DNA of 64,000 bases. It comes from an uncultured Fluviicola sp. Its GTDB lineage: Bacteria > Bacteroidota > Bacteroidia > Flavobacteriales_D > Crocinitomicaceae. This document shows, one piece after another, positions 1 to 64,000 of the stretch. The DNA is taken from assembly GCA_913009205.1 (NCBI GenBank), contig CAJVYC010000016.1, positions 1-64,000 on the forward strand, read 5' to 3'. The translations under genes and the position numbers were made by a program. Numbering within the stretch: the first letter of the stretch is position 1; every line of letters starts with the position of its first letter. The notes under the pieces were generated by a model that did not search any database, was not told the origin of the DNA, and was given only the letters and a program-made list of their open reading frames with translations.

Positions 1-32
1 TTCTTAATTCGCTTATCGTTATAAGCGGGGTG

Positions 33-62
33 CAAAGATAGTCACTCCTTTTATTTTAACAA
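33..62 (-). promoter_or_regulatory. Minus-strand promoter, copy 1
   Basis: On the minus strand TTG (60-62) lies 19 bases upstream of TATCTTTG (33-40). This matches the Bacteroidota vegetative consensus TTG-N17-23-TAnnTTTG. The expected start is near 26-28, at the base of the hairpin at 11-26. Confidence 0.7.
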
Positions 63-134
63 GCTTTTCTTGAAAACTTTTTAAAATTATTTTTTTCTTT
101 TCAAATCCTTTATGCTTATCGTTATAAGCGGAGG

Positions 135-164
135 CAAAGATAGACGCTCTTTTCATTTTAACAA
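135..164 (-). promoter_or_regulatory. Minus-strand promoter, copy 2
   Basis: TTG (162-164), a 19-base spacer and TATCTTTG (135-142) on the minus strand. Spacing is identical to copy 1, and the hairpin at 114-129 lies directly downstream. Confidence 0.7.
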
Positions 165-245
165 GCTTTTCTTAAACTTTATTAAAAAATAATAATTTCA
201 TCATTAAACTTTCAAATCTTGTCTGCTTATCATTCTAAGCGGGGG

Positions 246-275
246 CAAAGTTATGTAGTCTTTCTTTATCTGCAA
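246..275 (-). promoter_or_regulatory. Minus-strand promoter, copy 3
   Basis: TTG (273-275), a 19-base spacer and TAACTTTG (246-253) on the minus strand. The sequence is the most diverged of the three, but the two boxes and the spacing are kept, which suggests selection on the promoter. The imperfect hairpin 225-240 follows. Confidence 0.65.
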
Positions 276-339
276 TGACTTTTTCGAATCTTTTTTCATC
301 TATTTTATAACTCCTTAATAAATAAGATAATGCGAGCAT

Positions 340-370
340 AAAAAAAGGGCACTTCTAACGAAGAACCCTC
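340..370 (-). terminator. Rho-independent terminator after the 70-aa gene
   Basis: On the minus strand the arms AGGG..CTTC and GAAG..CCCT close around a GTTA loop, followed by a run of seven T. It begins about 20 bases after the stop codon at 391. Confidence 0.75.
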
Positions 371-390
371 TATTTAATAAGATTTAAAGT

Positions 391-603
391 CTATTTTTTC
401 TTATTCTTCACTTTATCAAGCCACTTATCACTCTTCATTTCTCCGAGTACTGTAACTTGTTTCATTCTTGAATAGTCTTCTGCAGCCATTAACATTTGTT
501 CTTTAGTGTCACGTCTAATCATGATACCTCCACTTCCTTGGTTTTTTACTTCAATATAAAAACCATCCTTCAATCTCGCCGGCTTAGTTGCTGGTCTTCC
601 CAT
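391..603 (-). CDS. Small basic conserved hypothetical protein (70 aa)
   Basis: A 70-residue protein rich in Lys and Arg, with no signal peptide or membrane segment. The N-terminus reads MGRPATKPARLKDGFYIEV; the middle holds a Gly-rich turn followed by MIRRDTKEQ, and the tail is strongly Lys-rich. From memory, similar short proteins occur widely in Bacteroidota without assigned function; the charge could suit nucleic-acid binding, but nothing shows it. The unit looks complete, with a promoter at 636-664 and a terminator at 340-370, so it is probably a monocistronic real gene. Confidence 0.8.
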   Translation of the reverse strand: MGRPATKPARLKDGFYIEVKNQGSGGIMIRRDTKEQMLMAAEDYSRMKQVTVLGEMKSDKWLDKVKNKKK

Positions 604-635
604 ATTCTTCTATATGTGTTAATTTTGTAATCTTT

Positions 636-664
636 CTAAGATACGAAAGAAAGAAAGAATACAA
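636..664 (-). promoter_or_regulatory. Promoter of the 70-aa gene, with TTTC repeats in the spacer
   Basis: TTG (662-664), an 18-base spacer and TATCTTAG (636-643; one mismatch to TAnnTTTG) on the minus strand. The spacer is largely TTTC repeated about three and a half times, so a change in repeat number would change promoter spacing. Confidence 0.55.
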
Positions 665-709
665 AATTTATTAAACATTTTTATGAATCTAATAATTCAC
701 TCGTATCTT

Positions 710-1072
710 TTATATTAATAGATCATCTTTCGGAACTAATAAGCTTATTATATTTCGAACTCTAACAAATCCGATTATACTCAATATTAAAATAACCAAG
801 CAATGCCCTAACCACGCCAAACCTATTTCGTCAAAGGACATACTCCCTGATGAACTAATCATTCCAAAATCCCATAACAGGATAATAATTGTTAAGCTCA
901 AAGCAATAATTGAACTTATTTTCATGGCTTTGGTCTTCACTTTCCTCAATCTCATAATATTCATAAAACCGAAATAAACTAAGAGTAACAGTGACCAAAG
1001 TCCTATTTCAGAGGACAATCCTTCTCTTCCTGCACCCAACTCAACCCCGTATTCTTGAGACACTTCTTGCAA
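710..1072 (-). CDS. Membrane protein of unknown function, probably 5'-frameshifted
   Basis: The 120-codon frame encodes about three hydrophobic helices (roughly residues 25-45, 50-70 and 88-110) and matches no family I recognise. Its only possible initiator is TTG at 1072. The same frame stays open and protein-like upstream to about 1170, without a usable start. A 25-codon membrane-segment ORF with a proper ATG (1105-1182) ends inside this open stretch in another frame. The likeliest reading is one gene with an N-terminal signal anchor interrupted by a frameshift near 1107-1170. A sequencing error or true decay would look the same. Confidence 0.55.
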   Translation of the reverse strand: MQEVSQEYGVELGAGREGLSSEIGLWSLLLLVYFGFMNIMRLRKVKTKAMKISSIIALSLTIIILLWDFGMISSSGSMSFDEIGLAWLGHCLVILILSIIGFVRVRNIISLLVPKDDLLI

Positions 1073-1104
1073 ATAATATGCACAAATAGTTCTTGTCGCA
1101 TTTT

Positions 1105-1182
1105 CTACTTCGATAAAATAATAACCACAAAGAAAAAGATTACCGACAGCACAATTCCAACGGCATAAACAATCTTATTCAT
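1105..1182 (-). CDS. 25-aa hydrophobic ORF, likely the N-terminus of the preceding gene
   Basis: Starts with ATG at 1182 and encodes MNKIVYAVGIVLSVIFFF followed by more hydrophobic residues and a Lys before TAG. This is one lysine-led membrane helix. Its end overlaps the in-frame upstream extension of the 710-1072 frame. It could be an independent membrane microprotein, but a severed signal anchor fits better. Confidence 0.4.
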   Translation of the reverse strand: MNKIVYAVGIVLSVIFFFVVIILSK

Positions 1183-1373
1183 AGTTGTTTAGTCTTGGTA
1201 TTAGCCGCAATGATAAGAATAATTATTTGTAATAATAAACCTACTCTTTTTTAAATCTGATTTACGAAATACTCTGAGACGGCAATCGATTCATCTTTCT
1301 AAGACCCCAATTAACTTCCTTGATTTGATTTGCACTTTAAATAGCCCAAAAAAATCAATCACATTAAAAGAAG

Positions 1374-1997
1374 CTAATTGGCCAAAGTATACGCCATTCC
1401 AGATTCAACAATAACGCAATCAATATATCCCCAATAGTTCAATTGCGCCAAATAGAGATTAATATCATTCTTATTAAGAGCAAAGAATCGAAAGATTTTA
1501 GAAACCGTTACAGGCTTGTGCTCTTCAATGAATTCAAAAATAGCTTTTAAATTATCATCTAGATCAATTGGCTTTGAAGTCGAATCGTCTTGCAGCTTCC
1601 ATAAATTAATGATTACTCTATTGCCTACTAAAGTTGTATCCTTTATACGATGATAGAATTGCATTCCCCCCTCTTCTCCTTTGGCTTTGTGCTTGATGCT
1701 TGATTTGGAAACATCTATTTCAAGAAGTAAATGCCTTCCCTCTTCTATAACTTTAGATTCAAAAGGAACTATTGGCGCGCAATCATTATTAATTAGCTCC
1801 TTAAATAGCTTCAACTCTTCTGCAGGTTCAACGCCGACAATCTTGTTTTTTTCATTAATACCAACTATAACCTTTCCTCCATTTGTATTTGCAAAAGCTA
1901 CAATAGTTCTAGTAATAGTTAATTGATTCTCAATTTGAGAAGTAAATTCAAGTGAGACGTCTTGACCGCGTGTAATTAATTGTTTTACAGATTCCAT
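1374..1997 (-). CDS. AlbA_2 (Schlafen-type) domain protein
   Basis: The N-terminal ~130 residues match the AlbA_2 (Schlafen AlbA-like, formerly AAA_4) domain: an acidic-aromatic start (SLEFTSQI), the AFANTNGGKVIVGINEK block near residue 35, and a YHRIKDTT segment near residue 115. This domain is found in predicted transcriptional regulators and some nucleic-acid-acting proteins. The C-terminal ~70 residues look like a small winged-helix module (a VSKIFRFFAL helix, then LAQLNYWGYID). It is the last gene of the minus-strand run, 8 bases after aroE. A regulatory role is inferred; no target is known. Confidence 0.8.
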   Translation of the reverse strand: MESVKQLITRGQDVSLEFTSQIENQLTITRTIVAFANTNGGKVIVGINEKNKIVGVEPAEELKLFKELINNDCAPIVPFESKVIEEGRHLLLEIDVSKSSIKHKAKGEEGGMQFYHRIKDTTLVGNRVIINLWKLQDDSTSKPIDLDDNLKAIFEFIEEHKPVTVSKIFRFFALNKNDINLYLAQLNYWGYIDCVIVESGMAYTLAN

Positions 1998-2005
1998 TTA
2001 ATGGT

Positions 2006-2731
2006 TTATTCAGCGTTCCATATTTGATATGACTTCAACGCTTGTTGTTTTAACATAGTCTCTCCATTCATAATGGTTGCATTATTCTCTTCTGCTGACT
2101 TTAGAAACTTTGTTTTCGCAGGATTATAAATCAAATCCACAACCAAATGATCTTCGGTGAGGAATTCAAAAGGAAAAGAAATACAATCATCAATGTTCGG
2201 ATATGTTCCGACCGGAGTGGTATTCACTATTATTTTACATGCATTCAACATGTGCTTATTAAGCTCATCATACGAGAATTCATTCTCAGTAGATGGATTT
2301 CTAGAAATGAAAATAACGTCTAGTCCAATTCTACGAAGAACAAATTCAACAGCTTTTGACGCACCACCTGTTCCTAAGACAATCGCTCTTTCGTGCAGAT
2401 TGGTTAAAAATGGTTTGATGGATTGATGAAAACCGAAAGCATCTGAATTGTGACCGATCAATTTTCCATCTCGACATTGAATAATATTTACGGCGCCAAT
2501 TGTTGTGGCTTCAGCCGTTAAATCGTCCAAGAAAGGAATTATCGCTTGTTTATATGGAATGGTGACGTTGAAACCGTCGAAAAAATCACGAACAGCTTTG
2601 AATTCCTCAATGGATTCCAATTCAATATTCTTATAAGATCCTGAAATGTTATTTTTTTCGAAATGGTTCTCAAAGAAAGACTTTGAAAAAGAATGTCCCA
2701 ATGACTTTCCGATTAGGCCATAGTTCTTCAT
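2006..2731 (-). CDS. aroE: Shikimate dehydrogenase
   Basis: Reduces 3-dehydroshikimate to shikimate with NADPH in the cytosolic pathway to chorismate, the precursor of aromatic amino acids and menaquinone. The 241-residue length is slightly short for the family. Seen: the substrate motif SLGHSFSKSFF at residue ~10, the catalytic-lysine block NVTIPYKQ (~55), NSDAFGFH (~95), and the nucleotide-binding loop LGTGGASKAV (~120). The start ATG overlaps the stop of the DUF368 gene by 4 bases, implying translational coupling. Chorismate made here would feed menaquinone synthesis, for which menA and menC lie about 3 kb away. Confidence 0.95.
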   Translation of the reverse strand: MKNYGLIGKSLGHSFSKSFFENHFEKNNISGSYKNIELESIEEFKAVRDFFDGFNVTIPYKQAIIPFLDDLTAEATTIGAVNIIQCRDGKLIGHNSDAFGFHQSIKPFLTNLHERAIVLGTGGASKAVEFVLRRIGLDVIFISRNPSTENEFSYDELNKHMLNACKIIVNTTPVGTYPNIDDCISFPFEFLTEDHLVVDLIYNPAKTKFLKSAEENNATIMNGETMLKQQALKSYQIWNAE

Positions 2732-3654
2732 GATTCTTTTGGTGCAAATCGATCAAGAATGACAATTACCGCCAATCCAACAACAGCGCTAGCGATTGCC
2801 AAACCAGGTTGAGCATCACCGGTAAAATGATCAGGCAAGACATTCGCCATCATGAAATCTTTTTTTCCGTCTGAATGGGTAACAATCGCTTCACCGAATG
2901 CATTTTTCCATGGCCATACCTTATATAAGGAACCGATCATGAATCCAGTCAATAATGCAATTGTAATTTCTTTGAATTTTGAGAACAAAAACTTGAGAAG
3001 TCGAGCAAAAGACATTAACCCGATTAGGCATCCTATTGCGAATAGGCCAATTATCATGAAGTCTCTATCCTTAATTGCATCAAGAACAACACTATAAGTC
3101 CCAAGCAGAACCAATATAAACGAACCTGAAACCCCAGGTAGAATCATCGCGCAAATTGCAATTGCACCACTAAATACGATATACCAACTTTCACTTCCTT
3201 GAGCGACAGTATGAATTGTAGAGATATAAAAAGCAACTCCAGTTCCAATTAATAAAGAAACAATCACTCCAGCATTCCATTCCTTAATTGATTTCCCAAT
3301 CAACCAGACACTTGCAATGATCAAACCAAAGAAAAAGCTCCATAGAATCACCGGTTGCGTTTCTAATAAATATCCAACAACATTAGCAAGCAAAGCAATA
3401 CTGACAATTATCCCCCCGAAAAGAAAAAGGAAAAACGTTCCGTTGATATGTTTCCAGAAAGCCTTGATTCCATCCTTGATTAAAACCTTAACCGCTCCAA
3501 GATTAATATTATTTAGGCTTTCGATTAGCTCTTCGTAAATCCCAGTGATGAACGCGATTGTCCCTCCTGAAACGCCAGGCACAACATCAGCGGCTCCCAT
3601 TGCTACTCCTCGAACGGACAGCATTAAATATTGTAAGATAGATCTTCCCTTCAT
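2728..3654 (-). CDS. DUF368 membrane protein (PopT-type undecaprenyl-phosphate flippase)
   Basis: A 308-residue polytopic inner-membrane protein with about eight hydrophobic helices. The family hallmark is a pair of related motifs, VVPGVSGGTIAFI near residue 25 and ILPGVSGSFILVLLG near residue 170, indicating an internal repeat. DUF368 proteins have been described as PopT, which recycles undecaprenyl phosphate across the membrane for envelope synthesis; assignment here is by family. It sits between the rhodanese (2-base gap) and aroE (4-base overlap), so it is co-transcribed with genes that do not share an obvious pathway. Confidence 0.9.
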   Translation of the reverse strand: MKGRSILQYLMLSVRGVAMGAADVVPGVSGGTIAFITGIYEELIESLNNINLGAVKVLIKDGIKAFWKHINGTFFLFLFGGIIVSIALLANVVGYLLETQPVILWSFFFGLIIASVWLIGKSIKEWNAGVIVSLLIGTGVAFYISTIHTVAQGSESWYIVFSGAIAICAMILPGVSGSFILVLLGTYSVVLDAIKDRDFMIIGLFAIGCLIGLMSFARLLKFLFSKFKEITIALLTGFMIGSLYKVWPWKNAFGEAIVTHSDGKKDFMMANVLPDHFTGDAQPGLAIASAVVGLAVIVILDRFAPKES

Positions 3655-3656
3655 AA

Positions 3657-3995
3657 TTAATATGCTTCTAATGAACTATCAATAGTGTCAATCCAAGCGA
3701 GGATCCCACCGGCAACAATCGCAACTTTCTTCATGCCTGCATCGGCTTCTAAAAAATTAGCTACTGCCTCTGCTCTCTTTCCTGAACGGCATAAAACAGC
3801 AACTTCAAAATCTGAATTAATTTCATTGACACGTGTTGAAATATCACCCATTGGAATATGCAATCCGCCAATTTGGCAAATTTCCAATTCATACGATTCT
3901 CTAATATCCAAAAGTACTAGATCATTGTTAGCGTTTAATTTCTCGCTTAGTTCTGCGGGTGTCATGTAATTCATCTCTGTGTTTTTATCAGGCAA
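3657..3995 (-). CDS. Single-domain rhodanese-like sulfurtransferase
   Basis: A 112-residue cytosolic rhodanese domain. Seen: LLDIRESYELEI near residue 28 and the active-site loop CRSGKRA with Cys69, which would carry the persulfide. The single-domain form moves sulfane sulfur, but its physiological acceptor cannot be told from sequence. It lies 23 bases after the thioesterase-like gene and 2 bases before the DUF368 gene in the minus-strand run. A second ATG at codon 8 or 11 is also possible as start; the first was kept because it gives a complete leading strand. Confidence 0.9.
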   Translation of the reverse strand: MPDKNTEMNYMTPAELSEKLNANNDLVLLDIRESYELEICQIGGLHIPMGDISTRVNEINSDFEVAVLCRSGKRAEAVANFLEADAGMKKVAIVAGGILAWIDTIDSSLEAY

Positions 3996-4018
3996 AGATA
4001 GAAAAGAATTGAAATGGA

Positions 4019-4498
4019 TTACTTGAATTTTATCGAGACCATCATTTGAAATTTGGCAACCTCATTTCCGCTTTCATCTACCGCTAAGACTTCTATTTCT
4101 TGATTCACTCTTTCTCCAGATAACAAAGCACTTTGAACCGTTTTTTTTATTAGGCTTCCTTGATTAGAAACAAAGGTAACATGGCTTTCAGCACGCATGA
4201 GAAACTCTCCCTTAACACCTTTAAAAGCGAAGAACATTCTCTTTGACGATTTAGAAGCGTAGTAAAACGCATGTAAACCAGCGGCTAAGTCAGCGCCAGC
4301 AGCAAGAGCTGCAAAGTACATTGATCCAAGATGATTTTTCGTTCTTCTTTTCAAGCGAATTCTAATCTTTGTAGAATCGTCATTCAATTCCAGTAATCTA
4401 GGGCGAATAAATCCAACCATTGGAATTTTGAACGTTCCAAGGAGCCAAAGCTTCCATCTCATTGATTTTAAGGAAACCTCTTTACTCTCCTTTTTCAT
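4019..4498 (-). CDS. DUF4442 / hotdog-fold thioesterase-like protein
   Basis: 159 residues, resembling DUF4442, a branch of the hotdog acyl-CoA thioesterase superfamily. Seen: the NHLGSMYFAALAAGADLAAG stretch near residue 55, where thioesterases of this type place substrate-contacting residues, and a C-terminal strand pattern ending in SIKFK. The first codons overlap the 3' end of the nitronate monooxygenase by 17 bases, showing tight coupling. Substrate unknown. A role in fatty acyl or aromatic acyl turnover is only inferred. Confidence 0.75.
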   Translation of the reverse strand: MKKESKEVSLKSMRWKLWLLGTFKIPMVGFIRPRLLELNDDSTKIRIRLKRRTKNHLGSMYFAALAAGADLAAGLHAFYYASKSSKRMFFAFKGVKGEFLMRAESHVTFVSNQGSLIKKTVQSALLSGERVNQEIEVLAVDESGNEVAKFQMMVSIKFK

Positions 4499-5456
4499 AC
4501 TCTTGGATTAGTTGATTAACGATTTCCTTCATCGGACGAATTTCCTTGACATGCTCAATTGATGGTCCAGCGCACCAAACCGTTTTATAGGTAGAACTGA
4601 AAGCTGCTTTCTGAAGACGTTTTGATCCACGAACAAAAGTCAATGCCTTCATCCATTTTTTTAATTTCTTATTCTTATTTAGAAATCGTTCGAATGCACT
4701 TTGTTTCGTTCCAACCTTTTGAACGTAAGGTGTATTAATAACAGTACATGGCGTTCCTGATAATTTCGTCGTCATTACGATATCCTTTTCACCGTAATCG
4801 ACGCAGGCTCGTTTGTATTCTTCCGAAACTCCTGATTCATTGCAGGCGATAAAAATAGAACCTATCGATAAGCCGTCCGCTCCGTGTTCGAGCATTTTTT
4901 TTGCTTCAAAGCCATTACCAACACCTCCAGCGGAAATAATCGGAATAGTACACTCTGATTTTAACAATGGAATCAATTCCATATATGAAGTTGATCCAGC
5001 ATGACCGCCTGCTTCCTTATTTACAGCAATGATTGCATCAGCTCCAAGCGCTTCAACCTTCTTCGCGTATTTGACGTCGACGACATCGCAAAAAACTTTA
5101 ACGCCATTTTGATGTGCCATTTTAATTGTCTCTTCCGGCGAACCGAGTGACGTAATTAAAAAATCGACCTTTTCCTCACAGCAAATTCGCAGTTGTTCTT
5201 TGTAATAGAAGTTTGACTTATTAACGATAATATTGATCCCAAACGGGCCTTTCGTTTCCTGCTTAATTTCTTTAATTGCGGATCGAAGCTCTTCAACGGA
5301 TCTATAGTTCAATGCAGGAATCGCTCCAGTAATTCCTGCATTAATGGATTCAATGATCATTTCCTTGTTCGACACTAAAAACATTGGTGCAACAATAATC
5401 GGAAACTTAATATTGAGCATTTTTGACAATGCGAATTCACTGGGATTCAATTTCAT
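4482..5456 (-). CDS. Nitronate monooxygenase family flavoprotein (NPD), copy 1
   Basis: An FMN-dependent TIM-barrel protein of the 2-nitropropane dioxygenase/nitronate monooxygenase family (324 aa). It oxidises alkyl nitronates or acts as a related enoyl-reductase-like flavoenzyme. Seen: the N-terminal FPIIVAPMFLVSNKEM, the barrel motif NKEAGGHAGS (~145) with the family histidine, and the FMN-phosphate loop SAGGVGNGFEA (~175) followed by GADGLSIGS. It heads the minus-strand operon running to 1374 and is divergent from menA across 69 bases. A paralogue lies at 22917-23870. Confidence 0.88.
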   Translation of the reverse strand: MKLNPSEFALSKMLNIKFPIIVAPMFLVSNKEMIIESINAGITGAIPALNYRSVEELRSAIKEIKQETKGPFGINIIVNKSNFYYKEQLRICCEEKVDFLITSLGSPEETIKMAHQNGVKVFCDVVDVKYAKKVEALGADAIIAVNKEAGGHAGSTSYMELIPLLKSECTIPIISAGGVGNGFEAKKMLEHGADGLSIGSIFIACNESGVSEEYKRACVDYGEKDIVMTTKLSGTPCTVINTPYVQKVGTKQSAFERFLNKNKKLKKWMKALTFVRGSKRLQKAAFSSTYKTVWCAGPSIEHVKEIRPMKEIVNQLIQEYEKGE

Positions 5457-5513
5457 ATTGTGAATATATACATTTTACTATGCGCGCACAAATAATAAAT
5501 TCAATAATGATGT

Positions 5514-5521
5514 TAGATTTG
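5514..5521 (+). promoter_or_regulatory. -7 element immediately before menA
   Basis: TAGATTTG, a full TAnnTTTG match, ends only 4 bases before the menA ATG. With a start about 5-7 bases downstream, the mRNA would begin at or next to the initiator, i.e. be leaderless. No clear TTG box is seen at the right distance. Confidence 0.4.
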
Positions 5522-5525
5522 TAAT

Positions 5526-6440
5526 ATGTCAAAAAGCAAAGCATGGTTAAGCGCATTTCGCTTAAGAACTTTACCTCTTTCCCTCTCTGGAATCATTGCT
5601 GGATCAGCGGTGGCCTATTACAGCGACTTCTGGGATCCAATCATCTTTTCATTGGCAATGGTAACAACGGTATTGTTTCAAATTTTATCGAATTTGGCGA
5701 ATGACCTTGGCGATGGAGCAAAAGGAACGGATAATGACAACCGTGTTGGACCAGAAAGAGCTGTTCAATCCGGAATTATAACTCAAAAGGAAATGAAGAT
5801 TGCAGTTGGAATTAATTCTGTTTTGAGTTTACTTTCCGCAGGTGCATTGATCTATTTTGGAACTCAAAACATGCCTTACGAAATGATTTGGTTCTATTCT
5901 GGACTTGCGCTCCTTTGCGTTCTTGCCGCCATTACCTACACAGTTGGTAAAAAAGCGTATGGTTATCATGGAATGGGCGATATTATGGTTTTAATATTTT
6001 TCGGAGGCGTTAGTGTGCTCGGTGTGTATTCGCTTTTCGCAAAATCCTTTTCGAATGAAAACATATTGTTAGCCATTGGAATTGGTTTGTTAAGCACGGC
6101 TGTTTTGAATCTCAACAATATGCGTGACTATGTAAATGACGAAAACTCTGGAAAGAATACAATTGTTGTAAAAATGGGGCCGAATCAGGCGAAATTTTAC
6201 CACACTATCATAATTCTTATTGCAATGGCATGTTTAGCGCAATTCATCAATTCAATAGGAGAACCCATTCTATTTTTAGCTTTGACACCAGCACTCTATT
6301 TGCTATTTCACATTCGAAAAGTAATGCAGACAACGGACCCTAAAGACTTCGATCCAGAATTGAAAAAAGTAGCATTATCGACTTTTGGAATAGCATTATT
6401 GTTGTTTGGAATCATCATTATTTTGGTTGAGAATGCATAA
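5526..6440 (+). CDS. menA: 1,4-dihydroxy-2-naphthoate polyprenyltransferase
   Basis: Attaches the polyprenyl tail to 1,4-dihydroxy-2-naphthoate, giving demethylmenaquinone in the inner membrane. The 304 residues form a UbiA-fold protein with about eight helices. Seen: the first Asp-rich prenyl-diphosphate site NDLGDGAKGTDNDNR near residue 60, followed by VGPERAVQSG, and the second site NNMRDYVNDENSGKNT near residue 198. Its last 8 bases contain the ATG of menC, so the two are translationally coupled. Its product is the menaquinone used by the NQR complex encoded at 34868-41014. Confidence 0.95.
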   Translation: MSKSKAWLSAFRLRTLPLSLSGIIAGSAVAYYSDFWDPIIFSLAMVTTVLFQILSNLANDLGDGAKGTDNDNRVGPERAVQSGIITQKEMKIAVGINSVLSLLSAGALIYFGTQNMPYEMIWFYSGLALLCVLAAITYTVGKKAYGYHGMGDIMVLIFFGGVSVLGVYSLFAKSFSNENILLAIGIGLLSTAVLNLNNMRDYVNDENSGKNTIVVKMGPNQAKFYHTIIILIAMACLAQFINSIGEPILFLALTPALYLLFHIRKVMQTTDPKDFDPELKKVALSTFGIALLLFGIIIILVENA

Positions 6441-7467
6441 GTTGCGCGCCAAATATGAACACCGTACTTTTCACTTTAAACGACCAAGTGGAACAAGCCG
6501 CGGCATCTTGACGGAAAAACAAGCATGGTTCATCTCAATTTGGAATCCAGAAAATCCACAAGTAATCGGAAGAGGAGAATGCAGCGTTATCCCTGGTTTA
6601 TCGCCTGATTTCGTTTCATTGGAGAGTAAAACAGATTACGAGAACAAGCTAAATGAAGTTTGCGAAAACTTAACTCTCGATTTGAACAATTGGCCTTCAA
6701 TAAAATTTGGTGTTGAAACAGCCTTACTTGATCTAGAAAACGGAGGAACTGGAAATTATTTCAATAATGCTTTTACTTCTGGACAAAAACAGATTCCGAT
6801 CAATGGATTGGTTTGGATGGGAGACCCACAATTTATGCAAGATCAAATTGAAGAAAAAATTGAAGCCGGGTTCTCAACCATAAAAATGAAAATTGGGGCG
6901 ATTGACTTCAATTCTGAAATTCGGTTACTCCAAGGAATTCGATCAAAATACTCTCCGGAGCAAATAATACTTCGCGTGGATGCGAACGGAGCATTTATTC
7001 CCAAAGAGGCGCCTAATAAATTAGAGCGATTGTCTGAACTTGCGATCCACTCTATAGAGCAACCGATTAAAGCAGGACAATGGAAAGAGATGTCGACTTT
7101 GTGTAGCTCTACTCAACTTCCAATTGCGCTGGACGAAGAACTCATCGGCATTAATCTTTTGTCTGAGAAATTAGATTTGATTCAAACGATTCAGCCACAG
7201 TACATTATTCTAAAACCAAGCCTTCACGGAGGATTGAGTGGAACCCGCGAATGGATTAAAATTGCCGAATCAAACAATATTCCTTGGTGGATTACCTCGG
7301 CTTTAGAATCGAACATTGGATTGAAAGCCATTTGTCAATTTACGGCAGAGTTTGAAAACCATTTACCCCAAGGGTTGGGAACGGGAAGTCTTTATACGGA
7401 TAATGTTGAAAGTGATTTACTTGTTGAAAGAGGATGTATTTCGTTGAAAGAGAAATATAATAAGTGA
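6433..7467 (+). CDS. menC: o-Succinylbenzoate synthase
   Basis: A member of the enolase superfamily that dehydrates SHCHC to o-succinylbenzoate in menaquinone synthesis. The start at ATG 6433 (344 aa) is preferred over 6406, because the first residues then match the usual RAKYEHRTFHFKR opening and the ATG sits inside the menA stop region. Seen: KMKIG with the catalytic-lysine pair (~155), LRVDANGAF (~180), the metal ligands in SIEQP and ALDEEL, and the second lysine in ILKPSLHGG (~265). The fold and motifs are complete. Confidence 0.94.
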   Translation: MHKLRAKYEHRTFHFKRPSGTSRGILTEKQAWFISIWNPENPQVIGRGECSVIPGLSPDFVSLESKTDYENKLNEVCENLTLDLNNWPSIKFGVETALLDLENGGTGNYFNNAFTSGQKQIPINGLVWMGDPQFMQDQIEEKIEAGFSTIKMKIGAIDFNSEIRLLQGIRSKYSPEQIILRVDANGAFIPKEAPNKLERLSELAIHSIEQPIKAGQWKEMSTLCSSTQLPIALDEELIGINLLSEKLDLIQTIQPQYIILKPSLHGGLSGTREWIKIAESNNIPWWITSALESNIGLKAICQFTAEFENHLPQGLGTGSLYTDNVESDLLVERGCISLKEKYNK

Positions 7468-7670
7468 GACCTTTTTTATAGAAGACATACAATAGTTTAC
7501 AAAAGGGTAAAATCGAATGATGTTAAGTATTACTTTAGTTTTATGCCAACTTTAAAATAAAAAGTTAATAGGTTTAACTCGCTCGATTAGATTTAATAAA
7601 TCAAAATAATTAGAATTGTTTTGAGTATTGGAGGGAGCTGCTATTAAACATGAAGGTAAAGGGACTATAG

Positions 7671-7904
7671 TCAGTCTGGACCTCATTAATTAAAATAGAC
7701 AAACAACCATACACAAAGGATGACGAAAATATAATTACATGTCCGACCTGTAATTCACATAGCTTTTATTCAGATTTTAAATCAATGAAAAATCCGAAAG
7801 GATTTTTTGCAATAGTGCTCACTTTCTTGGTTTCTGCTTTTCCCATTTATTCTAAGTCCGTCTATAAATGTAAAGATTGTAATCCTGAACTTGAGAAGAT
7901 TTAG
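7671..7904 (+). pseudogene. Remnant of a zinc-ribbon membrane protein (DUF2007-like C-terminal part)
   Basis: The frame 7671-7904 encodes a CPTCNSHSF knuckle, a hydrophobic helix (FFAIVLTFLVSAFPIY) and a second CKDC knuckle, then stops. This resembles the C-terminal half of Bacteroidota proteins that join a DUF2007 signalling-type domain to a split zinc ribbon. The frame is closed upstream by TAG at 7668-7670 and no N-terminal domain is present. The only in-frame ATG (7785) would remove the first knuckle. It is therefore likely a truncated gene. In the rest of 7468-8003 I see no gene or RNA. Confidence 0.55.
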
Positions 7905-8003
7905 CCAAGTTAATAATCCAAATACGGGTGAAGATAGATCGATGGACAGCTTCCGATCCTGATCTTAGGCACCTCTAATTTAAATGTACCGATGTGAAAG
8001 TCT

Positions 8004-10349
8004 TTATATTCCGTAATGCAATTGAATAAGAAATTGTCGAGGTGCCTGAATATCTGCTGGGCGACTTGAATACTCAGTGTTTAAAAAATTATTCACTAGC
8101 ACACTCACACTGTATTTATCCTTAAATCGGCATCCTAGTCTTGCATCCATAACAACACTTCCCGACTGATCTGCTAAACGATAATCTTTTAACCCAGGTA
8201 ATATTTCCGTTCCATAAATATCAGCTTCAAAAATCTGATCAATGTTGTGCATATAGCTATTGTAACGCAAAGAGTAGCCGAGAAAGAAATTATTGTAAGT
8301 AGATTGAATATCAAACTTGACAAGATGCTTAAATCGGTATTTAAGGAGGCCCGAGCTTGTATCAGAAAAAGTACTTAAATAGTCTGGATCATTGCTCAAT
8401 GAAATAGGATTAAGATAAGTGTAGCCAATCAAGCTTTGTAATTCAATATCTTTAATTTTACCTTCAGAATTGAATGAAAATTCAAGTCCTGTTATTCTGG
8501 CTTCCTCAGAATTTGAAGCCTGGAATCCAACCCAGTTGTAAATATAACCTATATCGTCTGGGTCGAAGTTCAAGGAAACATCATCAGGATTGTAAACACC
8601 AAATACAAATTCTATCATATTTTGATATTGATTAATAAATCCTGCAACATCAAACATTGATTTCCATTTTCCGATATTAAAGATTTGTTTAACTCCAATT
8701 TCAGCAGCCCATCCCTTCTCTGGAGACACGTTTGGATTTGGGAAAATCTTTACCCCTCCACTTTCTGCAGAAAGGAAACGTTCGCCAACTGCTGGAAAAC
8801 GAATTCCTTGGCCGAAAGATGTTCTTAAATGTGTTGTGGGTGTTAATGCATAATGCAATGCGGTTCTAAATATAGGATAGATAGGAACAGCATTCTTTGT
8901 TTTCCATAAATCGAATTGAGAATCGGCTACGAGGTTGTCTTGTTTAAAATATTCAAGACGAACACCTGCTGTTGCATCAAACCGTTTCATTTTTATATCG
9001 TATTGCGCATAGCCTGCGACATTGATGGAATTATGATTTCCAAAAGTATCCGGACTGCGAACTATATTTGCACTAGACGTAACGCCCGTAGAAAAATTGT
9101 GTAGTTTACCCCACTTTTTGGAGAACTGATAATCTCCATAATACATTTCTGCTTTGGATGCAGAAAAGAGTGAAGAAGGACTACCGAGAGAAACAAGGTA
9201 ATAACGCCCTTTTAATTCGTGTTTAGAATTGTTCTTTCCCAAATACTTTACGTAAGGGTCAACAGAAATACGAATAGAATTTTCAATGGTAATAGACGAA
9301 TTAGGGTTAGTTTCGGGGCTCCCGCCTCCTGAAGGAGTATATCCCAATGAGTCACTTTCCCAAATAATAAATCGTCCAACATCTTCAAATTGACCGTTGA
9401 AACGGATACCTATCTTTAGGTTTTCTACCTTAGTTGGTTTATAAAAAAAGCTTCCACTCAACCGTCCGCGATTTTCTCTCTCACCGTCTTTATATCCTTG
9501 TGATAAATATCCATTACTAGAAAGAGTGAAGCCGACCTGATCATACATTTTTCCGTAGTAAACATTTAATAGATTAATTGTTGGGTTTGATGACCACCAT
9601 TTTAATGAAGCTCGTTTTGGATTGCCATAAAATCCAGATTGATATTTAACTTTCAATTCTCCATCCTTTACTGGTTCTTTGGGAGTCAATGAAATCATTC
9701 CATTTAATGCTCCACTTCCATACAACACAGATGATGCTCCCTTGATGATTTCAACTTGTGAAATAGACTCCAAAGGAACTGAATTCCACTTTACATCACC
9801 CAAGTCAGGAGAAATTAAAGGAATACCATTGGTCAAAACCAGAACACGACTTCCCACCCCATATGCATAACCGCCTCCACCGCGGATACTTACTTGTCCA
9901 TCCATAGCATAAACACCAGGTGCTTGGTCTGCGACTTGTTCTAAATTTACGAGTCCTTTCTTTTCTATGAAGTCAGCCTTAATGACTTCCATAGAAATAG
10001 GCACATCTTCTATCCTTTGAGACCTTCGACTTGCTGATACAACGAGTGTTTTTATTTTTTGAGCCTCAGAAATGAGGAATATTTTAACCTTATTATTATT
10101 CTTTGTTATTAGAACAGAGTCTGATTTAAAATCAATTAATGAGAAATAAATCCAAGTGGGAAAAATTTTAACGTCTAATATAAATTCACCATCTGGATTT
10201 GTTCGAGTTGCCAGACCTGTTTCAGTAAAAACCTTTACTGCATAAAGTGGATTTTGCGTACCTTCCTCATTTACAACTCCTTTAACTTGAGCTGAAGCTA
10301 GTAAAGGAAAGATTAGAAATACCATTAATAAACCCCGCATTAGCAACAC
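8004..10349 (-). CDS. TonB-dependent outer-membrane receptor
   Basis: A 781-residue receptor that imports an unidentified ligand (siderophore- or vitamin-like) across the outer membrane using TonB energy. Layout: signal peptide (1-20, ending LLASAQ), a CarboxypepD_reg-like beta-sandwich (~22-100) typical of Bacteroidota receptors, a TonB-box-like stretch followed by SRRSQRIEDVPISMEVI, the plug (~115-220, with VSIRGGGGYAYGVGSRVLVL and VEIIKGASSVLYGSGALNG), and a barrel to the end (NNFLNTEYSSRPADIQAPRQF). No SusD partner or ligand-processing gene is adjacent, so the substrate cannot be inferred. It stands alone, convergent with the 7671 remnant. Confidence 0.93.
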   Translation of the reverse strand: MLLMRGLLMVFLIFPLLASAQVKGVVNEEGTQNPLYAVKVFTETGLATRTNPDGEFILDVKIFPTWIYFSLIDFKSDSVLITKNNNKVKIFLISEAQKIKTLVVSASRRSQRIEDVPISMEVIKADFIEKKGLVNLEQVADQAPGVYAMDGQVSIRGGGGYAYGVGSRVLVLTNGIPLISPDLGDVKWNSVPLESISQVEIIKGASSVLYGSGALNGMISLTPKEPVKDGELKVKYQSGFYGNPKRASLKWWSSNPTINLLNVYYGKMYDQVGFTLSSNGYLSQGYKDGERENRGRLSGSFFYKPTKVENLKIGIRFNGQFEDVGRFIIWESDSLGYTPSGGGSPETNPNSSITIENSIRISVDPYVKYLGKNNSKHELKGRYYLVSLGSPSSLFSASKAEMYYGDYQFSKKWGKLHNFSTGVTSSANIVRSPDTFGNHNSINVAGYAQYDIKMKRFDATAGVRLEYFKQDNLVADSQFDLWKTKNAVPIYPIFRTALHYALTPTTHLRTSFGQGIRFPAVGERFLSAESGGVKIFPNPNVSPEKGWAAEIGVKQIFNIGKWKSMFDVAGFINQYQNMIEFVFGVYNPDDVSLNFDPDDIGYIYNWVGFQASNSEEARITGLEFSFNSEGKIKDIELQSLIGYTYLNPISLSNDPDYLSTFSDTSSGLLKYRFKHLVKFDIQSTYNNFFLGYSLRYNSYMHNIDQIFEADIYGTEILPGLKDYRLADQSGSVVMDARLGCRFKDKYSVSVLVNNFLNTEYSSRPADIQAPRQFLIQLHYGI

Positions 10350-10474
10350 TTTATTTTTACATGATCAATCAATGAAAATTTTTTCATGCAATATGCATAA
10401 ATATATTGCAAAGAAAAAGTAAAATTGATCCTAAATAATATTAAGCAATTAGTTTAGAATCTGTTTGATTATTA

Positions 10475-12583
10475 TCATCGCCGCTTCAATCCGATTCGTT
10501 TTCTTGAAACATCAACTTCCATTACTTGAACTTCAACGTGTTCGTGCAGAGCGATAAATTGAGATGGATCTTCGACGTAAACATCAGCGAGATTTGACTT
10601 GTGAATCAATCCGTTTTCCTTAATTCCAATGTTTATGAATGCGCCAAAATTTGTGACGTTGGTTACCAATCCAGTTAAAAGCATTCCAGGCTGAAGATCG
10701 TCTATCGATTTTATTCTACTATCGAATTCTAGAACTTTCGCTTTCTTTCGTGGATCACGGCCTGGTTTTTTAAGTTCAGTAATAATATCCTTAAACGTAT
10801 ACGGGTCCATATCGGGAAATTCATCATTCTTTAAACCATCTAAAATCTCGTTATTTCCAACAAGATCATTGACAGTAACGCCTTTCTTTTTCGCCAGTTG
10901 ATTAACGTATTTGTAACTCTCAGGATGCACGGATGAATCATCCAATCGGTTTTTACCATCCCGCACTCTAATGAATCCAGCGGCTTGTTCAAATGCTTTT
11001 GTCCCAAGCCGTTTCACTTTTTTAAGTTCGTCTCTGGAGTTAATTCGACCGCACTCATCGCGGTAAGCTATTATGTTTTCAGCAATTGAAAGTCCCAGCC
11101 CTGAAACGTAGCTTAATAAATATGATGAAGCGGTATTCACGTCAACACCAACGGAATTCACACTTGAAATAACAACATCATCCAATGCATCTTTCAATGA
11201 TGATTGATTCACTTCGTGCTGGTACTGGCCTACTCCAACTGATTTAGGATCAATTTTCACCAACTCCGCCAAAGGATCCATTAATCTTCGACCAATTGAA
11301 ACCGCCCCACGAACTGTGACGTCATAATCAGGAAACTCCTTTCTTGCGATTGCGCTGGCAGAGTAAATAGAAGCTCCATCCTCACGAACGGCGAATACTT
11401 CAAGGTCTCTATCAAAATGAACATTCTTAACCAAGTTCTCCGTTTCTCTTCCTGCGGTTCCGTCTCCAATTGCAATTGCGTCAATTTTGTATGCTTGCAC
11501 CAATTGAAATAATTTCGAAGAAGCTTTCGAACTTTCCTTTTGCGGTGGATGTGGGAAAATAGTAGTATTCGTTAACAGGCTTCCTTGTTCATCGATACAA
11601 ACGACTTTACACCCCGATCTAAAACCAGGATCGATTGCCAAAATTCGTTTCGCACCAAGAGGCGGAGCCAACAGCAACTGACGTAAGTTCTTTCTAAAAA
11701 CCTGAATCGCTTCTTTATCTGCCTTTTCTTTGGCGATATTCAACACTTCGTTTTCAAGTGAAGGCCGAAGCAATCTTTTGTAAGAATCCTTACACGTATC
11801 CGCGACAATAGTGGCGCATTCATCATGACCTTTCACGAAAAAACGTTCTAAGGCTTGAATCCCTTCTTCCTCATCAGGACGCGCTTTAATTGAAAGTAAT
11901 CCTTCTCGATCCGCACGGTAAAGAGCCAAAAACCGATGTGATGCGCACTTATCCAACCGCTCTGAAAAATCAAAATAGTCCTTGTATTTCTCGGCTGCAA
12001 ATTCCTTTCCTTTAACAAGTTTTGATTGAAGAACTGAACGCTTTTCGAACAATTGTCGAAGTCGAGCACGAACGCTTGTATTTTCGTTCATCCATTCTGC
12101 AATAATGTCCTTCGCTCCATTGATAGCCTCTTCTATTTCGTAGATTTCTCCTTTCAAAAACCGTTCAGCCATTACTTCCGGATTTCCTCCTCGCTGCGAC
12201 ATGATCGCTTTAGCCAAAGGTTCGAGCCCAAGTTTTCTTGCCTTTTCACCTCGAGTCAAACGTTTTTGTTTGTAAGGCAAATAAATGTCTTCCAATTGGA
12301 CAGGATGAAAGCAACTCTCGATTTTACTTTTCAACTCAGGGCTTAACTTCCCTTGTTCATCAATTGTTGATAGAATACTCGTTTGTCTTGCTCGAAGATC
12401 ATTGTACTTTTTCGCTAAATCTCGAATTGTTGCAATTTCAACTTCATCTAACCCTCCCGTCATTTCCTTACGGTAACGCGCTATAAAGGGAACCGTACTG
12501 CCGTCATTAAACAAATTAACAGTATTGAAAATTGACTTTTCTTTGAGTCCTGAATTGTTCTGGATGAATTCATTTTTTTGCAT
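10475..12583 (-). CDS. tex: Tex family RNA-binding transcription accessory protein
   Basis: 702 residues, close to the usual Tex length but on the short side. Tex is a cytosolic nucleic-acid-binding protein linked to transcription and RNA stability. Seen: the helical N-terminal part with PFIARYRKEMTGGLDE (~30-45), LEDIYLPYKQKRLTRGEKAR (~95-115), a YqgF/RNase H-like domain with ILAIDPGFRSGCKVVCID (~315-330) and IAIGDGTAGRET, helix-hairpin-helix repeats (VGVDVNTASSYLL, LKKVKRLGTKAFEQAAGF), and a C-terminal S1 domain (VTNVTNFGAFINIG). It is complete. Upstream it faces the cytochrome gene divergently. Confidence 0.96.
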   Translation of the reverse strand: MQKNEFIQNNSGLKEKSIFNTVNLFNDGSTVPFIARYRKEMTGGLDEVEIATIRDLAKKYNDLRARQTSILSTIDEQGKLSPELKSKIESCFHPVQLEDIYLPYKQKRLTRGEKARKLGLEPLAKAIMSQRGGNPEVMAERFLKGEIYEIEEAINGAKDIIAEWMNENTSVRARLRQLFEKRSVLQSKLVKGKEFAAEKYKDYFDFSERLDKCASHRFLALYRADREGLLSIKARPDEEEGIQALERFFVKGHDECATIVADTCKDSYKRLLRPSLENEVLNIAKEKADKEAIQVFRKNLRQLLLAPPLGAKRILAIDPGFRSGCKVVCIDEQGSLLTNTTIFPHPPQKESSKASSKLFQLVQAYKIDAIAIGDGTAGRETENLVKNVHFDRDLEVFAVREDGASIYSASAIARKEFPDYDVTVRGAVSIGRRLMDPLAELVKIDPKSVGVGQYQHEVNQSSLKDALDDVVISSVNSVGVDVNTASSYLLSYVSGLGLSIAENIIAYRDECGRINSRDELKKVKRLGTKAFEQAAGFIRVRDGKNRLDDSSVHPESYKYVNQLAKKKGVTVNDLVGNNEILDGLKNDEFPDMDPYTFKDIITELKKPGRDPRKKAKVLEFDSRIKSIDDLQPGMLLTGLVTNVTNFGAFINIGIKENGLIHKSNLADVYVEDPSQFIALHEHVEVQVMEVDVSRKRIGLKRR

Positions 12584-12675
12584 GTTGTAAATATAATTTT
12601 GTGCAGAGGATTTAGCAATAAATTAACAAGTGGATATTGGACAATTTCATATCTTCGACTTTAACTCTAGTTTAT

Positions 12676-12990
12676 ATGAAAAAGATATTATTTGCATTTG
12701 TCGTAGTTGGTTCAATCGTTGCCTGTGCTCCCAAACTTGTCACTCCAGTGTCAGTAACTGAAGAAGTAACCGAAACTACTGAGCCGGCACCTGAAATGAA
12801 TGATATAGCATCTGCTGGTAAAGTCATTTTTAATAACGACTGTACAAAATGTCATTCTCTTAAAGTAATCGGGAATCATAGTAAACAACAGTGGACAGGA
12901 ATCTTGACGAAAATGACGAAAATGGCCAAGCTTGATGAAACTCAAACAAATCAGGTTACGCAATACGTGTTTTGGGAGCTTGAGCAATAA
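12676..12990 (+). CDS. Small c-type cytochrome lipoprotein
   Basis: A 104-residue exported protein. ATG 12676 is chosen because it gives a proper lipoprotein signal, MKKILFAFVVVGSIVAC, with lipidated Cys17; the frame extends 13 codons upstream without need. A Glu/Thr-rich linker leads to one haem-binding motif, CTKCH, near residue 57, and a later Met-containing helix (KMTKMAKLDE) that could supply the distal ligand. Probably a periplasm-facing electron carrier; its partner is unknown. The gene stands alone. Confidence 0.8.
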   Translation: MKKILFAFVVVGSIVACAPKLVTPVSVTEEVTETTEPAPEMNDIASAGKVIFNNDCTKCHSLKVIGNHSKQQWTGILTKMTKMAKLDETQTNQVTQYVFWELEQ

Positions 12991-13215
12991 AATTTACTGG
13001 AATTGATGGGGTTTTGGAAATTAGATGTTAGAATTTAGACGATCTAGTTCCTAAATTATAATAAATAAAGCAGTTATAATAATCAATGCTGGATTGGATA
13101 GTTCACAAATAATTGACCTAAATTCGCACCTAATTTGGCAGTTAGTTCGAACGGATTCTTCAAATGTAATTCCGGTAATCGGGTCGATTCGACAGTGGTA
13201 AATAATATTTTTTTA

Positions 13216-14286
13216 ATGGGTGTATTGGACAATCTTAAAGTTATTGATGCAAGCTCAGTTCTTGCCGGACCAAGCGTTGCAACGTTTCTAGCTGAATTAG
13301 GAGCTGACGTAACAAAAGTTGAACATCCTGCTTATGGTGATGTTACCAGAAGCTGGAAGTTACCTACGGAAGACAAATCAAGTTCCGTTTCGGCTTATTT
13401 TTCCAGTGTCAATTACAACAAGGAATACATCAAGTTGAATTTGTCAGCTGAAGAAGATCATGTTGAATTCATGAAACTTATTGATTCGGCTGACATTCTA
13501 ATCATGAACTTCAAGCGTTCTGATTACCTGAAATTCCAACTAGACAATAGCACATTACTTTCAAGAAACCCACGGCTTATTATCGGAAAGATAAACGGGT
13601 ATGGAGAAGAAAGTGATCGCGTCGCTTATGATTTAATACTTCAAGCGGAATCAGGCTTTATGTCAATGAATGGGCAAAAAGACAGTCCACCGACAAAGAT
13701 GCCCGTTGCATTTATAGATGTTTTAGCCGCACACCATTTAAAAGAAGCTATTTTACTTGCCCTTTACGAAAGAGAGAAAACGAATAAAGGGAAATCTGTA
13801 AGTGCATCGTTATATGAAGCCGCGATTAGTAGTTTATCGAATCAAGCATCCAATTACTTAATGTCAGGGAATATTCCTCAACGTATTGGAAGTTTGCATC
13901 CGAACATTGCACCTTATGGTGAATTGTTTGGAACAAAAGACGGAGCAACAATCACGTTTGCCATAGGATCTGATAAACATTTCGAAAAACTTTGTCGTGT
14001 TTTAAAATTGTCTCATCTTCCCGCTTCGGATAAATTCAATTCCAATCAAATGCGAATTGCGAACCGCCAAGAACTTCAAAAGATCATTGAAGAAAAGACT
14101 ATTCAGTTGAATTCAGGTTCTTTGTTGTCAGAACTTGAAGTTTTGAATGTTCCTGCGGGCAAGGTTAGAAATCTAAAAGAAGTCTTCGAAGATGAAAAAG
14201 CAAAGGCTTTGATTTTGGAAGAAGAAATAGAAGGAATTAAAACCAAGCGAATTCGCTCAAAAATATTTAAGTCGAATGGAAATTAG
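13216..14286 (+). CDS. CaiB/BaiF family (class III) CoA transferase
   Basis: 356 residues from ATG 13216. Upstream codons to a TTG at 13135 do not resemble the family, so they are excluded. Class III transferases move CoA between carboxylic acids through an aspartyl-CoA anhydride. Seen: LKVIDASSVLAGPSVATFLAELGADVTKVEHP at the N-terminus in separate blocks (residues 5-40), the catalytic-Asp segment FIDVLAAHH (~165), and SLYEAAIS (~200). The donor and acceptor are not deducible. Its 3' end overlaps the acetyltransferase by 11 bases, so the two form an operon. Confidence 0.88.
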   Translation: MGVLDNLKVIDASSVLAGPSVATFLAELGADVTKVEHPAYGDVTRSWKLPTEDKSSSVSAYFSSVNYNKEYIKLNLSAEEDHVEFMKLIDSADILIMNFKRSDYLKFQLDNSTLLSRNPRLIIGKINGYGEESDRVAYDLILQAESGFMSMNGQKDSPPTKMPVAFIDVLAAHHLKEAILLALYEREKTNKGKSVSASLYEAAISSLSNQASNYLMSGNIPQRIGSLHPNIAPYGELFGTKDGATITFAIGSDKHFEKLCRVLKLSHLPASDKFNSNQMRIANRQELQKIIEEKTIQLNSGSLLSELEVLNVPAGKVRNLKEVFEDEKAKALILEEEIEGIKTKRIRSKIFKSNGN

Positions 14287-14704
14287 AGCACCAAAGACGG
14301 ATCAGGAATGGGAAGCGTATTATAACCTTCGTTATAAAATTCTACGCGCTCCTTTGAATCAACCCATAGGAAGTGAACGGAATGATGGCGACCTAACAGG
14401 ACAACATTTCGCTTTGTTTACGGAAGGAAGAATCACTGCAATCGCTCGATTGGATCAATCAGAAGCAGGTGTTTCTCAAGTTCGTTTCGTAGCTGTTGAT
14501 GATGCCATTCAAGGCAAAGGCTTCGGGCGAATCATTATGGAGGCGACGGAGAAGGCGTCTATTAAGCAGGGGAATCATAAAATGATTTTGCAGGCAAGGA
14601 ATTACGCTGTGGATTTTTATATTCGATTGGGCTATACAAAATTGGAAAAGAGTCATTTGCTTTTTGGGGTTTTGCAGCATTATAAAATGGAGAAGGTTTA
14701 TTGA
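14276..14704 (+). CDS. GNAT family N-acetyltransferase
   Basis: 142 residues of a single GNAT fold. Seen: the acetyl-CoA pyrophosphate loop around VAVDDAIQGKGFGRIIME (~75-95), then NYAVDFYIRLGYTKLEK (~110-125), which carries the usual C-terminal tyrosine strand. The acyl acceptor is unknown. Translation is coupled to the CoA transferase by an 11-base overlap, hinting that both act on related acyl metabolites, but this is inference. Confidence 0.88.
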   Translation: MEIRAPKTDQEWEAYYNLRYKILRAPLNQPIGSERNDGDLTGQHFALFTEGRITAIARLDQSEAGVSQVRFVAVDDAIQGKGFGRIIMEATEKASIKQGNHKMILQARNYAVDFYIRLGYTKLEKSHLLFGVLQHYKMEKVY

Positions 14705-14914
14705 AGATCGAATTTTGTAACAAAGAATTGGAACCGCCTTTGAGATGGGTTGAGAGGTTTGAATTTAACGAACCCAACTTGTCCTGAAGTTTCGTGAAAT
14801 GCGGACAATAGCTGATATATAATTCCACAAATACAAGAAAAGTATCCAATTAGTATTCTACCACGTCGATCTATTAGACCTCTATTTTCGTTTAAGACAA
14901 CATGAAATACTTTT

Positions 14915-15277
14915 TTATTTCCCATAAGTCGATACTTTTTTGACAGCAATCATCATGTGAGGGCTAAAAGACAATAGATTAGTGTCATTTTCCGTAATAC
15001 TAAGAAGTTTTAATAATGTCTCTCTTTTTTCGTCATTGAGCAAACTTGCAAAAAAATCTTTGTCCAACCACCCCATACCTTCGACAGCATAAGTATTGAG
15101 ATAGATCAGTTCATTATCCGTAAACTCATCTTTTAATTGATCTGGCTTATGATAATAGGCTTCCGCCAACAGCCAAGGAAAATCATCTGGTGGATTATGA
15201 ATTCCTGAAGTCAACTCTTCAGTGCACATTTCAAAGAATGATTTTTTATGGATTAAGCCATTTAATAGACCTGCCAA
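14915..15277 (-). CDS. Hypothetical protein, 5' end uncertain or broken
   Basis: A 120-codon frame with no family I recognise. It is acidic and rich in Leu and Phe, with FPWLLAEAYYHKP near residue 33 and NTYAVEGMGWLDKDFF near 62, a composition normal for a folded cytosolic protein. The only start is TTG at 15277. The frame stays open with protein-like sequence (LFHPAINYTASALAGL) up to a stop at 15323-15325 but offers no ATG or GTG. The true start may have been lost, or initiation is non-standard. No terminator is seen. Confidence 0.5.
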   Translation of the reverse strand: MAGLLNGLIHKKSFFEMCTEELTSGIHNPPDDFPWLLAEAYYHKPDQLKDEFTDNELIYLNTYAVEGMGWLDKDFFASLLNDEKRETLLKLLSITENDTNLLSFSPHMMIAVKKVSTYGK

Positions 15278-15354
15278 AGCAGAAGCTGTGTAATTGATTG
15301 CTGGGTGAAACAGACGTACAGTTTAACCTTGTTGGTCACTTCCTGTTGTAAATG

Positions 15355-15933
15355 TCAAGCGCTATGAGATTTACGATTCTTTCTTACCTGAACCTCAACA
15401 CGTTTTGTTAACAGTTTAAAAAGTAACTCCGCATCTTTTTGTTCGAGCTTTCTTCCCATCTTCACAATTTTACCCGAGTATTCAAATTCTATCCGTTCGC
15501 CTCCAATCACCCAAGGTGATTTTTCCCAAGCTGCTTGAAACGATTTTTCTTCAGTCTTGTGCATGCTCATTTTATTGAGATTCTCGAGCAAGAAGGATTT
15601 TGACTTGCCGTACTTACGGATGGATTTTTTGTATTTGAGGTTCACTTCATCAATCTGGATGAGTTCTTTTCCCCACATTAACCAGAACCATGATTTCATT
15701 ACTTTGAATGCAAAATAGAGCCAGAAACCAAGGAATATGATAACGATGATTGATTCTTGTTCCGTCAATTTAGAGTTCAAGGATACACAAATAACAATTA
15801 CACCAAGTGTTAACCACATCGATGTCCACGCTCCCATCAGTGGCTTCAACCAACCGATGTCTTTGGGGTGAATTACTATTGTTGTCTTCGATTGATTATC
15901 TACGAAGGAAATTCTATTACCGATCCATTTCAT
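15355..15933 (-). CDS. Membrane protein with PH-like cytosolic part, unknown function
   Basis: 192 residues. After a short N-terminal beta-strand region there are two hydrophobic helices (about residues 37-55 and 62-80), then a soluble domain with alternating strands (LIQIDEVNLKYKKSI, RIEFEYSGKIVKMGRKL) and a final helix (DAELLFKLLTKRV). This pattern resembles small bacterial PH-like or YcxB-type membrane proteins, but I cannot name a family. The monocistronic gene has a clean ATG start. Function unknown. Confidence 0.65.
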   Translation of the reverse strand: MKWIGNRISFVDNQSKTTIVIHPKDIGWLKPLMGAWTSMWLTLGVIVICVSLNSKLTEQESIIVIIFLGFWLYFAFKVMKSWFWLMWGKELIQIDEVNLKYKKSIRKYGKSKSFLLENLNKMSMHKTEEKSFQAAWEKSPWVIGGERIEFEYSGKIVKMGRKLEQKDAELLFKLLTKRVEVQVRKNRKSHSA

Positions 15934-15966
15934 GGCTACAAATGTATCTAATTTTTGGTTCTTGGT

Positions 15967-16008
15967 AAAAAGATACGGGCGATTCTCATTTCAGAAAACC
16001 GCCCGTTT
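15967..16008 (-). terminator. Strong terminator after the Omp28-like gene
   Basis: On the minus strand the arms ACGGGCG-GTTTTCT and GAGAAT-CGCCCGT form a hairpin of about 13 pairs with a short loop, followed by ATCTTTTT. It begins about 20 bases after the stop at 16029. Confidence 0.85.
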
Positions 16009-16028
16009 TTAAAGAAGTCAATTATTAA

Positions 16029-18008
16029 TTACTCAACAATTAATCTTTGTGTCATTTCAATATTATTAACTGTAACTTTAACCAAGTAAACTCCAGTCTC
16101 TAAAGACAAAGTATTAATTGGAAGTTTAGAACCAGCATTAACAGCTCCGTAATTTTTAGAAGCAACTTCTTTCCCAGCCATATCAATCAATGTGATTTGA
16201 ACTTCTGAATTGCCATCGAAATCTGCTTCGATGAACGCAACAGTGTTTGTTGGGTTAGGGTACATTCTAAATGTAGATTTAGTATCTAAATCATTAATTC
16301 CAGTGTTACTAAAGATTGTTGATTTACCGGCGTTATCAATTCCTCCGTTTGGATCAATTAACATGCCGATAACGTGCATGTTGTTCTCATTCCATTCAGA
16401 AGGCAATACGAAATCAAATACCACAGAGTGTGTTTCACCAACATTAACTGTTGCAGGGAAACTAGTAGGCTCACCGTTCCAATCTGGAGCGATATCTCTA
16501 GCTACGTGATCGTAAGCCATTTGAGCAGCAGGAACTGTAGAAGGCAATAACTCGTATCCACCCATTTCACCATTTGCACCACCAGCGTAGGCATTTGCTT
16601 GGTCGTAACCGTCAACACTTGATCCAGTAACTCCATCTTCAGTCAATACACAAGCCAATCTCCAAGAGTCATCTGCAGCCATATCGAATGTAGCAGAAAC
16701 TGTTACTTGTAATTCTCTTGTTCCAGCATCCCAAACAGAAGCGTTTGCGATTATTGCAGCAGGAGGAGTAACCAAACGTTCGTAGAAATCACCATCCATT
16801 GCAGATGGATCAACTTCAGGACCTCTATCTACTAATGAACTTGGGTAACCACCAATGAAACCACCGATTGCAGCATCATAATCAGTTACAACCATTGGAT
16901 CAGCATTGTGAACAGCAATACCTGCCCAGAAATTACCAAATTCGTTTTCATATCTGTCCATGAAGACAGTTCCTCTCACACACCAAGGACACCAAGTTCC
17001 TGTAGCTTCCTCACCAACAACAACTTTTCCTGGTGCAGGAATAACGTGATTTGCAACTAAACATGCATCATCATCAGTAGCATCTCCATCAATTCCTCCA
17101 TTCACGTTTGAAACTGTAGCAGTTGCATTGTGAATACCACCTTGAACTTGAATAGGAGTCGAATAAACAACATCATAAGATTGTCCAGCAGCTAAGTTAA
17201 TACCAGTTACTGATTCAGGATAAGTAGTTCCATAAAGATCAATTGCAACATCGAATGAAGTAATTGCGTCAGTTCCTGCATTTACAATAGTTACTGTAGG
17301 ACTCTTATAAGTTCCAGCTATTCTTCCTCCAAGGTTAAATCCTGCAACAGATGCATTTAATTGAGAAGGCAAGTATGCAGCGTAATCGAAAGAAACGTTA
17401 TCAACGTAGAACTCACTCGTTTCTAGTGGGAATAAATCCACAGTAGCTACTTGGTTAATTGAATTTGCCCAAACACCGAAACACACTCCATCGATAAATC
17501 CTTGCCATCTTCCAGTTGAAAGATTCGCTTCAATTCTCAATGTGAACCACGTTTCGTCAGTATAAGAACCAACAGCCAAACTACTTGACACACCATCGTC
17601 AATAGTTACCGTTCCATTTGCCATGTTACAGTTCATTGCCCAAACTGTTCCTGGAACTGTGTTTGCCTGAAAGTTAAAGTAACCTGTTTTACCAGCCATA
17701 ACATAAAAAGCAGACTCGTAAGTCAAAATTCCGTCAGTGTATTCTTGACCGAAATCCAAAAGTACATCTTGAGGTCCCCCTCCTGCTTGTCCTAAAAAAT
17801 AGATTGAATTAGTACCGCTTAGTGCTTGTGCATCATTTGCTTGTGCATCTTCAGCTCCACCTAAAGCACCACTCCATGTGGTCCATTCAGTTGCGCTTGG
17901 CCCGATATAGTCTCCTACATTTAGAGCATCGAAATCATCTGAGAATAACTGGGCACTTAGAGCCGTAGTTAAAAGTAAAGATGATAATAATAGTGTGATT
18001 TTTTTCAT
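16029..18008 (-). CDS. Omp28-related secreted protein with type A T9SS sorting domain
   Basis: The ATG at 18008 (659 aa) is chosen because it gives a standard signal peptide (MKKITLLLSSLLLTTALSAQ); an upstream ATG adds an unlikely leader. After the signal, a jelly-roll-like region (~20-220) precedes Ig-like sequence (~235-330). Then comes an Omp28-related domain that opens with GEEATGTWCPWCVRG, a thioredoxin-like CxxC. The last ~75 residues (STFRMYPNPTNTVAFIEADF to QRLIVE) are a type A sorting domain, so the protein is exported by T9SS and processed at the surface. Ligand unknown. A strong terminator follows. Confidence 0.9.
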   Translation of the reverse strand: MKKITLLLSSLLLTTALSAQLFSDDFDALNVGDYIGPSATEWTTWSGALGGAEDAQANDAQALSGTNSIYFLGQAGGGPQDVLLDFGQEYTDGILTYESAFYVMAGKTGYFNFQANTVPGTVWAMNCNMANGTVTIDDGVSSSLAVGSYTDETWFTLRIEANLSTGRWQGFIDGVCFGVWANSINQVATVDLFPLETSEFYVDNVSFDYAAYLPSQLNASVAGFNLGGRIAGTYKSPTVTIVNAGTDAITSFDVAIDLYGTTYPESVTGINLAAGQSYDVVYSTPIQVQGGIHNATATVSNVNGGIDGDATDDDACLVANHVIPAPGKVVVGEEATGTWCPWCVRGTVFMDRYENEFGNFWAGIAVHNADPMVVTDYDAAIGGFIGGYPSSLVDRGPEVDPSAMDGDFYERLVTPPAAIIANASVWDAGTRELQVTVSATFDMAADDSWRLACVLTEDGVTGSSVDGYDQANAYAGGANGEMGGYELLPSTVPAAQMAYDHVARDIAPDWNGEPTSFPATVNVGETHSVVFDFVLPSEWNENNMHVIGMLIDPNGGIDNAGKSTIFSNTGINDLDTKSTFRMYPNPTNTVAFIEADFDGNSEVQITLIDMAGKEVASKNYGAVNAGSKLPINTLSLETGVYLVKVTVNNIEMTQRLIVE

Positions 18009-18101
18009 AAGTAAGATAAGTTTTAGTAGAACCACCAAGTTAACCCTAATTAACACTTATACCTCCTATTCTTGAAGATTATTTAAAGTACTCTTGAACT
18101 C

Positions 18102-19181
18102 TTATTTGATGTATCTAAAGTCCTGATTGTTCTTAATCGTTGTCAAAGAATGATAAATTAAGCGAATTGCATTTTCAACATCTTCTTTACGGCACATCTC
18201 AACCGTTGTGTGCATGTAGCGAAGTGGCAATGAAATCAAAGCACTTGGTACGCCTTCATTTGAATAAGCGAAAGCATCTGTATCAGTCCCAGTAGCGCGC
18301 GAAGCTGCGGCTCTTTGGAATGGAATTTTATTCTTCTCGGCAGCTTTAATAATTTGTTTCAATAAGTTATTTTGAACCGCTGGACCATAGGTTAAAACAG
18401 GACCATCGCCAGATTTCAAATCACCTTGAACAATTTTATTAATCATTGGTGTATTTGTATCGTGACAAACATCGGTTACGATTGCAACATCTGGCTTGAT
18501 TTTCTGAGCGATCATTTGTGCTCCTCTTAATCCAACTTCTTCTTGAACTGCGTTCACGATGTACAATGCGAATGGAAGTTTCGTTTTCTCTTCTTTAAGC
18601 AATCGAGCAATCTCTGCAATCATAAAACCACCCATACGATTGTCAAGTGCACGTCCACAATATCTGTTCTTGTTTAAAATGATGAATTCATCTTCAAACG
18701 TAACCACACATCCAACATGAACGCCCATTGCTTCTACCTCATCTTTTGTAGAACAACCTGCATCCAAACAAATATTCTTCATACTTGGCGCATCATCTTT
18801 TTCATGTCTCGTATGGATAGCTGGCCAACCAAAAACAGCTTTAACCATTCCTTTATCCGTATGAATGTTTACCCGTTTAGATGGCGCAATCATATGATCT
18901 GAACCTCCATTTCTTCTCAAGTAAATAAATCCATCCTTTGTTATATAGTTCACAAACCATGAGATTTCATCAGCGTGTGCTTCAATTACAACTTTGTACT
19001 TTGCCTTCGGATTAATAACTCCTACAACGGTTCCATAATTGTCAGTGAAGTATTCATCGATGTATGGTTTGACATAATCCAACCATATTTTTTGTCCTTC
19101 TAATTCAAAACCAGTTGGCGATGTATTGTTTAAATACTTTTCAAGAAATTTTTGCGATTTGGCGTTGATGATCTTCTTCAT
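18102..19181 (-). CDS. M42 family metallo-aminopeptidase
   Basis: 359 residues, the usual M42 (glutamyl aminopeptidase/deblocking aminopeptidase) length. Cytosolic two-metal enzyme that trims peptides from the N-terminus. Seen: EAHADEISWFV (~65-75) with the first metal ligand, the bridging aspartate in GRALDNRMGGF (~180), the general base pair in NAVQEEVGLRG (~212), a ligand in VTDVCHDTN (~235), and the last His ligand in MHTTVEM (~322). All ligands are present, so it should be active. Monocistronic. Confidence 0.94.
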   Translation of the reverse strand: MKKIINAKSQKFLEKYLNNTSPTGFELEGQKIWLDYVKPYIDEYFTDNYGTVVGVINPKAKYKVVIEAHADEISWFVNYITKDGFIYLRRNGGSDHMIAPSKRVNIHTDKGMVKAVFGWPAIHTRHEKDDAPSMKNICLDAGCSTKDEVEAMGVHVGCVVTFEDEFIILNKNRYCGRALDNRMGGFMIAEIARLLKEEKTKLPFALYIVNAVQEEVGLRGAQMIAQKIKPDVAIVTDVCHDTNTPMINKIVQGDLKSGDGPVLTYGPAVQNNLLKQIIKAAEKNKIPFQRAAASRATGTDTDAFAYSNEGVPSALISLPLRYMHTTVEMCRKEDVENAIRLIYHSLTTIKNNQDFRYIK

Positions 19182-19254
19182 GACGGTATGTTATAATTAT
19201 GTCACAAAGCAACATATTATTTTCCGAATAAAAAATCTAATGTGATGAGTGGAA

Positions 19255-22200
19255 CTATCGAAGCAATGTTATGTTCCCTTTTACAATCGCTTCATCCCCT
19301 CCAACGCATGTAACGTCAAGATAGTAATCATAAACATCTGGATCAAGTGCCTTTCCTCTGAAAGTACCGTCCCAACCATCTGTTCTGTCAAAGGATTCGA
19401 AAACCATTTCTCCCCATCTGTCATAGATTCTGAAAACCATCTCTTCTACCAATGCCCCTCGAACGTAAAGAATTTCATTTTCACCATCACCATTTGGAGA
19501 GAATGCATTTGGAATGTATAAGTAAGGATCTCCACAAATAAATTGAAACGTTGTAATCAAAACAGTATCCATCTTGGCGCAAATTCCATCGGTAACAGTT
19601 AAAGTATAAATGGTTGTTTGATCAACAACAGCATCTGTAATTTGACCATTGACATTTACTACTCCTTGTCCAGGAGACCAGGTATAAATTAATCCTGAAG
19701 GTTCGCCAATTAATTGAACGGTTGAACCTTCGGCGACGAGCGTTTCAGAGGCCGTAGCAATAACAGAAGGTGTAGGAATGTTTCCGACGTAAATTTGAAT
19801 CGAATCATTTACGACACAACCCGTATTCGACGTTGCAGTTACATAAATGTATTGACTGTTAGTTGGATTGACCATAACACTATTTGTAATAGACGGAGCT
19901 ACAATAACGGAATCCGGAGTCCAAACATAATTAAATGAAATCGTTGGGTTCGTATTCGTTGCAGTGACGGTCGTTTGTTCACCTGCACAAATAGAATCAT
20001 TGGCAGTTAATATCAGTGCTGAACCAATAAAGTCGACTACAACACTATCAATTCCGGAACAGCCAGAATTGCTTGCATTAATGTAATAGGTCATTGGACC
20101 AGATGGTGTATGGGTCCAAACGGAATCGGTTATATCCGTATTCAGCGTATCCGTAAAGTTGATGTTACTTGACCAAATATAAGATGTCGCTGCACCTGAT
20201 GCGTAAGCGATGAAATCAATCGATGTTGTGATACACAATTCTTGATCTGGAATTACAGATAAGCTTAAAGAGTCGGTAACAGTAATTGTTATTTCAGCAG
20301 TATCCGTTAATAGACAAATACTATCTGTTACATATAAATATACCTGGTAAACTCCAGCAGTATCAAATGTGATAACAGGCTCAAAAATTACAGATGTTGT
20401 GTCCCCATTTCCGAAATCCCAGAGATAGGAATCTGAGTCGGTCGAATTATTCTCAAACTCAACGGCAAGCGGCAAACAACCAAAATTGTCATCAATTGTA
20501 AAATCCGCGACAGGTATTAATTCAAAATCGAATTTAAAAATCAGGTTATTACAATTTCCCGCATCATTTGTACTTGACCACGCTCCAGGTGAAGTTCCAA
20601 AATCACTATTTCCGCCGCACCCTCCACAAACGGATTGATAAACGACACCTTTTTCATCAAATCGTGAAGTGCCGCCATCAACATGTTCTCCCGACTGGCC
20701 TCCTCCTATATATGTTCCGTATAATGTATCCATAAAATTACGTTCAATTACGAGTAAATAAAAATCTGGATTAGTACTTGTTGATTGAAAGGCATCCGTT
20801 GTAATTGGCATATTTATGGCTGGAGCATTTGAAGCTAGTGATTTACCCCATCCAGAGATATAAATATTTCCACAAATATCAACCAAAAAGGCTGAAGGCG
20901 AAATGTCCATTGCATTATTCCCGCTTCCAAAAACAGTTGAATTTATAGCCGTTACTAATGTTGAATCGAATCGAATTACAAATTGGCTACTTCCAGGGTT
21001 TACAAATGTTGAATTTATTACTGGGAAAGTTCCGTTTTGAGATTGTCCTACCATATAAATTTGATTCATACGGTCAACCTCAACAAAAAAGCCTTGGTCA
21101 TAATTGGCAGTTCCTACGTAAGTCCCTCCAATAATTGAACTCCCATTACTTGGAAGTTTAACTATAAACCCGTCTGTTTTGCCTCCTCCATATGTGTTCT
21201 GCCACCCAGCCATCCCAATTAAATCATTCGAGGCCGTTCCACCACCAAAGATTACATTATCGGAAAGATCCACCTTAACAGAGTAACAAGCGTCATTATT
21301 TGATCCGCCATAATAGCTTGACCAAATTAGAGTAGATAAATCTGTTGATAATTTAAAAATTACACCATCTTGTAGGCCTCCACTTACTGGTTGAAAAGCA
21401 TTGACAACAGGAAAGTCAGTTGACCTTGTGCATGAAGCTACAATCACATTATTATTAGCATCGAGCATAATTTCACCTCTAAATTGATCGCCATAATTTG
21501 TCGTCAATGAATCAATCATTGCTGTATTCGCGTTGTAGCTTATTCCATCGTTATTGGAACCTCCAACATAAGTTGATCCCAATAAGTTAAGTCCATTCGA
21601 ACTCAATTTACTCACAAAAATATCTGTCCCATTTGTAAGGTGATGCACACCATTACTTGTAAAATTCAATGGTAAAACTCCCCCCGAATGTGTTCCCGAA
21701 TACCCATTTTGAAAAGGGAAATCGGAACTAGACGTGGCACCATATAAATAAACATTATTCATAGAATCACAAATTAAGCTATGTACCGTTTCAGTTCCTT
21801 GGGTATCATCGCCTCCTCCTAAAAAACACGTCCAAAGCATTTGAACACCGTCTGAAGAATATTTAGAAATAAAGACATCCGTTACGCCGTATGTTCCCGC
21901 CGGATCATTGGCAGAAGGCATTATGTTCGTAATAGTTGTACTTGTACTCCAAGCAGGCGCAGGTGTTGGATACGAATTCCCGAAAACAATACCTCCTGAA
22001 TACGCTGTTCCGTCATAACCATACGTAGCAGTCATTCCAAAGTTATCGGATGGTGATCCACTATAGGTTGCAAAAACAAGAACGGGGTCAATAATTAGAA
22101 TTGCGTTTGGATTGTAGTCTCCCAATTCAAAACTCAATTTATTACCGTCTAAAACGAACTTGCATTCAATATCTCTGATATTACCATTGACAATTTGGTA

Positions 22201-22818
22201 TACATATGGCTTTTGTTCTAAAATTTCTCCAAGGTCCGATTTCACAATTAAATCCCCTTTTTTGTTCAACTTGATTTCCTGATGACCATTGTACTCCATT
22301 TGAATCAAGTTTGGATCAATGCCAGGCTGAACGTGGAATTCATATTTTAATTCCAGCTCATTTTCAATCAGTTTCATATCAATACCGTCGTACAAATCAT
22401 GCAAAATAGCCTCTCCATATCCATGAACATTTGTTGCCCATTTCGAGTGATCGTTGCCTTTAAAATAATTGTAATATTCCTTAGATGCCAGTGAAGCATC
22501 GATTTCAGTCACATCGTTTGCTCCCCAGAAAAGCAACTCTATATAGCGTTCTTTGGCCAGTGCTGATGTCTTTTTAGAATCGACTTTACCATGATTGGTT
22601 GAAACGTCAGAATGATCTTGTAATTGAAATAGGAAACGACCCTGTTCTACCCAAAGGTTTCCGCCTTCAAATTTTGACTTAAACAAAACATTATCTCCCC
22701 ATTGTCCTTTGTTCTCAATGAATGCATGATGAATAGAATGATCATGTTCGATGTGCTGAGACCAAGAGATTCCTGTCATCAAAAGCACTGCAAATAGTAA
22801 TAGAATTCTAATTCTCAT
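19255..22818 (-). CDS. Large secreted SBBP/PKD protein with type B T9SS sorting domain
   Basis: 1187 residues. Signal peptide 1-20; an N-terminal domain beginning AFIENKGQWGDNVLF (DUF7948-like), common at the front of Bacteroidota SBBP proteins; about eight beta-propeller-like SBBP repeats (~250-700; motifs such as YLYGATSSSDFP); a PKD domain (~775-860; SYLWDFGNGDTTS); two Ig-like repeats; and a C-terminal gliding-motility-associated type B sorting domain (YIPNAFSPNGDGEN to the end). The protein is exported by T9SS and likely displayed or released; an adhesin-type role is inferred. No neighbouring SprF-like gene is directly adjacent. Confidence 0.92.
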   Translation of the reverse strand: MRIRILLLFAVLLMTGISWSQHIEHDHSIHHAFIENKGQWGDNVLFKSKFEGGNLWVEQGRFLFQLQDHSDVSTNHGKVDSKKTSALAKERYIELLFWGANDVTEIDASLASKEYYNYFKGNDHSKWATNVHGYGEAILHDLYDGIDMKLIENELELKYEFHVQPGIDPNLIQMEYNGHQEIKLNKKGDLIVKSDLGEILEQKPYVYQIVNGNIRDIECKFVLDGNKLSFELGDYNPNAILIIDPVLVFATYSGSPSDNFGMTATYGYDGTAYSGGIVFGNSYPTPAPAWSTSTTITNIMPSANDPAGTYGVTDVFISKYSSDGVQMLWTCFLGGGDDTQGTETVHSLICDSMNNVYLYGATSSSDFPFQNGYSGTHSGGVLPLNFTSNGVHHLTNGTDIFVSKLSSNGLNLLGSTYVGGSNNDGISYNANTAMIDSLTTNYGDQFRGEIMLDANNNVIVASCTRSTDFPVVNAFQPVSGGLQDGVIFKLSTDLSTLIWSSYYGGSNNDACYSVKVDLSDNVIFGGGTASNDLIGMAGWQNTYGGGKTDGFIVKLPSNGSSIIGGTYVGTANYDQGFFVEVDRMNQIYMVGQSQNGTFPVINSTFVNPGSSQFVIRFDSTLVTAINSTVFGSGNNAMDISPSAFLVDICGNIYISGWGKSLASNAPAINMPITTDAFQSTSTNPDFYLLVIERNFMDTLYGTYIGGGQSGEHVDGGTSRFDEKGVVYQSVCGGCGGNSDFGTSPGAWSSTNDAGNCNNLIFKFDFELIPVADFTIDDNFGCLPLAVEFENNSTDSDSYLWDFGNGDTTSVIFEPVITFDTAGVYQVYLYVTDSICLLTDTAEITITVTDSLSLSVIPDQELCITTSIDFIAYASGAATSYIWSSNINFTDTLNTDITDSVWTHTPSGPMTYYINASNSGCSGIDSVVVDFIGSALILTANDSICAGEQTTVTATNTNPTISFNYVWTPDSVIVAPSITNSVMVNPTNSQYIYVTATSNTGCVVNDSIQIYVGNIPTPSVIATASETLVAEGSTVQLIGEPSGLIYTWSPGQGVVNVNGQITDAVVDQTTIYTLTVTDGICAKMDTVLITTFQFICGDPYLYIPNAFSPNGDGENEILYVRGALVEEMVFRIYDRWGEMVFESFDRTDGWDGTFRGKALDPDVYDYYLDVTCVGGDEAIVKGNITLLR

Positions 22819-22877
22819 AACAATAGAGTTACTCTAAATTAAGGATTTAAAGATAAGACACCAAAATTGGACGAAAA

Positions 22878-22900
22878 GTTTGCTGAAACCCTTACTTTTG
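22878..22900 (+). promoter_or_regulatory. -7 element and promoter region of the 22917 operon
   Basis: TACTTTTG at 22893-22900 is a full TAnnTTTG match, 16 bases before the ATG. A TTG lies about 23 bases upstream, near 22867, at the long end of accepted spacing. Confidence 0.45.
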
Positions 22901-22916
22901 ACATAATAATTGATCT

Positions 22917-23870
22917 ATGGAAAATCGAATCACCCAACTTTTTAAGGTAGAATATCCACTAATTCAAGCAGGAATGATCTGGTGTTCAGGATGGAAATTG
23001 GCAGCTGCCGTTTCAAACTCTGGAGGTCTTGGCATCATTGGTTCTGGGTCGATGTATCCGGATGTTCTTGAGGAGCATATTATGAAGTGTAAAGAGGCAA
23101 CGAAGAAGCCTTTCGCCGTAAATCTTCCAATGCTCTATCCCGATATTGACAAGCACATTGAAACGATAATTAAATATAAAGTTCCAATTGTATTTACTTC
23201 CGCTGGAAATCCAAAAACATGGACTAAGCATTTGAAGGATCATGGAATTACAGTTGTGCATGTAGTCTCAAGTTTGAAGTTTGCAAAAAAAGCGGAAGAT
23301 GCCGGCGTTGACGCACTTGTTGCAGAGGGTTTTGAGGCAGGTGGACACAACGGACGCGATGAGACAACAACGTTTTGTTTAATTCCTTTGGTGGCTTCTG
23401 AAATTACAATTCCTTTAATTGCTGCCGGCGGAATTGGAACAGGCAGAGGAATGCTAGCTGCGATGAATTTGGGAGCAGATGCTGTTCAGATTGGAAGCCG
23501 GTTTGTAGCATCGAATGAATCCAGTGCTCATTCGAATTTTAAGGATGTCGTTATTGGTGCCAAAGAAGGTGACACGCAACTGACATTGAAAGAAATCACG
23601 CCAGTTCGTCTGGTCAAAAATGAGTTTTATGGTCAAATCCAAGCAGCGTACGAGAATGGTGCGACAATTGATGAGTTGAAATCACTGTTGGGAAGAGGTA
23701 GAGCAAAAAAAGGAATGTTCGAAGGTGATTTAGTGGCAGGTGAACTTGAGATCGGTCAAATATCAGGATTGATTAATGAAGTGGAACCCGCTAGCGACAT
23801 TGTTAGTAAAATCCTTGCTGAGTATCGCCAAGCACTGTCCGAACAACAAAATGAAAAATTTAATTTCTAA
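22917..23870 (+). CDS. Nitronate monooxygenase family flavoprotein (NPD), copy 2
   Basis: 317 residues, the classic single-domain NPD/nitronate monooxygenase form. Seen: YPLIQAGMIWCSGWKLAAAV (~15-33), FEAGGHNGRDE (~143) with the family histidine, and the phosphate-binding AAGGIGTGRGML (~175) then GADAVQIGSRF. It abuts the M16 peptidase gene with no gap (stop 23870, next ATG 23871), so these form an operon. It is distinct from the copy at 4482-5456: its motif set is closer to canonical, so it is the better candidate for the true nitronate enzyme. Confidence 0.9.
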   Translation: MENRITQLFKVEYPLIQAGMIWCSGWKLAAAVSNSGGLGIIGSGSMYPDVLEEHIMKCKEATKKPFAVNLPMLYPDIDKHIETIIKYKVPIVFTSAGNPKTWTKHLKDHGITVVHVVSSLKFAKKAEDAGVDALVAEGFEAGGHNGRDETTTFCLIPLVASEITIPLIAAGGIGTGRGMLAAMNLGADAVQIGSRFVASNESSAHSNFKDVVIGAKEGDTQLTLKEITPVRLVKNEFYGQIQAAYENGATIDELKSLLGRGRAKKGMFEGDLVAGELEIGQISGLINEVEPASDIVSKILAEYRQALSEQQNEKFNF

Positions 23871-25118
23871 ATGATAAAATTTGAACGATTCCAATTGGAG
23901 AATGGACTTAGAGTTCTTTTCCATAAGGATGAAACGACGCCAATGTCGGTAGTAAATACCCTTTATGATGTCGGCGCAAGAGATGAATCTGAAGATAAAA
24001 CTGGATTCGCTCACTTATTCGAACACTTGATGTTTGGAGGTTCTGTAAATATTCCAGAATTCGATACCCCCTTGCAAATGGCAGGTGGAGAAAACAATGC
24101 GTTTACTTCAAACGACATCACCAACTATTATAATGTCCTTCCTGTAAACAATATTGAAACCGCATTGTGGTTGGAAAGTGATCGAATGCTTTCATTGGCC
24201 TTTACTCCTAAAAGTCTAGAAGTTCAACGAAGTGTTGTGATCGAAGAATTCAGGCAACGCTATTTGAATCAACCGTATGGAGATGTTTGGTTGCAATTGA
24301 GACCACTTGCTTATAAAGAGCACCCTTACAAATGGGCGACAATTGGAAAGGAACTTGAACCCATAGAAAATGCTACAATGGAAGATGTGAAAGCATTTTT
24401 TAAGAAGCACTATAACCCTTCAAATGCAATCCTATGTGTCGCAGGAAATCTTGAACTTGAAAACGTTAAAGAACTCGTTGAAAAATGGTACGGTTCGATT
24501 CCAGCTGGAACGAAATACGAAAGAAATTTACCGAAAGAGCCTATTCAAAGAGAATTGCGCGAGCTAACGATTGAAAGAAATGTTCCGAACAATGCATTTT
24601 ATTATGCATTCAAAATGCCGGATCGTTTGCACCCTGACTTTTTTACGATTGACCTTTTATCTGATGCTTTAGGAAGAGACAAATCCGCTCGACTTTATGT
24701 GACACTGAAGAAGGAACAGCAATTGGTGGCCGATATTAGTGCCTACATTTTGGGGTCACTGGATGAAGGGTTATTAGTAATCTCTGGTAAGCTAAACGAA
24801 GGAATAACGTTCAAACAATTTGATAATGCACTTTGGGCTTTAATCGACGAATTAAGCGCGAACAAATTATCTGATTCAGAATTGGATAGAATCATGATAA
24901 AATTTAGAACTGCTAAAGAATTTCAAGAACAAGGATTGTTGCAGAGAGCAATGAATCTTTGTAATTATGAATTGCTTGGAGATCCAGACGGAGTCAATTC
25001 TGAAAGCGAGAAATACCACCAGATTACTACGGATGACATTCTAAGATGCGCGAAAAATATCTTAACGAAATCCAACTGTTCGATACTAAACATTAAAGCT
25101 GATAAAAATGCTAAATAG
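23871..25118 (+). CDS. M16 zinc peptidase, catalytic subunit
   Basis: 415 residues. The inverted zinc motif HLFEH (His48, Glu51, His52) is followed by the downstream Glu-containing helix, as in M16B peptidases, which often act as pairs of a catalytic and a non-catalytic subunit. Seen also: RLYVTLKKEQQLVADI near the C-terminal domain. There is no signal peptide, so a cytosolic location is likely unless export is non-classical. The 3' end overlaps the second subunit by 11 bases, in line with co-translation and complex formation. Confidence 0.92.
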   Translation: MIKFERFQLENGLRVLFHKDETTPMSVVNTLYDVGARDESEDKTGFAHLFEHLMFGGSVNIPEFDTPLQMAGGENNAFTSNDITNYYNVLPVNNIETALWLESDRMLSLAFTPKSLEVQRSVVIEEFRQRYLNQPYGDVWLQLRPLAYKEHPYKWATIGKELEPIENATMEDVKAFFKKHYNPSNAILCVAGNLELENVKELVEKWYGSIPAGTKYERNLPKEPIQRELRELTIERNVPNNAFYYAFKMPDRLHPDFFTIDLLSDALGRDKSARLYVTLKKEQQLVADISAYILGSLDEGLLVISGKLNEGITFKQFDNALWALIDELSANKLSDSELDRIMIKFRTAKEFQEQGLLQRAMNLCNYELLGDPDGVNSESEKYHQITTDDILRCAKNILTKSNCSILNIKADKNAK

Positions 25119-26367
25119 AACTATAGAACCAGCTTTAAAAGAAATTGATCACATTGATTTTGTAGCTCCGAAAAAGTATACAGTTTCAGGTCGCACTGAT
25201 CTATATCACATGAAGGAAGTTCCAAATGAAACATCGCGTTTTGAACTTTACTTCGATGCAGGAAAAGCAAAAGGAATTGATAGCATTGCAGGTTTCGTAA
25301 ATGGACTTTTACTTTCTGGAACACCAGATAAAAATTCTATTGAAATCAATAGCCAAATCAACGCATTGGGTGGTTTTCTAGAATCTGGAATCTCAGTTGA
25401 GAGCGCTACAATATCGATCTATTGTTTGAAAGAAAATTTAATTCCAATCCTCACTATTATTCTTGATGCAATTCAAAACGTTGCCTTTATAGAGAAAGAA
25501 GTCAATGAATTTTTAGCCGATAGAAAAGTGGGACACAACGTTAGTTTGGAAAAAGTAGGTTTTCTTGCACAACGTGAATTTCAGGAACGTCTTTTCGGTT
25601 CGAATGAAATCTATTCAAAAGCATTGAAACCATCCGATTTTGAAACGGTATCGATAGAAAAACTTAAAGAATTCCATTCAGAAAACTATTTAAATGGACT
25701 TGAAAAGGTTGTGATTGTTGGAGACCTTAATGAATCTGAAATCCATTCCATAATTGAAGCAACAAAACCTTTTGCGAATACAAAAGAACTTTCATTTGCT
25801 AAAGATTTGAGCAATGAGCGTGGATCATTCGCCGTTTCAAAAGAAGGAGCGTTACAATGTGCCGTTCGAATTGGCCGGATTTTATTTAATAAAAACCACG
25901 AAGACTATTTGGACTTTCTGATTTTGAATACCATTTTTGGAGATTATTTTGGAAGTCGTCTGATGTCAAACATTAGAGAGGACAAAGGATATACCTACGG
26001 AATTGGAACTATGGTCGCAGAATTGAACCATACTGGTTATTTTATGATCGCAACTGAAGTTGGAAAAGATGTTTTGAAGCCCACTTTAAAAGAAGTGAAA
26101 TATGAATTAAATCGTTTGCAAACGGAGCTGGTTGGCGAAGATGAACTCCAATTGGTTCGTAATTATATGTTAGGACAATTGCTTAAAAGTGCAGACGGGC
26201 CTTACGCGATGACTGATTTATTTTTAAGCGTTGAAGTTCACGGAAAAGGCCTTGAATTTTACAATTTAGCGTTGTCTAAAATTCAGAATATTACTGCGGA
26301 ACGTATTCAAGAATTAGCAAATAAATATTTGAATTGGGAGGACATGTCAATTGTCACTGCTGGATAG
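25108..26367 (+). CDS. M16 peptidase-like, non-catalytic partner
   Basis: 419 residues of the M16 fold. At the place of HxxEH it has GFVNGLLLSG, so the zinc site is absent. The C-terminal half has FGSRLMSNIREDKGYTYGIG (in two blocks around residue 290-310), the substrate-binding R/Y-type motif typical of the partner subunit. Together with the 23871 gene it should make a heterodimer in which this chain contributes substrate binding. The same arrangement is known for mitochondrial and many bacterial M16B pairs. Confidence 0.92.
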   Translation: MLNRTIEPALKEIDHIDFVAPKKYTVSGRTDLYHMKEVPNETSRFELYFDAGKAKGIDSIAGFVNGLLLSGTPDKNSIEINSQINALGGFLESGISVESATISIYCLKENLIPILTIILDAIQNVAFIEKEVNEFLADRKVGHNVSLEKVGFLAQREFQERLFGSNEIYSKALKPSDFETVSIEKLKEFHSENYLNGLEKVVIVGDLNESEIHSIIEATKPFANTKELSFAKDLSNERGSFAVSKEGALQCAVRIGRILFNKNHEDYLDFLILNTIFGDYFGSRLMSNIREDKGYTYGIGTMVAELNHTGYFMIATEVGKDVLKPTLKEVKYELNRLQTELVGEDELQLVRNYMLGQLLKSADGPYAMTDLFLSVEVHGKGLEFYNLALSKIQNITAERIQELANKYLNWEDMSIVTAG

Positions 26368-26428
26368 CAACTTAAGAGAGATCTTTTCGTCTTCATACTA
26401 GGTATGATAATTTTACGTTAATAAATAC

Positions 26429-29400
26429 ATGGGACGCACTCATTTACTACTTATTGCCTTTGTTTTGATGTCTTTCTTCGGAAAGTCATCTCATGTTTTG
26501 GGTGGTGACATTACTTGGACGTGCCAAGGTGGTGATTATGTCTTCGAACTCGCGTTTTACCGAGACTGTAACGGAGCCGATATCAGTACTATTGGTGTTA
26601 ATATAGATGTTTGGAACCATCCAACAGTAAATCAAATCACATTAAATTACGACACAAGAACAGATGTTTCACCATTATGCACTCAAGTTGCAGGCGGTCC
26701 TGCACCATTAGATTGCGGAAGCGGAGCCTTTTCAGGAAGTGGTTTGGGAGCTATTGAAAAAATTATTTATCGAAGCGACCCAATCACGCTTGCGGGAACA
26801 CCGCCAATAGATGGATGGATTTTCACGTATCAAACTTCCTTACGAAGCGGTTCAATCACAAACCTTCAGAATCCATCGATATATGGAATCACATTGGCCT
26901 CAACCATGTTTGTCATTCCAAATTCTCCGGGAGGATGCGTTGACAATTCGCCTCAATTTTTACAAGAGCCTTATTTTGTGAGCTGCGTTGGTGATCAATA
27001 CGAATACAACATGAATGCCGTTGATCAGGATTTAGATTCATTGGCAATTTCATTTGGTGAGCCAATGGATCATTACCAAATGGTAGCTTATAACCCGCCA
27101 ACAGTGCCCGTTCCTATTCCATTTGAAGTTGGATTTTCACCGTCTTCTCCTACACCCGATGTTTCGTTGAACCCCGGAAATATTGCCGCAACAATTCATC
27201 CAAACTCTGGAAATCTTAAATTTCTTTCCTTTAACGCCGGAAATTTCGTGATTAAAGTTTTAATGAAATCATACAGACAAGGCGTTTTAATAGCGACAGT
27301 TGAGCGTGAAATGCAAGTATTCGTTCAAAATTGCAGTGGAATAAATTCTGCTCCTACCATAACAGGACCTTTCGGAGGATTGTTTGAAACGACTGTAAAC
27401 GCAGGAGACCTTGTCAATTTCGACATAACATCTGTGGATATCGAAGTACTTCAAGATGGGAGTCCACAAAACAATCATCTTTCGGCAACGGGACTTTTGA
27501 TTGGGCCGAACCCAACGCTTAATTCAGGATGTGCGATCGCACCTTGTGCAACGTTGGATGCAATGCCATTAATTACTGGTTCACTAGGTGTCACTACAAA
27601 TTTAAATTGGCAAACAGAATGTGATCACTTGTTGAATCCTTATGGATACATGGCCGACCTTATTCCTTACCATTTTGTATTCAAGATTCAAGACGATTAC
27701 TGTCCAATTCCAAAAGTGAGCTACGCAACAGTTACAATCAATGTTGTGAATCCGGATGTCATTTCAGCGACACAAATCAATTGTATTCAAACCGATATTA
27801 ATGGCGATGTGACATTGACCTGGGATCCTGTTGTGGATATAAACGCTTCTTTCAATGAATATCAAATTCATTCCATTCAAAGTGGACTTATTGCTTCAAT
27901 TGGAACAATCAATACTTCGAGTTATACAGATCTCGCCGTTGGTCAGAACGAAGATTATTTCATTCTGGTCGCGTCGGGTTGTTTTGGAAACACTTTAAAA
28001 TCATCGGATACGGTATCAAATATCCATTTGAATTTGATCGATCCCAATAATGGAACGGCAATTATAACTTGGAACGATCCAATAACCCCTGCTCTTCCTG
28101 GAATGAATCCATTTTACCACATCTATCGCGAATATCCAGTTGGAACTTGGACACTTTACGATAGTGTTCCTTATGGAACGAATTCATACACAGATACGAT
28201 CACAATCTGTTCGGTTGATTTAAGTTATCAAATTGTTCTTCCTAATTCGCCCTGTGATTGCACTTCAAACATAGTCTTTGGGCCATTTGAAGACATGATC
28301 ACTCCTGATATCCCGATCATAAATTCTGTTTCTATAGACACGATTACAGGTGGCGTTATAATTTCTTGGAATCAAAACAATCAACCAGACACGTATGGAT
28401 ACATCATTTATGAGATGGATGGAAATGGAATTGTAGCTCCAATCGATACCGTTTATGGAATTACAAACACGAGTTATATTGACATTACGAATACCAGTTT
28501 TGGAAGTTTAACATACACCGTGGCTGCCTTCGATTCTTGCTTAACAACAACGGTTCCTCCAACGTATCAAACATCAGCGAAAGATGAACTGAACTCAACG
28601 GTCTTTGTTACAACTACATTGAACATCTGTGCGCAAGAAGTGGATCTTAGTTGGTCAGATTACATCGGATGGACGGGTATAGATCATTATGAAATTCACG
28701 GCCAAAAAGTTGGAGAAGCTTGGGTTAATTTTGGTTCAACAACGAATGGAACTTTCAACGTAGGTGTTGATGATGCAAATACGTATTGTTTCACAGTTGA
28801 AGCGATCAGTTCTACTGGGGAAAGCTCGTTTTCCAATATTTCTTGCCTTTATATTGCTATTCCAGGAGATCCTTTGTTCAATTACTTGCAAGTAGCAACG
28901 GTTAATGCAGAAGCGATTGATTTAAAGCACTACATCGATCTTTCAACGAATATCGCTGAGCTTTCAATTCAACGAATGGATGAATTTGGAGTTTATAACG
29001 AAATCGCTTTGGTTCCTGTAACTGGACAAACGGTGAGTTACACCGACCTTCTTGTTGACGTTCAAGCCAATTCATATTCGTATCGATTTCAAGTGATAGA
29101 TAGCTGTTTCAAAGCAGGGCAAATTTCCAATACCGCAAAAACCATCTTGCTTACTGTTCAAAATGATGATGTTCGCAAACTCAATTATTTGAATTGGAGT
29201 TCTTATCAAGATTTTGACGGTTCAATCTTAGGCTATAATATCTACCGAGGAATCAACGGTGTTTTTAACGGTTCTCCAATTGATTATGTTGCTGGCGGTC
29301 AGTTTTCTTATGAAGATGACGTCAACTCCGTCGTTTCAATTGGTAAGATTTGCTATTATGTAGAGGCGATTGAAGCAATTAACTCATTTGGATTCTCTGA

Positions 29401-29722
29401 AAAAAGCAGATCGAACGAATCATGTATTGTGCAAGAACCAACGATTTACATTCCGAATAGTTTCTCTCCGGACGGAGATGAGTTCAATCAAATATTCTTG
29501 CCTATCCTATCTGATTTTGACCCTACAGATTACGAATTAAAAATCTACAACCGCTGGGGGCAGCCTATTTTTATTAGCAATGACCCGTCTATTGGATGGA
29601 ATGGAATCGTAAAAGAGACGAATCAAATTGCGGCAAGCGGAACTTATTTGTACAGCGTTATGCTTATTGATGGCAATGGTATTGAAATCTTTAAGAAAGG
29701 ACACGTTAACCTTTTTAAATAA
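26429..29722 (+). CDS. Large secreted type B T9SS protein, paralogue 1
   Basis: 1097 residues. Signal peptide (to about SSHVLG), then a module of about 300 residues opening with GGDITW and FELAFYRDCNG, with six or more cysteines and a DQDLDSLAISFGEP segment. It is clearly related to the protein at 31252-32991. Residues ~450-1000 form about five fibronectin-type III-like or Ig-like repeats. The end (IYIPNSFSPDGDEFN onward) is a type B sorting domain. Likely a T9SS-exported surface or extracellular protein; function unknown. It precedes the glycosyltransferase by 15 bases. Confidence 0.88.
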   Translation: MGRTHLLLIAFVLMSFFGKSSHVLGGDITWTCQGGDYVFELAFYRDCNGADISTIGVNIDVWNHPTVNQITLNYDTRTDVSPLCTQVAGGPAPLDCGSGAFSGSGLGAIEKIIYRSDPITLAGTPPIDGWIFTYQTSLRSGSITNLQNPSIYGITLASTMFVIPNSPGGCVDNSPQFLQEPYFVSCVGDQYEYNMNAVDQDLDSLAISFGEPMDHYQMVAYNPPTVPVPIPFEVGFSPSSPTPDVSLNPGNIAATIHPNSGNLKFLSFNAGNFVIKVLMKSYRQGVLIATVEREMQVFVQNCSGINSAPTITGPFGGLFETTVNAGDLVNFDITSVDIEVLQDGSPQNNHLSATGLLIGPNPTLNSGCAIAPCATLDAMPLITGSLGVTTNLNWQTECDHLLNPYGYMADLIPYHFVFKIQDDYCPIPKVSYATVTINVVNPDVISATQINCIQTDINGDVTLTWDPVVDINASFNEYQIHSIQSGLIASIGTINTSSYTDLAVGQNEDYFILVASGCFGNTLKSSDTVSNIHLNLIDPNNGTAIITWNDPITPALPGMNPFYHIYREYPVGTWTLYDSVPYGTNSYTDTITICSVDLSYQIVLPNSPCDCTSNIVFGPFEDMITPDIPIINSVSIDTITGGVIISWNQNNQPDTYGYIIYEMDGNGIVAPIDTVYGITNTSYIDITNTSFGSLTYTVAAFDSCLTTTVPPTYQTSAKDELNSTVFVTTTLNICAQEVDLSWSDYIGWTGIDHYEIHGQKVGEAWVNFGSTTNGTFNVGVDDANTYCFTVEAISSTGESSFSNISCLYIAIPGDPLFNYLQVATVNAEAIDLKHYIDLSTNIAELSIQRMDEFGVYNEIALVPVTGQTVSYTDLLVDVQANSYSYRFQVIDSCFKAGQISNTAKTILLTVQNDDVRKLNYLNWSSYQDFDGSILGYNIYRGINGVFNGSPIDYVAGGQFSYEDDVNSVVSIGKICYYVEAIEAINSFGFSEKSRSNESCIVQEPTIYIPNSFSPDGDEFNQIFLPILSDFDPTDYELKIYNRWGQPIFISNDPSIGWNGIVKETNQIAASGTYLYSVMLIDGNGIEIFKKGHVNLFK

Positions 29723-29737
29723 CGTTATCTTCGTCTT

Positions 29738-30694
29738 GTGAACCGCATTCTAATTATTCAAACTGCCTTTCTTGGTGATGTTATTTTAGCAACACCAGTC
29801 GTTTCTGAATTGAAACGTCTCTTCCCCGAATCGGAAATTGATATTCTGGTCAAGAAGGGTAACGAATCGCTTTTGGCGAACAATCCGAAACTCAATAAGG
29901 TCATTACGTTTAATAAGTCAAACGGAAAGTACAAGACGATGCGTTCTATAATCCGACAGATTAGAAAATCGAATTATGACCTTGTCATTAATCTTCATCG
30001 TTTTGCCAGTTCAGGAATTATAGCAGCAAGATCAAGAGGTAAATTGAAATATGGATTTAAGAAGAATCCGTTTTCATTTCTTTACTCCAAGTCTTTTAGT
30101 CACGAAATTGGAGATGGTACGCATGAAGTTGAAAGAAACCTTTCGATCATTAAGGAATTTGGAGCTTCAAATCTAGTTCGACCCGAATTGTTTCCTGCCT
30201 CTTCAGATTTCAAGGCAGTATCGCCTTATCAGGTTGAAGAATATATTTGCATGGCTCCGGCATCTGTCTGGTATACCAAACAACTTCCAATAGAAAAATG
30301 GAATGAGTTGGTGCTAAAGAATGAAAACCGACGCATCTACCTACTTGGTGGCCCCGGTGATAAGGAGCTATGTGCAACGATAAAAAGAGAACATTCTCAT
30401 GTCAACATCATGAACCTTGCAGGAGACTTGTCGTTGCTTCAATCCGCAGCTTTAATGAAAGGTGCTGTTCATAATTATGTAAATGATTCCGGTCCTTTGC
30501 ATTTGGCCTCATCAATGAATGCAGCTGTAACAGCTTTCTTTTGTTCTACTACTCCAGATTTTGGATTCGGTCCACTGTCGGACAATTCAACGATTAAACA
30601 GGTTGAAAATTTAGAATGTCGACCTTGCGGTCTGCACGGATATAAAAAATGTCCAAAAGGTCATTTCAAATGCGGCAACGAGATTTCTATTTAG
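29738..30694 (+). CDS. Glycosyltransferase family 9 (heptosyltransferase-like)
   Basis: 318 residues from a GTG start. GT9 enzymes transfer heptose or related sugars to lipopolysaccharide core. Seen: the N-terminal ILIIQTAFLGDVILATPVVS (~4-22), RSRGKLKYGF (~100), and the nucleotide-sugar site region LGGPGDKELC (~205) followed by NDSGPLHLASSMN (~250). The C-terminal ECRPCGLHGYKKCPKGHFKC has a Cys cluster, as in many Bacteroidota heptosyltransferases. Its end overlaps the convergent acetyltransferase gene by 8 bases. Confidence 0.9.
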   Translation: MNRILIIQTAFLGDVILATPVVSELKRLFPESEIDILVKKGNESLLANNPKLNKVITFNKSNGKYKTMRSIIRQIRKSNYDLVINLHRFASSGIIAARSRGKLKYGFKKNPFSFLYSKSFSHEIGDGTHEVERNLSIIKEFGASNLVRPELFPASSDFKAVSPYQVEEYICMAPASVWYTKQLPIEKWNELVLKNENRRIYLLGGPGDKELCATIKREHSHVNIMNLAGDLSLLQSAALMKGAVHNYVNDSGPLHLASSMNAAVTAFFCSTTPDFGFGPLSDNSTIKQVENLECRPCGLHGYKKCPKGHFKCGNEISI

Positions 30695-31193
30695 CCTCAG
30701 TCAATCGGAGCTCCATAATAAAATCTTCCATCAAGTAATCTTTTCCGATATCAATATCTTCTTCTCCAATTACCTTAAACCCACAGTGTTTATAAAATTC
30801 AACAGCTTCATTAAACCGATTTACATTTAAATGAAGAGATGTTAAGTCCAAATCAAAAGCGATATCAATTGCTTTGTTTAGCAGAACGCGTCCCATTCCT
30901 TTTCCTTGGCGTTCAGGCAACATATACAATTTATGAATCCTCAACATGCCAACATCAGGGTAATTCGGCTCTATTCCAACAAATCCTTTTGCAATTCCGT
31001 GTTCTTTGACAATATAAAATAAGTGACCGGTTTGAGCCTGTTCTTGAAGCGTATTGACATCATACATCCAATCGAGCATATAGTCGATTTGATCCTTCGT
31101 TAAAATGTCCTTAAAAGCATTTGGCCATATATCATGCGCCAATTGATTTACCAAAAATACATCATCCCTGGTCAGTTGTACAGTCTCAATCAT
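30687..31193 (-). CDS. GNAT family N-acetyltransferase
   Basis: Start taken at ATG 31193 (168 aa): MIETVQLTRDDVFLVNQLA is the typical beginning, while the in-frame ATG at 31226 adds an atypical leader. Seen: YMLPERQGKGMGRVLLNKAI (~90-108), the acetyl-CoA loop Q/RxxGxG, and LNVNRFNEAVEFYKHCGF (~118-135). Acceptor unknown. It converges with the glycosyltransferase, overlapping by 8 bases, with no terminator between them. Confidence 0.85.
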   Translation of the reverse strand: MIETVQLTRDDVFLVNQLAHDIWPNAFKDILTKDQIDYMLDWMYDVNTLQEQAQTGHLFYIVKEHGIAKGFVGIEPNYPDVGMLRIHKLYMLPERQGKGMGRVLLNKAIDIAFDLDLTSLHLNVNRFNEAVEFYKHCGFKVIGEEDIDIGKDYLMEDFIMELRLTEAK

Positions 31194-31251
31194 TTTTCGA
31201 ATTCTATTTGATAACGAAAATATCAATTAATTCGGCGTCGATTCTCTACTT

Positions 31252-32991
31252 CTATTTTATAATATACACAAAGCCATGTGCAGTATACTTAGATTTCTCA
31301 ACATCGTCATATATGTACTTCACACTTTCAGGCGTTACAACATACGTATAAGTTCCCTCAGTAAGTTCTGTACCTAACATATCAGTACCCTTCCATTCGT
31401 TTTGGTATTTATCATTTTGATAAACCAGGTTACCCCATCTATTAAAAACCATCAGACTCACCCGGTCGTAATCTTCCAAATTCTTGACAATAAAGAATTC
31501 ATTAATTCCGTCATCATTAGAAGTTATGACATTGGGTGCTGCTAACGGACAATTATGATACACTCGAATTGGTTCCGATTCAATAGACTTAGCACATTGA
31601 TCGAAAACTTCAACACTCATCAAGTTTAAATTAGGATCTAGGATTGATGTTGGGAAAACCGATGTTGAGTTATTCCCAAAATTTGGATTCCATGAATAGA
31701 AATACGGTGCCACTCCGTTAGTGACTTCACAACTAATTTGTCCGTTAACTTCAGTTTCGTCGCAGAAATTTACGCTGTCGGTATGGGTGATCGACATTTC
31801 TATATAATCTCTAATAGTAATGTAAGCCGTAGTCGTGTCAAAGCTTTGCTCACATATATTCTCAACAACAATACTAAAAACAATTTCCTCATCACCTTCG
31901 AAAAGCCCATCAAGGTAGGGTGTGATTTGAATTGTATCTGTTGCAACACCAATTGGTAAAGTCAAGACCGTTGGTAGTTGGTTGTAATCCGTTCCATTAA
32001 TCGCAACCCCAGATATGAATATCTGAAGGTCAACAGATTCTGTAGTATCGTCTCTAATGACTATGAAACCTGCACTCCCACAATCTTCAATCAATATAGC
32101 TGAACCAACAACGTCAACTGTCATCGGAATTTCAACCTCACAAACAACAACTCTATAACCAAAGGTTCTAAACTTTGAATTTATAAGAATACCGTTTCTA
32201 TATTCGTCTACACAAACAGCCATTACATAAGTCCCAACTAAACTTGGAGTAATTGACATCATTCCTGTTTGTGGATCAATAGTTACATTTGAACCAGGCC
32301 CAAGCGGCAATGCACCTGAAAAACCAACTTCCCAAGGAATATCAGCATAAGGTTCTGGCGCTTCAGGATTTGGTTGTGCACCAACCGAAATATTGACAGT
32401 TTTCGGTGTACAAATTGAATAGACCAATGAGTCACCATCAATATCTGTAGCACTATGATCAAAATCTAAGGTATTGTCAGAACAAAGTACAATTGGTGGG
32501 TATTCATTAAAGCGAGCACAATTATTATCGGCTGTTCCCACAAGTCCAGTTCCAGGAATTGTTGTTTTAATTGTTATCCCCCAATCTCCTGGAGCTACTA
32601 TATTGGCAATATTATTTGCCCAACAACATCTTTGATATGCGACGTAATAACCATCAACAGTTGCTGGAAGCGATATCGTTTGAATATAAATTGCTCTTTC
32701 AATACAAATATCAGTTGGCGGCGTCACACATGGATCGTCATAAACAACAGCTAAGGTATCTGGAGTTGGCAAGGGGATATTAAATACAGAAAATACTGTT
32801 CCGTTCGCATTAAAAACTGTATAATCCAAAGGGCTATCAAACCCACTTCCTGAACAATCTCGATAGATTTCAAAAGTGACTCTATATTCGTCATTTCCCA
32901 GTGAATCGTAGTAAACTTCTCCACCTACAATATGCGTTGCACCTGCCTGAAAACCAAGTGCTAAAAGAAATGCAATTACAATAATTTTCAT
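31252..32991 (-). CDS. Secreted type B T9SS protein, paralogue 2
   Basis: 579 residues. Signal peptide (to AGA/THIVGG), then the same module as the 26429 gene: IVGGEVYY, FEIYRDCSGSG, IVLCSDNTLDF, ATDIDGDSLVYS, and a DPQTGMMSITP stretch, with conserved cysteines. This is followed by a Calx-beta-like region (~300-390), a short Ig-like stretch and a type B sorting domain (the C-terminal ~95 residues, with DDGINEFFIVKN and YDRVSLMVFNRWGNLVYQ). It is roughly half the size of its paralogue because it lacks the fibronectin-like repeats. Confidence 0.88.
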   Translation of the reverse strand: MKIIVIAFLLALGFQAGATHIVGGEVYYDSLGNDEYRVTFEIYRDCSGSGFDSPLDYTVFNANGTVFSVFNIPLPTPDTLAVVYDDPCVTPPTDICIERAIYIQTISLPATVDGYYVAYQRCCWANNIANIVAPGDWGITIKTTIPGTGLVGTADNNCARFNEYPPIVLCSDNTLDFDHSATDIDGDSLVYSICTPKTVNISVGAQPNPEAPEPYADIPWEVGFSGALPLGPGSNVTIDPQTGMMSITPSLVGTYVMAVCVDEYRNGILINSKFRTFGYRVVVCEVEIPMTVDVVGSAILIEDCGSAGFIVIRDDTTESVDLQIFISGVAINGTDYNQLPTVLTLPIGVATDTIQITPYLDGLFEGDEEIVFSIVVENICEQSFDTTTAYITIRDYIEMSITHTDSVNFCDETEVNGQISCEVTNGVAPYFYSWNPNFGNNSTSVFPTSILDPNLNLMSVEVFDQCAKSIESEPIRVYHNCPLAAPNVITSNDDGINEFFIVKNLEDYDRVSLMVFNRWGNLVYQNDKYQNEWKGTDMLGTELTEGTYTYVVTPESVKYIYDDVEKSKYTAHGFVYIIK

Positions 32992-33077
32992 ACCAATAGT
33001 TTTACGTTAAAAGTAAGACTGTGAAATTAAGTAATAAATTGCATACGTTCTAAAAAGAGTTGAAAGTAGAGATCAAG

Positions 33078-33113
33078 AAAAAGCCACTTGAACAAGTTCA
33101 AATGGCTTTTAAA
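33078..33113 (-). terminator. Terminator after the VWD gene
   Basis: On the minus strand the arms AAGCCA.TTGAAC and GTTCAA.TGGCTT form a near-perfect hairpin of about 12 pairs, followed by TTTTTC. It lies directly after the stop codon at 33118. Confidence 0.85.
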
Positions 33114-33117
33114 TTTT

Positions 33118-34728
33118 TTACCCTCTACCTGAGCGAGGCTTAGGTACTGAAGGCCTTGGCTTCGGCTTCGGGGCAGGACGCGTCGTTGGTCTCGGCGTTG
33201 GACGTGTCGTCGGTCTAGGAGTTAGTCTCGGTGCAGGACGCCACGTTGGAGTTGGAGTCGGTCTTGGACGAGGCGTTGGTCTAGTCGTAGGTTGAAGTAT
33301 CGGACGAGTTGTTGGAGTTGTAGTTTCTGGAGATTTTGGCTGTGCTCCATTTCCTTTAACAGTGCCTGTAGGTGTTCCAGTTTCGTTACCATTCTCTCCT
33401 TTAACAATCGGAGTTCTTCCTTCTGATGGAGTTGGAGTTCTCGTTGGTCGTGTAGACGGTGTTCTAACTGGTGGCTCTGGATTATCATTTACAATTGGCT
33501 CACGAACAGGAGTAATTGTTCCAGGATCAACTGCTAGCGGGGGCGTTGGTGCAACACATGGGGGAATATCCAAATAAGCATTATCATAAACACAACTATT
33601 CATATCAGCTGGTAAAACACCACCTCTTTCACAATTTCTTATTGCGCGATTTCTTCTTTCTTGATCTAAATCACGAACACTTCTGTGAAATCTCGGGAAA
33701 CTTCTATCGGTAAATGAAAAAGTAGATTGTCCCATTCCGTAGTCAAACAATGAAGTTGCTTGTGTAATTCTATGAAGGTCCGCGAAATCTTTTGCTAAGT
33801 AATTCAGTCTTTGGTTTTCAATATCTCTAGCCATACCGTGATTACTTGAAGGGAAGAAACGAATTGGAGCTGAAACACCAGAAGCATCAAAATCATCTCT
33901 TCGAATTCCATTTGCATTTCCTAATACTCCTGAATAATTACGAGTACATGTGTTAACGCTTACGCCAACATTATAAAAGGAAACTCCCACAGTTCTTCCA
34001 GGCTTAGCCGTTACAGACTCGCCCGTTGGCCAATCAACAACATAAGTACCTCCAGACATTGTAACAACGCCACCGTTTGGCAAGAAATAAGGCTTCGTCC
34101 CGATATTTAAAGGTTGTCCGTTTAAACGAACGGGTGTTGTTGTATTTCCATCTGGATGATCTTCTGCATATAAACAAACTCTATCACCTCCAACATTCAT
34201 TGCAAGTGCTGTATTTAATGAGAAATCATCACGAACCGCTCTTTGTCGCGATTGCACTTCCATTTTAGAATCATTTGATTTTGTCAAAACAAACTCACCA
34301 ACAGTTTGGAAAGAAAAACGTTCTCCATCGTAAGACTGTAAGTGCGGGTCACCATAAGACCTTCCTAATGTAGGGGCACATGATACATTCGAAACCACTG
34401 AGTTCATATCAGTCCAGAAAGCTCCATCTATTGGATCTGAACGGTGAGCTGCAATAGCCGTTTCCATTCTTTTTAAAGTAGGTTTTGGAACCAGTGCTAA
34501 CACTTGGTGTGGTGTCATATTCTCCGGGAAATTTCTTACTCCAACAGGTTGTTGATTAACAACCGCAGGAAGATTGTCAGCTAGCCAAGCGCCTCTAACG
34601 CCGTCCCAACTTTTCAATTCATTTCGAATAGGCTCGTAGTCTCTTTCGAAATTGGCGCTTTTCTGCGATGATGAGTTCAATGCTAAAAGAACCAGTAATG
34701 AAGTCAATATAATGTATGAATGTTTCAT
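33118..34728 (-). CDS. Secreted VWD-domain protein with Pro/Thr/Arg-rich tail
   Basis: 536 residues. Signal peptide 1-21; an N-terminal region (~25-115) of unknown type; then a von Willebrand factor type D domain (~120-285) with RSYGDPHLQSYDGERF, TVGEFVL and YSGVLGNANG. The last ~145 residues are almost only Pro, Thr, Arg, Lys and Ser, organised as TRPTPRP-like short repeats. No sorting domain of T9SS type is seen at the end. VWD domains occur in secreted bacterial proteins. The tail could span the cell wall or bind polyanions; this is inference. Terminator at 33078-33113. Confidence 0.85.
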   Translation of the reverse strand: MKHSYIILTSLLVLLALNSSSQKSANFERDYEPIRNELKSWDGVRGAWLADNLPAVVNQQPVGVRNFPENMTPHQVLALVPKPTLKRMETAIAAHRSDPIDGAFWTDMNSVVSNVSCAPTLGRSYGDPHLQSYDGERFSFQTVGEFVLTKSNDSKMEVQSRQRAVRDDFSLNTALAMNVGGDRVCLYAEDHPDGNTTTPVRLNGQPLNIGTKPYFLPNGGVVTMSGGTYVVDWPTGESVTAKPGRTVGVSFYNVGVSVNTCTRNYSGVLGNANGIRRDDFDASGVSAPIRFFPSSNHGMARDIENQRLNYLAKDFADLHRITQATSLFDYGMGQSTFSFTDRSFPRFHRSVRDLDQERRNRAIRNCERGGVLPADMNSCVYDNAYLDIPPCVAPTPPLAVDPGTITPVREPIVNDNPEPPVRTPSTRPTRTPTPSEGRTPIVKGENGNETGTPTGTVKGNGAQPKSPETTTPTTRPILQPTTRPTPRPRPTPTPTWRPAPRLTPRPTTRPTPRPTTRPAPKPKPRPSVPKPRSGRG

Positions 34729-34810
34729 AGTGTATAATTTAAGTCCGCTAAAACAAGAGCAAATTATATGCCAATCTTTAATTTTTTGTTAAAACCCAAT
34801 ATTGACGAAT

Positions 34811-34845
34811 AAAAAAACCCCTCTAAGCCAGGCTTAAAGGGATTC
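34811..34845 (-). terminator. Terminator of the nqr operon
   Basis: On the minus strand CCCTTTAAGCC and GGCTTAGAGGG pair with one wobble or mismatch, followed by seven T. It lies about 25 bases after the nqrF stop at 34868. Confidence 0.85.
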
Positions 34846-34867
34846 AATTTACAAAAATAATATGGAA

Positions 34868-36166
34868 TTATCCACCGAAATCGTCAAAACGAACGCTTTC
34901 TTCAGGCACTCCCCACTCGTCGCACATGTTCAGAACCGCTTGATTCATCATTGGAGGACCACAGAAATAGAATTCAATATCTTCCGGTGCCTCGTGCTTT
35001 AATAAGTACTCGTCAATAACAACTTGATGAACGAATCCTGTAAATCCATCACCTTCAGGATCATCAGTACTCTTTTTATTCACCCAGTTATCAGATTCCA
35101 AAGCATCAGACAATACCAAATAGAATTTGAAATTAGGAAAATCTTTTTCTAAATCACGGAAGTAGTGAATATAGAACAATTCAGCTCTTGATCGTCCACC
35201 GTACCAATAACTCACTTTTCTACCTGTCTTTAGCGTTCTGAATAACTCATACAAATGAGAACGCATTGGAGCCATTCCTGCACCACCGCCAATGTATAAC
35301 ATTTCAGAGTCAGACTCATTAATGAAAAATTCTCCATAAGGTCCTGAGATAATTGCTGGATCTCCTTCTTTAAGGTTGAAGATATAAGACGATGCAACGC
35401 CAGGATTAACATTCATCCAAGCATTTCTATCACGATCCCAAGGTGGAGTCGCAACACGAACGTTCAACATAATTTTTCTTCCTTCAGCCGGATAAGATGC
35501 CATTGAATATGCGCGAACTACTTCTTCGTCATTCTTCATAATAAGTGGCCAAAGACCAAACTTGTCCCAATCAGCTTTAAATTTATCTGGTTCTCCAGGA
35601 TGATCTAAAGGATGGGCTGAAACATCCATGTCCGTAAACTTAGTTTCACAAACAGGAATCTTAATTTGGATATATCCACCTGCTTTGTAATCCATGTCTT
35701 CTGGAATCTCTACGATGAATTCTTTAATGAATGTTGCAACATTATAGTTTGAGACTACTTTCGCTTCCCATTCTTTAATTCCAAGAATTTCTTCTTCAAC
35801 TTCAATCTTCATGTTCTCTTTCACCTTCACTTGACATCCCAAACGCATGTGCGCTGCGATCTCTTTTCTTGAGAAGTGTGGTTCCTCCGTAGGAAGAATA
35901 CCCCCACCACCTTCAAGAACATGGCATGTACATTGAACACAAGTACCCCCCCCACCGCATGCGGATGGTAAAAATATTCCATTGTTACTTAGCGTACTCA
36001 AAAGAGTTGAACCACCATCAACTTCAATAATTCTCTCTCCTCCATTAATATCAATCGTGATTTTACCTGCTGGAGATAATTTTGCTTTTACAAACAATAG
36101 CATGGCAACAAGTACCAAAACTACGAGTAAGAAAACTCCTAATGTTAATCCTAATGTTAATCCCAT
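34868..36166 (-). CDS. nqrF: Na+-NQR subunit F
   Basis: The NADH-oxidising subunit of the Na+-translocating NADH:quinone reductase. 432 residues with an N-terminal anchor helix (7-27), a 2Fe-2S domain with Cys70, Cys76, Cys79 and Cys111, then FAD- and NADH-binding domains (RAYSMASYPAE near 205 and YIGGGAGMAPMRSH near 275, CGPPMMN near 405). Electrons pass NADH to FAD to 2Fe-2S and on to NqrB/C. The four glycines after Cys70 are encoded by a run of eight G at 35946-35953. It ends the operon 3 bases after nqrE. Confidence 0.97.
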   Translation of the reverse strand: MGLTLGLTLGVFLLVVLVLVAMLLFVKAKLSPAGKITIDINGGERIIEVDGGSTLLSTLSNNGIFLPSACGGGGTCVQCTCHVLEGGGGILPTEEPHFSRKEIAAHMRLGCQVKVKENMKIEVEEEILGIKEWEAKVVSNYNVATFIKEFIVEIPEDMDYKAGGYIQIKIPVCETKFTDMDVSAHPLDHPGEPDKFKADWDKFGLWPLIMKNDEEVVRAYSMASYPAEGRKIMLNVRVATPPWDRDRNAWMNVNPGVASSYIFNLKEGDPAIISGPYGEFFINESDSEMLYIGGGAGMAPMRSHLYELFRTLKTGRKVSYWYGGRSRAELFYIHYFRDLEKDFPNFKFYLVLSDALESDNWVNKKSTDDPEGDGFTGFVHQVVIDEYLLKHEAPEDIEFYFCGPPMMNQAVLNMCDEWGVPEESVRFDDFGG

Positions 36167-36168
36167 TT

Positions 36169-36915
36169 CTAATCTTCTTTATTAATAATATTAGTATTAC
36201 CAACGGCAGCATTCAAGGTGTTTCCTGGATCCACAGTAATTGAACTGTTTGTATTTGGATCAGCTACATTTACTTTAGCCTTCTTCTTAGTATCATCAGC
36301 ATATTTAATTCCGGAGAAGCTCATGAAAGCCATTCCCATTAATCCTGTTATGATAAAAGTAATCCCTAATCCCCTTAGCGGAGCTGGAACGTTTGAGTAA
36401 CGAATTTTTTCTCTAATAGCAGCAATTGCAACAATTGCGATAAACCATCCAATACCTGATCCTAAAGAGAATGCTGTCGCATCTCCTATTGTTGAGTACT
36501 GACGGTCTTGCATAAACAATGCGCCACCAAGAATAGAACAGTTTACTGCGATAAGTGGAAGAAAAATCCCAAGTGCTCCATAAAGTGCAGGAGCAAATTT
36601 CTCTACCAGCATTTCAACCAACTGAACGATTGATGCTACAACAGCAATAAACATGATGAAAGATAAAAAGCTTAAATCGATATCTACCCAAGCTGGGTTC
36701 AACCATTCTAATGCTCCTTCTTTCAATAAGTAATTTTCCAATAAATAGTTTACTGGAACAGTAACAACCAATACGAATATTACTGCTGCTCCAAGACCTA
36801 CTGCTGTCTTAACCGTTTTTGATACTGCGAGGTATGAACACATCCCAAGGAAGTAAGCAAAAATCATATTCTCCGAGAAGATGGCTTTTATGAATATATC
36901 TAATGTAGTTTCCAT
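36169..36915 (-). CDS. nqrE: Na+-NQR subunit E with long C-terminal tail
   Basis: 248 residues, about 45 longer than the usual ~200. The core has six helices with symmetric halves, FSENMIFAYFLGMCSYLAVS near 15-33 and VNCSILGGALFMQ near 125. The two cysteine-bearing turns correspond to the ligands of the membrane 2Fe-2S centre shared with NqrD. After a final helix near residue 190 a hydrophilic tail (~210-248; KKKAKVNVADPNTNSSITV) follows, without known homologues. Its start is 35 bases after the nqrD stop. Confidence 0.95.
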   Translation of the reverse strand: METTLDIFIKAIFSENMIFAYFLGMCSYLAVSKTVKTAVGLGAAVIFVLVVTVPVNYLLENYLLKEGALEWLNPAWVDIDLSFLSFIMFIAVVASIVQLVEMLVEKFAPALYGALGIFLPLIAVNCSILGGALFMQDRQYSTIGDATAFSLGSGIGWFIAIVAIAAIREKIRYSNVPAPLRGLGITFIITGLMGMAFMSFSGIKYADDTKKKAKVNVADPNTNSSITVDPGNTLNAAVGNTNIINKED

Positions 36916-36950
36916 AATCTAATTTTTAATTCAGATAATTATCTGAAGGC

Positions 36951-37640
36951 TTAATGCTCTTCGATTAATGATTTATTACGAGAACGTTGAACCCAAATAA
37001 TGATTCCAACTATAATCAATGCCATTGGAGGCAAGATCATCATGTTGTTGTTCACATACCCCATCGTATACAATCCCCATTCTTCACCAGGTATATTACT
37101 TCCCAATAATTTAACACCATATAGCGAACCTGACCCGAACAACTCTCTAAAGACAGCTACTAGAATAAGTAATCCAGCATAACCCAATCCGTTTCCAATT
37201 CCATCCATAATAGAAGGCCAAGGTTTGTTTGCCATGGCGAAAGCTTCAAAACGTCCCATAATAATACAATTCGTTATGATCAGCCCGACAAAAACAGACA
37301 GTTTCTCGGAGACATCAGGTAAAAAAGCTTTTAGTACTTCGTTTACGATAATTACCAATGCTGCAACGACTACCAATTGAACGATAATACGAATACGTGA
37401 TGGAATTAAATTTCTCAACAATGAGATAATCAAGTTACCAAGTACCAATACGAAAAGTACTGCCCCCCCCATTACAACACCTTGCTCAACCTGAACAGTA
37501 ATTGCAAGTGCGGAACAAATTCCCAATACTTGAATTGTTACTGGATTATTATCTGCTAATGGTTCAGTAACCAGTTTCTTGTTCTTTTTTGAGAACAACG
37601 GCTCTCTTGGAACTTTTTTATTTTCTATTCCTTCGCTCAT
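36951..37640 (-). CDS. nqrD: Na+-NQR subunit D
   Basis: 229 residues, membrane-integral with about six helices. Seen: LGICSALAITVQVEQGVVMG near residue 38-57 and NCIIMGRFEAFAMANKPW near 125-142, each with the conserved cysteine in the helix break that, with NqrE, holds an Fe-S centre. A run of eight G encodes MGGAV near residue 57 (37463-37470). The N-terminal ~25 residues are Lys-rich and cytosolic. Sits 3 bases after nqrC. Confidence 0.96.
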   Translation of the reverse strand: MSEGIENKKVPREPLFSKKNKKLVTEPLADNNPVTIQVLGICSALAITVQVEQGVVMGGAVLFVLVLGNLIISLLRNLIPSRIRIIVQLVVVAALVIIVNEVLKAFLPDVSEKLSVFVGLIITNCIIMGRFEAFAMANKPWPSIMDGIGNGLGYAGLLILVAVFRELFGSGSLYGVKLLGSNIPGEEWGLYTMGYVNNNMMILPPMALIIVGIIIWVQRSRNKSLIEEH

Positions 37641-37642
37641 CT

Positions 37643-38413
37643 CTATTTTGTTTTCAAGTTATTGAAGTATGAAACGTATACTTCCAAACAACGATTCGCC
37701 ATTTCCTCAACTCCTTTTGAAGTAATTGTTCCTCCTGTAATTCCATCCACCTTAGAATCGGCTGTAGCTCCGGAATTGTCTTTTACCACTTTAAATGGAG
37801 CAAACGAGTAATCCTCAGTTGTGATTTTTTCTCCGACCCATCCATTTATAAAGAAATTTTGAGTAATCTCTGCTCCTAATCCAGGTGTTTCTCCTTTATG
37901 TCCAAATGAGGCTCCCTTAATGGTATTCATATCAGCACCTAGGCAAATATTTCCCCAAATTGGTCCCCAAAGTCCATTACCAATAAGTGGCATTACATAA
38001 ACAGTCTTCCCTTTTTCATCTTCACCTAAAAATAAAGGATAATTTCTATGTTCAGCATTTCTCTTTTTATCTTTGAATTCTTTACGAATATCAACGTCGA
38101 AAGCTTTTCCCTCAACCACATTTCCTTTGATATCGTAAATTCCTTCCAACACCTCACCTTTATTGTTAAGTACAATAGCCTTATCAAGGTCGACGAATTT
38201 CTTGAAATTCTCTTCTGCATTTGAACGATCGATTTTCTTCTTATCAACGTCCAATATTGCAGATAAAATATCAAGTTGCTTTTTGACTTCTTCGTTTCGA
38301 TCTTGTCGATCTTTCAGCCCTGCTGCTAACAACGCAAGGATTGTTCCTACTGTAACTACAAGAGTAATCGCAAATGTGAACGTATAGCCGTTACTGTCTT
38401 TATTAATTGCCAT
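37643..38413 (-). CDS. nqrC: Na+-NQR subunit C (covalent FMN)
   Basis: 256 residues: one N-terminal helix (12-32), then a periplasmic FMN domain. FMN is attached to a threonine in the FMN-binding motif. Here the motif reads DGITGGTITS, with the acceptor predicted at Thr229 (usual consensus SGATxT, so Gly replaces Ala). Twelve residues upstream an SGAT sequence also occurs, but outside the expected context. GLWGPIWG near residue 142 is typical. Attachment needs an ApbE flavin transferase, which is not in the window. Confidence 0.95.
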   Translation of the reverse strand: MAINKDSNGYTFTFAITLVVTVGTILALLAAGLKDRQDRNEEVKKQLDILSAILDVDKKKIDRSNAEENFKKFVDLDKAIVLNNKGEVLEGIYDIKGNVVEGKAFDVDIRKEFKDKKRNAEHRNYPLFLGEDEKGKTVYVMPLIGNGLWGPIWGNICLGADMNTIKGASFGHKGETPGLGAEITQNFFINGWVGEKITTEDYSFAPFKVVKDNSGATADSKVDGITGGTITSKGVEEMANRCLEVYVSYFNNLKTK

Positions 38414-38415
38414 AA

Positions 38416-39633
38416 TTATGCAGTTTTAACTCGTTTTAGTCGTTTCTTAATGTTTGATGCAATCACATAATGATCAATAATAGGTGCCATTACGTTCATA
38501 AATAGAATGGCCAAAAAGACCCCTTCTGGATAGGCTGGGTTTAGAACACGAATTACAATCGAAATCATACCACCGAGTAATCCGTAGATGATCTTACCGT
38601 TGGCGGTCTGAGCAGCTGATACCGGATCAGTCGCCATAAACACTGCACCAAATGCAAACCCACCTATTACTAAATGATATAATGGAGGAAGATCTAAATA
38701 AGGTCCACCTGCTGCATTCAAGATAACTCCCATTAGGAAACCACCTGCAAAGAAAGAAGCAATGATTCTAAGGGAACCAACTCCCGTTATTAATAATATT
38801 GCTGCACCAATTAAAATAGCAAAGGTTGAAGTCTCACCAATTGATCCTGGGATGAATCCCATAAACGAATCATATAAAGTATACTCTGATGTAAACTTGT
38901 CCATAACGTTGGAACCTGCCTCAAGCGTTTCACCTCTAAGAACCGCATCTGGTGTCATAAAGGAAGCTAAATCACCTAATGCAGTCGCTCCGGACATACC
39001 ATCTGCTTCTTGACCTGACATCCAAACTTTGTCTCCCGACATAGAAGTTGGATATGCAAAGAACAAAAATGCTCTTGCTGTCAAGGCAATGTTCAGAATG
39101 TTCATTCCTGTTCCTCCAAAGATTTCTTTACCGATGATAACGGCAAAAGCTGTTGCCACACCAACCATCCACAAAGGGACATCGGCAGGCATAATCAATG
39201 GGATTAACATTCCTGAAACTAAGAATCCTTCATGTAATGGATGGCCTCTTCTCATGGCAAAAATGAACTCAATTCCAAGTCCAACACCATATGAAACGAT
39301 AATTAAAGGAAGTACAACTGCCGCTCCGGCAATTACTTTACCCCAAAACATTGCTCCATAAGCAAGATCAAGATTTCCAGATGAAGCGACCATTTGCCAG
39401 TGCCCAGTATTGTAAATCCCAAATAACAACGCTGGAACCATTGCTATAATAACGGTAATCATCGTCCTTTTCAAATCAACACCATCACGAATGTGCGATC
39501 CCAACTTAGTCGTATGCTTTGGTGTAAAAGCCAAAGTAATGAATGACTCGAATACTGGATTCCATTTCTCAAGTTTTCCTCCTTTGGAAAACTTAGGTTC
39601 CATTTTATCAACTATATTTTCTAAAAACTTCAC
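38416..39633 (-). CDS. nqrB: Na+-NQR subunit B (covalent FMN, Na+ path)
   Basis: 405 residues with about ten helices. It carries a covalently bound FMN and riboflavin and forms much of the Na+ path. Seen: DGVDLKRTMITVIIAMVPAL (~48-68), the flavinylation motif GMSGATALGD (~220), GAVFMATDPVSAAQTANGK (~330-348) and YPEGVFLAILFMN near the end. Length and motifs are normal. It follows nqrA by 20 bases. Confidence 0.97.
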   Translation of the reverse strand: MKFLENIVDKMEPKFSKGGKLEKWNPVFESFITLAFTPKHTTKLGSHIRDGVDLKRTMITVIIAMVPALLFGIYNTGHWQMVASSGNLDLAYGAMFWGKVIAGAAVVLPLIIVSYGVGLGIEFIFAMRRGHPLHEGFLVSGMLIPLIMPADVPLWMVGVATAFAVIIGKEIFGGTGMNILNIALTARAFLFFAYPTSMSGDKVWMSGQEADGMSGATALGDLASFMTPDAVLRGETLEAGSNVMDKFTSEYTLYDSFMGFIPGSIGETSTFAILIGAAILLITGVGSLRIIASFFAGGFLMGVILNAAGGPYLDLPPLYHLVIGGFAFGAVFMATDPVSAAQTANGKIIYGLLGGMISIVIRVLNPAYPEGVFLAILFMNVMAPIIDHYVIASNIKKRLKRVKTA

Positions 39634-39652
39634 TGAATTCGAATTTTAGTAA

Positions 39653-41014
39653 TTACATACATTCTTCTGCAATCACGTCAAGTCCTTGACGGATTTTATC
39701 CTGAATATCGATTTTTGATGTACACACATATTCACACAATGCGAAATCTTCTGGTGCTACCTCATAAATACCGAGGTTTTCCATTCCATCAATGTCATTT
39801 GTTATAGCCGCTTTAACCAACTGCATTGGTAAAATATCAAATGGAAATACTTTATCTAGTTCACCTGTAACTACAAAAGCTCTTTCTTCACCATTCAGGT
39901 TCGTATCTAGTCTGAATTTTTTATTAGCTATTAAGAAAGTTGGAAATAATCTAGAATTTGAGAATTTGTCAAATCCAGGTCCCAACCATCCTTTCGTTAG
40001 AAAGAATTTCAACTGATCTCCTTCAGGAATAACTGTAATTTGATTGTGATAAAAACCTAAGTGCCCATCTTGTTCAATTTTATTTCCAGTTAAAACGTTA
40101 CCGCTAATTACGCGAACATTGTCTCCTGTAATTTTTCCTTTTAAAATATCTGCAACATTCGCCCCGATAATCGTATCGATGTATTGGGGATCTTTAATTT
40201 CAGAACCGGTTAATGCGATTGTTCTTTTTGCATTGTACTTACCAGTCAAAAAATACCGACCAATGATTGCAACATCTTGAGCGTTCAATGTCCAAACGAA
40301 TTCACCTTTATTGATAGGGTCAACGTGGTGGATTTGTGTCCCAACGTTTCCCGCTGGGTGTTTTCCAACAATCGTATTGATCTGAACTCCTTTTGCCTCT
40401 TTAAAAGTTGCATCTGCTGGAGACTTACCGTTCAATGTAAGATGCACCTTTCCAATTGTCAATTTTGAAATTGCATCAAGTCCTGCTTGGAATTCTTTTT
40501 CTTTTCCGTGCACTACGAAATCAAAGTCTGGAGCCAATGGTGAACTGTCAAAGGCAGAAACGAAAATTGCTTTCGGCTCATTCTTCGGATCAGCAACCAC
40601 ATCAAGAGGACGTTGTCTAACAAATGGCCAAAGACCAGCAGCTAACATTGTGCTCTTCACTTCCTCACCTGAAAGTGAAGCATAATCGATTGGTGTTCCT
40701 CCATCAAAATCTTGAGTTGCATCTGCAGAGATAACAATCTCTTCAATTTTTCTCTTCGCTCCACGAACAATTGCTTTTAACGTCCCATTAACTGGAGAAG
40801 CATACTTGATTGTGTCGCTATATTTATCTTGGAATACAATATCACCTATTTTCACTTGCTCTCCTTCTTTGAGAAGCATTTTTGGGGTCATACCGTGGAA
40901 ATCTGCGGGTCTAATGGATACTGTCTTAGGCACTTGCGCTTCGGTTCTCACCTTGCTAGCTGCACCTATAAGTCTGATATCCAATCCCTTTCTAAGCCTT
41001 ACTGTTTTAGACAT
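39653..41014 (-). CDS. nqrA: Na+-NQR subunit A
   Basis: 453 residues, soluble, on the cytosolic face. NqrA contacts quinone in some models and is needed for assembly. Seen: IRLIGAASK near residue 14, PADFHGMTPKMLLKEGEQVK (~35-55), GKHPAGNVGTQIHHVDP near 215-232, and a conserved Cys-rich C-terminus (DFALCEYVCTSKIDIQ near 425) that resembles RnfC. It is the first gene of the operon. A -7 box at 41043-41050 and the long palindrome at 41098-41134 lie upstream. Confidence 0.96.
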   Translation of the reverse strand: MSKTVRLRKGLDIRLIGAASKVRTEAQVPKTVSIRPADFHGMTPKMLLKEGEQVKIGDIVFQDKYSDTIKYASPVNGTLKAIVRGAKRKIEEIVISADATQDFDGGTPIDYASLSGEEVKSTMLAAGLWPFVRQRPLDVVADPKNEPKAIFVSAFDSSPLAPDFDFVVHGKEKEFQAGLDAISKLTIGKVHLTLNGKSPADATFKEAKGVQINTIVGKHPAGNVGTQIHHVDPINKGEFVWTLNAQDVAIIGRYFLTGKYNAKRTIALTGSEIKDPQYIDTIIGANVADILKGKITGDNVRVISGNVLTGNKIEQDGHLGFYHNQITVIPEGDQLKFFLTKGWLGPGFDKFSNSRLFPTFLIANKKFRLDTNLNGEERAFVVTGELDKVFPFDILPMQLVKAAITNDIDGMENLGIYEVAPEDFALCEYVCTSKIDIQDKIRQGLDVIAEECM

Positions 41015-41042
41015 GCATTACAGCGTTTTGTTAATACAACCG

Positions 41043-41050
41043 CAAAAATA
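41043..41050 (-). promoter_or_regulatory. -7 element of the nqr operon
   Basis: TATTTTTG on the minus strand matches TAnnTTTG. It stands 28 bases upstream of the nqrA ATG. No strong TTG box is seen at 17-23 bases. Confidence 0.4.
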
Positions 41051-41097
41051 GAAAATTCATACTCATATAGATTAATAAGAAGTTTTGGTTGATACAA

Positions 41098-41134
41098 AAT
41101 AGCTTAATTTAGAATGATTCTAAATTAAGCTATT
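41098..41134. promoter_or_regulatory. 37-bp perfect palindrome between nqrA and apaG
   Basis: Two 18-base arms (AATAGCTTAATTTAGAAT and its exact complement) are separated by one G. Outside them GGTTG (41087-41091) and CAACC (41135-41139) pair further with a small bulge. There is no T-run after the stem and the flanking genes diverge, so a terminator is unlikely. An operator or DNA-structural site is possible. Confidence 0.6.
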
Positions 41135-41230
41135 CAACCAATCAATTGAGAAGGTTCTACGTCTTATAATTGATTAATAGAATGGAATGGAATAGCATTT
41201 TTACTATCTTTATACCAAGGTGATTGCAGT

Positions 41231-41617
41231 ATGAGCACATTAACAACATCAGGAATTCAAATATCAGTGAAGGCTAAGTTCAGAAAGGACTTGTCGGAAG
41301 TTACTGACTCTCAGTATTTTTATAATTACATGATTGAAATTGAGAACACAAATAATTTTGATGTTCAATTAATTTCACGTGACTGGTATATCTTTGATTC
41401 TTTGAGTGAATCTCGTTACATATCTGGAGCTGGTGTCGTTGGAGAACAACCCATCCTAAAATCTGAAGAGAGATTTATGTATACAAGCGGTGCTGACTTA
41501 AATTCTGAATTGGGAATGATGAAAGGGTTTTACACCTTTAAGAACCTTATCGACGGTGAAACATTCCAAGTTTTTGTGCCAACTTTTCTATTAGAATATC
41601 CTTTTAAGCTTAATTGA
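41231..41617 (+). CDS. apaG: ApaG/DUF525 protein
   Basis: 128 residues, a single fibronectin-like ApaG domain. Family proteins are linked to metal or phosphoryl-dependent stress traits; the activity is unclear. Seen: GIQISVKAKFRKD, FYNYMIEIEN, RDWYIFDSL and the GEQPILKSEERFMYTSG block (~78-95), followed by FQVFVPTFLLE. The length is normal. Its 3' end overlaps the convergent TPR gene by 8 bases. Confidence 0.92.
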   Translation: MSTLTTSGIQISVKAKFRKDLSEVTDSQYFYNYMIEIENTNNFDVQLISRDWYIFDSLSESRYISGAGVVGEQPILKSEERFMYTSGADLNSELGMMKGFYTFKNLIDGETFQVFVPTFLLEYPFKLN

Positions 41618-42845
41618 TTCGTTTTCTTTCCGTCCAAAAAAAAACAGCTAGTGCTAGAATTAAAATCCCAATTGTTAATTCTTTCCAGCCGATACCTTTG
41701 TTTACTTCCCGTTCTGTTTTATCTGACTTTACTTTAAAGTTCAAGTCAATTGAATTAATGATTTCATCATCGAGTCCTTTTTGATTTTTCAATTGCTTTT
41801 CCAAGATTGACTTCTCTCCTATCACAATGTTCATCTTAATGCTATCACTAATATTCGAATAAACATCTATCATATCCGTGATTGCGTCAATCTCATCGGA
41901 TAAGAACCCATTTTCACTCGCTAATTCTCTCGATGTAATCAAGTTTTCAAGAGCGAGATCATATTTCTCTAAGGATGCGTAGAAAAATCCAAGATTGTAA
42001 TACCCTTCTATAATTCCTTTTGGATTATTTAATTCTTTTCTCAGTTTCAGAGAGGCATTGAAATAATAAAGAGAGGAATCAAAATCTGAGTTATTAAACT
42101 TCAAAATTCCCATGTTCGCATAAGAGTGACTGATATGAATTTTTGATTTGGATTTTTTACTAGCGCTCAAACTCCTAAAATAATATTGATTCGCTAAGGT
42201 TACATTTCCATCATCATCCGCAACTTGCGCCAATGTCGCTAAAGCATCTGCTACAGCTTCATATTTCCCATGTTCTAACGAAAGTCGGCGGTAATTATTA
42301 ATTATTCCTAAACCAATTGAAGTATCACCTCTAGAAATATAGCACCGTCCCATTCCCATTTCACCATTAAATTCAGCAGTTGGATCCGTGGATTTTTTTC
42401 CGAATTGAATTGATTTCCGGAAAGAAACAATAGCTTCATCAAATTCACCTTTCAAGAACAGTGCGTGACCAACTTCATTATAAATTTCCGAGGAAGTAAT
42501 ATAATCTTCATTCCTTTCAAAATATTCTCGCGACGAAATCATATATTCAATTCCTTGATCAATTTTACCTGATCGAAATAGATGACTTCCAAGAATTCTA
42601 GTCCCAACTGCTCTTGCGAATTCATCTTTCTTTTCAGAAGCATCCATCAATAATTCAATGGCAACAACTTTTACTGAATCCATATCTGACCTCAAATATA
42701 TATTCCACAACTCCAAGCCTAATTCAGCCTTGCGATGAATATCATCTTCACTTAAAAATTCAGAATAACTAGTCTGTGCCCCGGAAGAGTGCGAAATAAA
42801 AAACATCGCAAAAAGTAGCAGTGAATAAGTCTGAATTTTCCTCAT
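41610..42845 (-). CDS. TPR-repeat membrane-anchored protein
   Basis: 411 residues: signal peptide (~1-22), about six tetratricopeptide repeats (~60-310; e.g. ALFLKGEFDEAIVSFRKSIQ, YYNLGFFYASLEKYDLALEN), a coiled linker (~320-375) and one C-terminal helix (GWKELTIGILILALAVFFW). The layout resembles the sensory half of Bacteroidota TPR histidine kinases or regulators, but no kinase or DNA-binding domain follows. The helix is near the end, so the TPR part is probably periplasmic. No partner is obvious. Confidence 0.85.
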   Translation of the reverse strand: MRKIQTYSLLLFAMFFISHSSGAQTSYSEFLSEDDIHRKAELGLELWNIYLRSDMDSVKVVAIELLMDASEKKDEFARAVGTRILGSHLFRSGKIDQGIEYMISSREYFERNEDYITSSEIYNEVGHALFLKGEFDEAIVSFRKSIQFGKKSTDPTAEFNGEMGMGRCYISRGDTSIGLGIINNYRRLSLEHGKYEAVADALATLAQVADDDGNVTLANQYYFRSLSASKKSKSKIHISHSYANMGILKFNNSDFDSSLYYFNASLKLRKELNNPKGIIEGYYNLGFFYASLEKYDLALENLITSRELASENGFLSDEIDAITDMIDVYSNISDSIKMNIVIGEKSILEKQLKNQKGLDDEIINSIDLNFKVKSDKTEREVNKGIGWKELTIGILILALAVFFWTERKRIN

Positions 42846-42866
42846 AGTGGTTATGTCTCATAGACG

Positions 42867-42897
42867 TTGCAAGGATAAACAACAATCGTTACTTTTG
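42867..42897 (+). promoter_or_regulatory. Promoter of pruA
   Basis: TTG (42867-42869), a 20-base spacer and TACTTTTG (42890-42897) match the Bacteroidota promoter exactly. The ATG follows 17 bases later. The promoter lies in the short region shared with the divergent TPR gene. Confidence 0.75.
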
Positions 42898-42914
42898 CAA
42901 CAAAATAAATAAAT

Positions 42915-44543
42915 ATGTCAAACGCACTTAATAAAGTTCCTGCTGCTGTAAACGAGCCAGTAAGGGCTTATGAACCTGGTACTTCAGAACATACAAACTT
43001 AATTGATACGTACAAAAAGATGTACAATCAAGAGCCTATCGATGTGCCAATGTACATTGGTGGTAAAGAAGTTCGTACAAATAACAAAATGCCGATGAAT
43101 CCTCCGCATGAACACGGTAAGATTTTGGGTCATTTTAATTATGGCGATGCTTCACATGTGAATGATGCTATCGATGCTGCAATGGCCGCTAAAAAAGACT
43201 GGGCAAATCTTCCCTGGGAACACCGTGCTGCTATCTTTTTAAAGGCTGCTGATTTATTGGCAGGTCCATTCAGAGATAAAATGAACGCTTCAACAATGTT
43301 GGCACAATCTAAAAATGTGTTTCAAGCAGAAATTGATGCGGCATGCGAATTAATTGATTTTTTCAAATTCAACGTTCAATACATTACACAAATTTATAGC
43401 GAACAGCCAGATTCACTTCCAGGAATATGGAACAGACTGGATTACCGCCCACTAGAAGGGTTTGTATTTGCTATTACTCCGTTCAACTTCACTTCAATTT
43501 GTGCAAACTTATGTGCTGCTCCAGCAATGATGGGGAACACAATTGTATGGAAACCGGCTGAAACTCAAATGTATTCTGCTCAAGTAATCATGGAATTGTT
43601 TAAAGCTGCTGGATTACCAGACGGAGTTATCAATTTGGTTACTGTTGACGGACCGGTTGCTGGTGATGTTGTTTTTAAACATAGAGACTTCGGTGGGTTG
43701 CACTTTACAGGATCAACGGGTGTATTTAGACACTTATGGAAAGAGATTGGAAATAACATTGGAAAATATAAGAGCTACCCAAGAGTTGTTGGTGAAACAG
43801 GCGGAAAAGATTTTATCATGGTTCATAAATCATCAAATCCTGCACAAGTTGCTACGGCAATTACAAGAGGGTCTTTCGAGTTCCAAGGTCAAAAGTGTTC
43901 TGCGTCCTCTAGAGCATATGTTCCAAACAATATTTGGGATGATGTTAAGTCAATTATCATCGAGCAGGTGAACTCATTCAAAATAGGTTCCCCAGAAGAC
44001 ACTTCAAACTTTATTAATGCCGTTATCGATGAAAAATCATTTGATAATATCGCATCTTATATTGATTTTGTTAAGAAGCAAGATGACGCTGAAATAATTA
44101 TTGGAGGTGGGTATGATAAATCAGTAGGTTACTTTATTGAGCCGACTGTAGTTGTTACTACAAATCCAAAATTCAGAACGTTGTGCGAAGAAATTTTCGG
44201 TCCTGTCATGACAATCTATGTTTATGATCAAGATGATTTTGACACAACGTTAGATTTAGTTGATTCAACTTCTGATTACGCCTTGACAGGATCAATCATT
44301 TCGAATGATAGATACGCGATTGATCATGCAATGAAAAAGCTTGAATATGCTGCTGGAAACTTCTATATCAATGACAAACCAACAGGAGCTGTAGTTGGAC
44401 AGCAACCGTTTGGCGGAGCAAGAGGTTCAGGAACAAATGACAAAGCAGGATCACCAATGAACTTACTTCGTTGGGTTTCTCCAAGAACGACTAAGGAAAC
44501 TTTTATTCCTGCATCGGATTATAGATATCCGTTCTTAGGATAA
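42915..44543 (+). CDS. pruA: L-glutamate gamma-semialdehyde dehydrogenase
   Basis: 542 residues, the usual size of the stand-alone delta-1-pyrroline-5-carboxylate dehydrogenase. Oxidises glutamate semialdehyde to glutamate with NAD+, the second step of proline use. Seen: FAITPFNFTSICANLCAAPA (~188-207), GLHFTGSTGVFRHLW (~262), the general base in VVGETGGKDF (~292), and the nucleophile in FQGQKCSASSRAYVP (~325). It has its own promoter and a strong terminator (44563-44594). No proline dehydrogenase gene lies in the window. Confidence 0.96.
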   Translation: MSNALNKVPAAVNEPVRAYEPGTSEHTNLIDTYKKMYNQEPIDVPMYIGGKEVRTNNKMPMNPPHEHGKILGHFNYGDASHVNDAIDAAMAAKKDWANLPWEHRAAIFLKAADLLAGPFRDKMNASTMLAQSKNVFQAEIDAACELIDFFKFNVQYITQIYSEQPDSLPGIWNRLDYRPLEGFVFAITPFNFTSICANLCAAPAMMGNTIVWKPAETQMYSAQVIMELFKAAGLPDGVINLVTVDGPVAGDVVFKHRDFGGLHFTGSTGVFRHLWKEIGNNIGKYKSYPRVVGETGGKDFIMVHKSSNPAQVATAITRGSFEFQGQKCSASSRAYVPNNIWDDVKSIIIEQVNSFKIGSPEDTSNFINAVIDEKSFDNIASYIDFVKKQDDAEIIIGGGYDKSVGYFIEPTVVVTTNPKFRTLCEEIFGPVMTIYVYDQDDFDTTLDLVDSTSDYALTGSIISNDRYAIDHAMKKLEYAAGNFYINDKPTGAVVGQQPFGGARGSGTNDKAGSPMNLLRWVSPRTTKETFIPASDYRYPFLG

Positions 44544-44562
44544 GAATAGCATTCAATTTTTA

Positions 44563-44594
44563 TAAAGGCATTGCGAGAGCAATGCCTTTTTTTT
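44563..44594 (+). terminator. Terminator after pruA
   Basis: AAAGGCATTGC and GCAATGCCTTT pair perfectly around a GAGA loop and are followed by a T run, 20 bases after the pruA stop. Confidence 0.92.
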
Positions 44595-44687
44595 GAAATT
44601 AACTTAAACCACGTAACTCTGCGTGTAGTTTTTGCTGATGAATTCGCTACATTTATCGCTATTCAACAATTAGAACCACCAAGAACG

Positions 44688-45002
44688 ATGAGCACATTTT
44701 CGAAAAGATATAGCCTCCCAAATGAACCAAACAAATCTATCTATTTGACTTGGGAGACAGCTTCAAAAATGCAAAAGTCTACTTTGACCGCCTTTTGATC
44801 ACGACTATTGCACGCCCAACAGAGCTTAAAAGTGGATTCTATTTCGAGGATTCAGTTCTGGGAAACATTAAAATTAAGTTCTCATCAAGCCGACCCATTG
44901 TGCTGAATGTTTCTATTGAAGGAACGAGTTATTACCCTGAAAACCCTAAGAATGATCGGGATGGGTTTGCTGGATTAGTAATTGTTTTTTTTTGGATAAT
45001 TA
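44688..45002 (+). pseudogene. Frameshifted hypothetical protein gene
   Basis: Two overlapping frames read as one protein split by a frameshift. The first, from ATG 44688, gives MSTFSKRYSLPNEPNKSIYL and meets a stop near 44798. The second, from about 44752, continues SFKNAKVYFDRLLITTIARP and runs on to GFAGLVIVFF. The end of the second frame crosses a run of nine T (44984-44992); one base fewer would give an immediate stop after GLVIVFFG. Both shifts could be true decay or sequencing errors at homopolymers. I recognise no family. The rest of 44596-45000 holds nothing else. Confidence 0.45.
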
Positions 45003-45593
45003 AATCGTCTTTAAAGACAGGCCCATCACGAGACTTTCGTCGCTAAACGCCTTTTTCGATGCTGAGACTGTCCATGTCATAAACGTATAAATGAACGCAT
45101 CCGTTATAAAATAGCGAACCGAAAAATACTTCGTCCTGGGAAATCCATAACTATCCCCATCGAAACTCGATCTCAGACAATCTAATTTTCCAACTTTACT
45201 TTTTTCGAACTTTGATTCTGTTGATTGTTTCAAAACACGTTTAAAGGCATTCAAATGTTCTTTAGCAAATGATTCAAGAATAGATTTAGGACTAATATTT
45301 CGAGCTTTCAGGCTTTTAGAATAATGCGCCACCAACTCTTTTTCGATATAAACATGCTTCTCTTTGGAAAGATGACTGTATCCCAAAATGGCCTTATCAC
45401 TTTCTTTTGAAGATAAAGTGAGTTCTTTTAATATCAAGATTTCAAATTCTTCTTCGAATTTTACAGTCTTGTAATCCTTTAAGTTGACCTTCGGGAATTT
45501 TTCATTCTCATCTTTCGGTTTAGAAGAATCGGATGCTTCAGAAGCACAAGACATAGCCAACAATAAAATAAGATAAAATGAGAAACTTTTCAT
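45000..45593 (-). CDS. Putative lipoprotein of unknown function
   Basis: 197 residues with a lipoprotein signal, LLLAMSCASEA, placing lipidated Cys near residue 16. A charged linker (DSSKPKDENEKFPK) follows, then an alpha/beta region with a predicted long helix (SILESFAKEHLNAFKRVLKQ) and a C-terminal strand pair (YFSVRYFITDAFIYTFMTW). It resembles small exported proteins of Bacteroidota, but I know no function. It lies 7 bases after paaD on the same strand, so it could be co-transcribed with the paa genes. No similarity to known Paa proteins is seen. Confidence 0.7.
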   Translation of the reverse strand: MKSFSFYLILLLAMSCASEASDSSKPKDENEKFPKVNLKDYKTVKFEEEFEILILKELTLSSKESDKAILGYSHLSKEKHVYIEKELVAHYSKSLKARNISPKSILESFAKEHLNAFKRVLKQSTESKFEKSKVGKLDCLRSSFDGDSYGFPRTKYFSVRYFITDAFIYTFMTWTVSASKKAFSDESLVMGLSLKTI

Positions 45594-45600
45594 TGTAGAA

Positions 45601-46086
45601 TTACTTCAAGCATTTGAAATAATCATATGGCTCTAAACACGTACTGCATTGATAATGGGCCTTGCAAGCTGTACTTCCAAACTGACTAACGAGTTTGGTG
45701 TCTCTTGAATCACATTTTGGACAAGGGACAATTGTGGGCTCTGCGAACAAAACACTTTTGTCCATTTCATTTTCTGGCGGTGCAATTCCGTATTCTTTCA
45801 GTTTAACCCTTCCTTCTGCAGAAAGCCAATCTGTAGTCCAAGCCGGAGACAATACCAAATCAACCTCTACTTTATCGATCCCTTTTTCTTTCAAAAGTTC
45901 AACAATATCGTCTTCGATTCGCTTCATGGCTGGGCAGCCACTATATGTTGGGGTAATTGTAATCTTAACAGTATCTCCGATAACTTCGACTTTACGCAGA
46001 ACTCCGAGGTCGACAATTGTAAGAACAGGAACTTCCGGATCGAAGACCTCTTCCATGTATTGCCTAATTTGATCAGTTGATACCAT
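45601..46086 (-). CDS. paaD: Phenylacetyl-CoA epoxidase subunit D (maturation factor)
   Basis: 161 residues. N-terminal MIP18/SufT-like domain (DPEVPVLTIVDLGVLR near 15-32, TPTYSGCPAMKRIEDD near 45-60) followed by a C-terminal zinc knuckle with CPKCDSRD and a CKAHYQCSTC cluster. PaaD is thought to help build metal centres of the oxygenase complex rather than be a subunit. It follows paaC after an 84-base gap. Confidence 0.93.
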   Translation of the reverse strand: MVSTDQIRQYMEEVFDPEVPVLTIVDLGVLRKVEVIGDTVKITITPTYSGCPAMKRIEDDIVELLKEKGIDKVEVDLVLSPAWTTDWLSAEGRVKLKEYGIAPPENEMDKSVLFAEPTIVPCPKCDSRDTKLVSQFGSTACKAHYQCSTCLEPYDYFKCLK

Positions 46087-46170
46087 ACAAGTTCACTTTT
46101 GAATACATATGCGTGAGTTTCAATTATTTCACGATAGCTATCAGAACAAAACGCTCGTTTTATCTTTCGC

Positions 46171-46920
46171 TTACCATTCCATTCCTGGATAAGCACGTTG
46201 CATGTATTGCAGTTCCGTTAAGATAAATCCTAAATGCTCAGAATGCTTTCCGTTTCTTCCACCGTGCTGCTCCCAATTATTTGTTGGGATTGTCAAGGTT
46301 GCTTGTTCAAGAACAGAATTAACAGTCGCCATCCACTCTTCTTTCAAACCTTTCATTGAAGGAAGAATTCCATCTGCCAATAAGCTTTCGTCTACTTCGT
46401 CTTCAACAAACATCTCAGCGGTGTATTTCCAAAGCTCATCCAAAGCATCTTGTATTCTTTGATGCGACTCCTCAGTTCCATCGCCCAAGCGGATAATCCA
46501 CTCAGAAGAATGACGCAAGTGATAAATCGTTTCTTTTAATGACTTCGCTGCAATAGCCGAAAGTTGTGCATCTGAAGCGTTTACCAATCTTTCGAAAAGA
46601 GGTTTTCTAAATGCATCGAATAAGAATTGACGCATCATTGTTACCCCAAAATCACCGTTTGGTCGTTCAACCAAAAGTAAATTCTTGTAATCCTTCTGAT
46701 ATCTTAAAAAAGCGATATCATCTTCGGATCTTCCTTTTCCTTCAACTTTTCCAGCGTATTCAAAGATTGATGTAGTCTGACCAATTAAATCCAAAGAAAT
46801 GTTCGTCATGGCGATATCTTCTTCCAGAACCGGGCCGTGCCCGCACCATTCAGACAATCTATGTCCTAAAATCAAACTATCATCTCCTAAACGAATTAGG
46901 TATTCAAATAATGAATTCAT
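46171..46920 (-). CDS. paaC: Phenylacetyl-CoA epoxidase subunit C (structural)
   Basis: 249 residues, a ferritin-like subunit without a diiron site that pairs with PaaA. Seen: LGHRLSEWCGHGPVLEEDIA (~18-37), SLDLIGQTTSIFEYAG (~42), and the helix around KETIYHLRHSSEWIIRLGDG (~125-145). Complete. It lies 17 bases after paaB. Confidence 0.94.
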   Translation of the reverse strand: MNSLFEYLIRLGDDSLILGHRLSEWCGHGPVLEEDIAMTNISLDLIGQTTSIFEYAGKVEGKGRSEDDIAFLRYQKDYKNLLLVERPNGDFGVTMMRQFLFDAFRKPLFERLVNASDAQLSAIAAKSLKETIYHLRHSSEWIIRLGDGTEESHQRIQDALDELWKYTAEMFVEDEVDESLLADGILPSMKGLKEEWMATVNSVLEQATLTIPTNNWEQHGGRNGKHSEHLGFILTELQYMQRAYPGMEW

Positions 46921-46937
46921 ACTAATTAGCGCAATTA

Positions 46938-47225
46938 TTACATGTGTTCAATTCCATCCGGTACATCGTAAAATGTTGGATGACGGTAAACCTTGCTATT
47001 AGCAGGGTCGTATAACGAATCAGCATTGTCTGGACTCGATGCAAAAACATTCGATGATTCTATAACCCAAATACTAATTCCTTCCGAACGTCGCGTGTAA
47101 ACATCTCTAGCGTTTTCAATCGCCATTACTTCATCAGAAGCTCTTAGACTTCCAACGTGCTTGTGACTTAACCCTTGTTTACTTCTGATAAAAACCTCCC
47201 AAAGAGGCCATTCTTTATTCGCCAT
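46938..47225 (-). CDS. paaB: Phenylacetyl-CoA epoxidase subunit B
   Basis: Start taken at ATG 47225 (95 aa, the usual size): MANKEWPLWEVFIRSKQGLS is the canonical start, while codons upstream to 47285 overlap paaA in another frame. Seen: HVGSLRASDEVMAIENARDVYTRR in two blocks (~22-47) and the SIWVIESSNVFAS segment (~52). PaaB links two PaaAC dimers. Confidence 0.94.
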   Translation of the reverse strand: MANKEWPLWEVFIRSKQGLSHKHVGSLRASDEVMAIENARDVYTRRSEGISIWVIESSNVFASSPDNADSLYDPANSKVYRHPTFYDVPDGIEHM

Positions 47226-47235
47226 AATATATTTC

Positions 47236-48195
47236 TTATGATGCTCTTCTAAGTTTTCTCGCTTTTCTTTTTTCCGCGTGTGCATTCGCCGCTTCTCTTA
47301 CCCAAGCACCGTTTTCTTTCGCTTTTCTACGCGTATCAATTCTATCTTTATTGCAAGGCCCGTTTCCTTTGACAACATTCCAGAATTCATCCCAGTCAAT
47401 TTCTCCGTAATCGTAGCCTCCTTTTTCTTCGTTCCATTTCAAATCTGCATCTGGAATAGTAAGTCCTATCGCTTCTGCTTGAGGAACCGTGATATCAACC
47501 ATCATCTGACGCAATTCATCATTTGAGTGGCGTTTGATTCTCCAGTCCATTGACTGTTTCGTATGTTTAGAATCCTCATCTGGAGGTCCGAACATCATCA
47601 ATGAAGGCCACCAAAAACGATTCAACGCATCTTGAGCCATTTCCTTTTGTTCAACCGATCCAGCCGCCAAAGCCATCATTATTTCATACCCTTGACGCTG
47701 ATGAAATGATTCCTCTTTACATACTTTAACCATCGCCCTTGCATAAGGCCCATAAGAACATCTGCACAATGGAACTTGATTCATTATTGCCGCTCCATCA
47801 ACAAGCCATCCAACTGCTCCCATGTCCGCCCAAGTTAACGTTGGGTAATTGAAAATAGATGAATATTTGGCTTTTCCAGAATGTAAATCATCAATACAAT
47901 CCTCTCTATCAGCACCTAATGTTTCAGTCGCACTATATAAATACAATCCATGTCCTGCCTCATCTTGTACCTTTGCAAGAAGCACCGCTTTTCTTCTAAG
48001 ATTTGGAGCGCGTGTAATCCAGTTTCCTTCAGGCAACATTCCAACAACTTCAGAATGCGCATGCTGTGAAATCTGTCGGATCAATGTCTTTCGATAGTTG
48101 TCAGGCATCCAATCCTTTGGCTCTATCTTTATGTCTTGATCTATTTTTTCTTGAAATTTTCTTTCAAGCTCCGAAATATCTTGTTCTTTCTTCAT
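47236..48195 (-). CDS. paaA: Phenylacetyl-CoA epoxidase subunit A (catalytic)
   Basis: 319 residues, the diiron oxygenase that turns phenylacetyl-CoA into its 1,2-epoxide. Seen: the metal-site helices with [16 protein letters not shown] near 52, [17 protein letters not shown] (~75-91; ExxH ligands) and [15 protein letters not shown] (~160-174; second ExxH). The Lys- and Arg-rich end is typical. It heads the paaABCD run and is divergent from paaE. A -7 box TATATTTG sits at 48213-48220. Confidence 0.96.
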
Positions 48196-48212
48196 ACTTA
48201 ATAATTCTAAAA

Positions 48213-48220
48213 CAAATATA
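48213..48220 (-). promoter_or_regulatory. -7 element of the paaABCD operon
   Basis: TATATTTG on the minus strand, a full TAnnTTTG match, 17 bases upstream of the paaA ATG. Confidence 0.5.
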
Positions 48221-48297
48221 CGGAATCACCATGACATTTTCACTTGAACAAAACAGGTTTCAAGTAAAAAACCAAAGGTTAGAAAAAGAAAAATGAG

Positions 48298-48305
48298 TAC
48301 CTTTG
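48298..48305 (+). promoter_or_regulatory. -7 element of the paaE operon
   Basis: TACCTTTG, a full TAnnTTTG match, 22 bases upstream of the first paaE ATG. The two divergent paa promoters lie in 132 bases, so a shared regulator is possible. Confidence 0.5.
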
Positions 48306-48327
48306 CCAAAAGATTCATTTCAATAAT

Positions 48328-49395
48328 ATGAAACCAGCTTTTCATTCTTTAGTTGTCAACGATATAATTAACGAGACCGAAGATACTGTCTCAATTGCAT
48401 TTGATGTTCCTTCTGAACTGAGCGATAATTATAAATTCAAATCGGGACAATACTTGACGCTCCGAAAAGATATAAATAATGAAGATACACGACGATCATA
48501 CTCACTTTGTTCATCTCCTTTTGAAAACGAATTGCGCGTTGCAGTCAAACAAGTTCCTAATGGTAAGTTCAGTACGTATGCGAACAACGACTTAAAAGTT
48601 GGGATGTCTGTAGACGTAATGACGCCCTCTGGAAATTTTGCATTGACAACAGATTCAAATAACAGTAAAAGCTACGTTCTTTTCGCAGCAGGTAGTGGAG
48701 TAACACCTATTTTCTCAATTGCTAAATCCGCTTTACACGAAGAGCCAAACAGCGATGTAACATTGTTTTATGGAAACAAAGGATTCGCATCAATCATTTT
48801 CAGAGAAGAAATTGAGGCCTTGAAAAATCAATACATGAATCGATTGAGAGTTGTACATGTATTGTCGAGAGAAAGCCTTGGAAATCCTTTGCAAAAAGGA
48901 AGAATTGACAAGGAAAAAGCTGATGAATTATTTGACGGTTTATTAAAAGGAGTCGATATTGAAGGTGTTTACGTTTGTGGACCAGAACAAATGATTCATG
49001 CTGTAAAAAACAGTATGACAGAAAAAGGAGTTGATGCATCGAAAATTCATTTCGAATTATTTACAACGCCTTCCTCAGAAAAGAAAATCGAATTTCCCAC
49101 AAATGCACCTAAAATTGATGCGAACGTTATCGTTGTAATCGATGATGAGGAAATTGAATTAAATCTTTCTTCTGGAGGTATGAATATTCTTGATGCTGCA
49201 CAAGCGGCGGGCGGAGATGTGCCTTATGCATGTAAAGGTGGCGTTTGCTGCACATGTAAAGCAAAAATTATAGAAGGGACGGCAATAATGGATGTTAACT
49301 ATTCTCTTGAACCGGACGAGGTTGCAGAGGGTTTCATTCTAACGTGCCAAGCGCACCCCACTAGTGATAAATTAATAATTTCATTTGACGAATAA
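48328..49395 (+). CDS. paaE: Phenylacetyl-CoA epoxidase reductase PaaE, copy 1
   Basis: 355 residues. A ferredoxin-NADP reductase-type FAD domain (RRSYSLCSSPFENE near 54), an NAD(P)H domain (AAGSGVTPIFSIA near 114, CGPEQMIHAV near 215) and a C-terminal 2Fe-2S domain (ACKGGVCCTCKAK near 295 and ILTCQAHP near 335). It passes electrons from NADPH to PaaA. A second, similar gene follows after 2 bases; this copy keeps all motifs, so either can be the true partner of PaaABCD. Confidence 0.94.
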   Translation: MKPAFHSLVVNDIINETEDTVSIAFDVPSELSDNYKFKSGQYLTLRKDINNEDTRRSYSLCSSPFENELRVAVKQVPNGKFSTYANNDLKVGMSVDVMTPSGNFALTTDSNNSKSYVLFAAGSGVTPIFSIAKSALHEEPNSDVTLFYGNKGFASIIFREEIEALKNQYMNRLRVVHVLSRESLGNPLQKGRIDKEKADELFDGLLKGVDIEGVYVCGPEQMIHAVKNSMTEKGVDASKIHFELFTTPSSEKKIEFPTNAPKIDANVIVVIDDEEIELNLSSGGMNILDAAQAAGGDVPYACKGGVCCTCKAKIIEGTAIMDVNYSLEPDEVAEGFILTCQAHPTSDKLIISFDE

Positions 49396-49397
49396 GT

Positions 49398-50477
49398 ATG
49401 GCATTGTTTAAAAAGTTATTTAGTAAATCAGATTCGAATAAAGCTCCACGCGGTTTTCATTCAATCGCAATAAAGGCAGTTACGAAAGTTGCTCCCGACA
49501 CAGTGAAAATAGAATTAGAGATCCCAAGTAATTTGACTTCGGCATTTTCTTATGTTCCTGGTCAATACATAAATTTTGCAATTACTATTAATGGTAAAGA
49601 GCACAGAAGATCGTATTCAATTTGCAGTGGAAAAGGCGAACCTTTGGCTGTTGCAGTAAAGAAAGTTCAAAACGGAACGGTTTCAGTTTGGTTCAATGAA
49701 GTTGCTGCGGCAGAAACTACAGTATTAGTTTCAGTTCCAGAAGGTGGTTTTGTTCGCCCTAGTTCTGCAAACAAAGTTGTTGCAATTGCTGCGGGAAGCG
49801 GCATCACACCAATCATGTCTATTGCAAAGGACATTGAAACCAAAGGTGCTAAAATGCAATTGCTTTACGGAAGTAAAACGGAGGAATCTGTAATTTTCAA
49901 AAGTGATCTTGATGCATTACAAAATACTTCTACAACTTATTATTTAAGTCAAGAAAGCAAAGATGGATTTGAAAAGGGAAGAATCGACAAAGCATCTTTT
50001 ACGGCATTGATCAAATCCAATTTGGATATTCTTAAGTCGGATGCATTTTTAATGTGTGGGCCTGAGCAATTAATTAAAGATGCTGCAGATACTTTGAAAG
50101 AGTTCGGTGTTTCTGATGATAAAGTGCACTACGAACTCTTTACAGATCCGGTTTTGATGAAGTCGGAAATAAAACCAGAAAACGCTTCCTTTGACGGGAC
50201 ATCAAATGTCACTATTATTATTGATGGAGATGAGACAACATTTGAAATGTCACCCAATCAAAACGTTTTAGATTCTGCAATTAAGAATGGAGTTGATGCT
50301 CCTTACTCATGTAAAGGTGGTGTTTGCAGCACATGCAAAGCGAAAGTAATTGAGGGTAAAGTTTCAATGAAATTGAATTACTCATTGACGGATTCTGAAA
50401 CTGAAGAAGGTTTTATTTTGACGTGTCAATCGCACGCATCTAGTGAATCATTAATAGTGAATTACGATGAAGCCTAA
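49398..50477 (+). CDS. PaaE-like reductase, copy 2
   Basis: 359 residues, same architecture as copy 1: RRSYSICSGKGEP near 70, AAGSGITPIMSIAKD near 128, CGPEQLIKDA near 228, and the 2Fe-2S motif SCKGGVCSTCKAK near 300 with ILTCQSHA near 340. The N-terminal ~15 residues are different (LFKKLFSKSDSNKAPRG). All flavin, nucleotide and Fe-S residues are kept, so it is not a decayed duplicate. It may serve another oxygenase or a second electron acceptor; this is unknown. It overlaps the SDR gene by 11 bases. Confidence 0.85.
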   Translation: MALFKKLFSKSDSNKAPRGFHSIAIKAVTKVAPDTVKIELEIPSNLTSAFSYVPGQYINFAITINGKEHRRSYSICSGKGEPLAVAVKKVQNGTVSVWFNEVAAAETTVLVSVPEGGFVRPSSANKVVAIAAGSGITPIMSIAKDIETKGAKMQLLYGSKTEESVIFKSDLDALQNTSTTYYLSQESKDGFEKGRIDKASFTALIKSNLDILKSDAFLMCGPEQLIKDAADTLKEFGVSDDKVHYELFTDPVLMKSEIKPENASFDGTSNVTIIIDGDETTFEMSPNQNVLDSAIKNGVDAPYSCKGGVCSTCKAKVIEGKVSMKLNYSLTDSETEEGFILTCQSHASSESLIVNYDEA

Positions 50478-51156
50478 AACAATTGTCGTTGCAGGCGCCA
50501 GCCGAGGAATTGGAAAGGCGATGGTGGATTTATTCGCTTCGGATACCAACAATAAGATTTTAGCATTGTCTAGAAATGTCGATAAAATGAACGCCGCATT
50601 TTCTAAGTATGATAACGTTAAATGCCACGCACTCGACTTGAACACAAAAGATGTTCGTTCAAAATGTTCCGCAATCTTTGCTGAATTAGATTCAATTGAC
50701 ATCTTGATCAACAACGCTGGACTTCTTGTAAATAAGCCCTTCACAGAATTAACCCGAGAGGATTTCGATGACTGTTATAGTGTGAATGTTATTTCCGTAA
50801 TGGAAACTGTTCAAGCGGCTCTTGGCAAAATGAACTCCGGTCACATTGTGAACATTAGCTCTGTTGGAGGATTTCAAGGAAGTGTTAAATTCTCGGGGCT
50901 GACAGCCTACTCCACTTCAAAAGCGGCGCTGTGTAGTTTTACCGAATTGTTCGCAGAGGAATACAAAGACAGCAAAATAAAAATGAATTGCTTAGCGCTT
51001 GGTGCGGCTCAAACAGAAATGTTAGAAGAAGCTTTCCCTGGCTATCAAGCACCTGTTTCTGCTGAAAAAATGGCGGAATACATTGTTGACTTTTCACTAA
51101 ATGCAGACCAATGGATGAACGGAAAAATTATTCCAGTTTCATTGAGTACACCATAA
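50467..51156 (+). CDS. Short-chain dehydrogenase/reductase
   Basis: 229 residues of the classical SDR fold. Seen: the NAD(P) loop AGASRGIGKAM (~9), NNAGLLVN (~80), the catalytic Ser in NISSVGGF (~135) and the YSTSK Tyr/Lys pair (~152). The C-terminal segment is normal. It overlaps the second paaE-like gene by 11 bases, so it is co-translated with it and might act on an oxygenase product; the substrate is unknown. Confidence 0.9.
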   Translation: MKPKTIVVAGASRGIGKAMVDLFASDTNNKILALSRNVDKMNAAFSKYDNVKCHALDLNTKDVRSKCSAIFAELDSIDILINNAGLLVNKPFTELTREDFDDCYSVNVISVMETVQAALGKMNSGHIVNISSVGGFQGSVKFSGLTAYSTSKAALCSFTELFAEEYKDSKIKMNCLALGAAQTEMLEEAFPGYQAPVSAEKMAEYIVDFSLNADQWMNGKIIPVSLSTP

Positions 51157-51299
51157 ATCGACTTCTCATTTCATTTCGCGGCTGACTTCTTGACTGTTCG
51201 ATCCCTAGATTATTCGAAAAGGTGAACTGATCGAGAAATCTAATCTATAAAAGTGTTACTTTTCCGAATTAGAACATTATCCTGGCAAAATCGAATTCA

Positions 51300-51866
51300 T
51301 TGGCTCGAAAGAAAAAAATTAGCGAATTAAACGAATCTGAGATAATTGCTCTTGCGAAAAAGAAGAGTAAGTATTTCGGCGTTTTGTACGATCGCTACTT
51401 CGACCAAATATTTCGTTTCGTGTTTAAACGTCTAGGTGGAAATGAGGATGTTGCAGGTGATTTAACCCAGCAAACTTTTATCAAAGCGATGGCGAATTTG
51501 GAGAAATACGAAGACCGTGGATTTCCCTTTAGCAGTTGGCTCTACCGAATCGCTCAGAACGAAGTTGCAATGTTTTTCAGGCAAGAGAAAAAGAACATTT
51601 CCGTTTCGATTGATGAAAACCGACTTCAAGATATGGCAGGAGAAGCAAATCTATCCAGTCAAATGTCGATTGAGCAGCAAGAAATGCTCGTTGAATGCGT
51701 CAATGGATTAAAGCCAGAACAACAAGACTTGATTGAATTACGCTTTTTTCAAGCCATGAGTTTTAAAGAAATCGCTGAAATTTACGATATTACAGAAGCT
51801 AATGCTAAAATGAGAATCTATAGAATATTAGAGAAATTAGGTAAAATGTGGAAAGAGAATAAATGA
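51300..51866 (+). CDS. Sigma-70 family RNA polymerase sigma factor (ECF type)
   Basis: 188 residues, TTG start. Region 2 (~20-85; RYFDQIFRFVFKRLGGNED, FSSWLYRIAQNEVAMFFR) and region 4 (~130-180; LKPEQQDLIELRFFQAMSFK, then the helix-turn-helix EIAEIYDITEANAKMRIYRI) are present; there is no region 1 or 3. It overlaps the next small gene by 4 bases (ATGA). Just downstream lie PorP/SprF and PorE-like genes, so it might control outer-membrane/T9SS genes. This is inferred from neighbourhood; a sigma factor (SigP) does control por genes in Porphyromonas. Confidence 0.9.
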   Translation: MARKKKISELNESEIIALAKKKSKYFGVLYDRYFDQIFRFVFKRLGGNEDVAGDLTQQTFIKAMANLEKYEDRGFPFSSWLYRIAQNEVAMFFRQEKKNISVSIDENRLQDMAGEANLSSQMSIEQQEMLVECVNGLKPEQQDLIELRFFQAMSFKEIAEIYDITEANAKMRIYRILEKLGKMWKENK

Positions 51867-52072
51867 GAAAGTTCACTTTAAATAAAGACCCAAAGAAGCT
51901 ATCGCCAACTGACGAGCAAATCAAGCGCCAGAAGGACTTTACACGCCTACACCACAGCTACGAAAAGGTAGTTAAAAGAGGCAAACGTCCACTCTATCGC
52001 GATCCCAAGCTTTTCCTTTTATTGTTCGTTATCGGATTGGTAATATTCCTTATGTATTTAGAATCGAAGTAA
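51863..52072 (+). CDS. Small membrane protein coupled to the sigma factor
   Basis: 69 residues: a basic N-terminal part (~1-48; KKLSPTDEQIKRQKDFTRLH, YEKVVKRGKRPLYR) and one C-terminal helix (LFLLLFVIGLVIFLMYL). Its ATG overlaps the sigma factor stop. The position directly behind a sigma gene fits an anti-sigma-like or membrane tether, although it is far shorter than known anti-sigma factors and shows no known motif. The role is inference. Confidence 0.7.
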   Translation: MRKFTLNKDPKKLSPTDEQIKRQKDFTRLHHSYEKVVKRGKRPLYRDPKLFLLLFVIGLVIFLMYLESK

Positions 52073-52124
52073 CTAGTTGCGCTAACATTCCTTTTTTCGT
52101 ATCTTCATCATTCAATTTTGACCA

Positions 52125-53156
52125 TTGAAGAAAGTCTACTATCTATTATCCTTGCTAATTCTGCCCTTCCTTTCGGGAGCACAAGACATTCATTGGTCTC
52201 AATTCAACGACAATCCACTTTTTCAAAATCCTGGTAATGCTGGTAATTTTAACGGTGATGTTCGGTTCGTTGGTAACTACAGAGATCAATGGAGAAGGGT
52301 GACTGTTCCGTTTAGTACAATCAATGCAACAGTCGACGCTAAATTGCTAAAGCACAAAGCACTCTCAGGTGGATTAATGTTATTTCATGACGCAGTTGGA
52401 GATGGTAAATTTAGAACAACTGAAGTCCAAGCGAACATTTCATACCTACTAAAATTATCTTCTGATTCAGTGCATACATTGAGATCAGGAATCAATCTCG
52501 GGATGAATCACCGCCAACTGGTGTTCAATAATTTTTACTTCGATAATCAATACGATGGAATTCAATTTAACCCTGGACTTCCAACGGGTGAATTCCTTAC
52601 CTCTGATAAAAAGACAAATTTTTCAATTGGAGTTGGAGCCGTATATCGATACCATAGAGACAAGCGATTCAATTTTAGCGCTGGCGTTGGTTTATTCAAT
52701 TTAAATAAGCCGAATCAAGGGTTCTACAATGATGTTATCAGACGTGATATCCGCGTAAATATATTTGGAGAAGGATTGTTCAAAGTACATTTTGACTGGG
52801 ACATTCTTCCTACAATTAGCTTGTCTGTTCAAGGAAAAAAGGGCGAAGGAGCGAAAGGCATTGGGTTGTATCGAGAAAACATTATTGGAGCTAGAGCCAA
52901 GTATACATTAGTAAATAGATTAGGAGAATACCGAGCTTTATACGGTGGGCTTTTCTACAGAAATAGAGATGCGGCATATATTTCAGTCGGAATGGACTAT
53001 CAATCTCTTTTTGTTGGAATTAGTTACGACATAAACTTTTCAAAATTAGTTCCAGCAAGTAATGCGAGAGGAGGAATAGAATTTGCAGTTCGGTATATTT
53101 TGAATCGATTTAAACCTAAAAAAATCATCCATCGAATATGTCCAGATTATATCTAG
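52125..53156 (+). CDS. PorP/SprF family T9SS outer-membrane protein
   Basis: 343 residues from a TTG start with a signal peptide (MKKVYYLLSLLILPFLSGAQ). PorP/SprF proteins are outer-membrane beta-barrels that, in T9SS organisms, serve gliding or secretion by binding the type B sorting domain of cargo. Seen: DIHWSQFNDNPLFQNPGNAG (~21-40), the classic first strand, then YKLVRYHRDKRFNFSAGVG-type strands and a C-terminal barrel end (GGIEFAVRYILNRF). The window holds several type B cargo proteins that such a barrel could serve. It overlaps the next gene by 19 bases. Confidence 0.9.
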   Translation: MKKVYYLLSLLILPFLSGAQDIHWSQFNDNPLFQNPGNAGNFNGDVRFVGNYRDQWRRVTVPFSTINATVDAKLLKHKALSGGLMLFHDAVGDGKFRTTEVQANISYLLKLSSDSVHTLRSGINLGMNHRQLVFNNFYFDNQYDGIQFNPGLPTGEFLTSDKKTNFSIGVGAVYRYHRDKRFNFSAGVGLFNLNKPNQGFYNDVIRRDIRVNIFGEGLFKVHFDWDILPTISLSVQGKKGEGAKGIGLYRENIIGARAKYTLVNRLGEYRALYGGLFYRNRDAAYISVGMDYQSLFVGISYDINFSKLVPASNARGGIEFAVRYILNRFKPKKIIHRICPDYI

Positions 53157-55378
53157 CCATCCTTTTCGTGTTTATTGCTTTACCAAGTATGTCTCAAAAC
53201 ATGCTAAGCAAGTACTTGGATTTCGCTCAAGAACAATACGAAAAAGGCGATTATTTCTATGCGATTCAATACTATAAAAAGGCAATGGAGCTGGACTCTA
53301 ATTCGGTTGACATCATTTGGAAATACGCTGAGACACAAAGAGCTTATAAAAATTACCGCAAGGCAGAATACTATTACGCGATTGTGTATGAGAAAGAATC
53401 GGCTCAAATCTATCCAGCAAGTTTATTGAATTGGGGGTTAATGCAAAAGCAAAACGGCAAATACGATGCTGCATTAGCGACTTTCAAAAAAGCGAAAAAG
53501 AAATACTACAAAGACAAAAAGAGCTACCTCTATTTAAAAGCCAAAAAAGAAGTTGAAAGTACAGTTTGGGCGAAGTCTTCTGCGATTGATACCGCCAATG
53601 TTTCATTCGACCGTCTTCCAGAAACAGTGAATACGCAGAACTCCGAATTTGGTCATGGGATTTACAACAATCAATTATTATTTTCCAGCCTGCGCGCAGA
53701 TTCTATAAGCGCAACTGAAGAAGTTTATACAGCTGGATACCATACCAACTTGTATAAAAGTGAAATGGAAAACACCGAGTTTGAGCAATCTAAAAAGATT
53801 CAAGCCTTGTTTGAGAAAAAATTCAACTCTGGGAATGGAACTTTTTCAGAAGATGGAAATCGATTTTATTATAGTCAATGCAGTGAAAGCGGCTACAATT
53901 ATAAATGTAAAATCATGGTTGCGCAGTATTCCAACAATCAATGGAAGTATATCGATTCACTTGGTGAGATTATCAATGAAACTGGTGCAAATACAACTAT
54001 GCCCTGCATCGCGGAATTTGATGGCAAGGAAGTTCTAATTTTTGCCTCAGACCGCGAAGAATCAAAAGGTGGATTGGATTTGTTCTATAGTGTTATAAGA
54101 AACGGAAATGAATTCGGGAAAGTCCGAGCGATAAAAACGATCAACACGGTTGACAACGACATTACTCCTTGGTGGGACAATGAAGCCAAACGTCTTTATT
54201 TTGCCTCGTCTTGGCACAACGGTTTTGGAGGATACGATGTGTTTTATTCGGAGTTCACCTCTAAATTTGAGAAGCCTATAAACGCTGGACTACCAGTAAA
54301 CAGTAGTGCAAATGATATTTACTATTTCAAAGACGTTGATACGGGTTACGTAACATCAAACCGAGTTGGTGTTCTTTACAGCAAAAACATTACGTGTTGC
54401 AGCGACATTTTCTCTTTGAAACCTCCTGCAATTATCACCCCTCCTACACCAGAAGAAACGCTTGAAGACCTGAACAAACGCCTTCCTGTGACTTTGTACT
54501 TTCACAATGACAGACCAAACCCTGATTCTTGGGCAACTTCAACGAAAATCAATTATATCACTTCGTATGACAAATACACGATGATGCTTGAAAAATACAA
54601 AAACGAATATTCAAAGGGCTTAGCTGGAGATAAATCTGAGGAAGCCAAGGAAGACATTGAAAGTTTCTTTATGGAATACGTCGATCAAGGTGTTAAAGAT
54701 CTTGCACTATTCAGAGAACTCCTTCTTAAAGAATTGGACAATGGCGCTAAAATCAAGATTACTGTTAAAGGATTCGCAAGTCCATTGGCAAAAACGAAAT
54801 ACAACGTAAACTTGACGAAGCGTAGAATCTCATCCTTGGTAAATTACATGAGAGAATACGACAATGGGGTTTTTGTAAATTATTTAGATGACACTGCCGA
54901 AAATAAAGGCAAAGTTGTCTTTGCTGAAGTCCCTTTTGGAGAATATACAGCAGATCAAGAAACGAGTGATAATCCAAACGATGTTCAAAATTCAGTTTAC
55001 TCAAGAGACGCAGCCAAAGAACGGAAAATCGAAATACAAAGTGTTACTTATTTGGAAGATAGCACCGAGTTCGCATTGACAACTGAAGAGCCTGTTTTTG
55101 ACTTAGGAGAAACAAAAAAAGGTGACATTCTTAAAAGCGAATACAGAATAACAAATACGTCAAGCGAGCCTGTAACGATCTCTGAAATGCGAATTCCTTG
55201 CGACTGTACAAAAGGGGAAATAGAGAACAAAACATTAGAACCTGGCGAGTCAACGAAAGTTTCAATGGAAGTAACTACGGATTATTTGCTTGGTTTTACC
55301 GTTAAGTCGATATATTTGCAACTCGAAGGCTCAGAAGAAGAATTGCGCTTGTATATATCTACCGAGATTAAAGAATAA
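53138..55378 (+). CDS. PorE-like TPR/PD40/OmpA protein with C-terminal DUF1573
   Basis: 746 residues. Signal peptide (~1-20), TPR-like helices (~25-140; YEKGDYFYAIQYYKKAMELD), PD40/WD40-like beta-propeller (~165-415; GNGTFSEDGNRFYYS, WWDNEAKRLYFASS), an OmpA-like peptidoglycan-binding domain (~540-640; TVKGFASPLAKTKYNVNLTK, AAKERKIEIQ), then a DUF1573 domain (~650-746; FDLGETKKGDILKSEY, PCDCTKGEIE). The first parts match PorE, which anchors T9SS to peptidoglycan. The DUF1573 end is unusual for PorE and appears to be a fusion. Confidence 0.85.
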   Translation: MSRLYLAILFVFIALPSMSQNMLSKYLDFAQEQYEKGDYFYAIQYYKKAMELDSNSVDIIWKYAETQRAYKNYRKAEYYYAIVYEKESAQIYPASLLNWGLMQKQNGKYDAALATFKKAKKKYYKDKKSYLYLKAKKEVESTVWAKSSAIDTANVSFDRLPETVNTQNSEFGHGIYNNQLLFSSLRADSISATEEVYTAGYHTNLYKSEMENTEFEQSKKIQALFEKKFNSGNGTFSEDGNRFYYSQCSESGYNYKCKIMVAQYSNNQWKYIDSLGEIINETGANTTMPCIAEFDGKEVLIFASDREESKGGLDLFYSVIRNGNEFGKVRAIKTINTVDNDITPWWDNEAKRLYFASSWHNGFGGYDVFYSEFTSKFEKPINAGLPVNSSANDIYYFKDVDTGYVTSNRVGVLYSKNITCCSDIFSLKPPAIITPPTPEETLEDLNKRLPVTLYFHNDRPNPDSWATSTKINYITSYDKYTMMLEKYKNEYSKGLAGDKSEEAKEDIESFFMEYVDQGVKDLALFRELLLKELDNGAKIKITVKGFASPLAKTKYNVNLTKRRISSLVNYMREYDNGVFVNYLDDTAENKGKVVFAEVPFGEYTADQETSDNPNDVQNSVYSRDAAKERKIEIQSVTYLEDSTEFALTTEEPVFDLGETKKGDILKSEYRITNTSSEPVTISEMRIPCDCTKGEIENKTLEPGESTKVSMEVTTDYLLGFTVKSIYLQLEGSEEELRLYISTEIKE

Positions 55379-55379
55379 C

Positions 55380-56543
55380 TTGTTGTCCGAAATTAACCAA
55401 CCGTCCTCTCGCTTACATTTCATTGATATAGCTAGAAGCCTTGCTATCATTTTGATGTTACAAGGGCATTTTATTTCGCACTCGTTTGCCGATTACACAA
55501 CAATGACTGCTGAACTTCGTGCAACTGGAGCCTCTTCAAATTATTTTTTCGACTTGTGGTGCCAGTTTAGAGGTTTTACCGCTCCGCTATTCTTCACGAT
55601 TACAGGATTGGTTTTCACATACCTGTTGGTTAAAAATAAAAGTGGTTCTTTCTGGTCTCAAAAGAGAGTTCGAAAAGGAATTAAACGCGGAATAACAATT
55701 GTTCTTTGGGGATATATCCTCCAATTTTCAGTAAGATACATCGACATTTACTTAGCTCAAGGAATAAATAGTCGGTTTTATGCATTCCATGTACTCCACT
55801 GCATTGGGTTTGGATTGTTGGCTCTAATTCTTGTTTATTGGATCTACTCTAAAATCAAAAGAGTCCCTTTAGAAGTATATCTAATAACCCTAGCAACGGC
55901 ATTTTTCGTAATCGCTCCAATGATACATTCGAAAGAATTGGGATTTTTTCCATCGGGTGCGCATCCGATAATTCAAAATGCATTTCACGGTCCCAATTCG
56001 GTATTCCCTATTTTTCCGTGGTTTGGATTCATTTTCTTTGGAGGAGCCATTGGGTCACTTGTTCACCGTTATCAATACAAAATTGGGCAGAAAGGATTCA
56101 CTCTGAGGATAACGGCTTTAGGCGTCGCCGCGTGCTTATCAGCATATGCATTAATTATGATGGTTGGAAAGGAATTCCCGACGAATAATTTTTTAGGCCG
56201 TGGCTATTGGCAATTCAATCAACTCGTTATAATTATTCTCATTTTGGGACTAATGATGCAGATTCAATTGAAAAGTCGAATTAAAATTCCATTTCTAATC
56301 GCAATTGGTCAAAACACATTATCCGTTTACATTCTACATGTCATTCTTCTCTACAATGCCATCTTTGGAATTGGCCTGAGAAACTACCTCTCAAAGTCAT
56401 TAACTTTTGGCGAAGCTATTTTTGGAGCCATCTTATTTATCATTTTCTTTGGCCTGCTAACCAAGTACCAACCCTTTGTTATGGCTAGAATCAAGCGAAT
56501 TCTACCAAGCTTAAAAAAAGAGAAAAATCAAGTTTCACCATAA
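55380..56543 (+). CDS. DUF1624/acyltransferase-like membrane protein, copy 1
   Basis: Start taken at TTG 55380 (387 aa), one base after the stop of the PorE-like gene; codons upstream overlap that gene and are not family-like. About ten helices. Seen: RLHFIDIARSLAIILMLQGH (~10-30) with the family His, and PHPIIQNAFHGP-type loops. It resembles DUF1624 and heparan-alpha-glucosaminide N-acetyltransferase-like or acyltransferase 3 proteins, which acylate envelope sugars; the substrate is unknown. A paralogue follows 39 bases on. Confidence 0.8.
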   Translation: MLSEINQPSSRLHFIDIARSLAIILMLQGHFISHSFADYTTMTAELRATGASSNYFFDLWCQFRGFTAPLFFTITGLVFTYLLVKNKSGSFWSQKRVRKGIKRGITIVLWGYILQFSVRYIDIYLAQGINSRFYAFHVLHCIGFGLLALILVYWIYSKIKRVPLEVYLITLATAFFVIAPMIHSKELGFFPSGAHPIIQNAFHGPNSVFPIFPWFGFIFFGGAIGSLVHRYQYKIGQKGFTLRITALGVAACLSAYALIMMVGKEFPTNNFLGRGYWQFNQLVIIILILGLMMQIQLKSRIKIPFLIAIGQNTLSVYILHVILLYNAIFGIGLRNYLSKSLTFGEAIFGAILFIIFFGLLTKYQPFVMARIKRILPSLKKEKNQVSP

Positions 56544-56582
56544 TATTGGATAAAAGATTATTTTTACAGCAATTAAAAATGA

Positions 56583-57737
56583 ATGTCTGCAACTGTTGAC
56601 CAAATAACGCCCAAGCCTAAGGTTCGATTGAAGTTCATCGACATGGCTCGCTCTGTTGCCATCCTTCTTATGTTGGAAGGACACTTTATAGATGACTCTT
56701 TGGTAGAATGGGCAAGAGATCCTGATAGTACTGTCTATTCGGCTTGGCATTTCATGAGAAGTTTTACAGCTCCAATATTCCTCACGGTAACAGGTCTGAT
56801 ATTCGTTTACCTTCTTCTTAAGAATAGAGATGAAAGCTGGATAAGAAACATTCGAATTAAGAAAGGGTTCAAAAGAGTTCTTGAATTATTCTTTTGGGGA
56901 TACATGGTTCAATGGTATGCTTTTCACGTATTGGAATGTATTGCAGTTGGGATATTTAGCATTCTAATCATTTATGGAATCTACAAACTCATAAAAGTTA
57001 TACCTCTCTGGATTTACTTCTTTGTAGCTGGAGTTACCATTTTTGCGTTGTATCCGTATGTTCAAGAAATGCCGCATAAAATGGCTTGGCCTGAAAGTGT
57101 TTGGAATGCCGCGCTAAATGTATTGAATAAGGATCGTATTCCCCAAATTCAATTCTCTACCGTGCCATTTATTGCATATACATTGTTTGGAGCCATGATT
57201 GGAGCCTTGCTTCATGACTTCCACGGACAAGTTAAAAAACTATATTTTCCAGCAATTTTCACACTTGTGGGAGCCGCTTTTTTCTTCTTCTCAACAAATA
57301 TATTAGGAGCTTGCGATGACCTTTTGGTTTCAATATTTGATTCTTACACGTACAAATTAGTTGCGCAAAACTGGTTATATGAAAGAGTTGGAATGGTATT
57401 GATGGAGCTCAGTATTCTTATGTTCATTGATAATCTTTGGGGACATAAAATCAATGGCAATAACCTGTTCCTTAAAATTGGACAGAATACTTTAACCATC
57501 TATATACTTCACATGGTACTGCTCTATGGTAGTATCTCTGGACTTGGATTGAAAGAAGAATTCCATAAAACCTTAGGACCATGGGCAGTTGTATTCGGAG
57601 CAGCCGGATTCATTCTCGTCTTTGTGATTCTAATTAAATACTTGGAGCCAATTAAAGCTGGAACAAGTAAAATACTGGAGTGGGTTAAAATAGGATTTGC
57701 GTACCTGATTGATCGCCTTCGAGGACGATTGAGCTAA
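56583..57737 (+). CDS. DUF1624/acyltransferase-like membrane protein, copy 2
   Basis: 384 residues, the same layout as copy 1: RLKFIDMARSVAILLMLEGH (~16-35), FHVLECIAVGIFSILIIYGI (~115-134), the terminal KIGQNTLTIYILHMVLLYGS (~298-317). The N-terminal ~14 residues differ. Copies are clearly homologous yet diverged, so an old tandem duplication is likely. It ends four bases before the convergent SGNH gene. Confidence 0.8.
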   Translation: MSATVDQITPKPKVRLKFIDMARSVAILLMLEGHFIDDSLVEWARDPDSTVYSAWHFMRSFTAPIFLTVTGLIFVYLLLKNRDESWIRNIRIKKGFKRVLELFFWGYMVQWYAFHVLECIAVGIFSILIIYGIYKLIKVIPLWIYFFVAGVTIFALYPYVQEMPHKMAWPESVWNAALNVLNKDRIPQIQFSTVPFIAYTLFGAMIGALLHDFHGQVKKLYFPAIFTLVGAAFFFFSTNILGACDDLLVSIFDSYTYKLVAQNWLYERVGMVLMELSILMFIDNLWGHKINGNNLFLKIGQNTLTIYILHMVLLYGSISGLGLKEEFHKTLGPWAVVFGAAGFILVFVILIKYLEPIKAGTSKILEWVKIGFAYLIDRLRGRLS

Positions 57738-57740
57738 TCG

Positions 57741-58817
57741 TTAGACCTTTTTAACGGGATCCATAGTAATCTTAGCTTTCGATTTTCTTTTTCTAGATGG
57801 TCTTTTGGGTTTTTCGAAAATCACCTTGCGCTTTGTTTTTCGAATACCACAAGAATCTTCAATAGTCAGGGTAACCCAATACTCTCCTGCTTTGCTGTAT
57901 TCATGATTGATATCCCATGATTTTGAACTCAAACCATCTCCAAAATCCCAAGTAACTGATTCAGCATTGGGGTAATTTGCATTACAAGTAGCGTAATACT
58001 TGCCCATTTTAGTTCTCTCAAAACTCACAGTTATCATGTTTTGATTCAACTTAAACGTATCTACGTTATTTATGATGTAGTTGTAAGCCGAAGTTTGTAG
58101 TACCTTAGCCTCATCGTTACCAATCGAACCGGTATAGGCATCTTCTGGCAATTCTTTAAAAATTGCCGAATAAAATGAACAGGCAATCATATAAGAGCCA
58201 TAAGACGATGGATGAGCCAAATCGGTATAATAGAGCTCGATTTCGTTATTTGAAGCTCTGAAATCTCTCCAAACAGGTCCTACAGGAACAATAGGCAGAT
58301 TAAACAAATCTGAGATATACTCATATCCAACTCGAATCGAATCAGACATCCTTTCATTTGTGCTAACTTCTTCTCTTGCGTTATATCCATTCTTATAGCC
58401 CCAAGTCATATACAAAAGAACATTGGTGCAAGGATTATTGTTGTAAATAGAATCGAGAATGATTCCGATATAAGGAACGGATGCGGTATCTATGTAGCTG
58501 CGAGATTCGCTCAATTCTCTACTGAAACCTTGCAGAACCACAAAATCCCATTTTTCGCTCTTTATTGTTTCGAACATTGCTTCACGTTTACTATGCATAT
58601 TAAACGTATGACTGCTTTCTGCACTCATCTCAACGTTAATATCAACACCACGAGACTGAGCGATTTTCTCAAAAATCTTCGGCATTTTATTCATACGTGT
58701 ATAACTATTCCCTATGAATAGAACATTCATAGGCCCCACATCTAGCTTATCTTTACCTGCCTCTGCAGATGCCGCACAAAAAATAATAAATAAGGAAAGA
58801 AATAATCTTTTGATCAT
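57741..58817 (-). CDS. SGNH/GDSL-type hydrolase with C-terminal PKD domain
   Basis: 358 residues. Signal peptide (~1-20); an SGNH-like hydrolase (~30-235) close to DUF4886: VLFIGNSYTRMNKMPKIFEK (catalytic Ser in GNS), WDFVVLQGFSRE, and YTDLAHPSSYGSYMIA with the Asp..His pair; then a PKD domain (~255-335; SVTWDFGDGLSSKSW, SKAGEYWVTLTIED) and a Lys/Arg-rich end. An exported esterase or deacylase is likely. It would suit removing acyl groups from polysaccharides next to the acyltransferase genes; that link is inference. Confidence 0.82.
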   Translation of the reverse strand: MIKRLFLSLFIIFCAASAEAGKDKLDVGPMNVLFIGNSYTRMNKMPKIFEKIAQSRGVDINVEMSAESSHTFNMHSKREAMFETIKSEKWDFVVLQGFSRELSESRSYIDTASVPYIGIILDSIYNNNPCTNVLLYMTWGYKNGYNAREEVSTNERMSDSIRVGYEYISDLFNLPIVPVGPVWRDFRASNNEIELYYTDLAHPSSYGSYMIACSFYSAIFKELPEDAYTGSIGNDEAKVLQTSAYNYIINNVDTFKLNQNMITVSFERTKMGKYYATCNANYPNAESVTWDFGDGLSSKSWDINHEYSKAGEYWVTLTIEDSCGIRKTKRKVIFEKPKRPSRKRKSKAKITMDPVKKV

Positions 58818-58914
58818 GTCGTAAGTAAATTCTAGTTTATTCTAAATATGCCATCTATAAATAGATTAACAACAAAATTCACTCCAATATAGTGAGGAAT
58901 TATAATTAGATGGA

Positions 58915-59304
58915 TTATGCCTTTAATAAAATCGAGGCAGTATGCGCCAATTCTTCCTGAGAAGGAGACATTTTTTCTTTAGAGAAATTCATGTCATCAA
59001 GGATATTAATAGGAATCAAATGTATATGGGTATGAGGAACTTCCAATCCAATTACGGTAACACCAATTCTATTGCAAGGAAATGTATCCTTTATTTTTTT
59101 TGCTACAGATTTAGAGAAAATCATCATTTCTCCTAGCAAGGCATCTTCTACATCAAAGATGTAATCAATTTCCACCTTAGGGATAACCAAAGTGTGCCCC
59201 TCTCTTAGTGGATTGGTATCCAAAAAAGCGAGGAACTTGTCATTCTCGGCAACTTTATGACATGAAATATCGCCACTAACAATTTTAGAAAAAAGTGATC
59301 CCAT
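58915..59304 (-). CDS. HIT family nucleotide-binding protein
   Basis: 129 residues, one HIT domain. Seen: SGDISCHKVAENDKFLAFLD (~10-29), GHTLVIPK (~36), and the triad HTHIHLIPI (His91, His93, His95). Proteins of this type hydrolyse nucleotide phosphoramidates or dinucleoside polyphosphates. Its start overlaps the greA stop by 1 base, so it is the second gene of a greA-HIT operon, a common order in Bacteroidota. Confidence 0.93.
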   Translation of the reverse strand: MGSLFSKIVSGDISCHKVAENDKFLAFLDTNPLREGHTLVIPKVEIDYIFDVEDALLGEMMIFSKSVAKKIKDTFPCNRIGVTVIGLEVPHTHIHLIPINILDDMNFSKEKMSPSQEELAHTASILLKA

Positions 59305-59777
59305 TAGCGCGTAATCTCTAAAACTTCAAACTTCATTTCGCCACCAGGGGTAACAATGTTGGCGACATCACCAACGGATTTACCAAGTAAACCTTTTCCA
59401 AATGGAGAATCAATACTAATTTTTTTCTTTTTTAAGTCAGCCTCATTCTCAGCAACAATTGTAAAGGTCATCTCTTGATCATTCTCTACATTCCTAATTC
59501 TAGCCGTAGAAAGGATAAATACCTTGGTACTGTCAATATTAGAATCATCAATTATTCTACCGTTCGCTATAATATTCTTAAGCTTGGCAATTTTAGTTTC
59601 TATAATTCCTTGAGTTTCCTTTGCAGCGTCATACTCTGCATTTTCAGATAAATCACCTTTATCAATCGCTTCACCGATTTGAGCTGAAATGGAAGGACGC
59701 TGAACTGTTTCCATTTCAAACAATTCATCCTTTAATTTTTTTAGGCCTTCAGCCGTATAGTATGTTAAGTCAGACAT
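59304..59777 (-). CDS. greA: Transcription elongation factor GreA
   Basis: 157 residues. The N-terminal coiled coil (~1-75; YYTAEGLKKLKDELFEMETV, then KGDLSENAEYDAAKETQG with the acidic tip) rescues stalled RNA polymerase by stimulating transcript cleavage; the C-terminal FKBP-like domain (~82-157; ISIDSPFGKGLLGKSVGD) follows. The motifs are complete. Its likely promoter lies at 59835-59865 within the end of the PorV-like gene, and the leader begins with a terminator-like hairpin. Confidence 0.96.
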   Translation of the reverse strand: MSDLTYYTAEGLKKLKDELFEMETVQRPSISAQIGEAIDKGDLSENAEYDAAKETQGIIETKIAKLKNIIANGRIIDDSNIDSTKVFILSTARIRNVENDQEMTFTIVAENEADLKKKKISIDSPFGKGLLGKSVGDVANIVTPGGEMKFEVLEITR

Positions 59778-59794
59778 AATCCTTTGGTATTATA

Positions 59795-59826
59795 ACAAAA
59801 AACAAGAGAGCCCAATACGGACTCTC
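59795..59826 (-). terminator. Terminator of the PorV-like gene, in the greA leader
   Basis: On the minus strand GAGAGTCC and GGGCTCTC pair with one T-G wobble around GTATT, followed by TTGTTTTTTG. It lies about 30 bases after the PorV-like stop at 59857, and at the predicted 5' end of greA mRNA. Confidence 0.75.
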
Positions 59827-59834
59827 CTGTTATT

Positions 59835-59865
59835 CAAATATAATAAATTTCTATTATTATTTCAA
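59835..59865 (-). promoter_or_regulatory. Promoter of greA, overlapping the PorV-like stop
   Basis: TTG (59863-59865), a 20-base spacer and TATATTTG (59835-59842) on the minus strand, a full match. The TTG is the penultimate sense codon region of the PorV-like gene. The start would be near 59828, just before the hairpin. Confidence 0.6.
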
Positions 59866-60924
59866 GCTAATTGTAGCTCCAATTGTGTGAATGATTCCAA
59901 AAATACCAGCGAAACGAGTCGCATACTCAATTCCTAGAGCAGTCTTGTTATCCCCAATCAATGCATCTATTGAGAATCCAGCAGTTGGACCAATCAAAGC
60001 ATTCGATCTATTTTCTGCAGAGAAAAGGTTTTTCTCGTAAACATATCCAGCTCTAAGATTGAAAGCCAATTTCTCAGTTGTCATTTTATAATCAGCACCA
60101 ATTCGATATTGATCACTAGAGAAAGAGTTGGCCGTATAACCTAATGCAATTCCAAGCTTGTTGTGCTCATCAAAAATGAAATCATAAGATCCACCGATAT
60201 TAAGTAAAGACGGCATTTCATACGTTGCTGATCTCTGTTCTAACGTTGCAAGAACACCCGTTGATACGTAATTAATTTGATTTGCCAATCCATCACCTTT
60301 ATATCTCATAACTGGGCCTACGTTTTTCAAGGCAATTCCAAATTTAATTTGATCTTGCTCACCAGTGACATAACGGATACCCGCATCAATTGCAACACCA
60401 TTCGCTTTCAAGTTAGAGATGTTTTCTGAAATAACCTTAAAGTTAATTCCACCATAAATTGATTTCGAGAATGATCTCGCATAACCAATATTGAAAACAT
60501 TTGCTCTTGGAGAGAAGAAACCAATGTTACCTTCTGGATTCGCTACAGTTGTAATTTGAATATCTCCAAAATTCATTGACTGAACGCTAACCGCGATAAC
60601 ACTATTTTCAGAAACTCTCTGCGCAATACCTGCACTGTTAAATGCAATACCCGCATTTCCCATCCAGTTACTGTAATTGAATTTAATTTGAGTCTTATCC
60701 GTAAATGCCAGTCCAGCAATGTTTGTAAACGTTGCTTCAAGACCATTAACACTTGAGATTCCAGCGTCACCAAAGGCAGAACTTCTTGCCCATGGATTAA
60801 CCAACATGTGAGATGCTCCCGCAGACCCAACACGATCCTCATTACCTGCATTTACTGCGAAGCTTGACATAACTGCTGCTCCAACAATAAACGCACTTTT
60901 TAGTTTTAACATTGAATATTTCAT
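59857..60924 (-). CDS. porV: PorV/PorQ family T9SS outer-membrane protein
   Basis: Start taken at ATG 60924 (355 aa) since the frame then begins with a signal peptide (MKYSMLKLKSAFIVGAAV..NA); the extra upstream codons overlap the previous gene. PorV is the 14-strand outer-membrane shuttle carrying T9SS cargo to the PorU sortase. Seen: RVGSAGASHMLVNPWARSSA (~30-48), FGDAGISSVNGLEATFTNIA (~50-70), a usual PorV opening, and a C-terminal barrel end GIIHTIGATISLK. PorV and PorQ are close; PorV is preferred but not proven. Follows the large secreted gene by 22 bases. Confidence 0.82.
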   Translation of the reverse strand: MKYSMLKLKSAFIVGAAVMSSFAVNAGNEDRVGSAGASHMLVNPWARSSAFGDAGISSVNGLEATFTNIAGLAFTDKTQIKFNYSNWMGNAGIAFNSAGIAQRVSENSVIAVSVQSMNFGDIQITTVANPEGNIGFFSPRANVFNIGYARSFSKSIYGGINFKVISENISNLKANGVAIDAGIRYVTGEQDQIKFGIALKNVGPVMRYKGDGLANQINYVSTGVLATLEQRSATYEMPSLLNIGGSYDFIFDEHNKLGIALGYTANSFSSDQYRIGADYKMTTEKLAFNLRAGYVYEKNLFSAENRSNALIGPTAGFSIDALIGDNKTALGIEYATRFAGIFGIIHTIGATISLK

Positions 60925-60946
60925 TTCAACTTTCTTTAAATTCTGA

Positions 60947-63900
60947 TTAAATACCTTGTAAGTCAATTTGTCTCATACCTCCGAAGAACTTCAAGACTTT
61001 CGTTAATGGTTCTGAGCCATCTACGCTTGGTACATTAACATGTATCAGGTAAACGCCTCCTGCAACAGGAATACCTCTAAAGTTATTCAAATCCCAGTCA
61101 ATTGATGTAATTGGATTGTCCTTCTTGAACGTTTTGACCAGTTTACCATTCGTGCTGTAGATCTTCACGGTACATCTTTCAGGTAAGTTTGTAATTTTAA
61201 CTTTAGTATCCAATCTATTTCTTTCGTACTCAGAGTAAGCATAGTAAGGGTTAGGAACAACGTTAATCATATCCATTGCACTTACTAATTGATCTTGACT
61301 TCCAACTTCAGTTGCGATATCAGCCATGTCCCAAGAATACATTGGCAAACCACCATTTTGACCAGTTGCAGTGAAGTTTTTGTACTCTTTACTTACACGT
61401 AAGCTAATTTGTACATCCGTCTCAATGTTGTTAGGATCAATTGTATATCCAGGAGCAGCAAGTGGGTAAGCTACCCAGCTAATACTTCCGTATGTATAAC
61501 GCTTTTGAGTTGTGTTATTTGCTTCCACAAGTAACATATCTTGATACAATTGGTTCGTTGCAAGATTCTCTGCTAAAGCAGGAGTATATGCAGGATGATC
61601 GTATCCAACAATATAGTTGTTTATCGTTTTGTTATTGTAGCTATAAACATATACCGGGTGCATACCTCCCAATAATGGAGTTCCTCCATTATCAACAAGA
61701 CTTGATGTAGGATTCCAAATCATATCTGCTCCGTTTTCAGAAACTAAGAATGAATTTTCTCCAAACGCCATGTATAAACGTGCACCAGACTCAAGGTCAA
61801 TTGCATATCCTGGGAACCAACCCATACCTGTCGTTGTTTCTCCCGCAGTTGTACCCTCTTTGTTTACAGAAGTACTTTTACGCATTTCTCCTGGTTCAGC
61901 ACCACCAACGTTCAACGCAGCACTTCTTCCCAATTCAATTATTGGACAACGCGTCCAAAGTGATTTGTCTGAAGTAATAACAATATCAACACTGGGCAAG
62001 AAACTAATTGATGCAGCATTCTTAGCAGAAGTTGGCGTCGCATAGTTGTAATAAGCCATTGGCATGAAGCTAGCTTCGTATCCAACTACTTTATGAGGTG
62101 CAATTCCACCACCTAAGATTGAAGACCATTGTTTGTCTGGATCTGCAAAATTAGCAGGAGCGTTCCAATCCTTATAGTTACAAGGATCTAAATAATCTCT
62201 ATAGAAAGCTGCAGTAGGATCAATACAATCAGAAGGATCGTTTCCGAAATCATCCGTTGTGTATGTTCCAGAACGAATCCAGTTTGTAGGATAGAATGCA
62301 TCATTATCACTAACAAGGCTCAACCAAATCTTAGAACTATCTTCGAAATCAATAGACGAACTTATTAAATCAGTTGTTTTAACTTCTGTACCACCCGATG
62401 ATCCAGCGGGGTCAAAGTATAAGTTTTGATGAATCTCAACAGAAACTCCCCAGTCAGGTATAATTTGTTCATTCTGAGAAGCAATAGTTAAGCTACTCGT
62501 AATTGAATCCGTCATTGCAACACCGTCTTCCATATAAGATCGAATAATAATCCATGATGCAGTATCAGCACCGTTACGTTGGGATACGTTGTAATCTCTA
62601 AATCTACATTCGAATTGACCATCAGCAACATTTAGTGGATCAACCACCTTGATGTTAATTGGACCTTTTCCGTAATCGTAAGAAGGAGTTTCCATATAAC
62701 CATCTTTAATGATAATATCTTTAGACTCTTGTGTCAATTCCAATGCACGATTTCCATTTCCGTGTCCATCCAATCTTGTAATAATTGGACTAGAACCGTA
62801 AGCGATATTTTGTGAAGTACCATCAGCTTCTGGAGTTGGGTTATGAGGAACACCAAGAACAGAAGTTATGGCTGCACCATCATAGCTCAAGAAAGAAGAA
62901 ATATAAGGAATCTTCTGACCTTGAAGTAATAATGGATCGTTTGGATCATATAAGAAAGGAGCTCCAGTATTTAAGTCAGCCATAGCATTATATGCATAAG
63001 CAGTAGCAATGAAGAAGTACTCTTTGTGATTTACTAAAATCTTATCACCTTGAGCAAATTCATCTTCTTGAATTAAAAATGTGTGTTTAATTCCATCATC
63101 AGAACCATCTACTTTCTCAACAGGAATTGAAAAACCTAAATCTTCATCAAATTCAAAGTTGATTAGTCTATCAACACCATTTTTAACATCACACTGCGCA
63201 ACTAAACGAGCTTTAGACACATCTGTAATGTCACCAACACCAGCCTCACTATCAATCATTTGGTAAATTTGGTATCCTTCAAATCTGTAGAATTGATCTA
63301 CACCTGGATCAGTGATATTGATTTCATCTTTTTCAGCGTATCCCTCTTCATAGTTATTCGAAGATGTAGGATTATCAATCATCAATACCAATTGGTTTTC
63401 CAATTCTTGAATTATCAATCTTGGAGCAGCTGGTGGAGAAAGAATCTTGAAACAAGCATCAAACAAAGCTTGCGCTTTCGTATCTGCACTTCTCATCGCA
63501 TTTACAGAAGAGAATGGATCTCCATCAGAACCTCTACCGTAAACAATACCAACAGTAATGTTATTTGTTGCACCCGGTTTTAAAGTAAATGGACCGGCTG
63601 ATTGAACAAAACGTCTATCACCTCCTGGGTTAGGAGTTCCGTTTCCAGGATCAGATTCACTCCAATCAAAACCTAAATCAGCACCTGCTGTTCCCCAACG
63701 AAACGGATCTGAATCCCCCGGGAACATATAATCCGAAGGAGTCGTTGTTACACCAGGAGAACCTGCTGCTCCAGTACCACCATAAAACATCTCAGAACCA
63801 TTCGCCCAAGTACCGCTCATAAAGTTGTAAAATTCAGCAGCTGAATTCGGATCTGATTGTGGATAAGAAGCTGCAGCCGTGTAGTATGTAAATCGACGCA

Positions 63901-64000
63901 TTCCAAAACGTTCATTATCAATAATACTATCTGAATATCCGACACCAATACCTTTATATACAATTCCTGTATCTGCAATTGCAGCATTAACTGTAGGTGT
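60947..64000 (-). CDS. Large secreted protein (partial, runs past right edge)
   Basis: The frame is open through 64000, so the N-terminus lies outside the window; the ATG at 63901 is internal. At least 1017 residues are seen. Middle part: repeats of no known family, with YVYSYNNKTINNYIVGYDHP near the later third; Asp-rich loops suggest Ca binding. The C-terminus (VVPNPYYAYSEYERNRLDTK, then VKIYSTNGKLVKTFKKDNPI and a final VLKFFGGMRQ) resembles a FlgD-Ig or type A-like T9SS end module. It precedes porV as in several Bacteroidota. Role unknown. Confidence 0.8.
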   Translation of the reverse strand, partial: TPTVNAAIADTGIVYKGIGVGYSDSIIDNERFGMRRFTYYTAAASYPQSDPNSAAEFYNFMSGTWANGSEMFYGGTGAAGSPGVTTTPSDYMFPGDSDPFRWGTAGADLGFDWSESDPGNGTPNPGGDRRFVQSAGPFTLKPGATNNITVGIVYGRGSDGDPFSSVNAMRSADTKAQALFDACFKILSPPAAPRLIIQELENQLVLMIDNPTSSNNYEEGYAEKDEINITDPGVDQFYRFEGYQIYQMIDSEAGVGDITDVSKARLVAQCDVKNGVDRLINFEFDEDLGFSIPVEKVDGSDDGIKHTFLIQEDEFAQGDKILVNHKEYFFIATAYAYNAMADLNTGAPFLYDPNDPLLLQGQKIPYISSFLSYDGAAITSVLGVPHNPTPEADGTSQNIAYGSSPIITRLDGHGNGNRALELTQESKDIIIKDGYMETPSYDYGKGPINIKVVDPLNVADGQFECRFRDYNVSQRNGADTASWIIIRSYMEDGVAMTDSITSSLTIASQNEQIIPDWGVSVEIHQNLYFDPAGSSGGTEVKTTDLISSSIDFEDSSKIWLSLVSDNDAFYPTNWIRSGTYTTDDFGNDPSDCIDPTAAFYRDYLDPCNYKDWNAPANFADPDKQWSSILGGGIAPHKVVGYEASFMPMAYYNYATPTSAKNAASISFLPSVDIVITSDKSLWTRCPIIELGRSAALNVGGAEPGEMRKSTSVNKEGTTAGETTTGMGWFPGYAIDLESGARLYMAFGENSFLVSENGADMIWNPTSSLVDNGGTPLLGGMHPVYVYSYNNKTINNYIVGYDHPAYTPALAENLATNQLYQDMLLVEANNTTQKRYTYGSISWVAYPLAAPGYTIDPNNIETDVQISLRVSKEYKNFTATGQNGGLPMYSWDMADIATEVGSQDQLVSAMDMINVVPNPYYAYSEYERNRLDTKVKITNLPERCTVKIYSTNGKLVKTFKKDNPITSIDWDLNNFRGIPVAGGVYLIHVNVPSVDGSEPLTKVLKFFGGMRQIDLQGI

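Follow-up and report, generated by a model that had tools for sequence, protein, structure and literature searches.

What do three similar promoter-like repeats at the extreme left end of the 64,000-nucleotide stretch of DNA analysed here (the window) transcribe, and why does a hairpin stand at the predicted start of each? Base 1 of the window is base 1 of contig C16, and on the minus strand of positions 10-275 lie three units, each made up of TTG-N19-TAnnTTTG, then C-rich sequence, and then, where transcription is predicted to start, a hairpin of 5-7 bp. The hairpin cores (GCTTATCGTTATAAGC / GCTTATCATTCTAAGC) occupy 11-26, 114-129, and 225-240, spaced 103 and 111 bp apart as an earlier note on this DNA had it, and each is preceded on the minus strand by TTG-N19-TAnnTTTG (62-33, 164-135, and 275-246), with the equal 19-base spacing that the note described. 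Its claim of a fixed geometry needs one correction: N19 is kept in every unit, but in unit 1 the hairpin stands one base further from the -7 box, and the three promoters, in series on one strand, are thus spaced 102 and 111 bp apart. We conclude, with a probability of about 95%, that the units are tandem primary-sigma (sigma-ABfr-type) promoters P1 to P3 of an rRNA operon lying beyond the contig end.

Promoter P1, closest to the expected 16S rRNA, spans 28..62 (minus strand), with TTG at 62-60, N19, the -7 box TATCTTTG at 40-33, and C-rich sequence at 32-27; it was recognized by pattern match and aligns with P1 of a sister array on contig C14. P2 (130..164, minus strand), identified by pattern match and alignment, has TTG at 164-162, N19, and TATCTTTG at 142-135, and P3 (241..275, minus strand), likewise recognized by pattern match, has TTG at 275-273, N19, and TAACTTTG at 253-246. 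Start sites were placed 4-5 nt after the -7 box, the offset seen in Flavobacterium johnsoniae (PMC6847099), and so are predicted at 28/27, 130/129, and 241/240 on the minus strand, in agreement with those proposed earlier. The P1 transcript would fold there into CGCUUAU AACG AUAAGCG (10..27, minus strand; -7.6 kcal/mol, z -5.1), a hairpin confined within this genome to the two arrays; the predicted P2 hairpin (114..129, minus strand) folds at -5.2 kcal/mol (z -3.9), and the P3 hairpin, GCUUA GAAUGA UAAGC (225..240, minus strand), at -5.0 kcal/mol (z -4.0). Positions 1..10 (minus strand) would hold the first part of the rRNA leader, truncated where the contig stops, judging from the C14 sequence and its 16S positions 1-51.

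The array is not a chance pattern, because 3 of the 8 matches to the strict promoter pattern with N18-20 in the 64 kb window, and 7 of the 12 matches to TTG-N19-TAnnTTTG-CNNCC in the 2.82 Mb genome, fall in the arrays; the reversed pattern has 1 match. A search of the genome for further hairpin copies, as the note had proposed, found six with at most one mismatch, all six inside the two arrays, which excludes a general dispersed repeat in this genome.

The only other array in the genome, on contig C14 at about 77069-77480, has four units and is 81-84% identical to the array in the window. In the alignment, window P1 and P2 match C14 P1 and P2, and window P3 matches the outermost C14 unit, leaving C14 with one extra unit. 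That extra unit (L004:5231-5265) has lost the GCTTAT hairpin, and another possible stem, ACCCCT/AGGGGT, folds no better than shuffles. C14 continues through a leader with the boxA-like sequence AAGTTCTTTGAGAT into 16S rRNA, RF00177 positions 1-51, where the contig ends; 16S was the only credible match of the C14 stretch to Rfam, shortened by the contig end and hence below the cut-off, and a whole-genome 16S search of the assembly gave no scored match, the short C14 stub lying beneath its reach. Full rrn operons frequently fail to assemble in genomes of this type, and the rrn repeat accounts for the position of the arrays at contig ends. Since the sister array's contig runs into the 5′ end of 16S, the highly expressed gene that the note had suspected to the left would be an unassembled rRNA operon; from the C14 array-to-16S spacing we infer that the window stops inside the leader of another rrn operon, whose 16S is expected about 145 bases left of base 1.

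Relatives add to the support for such a gene, as like arrays precede 16S across the order and class. Within the genus, arrays of the same type either are cut at contig ends or reach 16S, and in one more genus array (G001:C3) 16S comes next. Counting only order and class genomes with DNA upstream of a 16S, we found one to five TAnnTTTG promoters about 100 bp apart upstream of 16S in most of those examined, usually with a TTG 18-21 bases upstream and C-rich sequence after; a few genomes in the sample have no promoters before 16S (e.g. L036, L108), and in others the sequence before 16S is too short. When 84,980 species genomes were scanned for exact copies of the genus-type hairpin, it occurred at 8 places spread over 7 stretches; 6 of these places belong to such promoter units and 2 lie within apparent coding sequence. 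CP034120.1 (L067, L073), titled Glaciecola amylolytica, which the NCBI taxonomy places among the gammaproteobacteria, has rrn promoter arrays of the Bacteroidota type, and its title looks mislabelled.

On the other side of the array, a 70-aa ORF (MGRPATKPARLKDGFYIEVKNQG...; 391-603, minus strand) reads toward the promoters and ends in a probable intrinsic terminator that separates gene from array (339..375, minus strand; -16.2 kcal/mol, z -5.7, with a T run after it); this terminator was seen by folding and was not listed by a simple terminator scan of window positions 1-700. The ORF has no match in Pfam or NCBIfam. Near-identical small proteins precede the rrn arrays of relatives L024, L028, and L032, and other arrays, including C14 of the same genome, come after a phosphofructokinase-like gene.

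The hairpin itself appears to be conserved for its pairing. Units that were distinct and carried an NAA[CT]G[AC] loop 7-18 nt downstream of the -7 box were aligned on the loop alone and the five flanking pairs scored: pairs were standard in 71.7% of cells, compared with 42.4% when partners were shuffled, and the covariation score was 0.649 versus 0.195 shuffled, a value reached by none of 500 shuffles. Relatedness inflates such covariation counts, but control structures slid by 1-3 columns carry equal relatedness and gave 0.21 or less. The arms interchange around one constant loop (GCUUA/UAAGC, AAAUC/GAUUU, CCCGC/GUGGG, AUAGC/GCUAU), and the case for the 5′ stem-loop suggested in the earlier note, read as an RNA element under conservation, is strengthened. 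When the first 26 nt were folded and compared with dinucleotide shuffles, the mean z was -2.9 for the genus, -1.7 for the remainder of the family, -1.1 for the order's other families, and -0.6 for the class sample, compared with -0.3 at 43 other promoter-like sites used as controls; part of what was sampled from the order and class shows a weak hairpin or none. Before tRNA genes the mean z was -1.2, and for tRNA leaders of 22 nt or more, sampled from tRNA genes and not through a covariance model, it was -1.5, a figure in which a few leaders serving two tRNAs are counted twice and whose sample overlaps the other. Because better-than-shuffled folding peaks in the genus, fades outward, and extends to tRNA leaders, the hairpin is, by all these computed signs, a 5′-terminal RNA hairpin of stable-RNA transcripts.

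A covariance model built from promoter and hairpin together, run on the window's own genome, scored its seven units at 61-75 bits, values that are not independent since the window's own units were in the training set, and nothing else above 27. In relatives, the matches examined outside rrn arrays (a set chosen by the covariance model and hence biased) lie mostly before tRNA genes; the remainder precede genes for ribosomal proteins S12 and S1 (by Pfam) and L34 (by sequence), and a probable ATP synthase subunit. This distribution points to the promoter-hairpin units as a putative class of growth-gene promoters. Some tRNA transcripts of the genus (tRNA-Asp; a tRNA-Thr/Tyr cluster; L192, L193, L206, L220) would begin with a similar hairpin, after which comes a GTTCTTT- or GTTCTCT-like motif. 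A broader proposal, which we regard as doubtful but possible, is that the stable-RNA transcripts of these Bacteroidota (rRNA, many tRNAs, and perhaps certain mRNAs for ribosomal proteins) carry at their 5′ end a dedicated hairpin whose loop, of the NAACGA type in Crocinitomicaceae, would be read by a protein or by RNA polymerase, marking growth genes at the RNA level once per tandem promoter.

At the locus itself, RNA polymerase may start at P1, P2, or P3, and output would be the sum of the promoters. Each transcript would open with C-rich sequence and fold immediately, over roughly +2 to +20, into a hairpin of 5-7 bp whose loop is of the NAACGA type, and those from P2 and P3 would also contain the downstream hairpins. 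The promoters of E. coli rrn operons have a G+C-rich discriminator and are under stringent control; the C-rich start may serve in a similar way to that discriminator. As for the hairpin, our tentative preference, held at slightly less than even odds, is that, as an RNA element in the leaders of stable RNAs, it could act on the elongation complex at an early stage, whether in promoter escape, anti-backtracking, or antitermination.

Other readings of the units deserve weighing. Each has its own promoter and hairpin, as would be expected of three short leader or small RNAs that are genes in their own right, an option raised in the earlier note; yet the terminator scan of window positions 1-700 was negative, folding shows one terminator and that upstream of the array, and in relatives such units are stacked head to tail before 16S. 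The idea finds no support here and we consider it very improbable: a Rfam search of the window gave no match above the gathering score, and this result, together with an array free of detected terminators, led us to discard a small RNA set. Still harder to credit is the view that the units do not act as promoters at all and are a dispersed repeat or an artefact of contig ends, a suspicion that two arrays alike and both at contig ends might raise; against it stand the confinement of the genome's hairpin copies to those arrays, the rrn repeat as an explanation of the contig ends, and the recurrence of the same anatomy, with different sequence, before 16S in distant families.

Two further explanations accept tandem rRNA promoters and concern the inverted repeat. 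The near-perfect palindromes at a fixed place beside each start site in the window could act as DNA, as an operator at +1 through which a regulator binds every rrn promoter; in relatives, however, the two arms vary in concert around a non-palindromic loop, AACGA, that is kept, always in the sense of transcription, whereas an operator would keep the letters of its arms, and G-U pairs occur among the stems. With arms conserved by pairing and not by sequence, we rejected the operator as improbable. The main rival is that the hairpin chiefly serves the precursor's own 5′ end, by folding it or by guarding it from decay or from mispairing with the pre-rRNA, with no action on RNA polymerase. It would indeed sit at the extreme 5′ end of rRNA and tRNA precursors, and stems of many sequences would do if stability alone were enough; this account leaves the conserved loop letters AACGA unexplained, and leader pieces are normally trimmed away. 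We judge it possible but on the unlikely side.

The promoter array is in itself nothing unusual, an rRNA promoter region at the edge of a contig; the hairpin at the start sites is a modest feature that appears to be undescribed. In the open literature we came across no account of hairpins of this kind at rrn promoters of Bacteroidota, which is weak evidence given that most subscription papers fell outside the scope of the search. As far as that literature shows, the control of rRNA transcription in Bacteroidota is little studied, and a start-site hairpin conserved by pairing and common to rRNA and tRNA leaders is a testable candidate for driving or protecting stable-RNA transcription.

Among known systems, the closest are the promoters of the Bacteroidota primary sigma factor, sigma-ABfr, with TTTG at -33 and TAnnTTTG at -7 (PMC7366714, PMC6847099). 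The three units in the window share the -7 TAnnTTTG and a TTG/TTTG box near -33, at a spacing of 19, and differ in the exact TTG-N19, the C-rich start, and the hairpin, which other promoter-like sites mostly lack. Like E. coli rrn P1/P2 and, reportedly, the 16S promoter of Bacteroides thetaiotaomicron, the arrays would place several strong promoters in series upstream of 16S; unlike either, the arrays here have three and four units about 100 bp apart, with a start-site hairpin for each. The B. thetaiotaomicron 16S promoter is reportedly the subject of Mastropaolo et al. 2009, which may already describe some of this arrangement.

The likeness to the boxB-boxA-boxC leader of E. coli is a small stem-loop in the leader directly after the promoter, together with boxA-like GTTCTTTGA before 16S in the window's own genome and boxA-like motifs after hairpins in other families. 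At p 0.05, a boxA motif follows the hairpin in 7% of genus units, versus 46% for other families of the order and 41% for those of the class; in L038, L040, L054, L078, L112, L113, L121, and L129, all from such families, a boxA-like GTTCTTT lies within about 20-40 nt after the upstream rrn promoters, forming promoter-hairpin-boxA units in tandem. We had considered a boxA after every hairpin, which does not hold in the genus, and a kissing interaction of loop GAAC with boxA GUUC, which was rejected because the conserved loop is AACGA and the loops UAACGA and AAACGA would not fit. In E. coli rrn operons the boxB stem-loop lies between promoter and boxA, its role has been called puzzling, and it is dispensable (PMC10250234); this dispensability, and the lack of a boxA after each genus hairpin, weaken the antitermination version of our preferred role for the hairpin. 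In the genus, in contrast to E. coli, boxA occurs once, near 16S, and the hairpin recurs at about +2 of every promoter with an NAACGA-type loop; since boxA is absent after most genus hairpins, we describe the hairpin as placed like boxB, and not as boxB.
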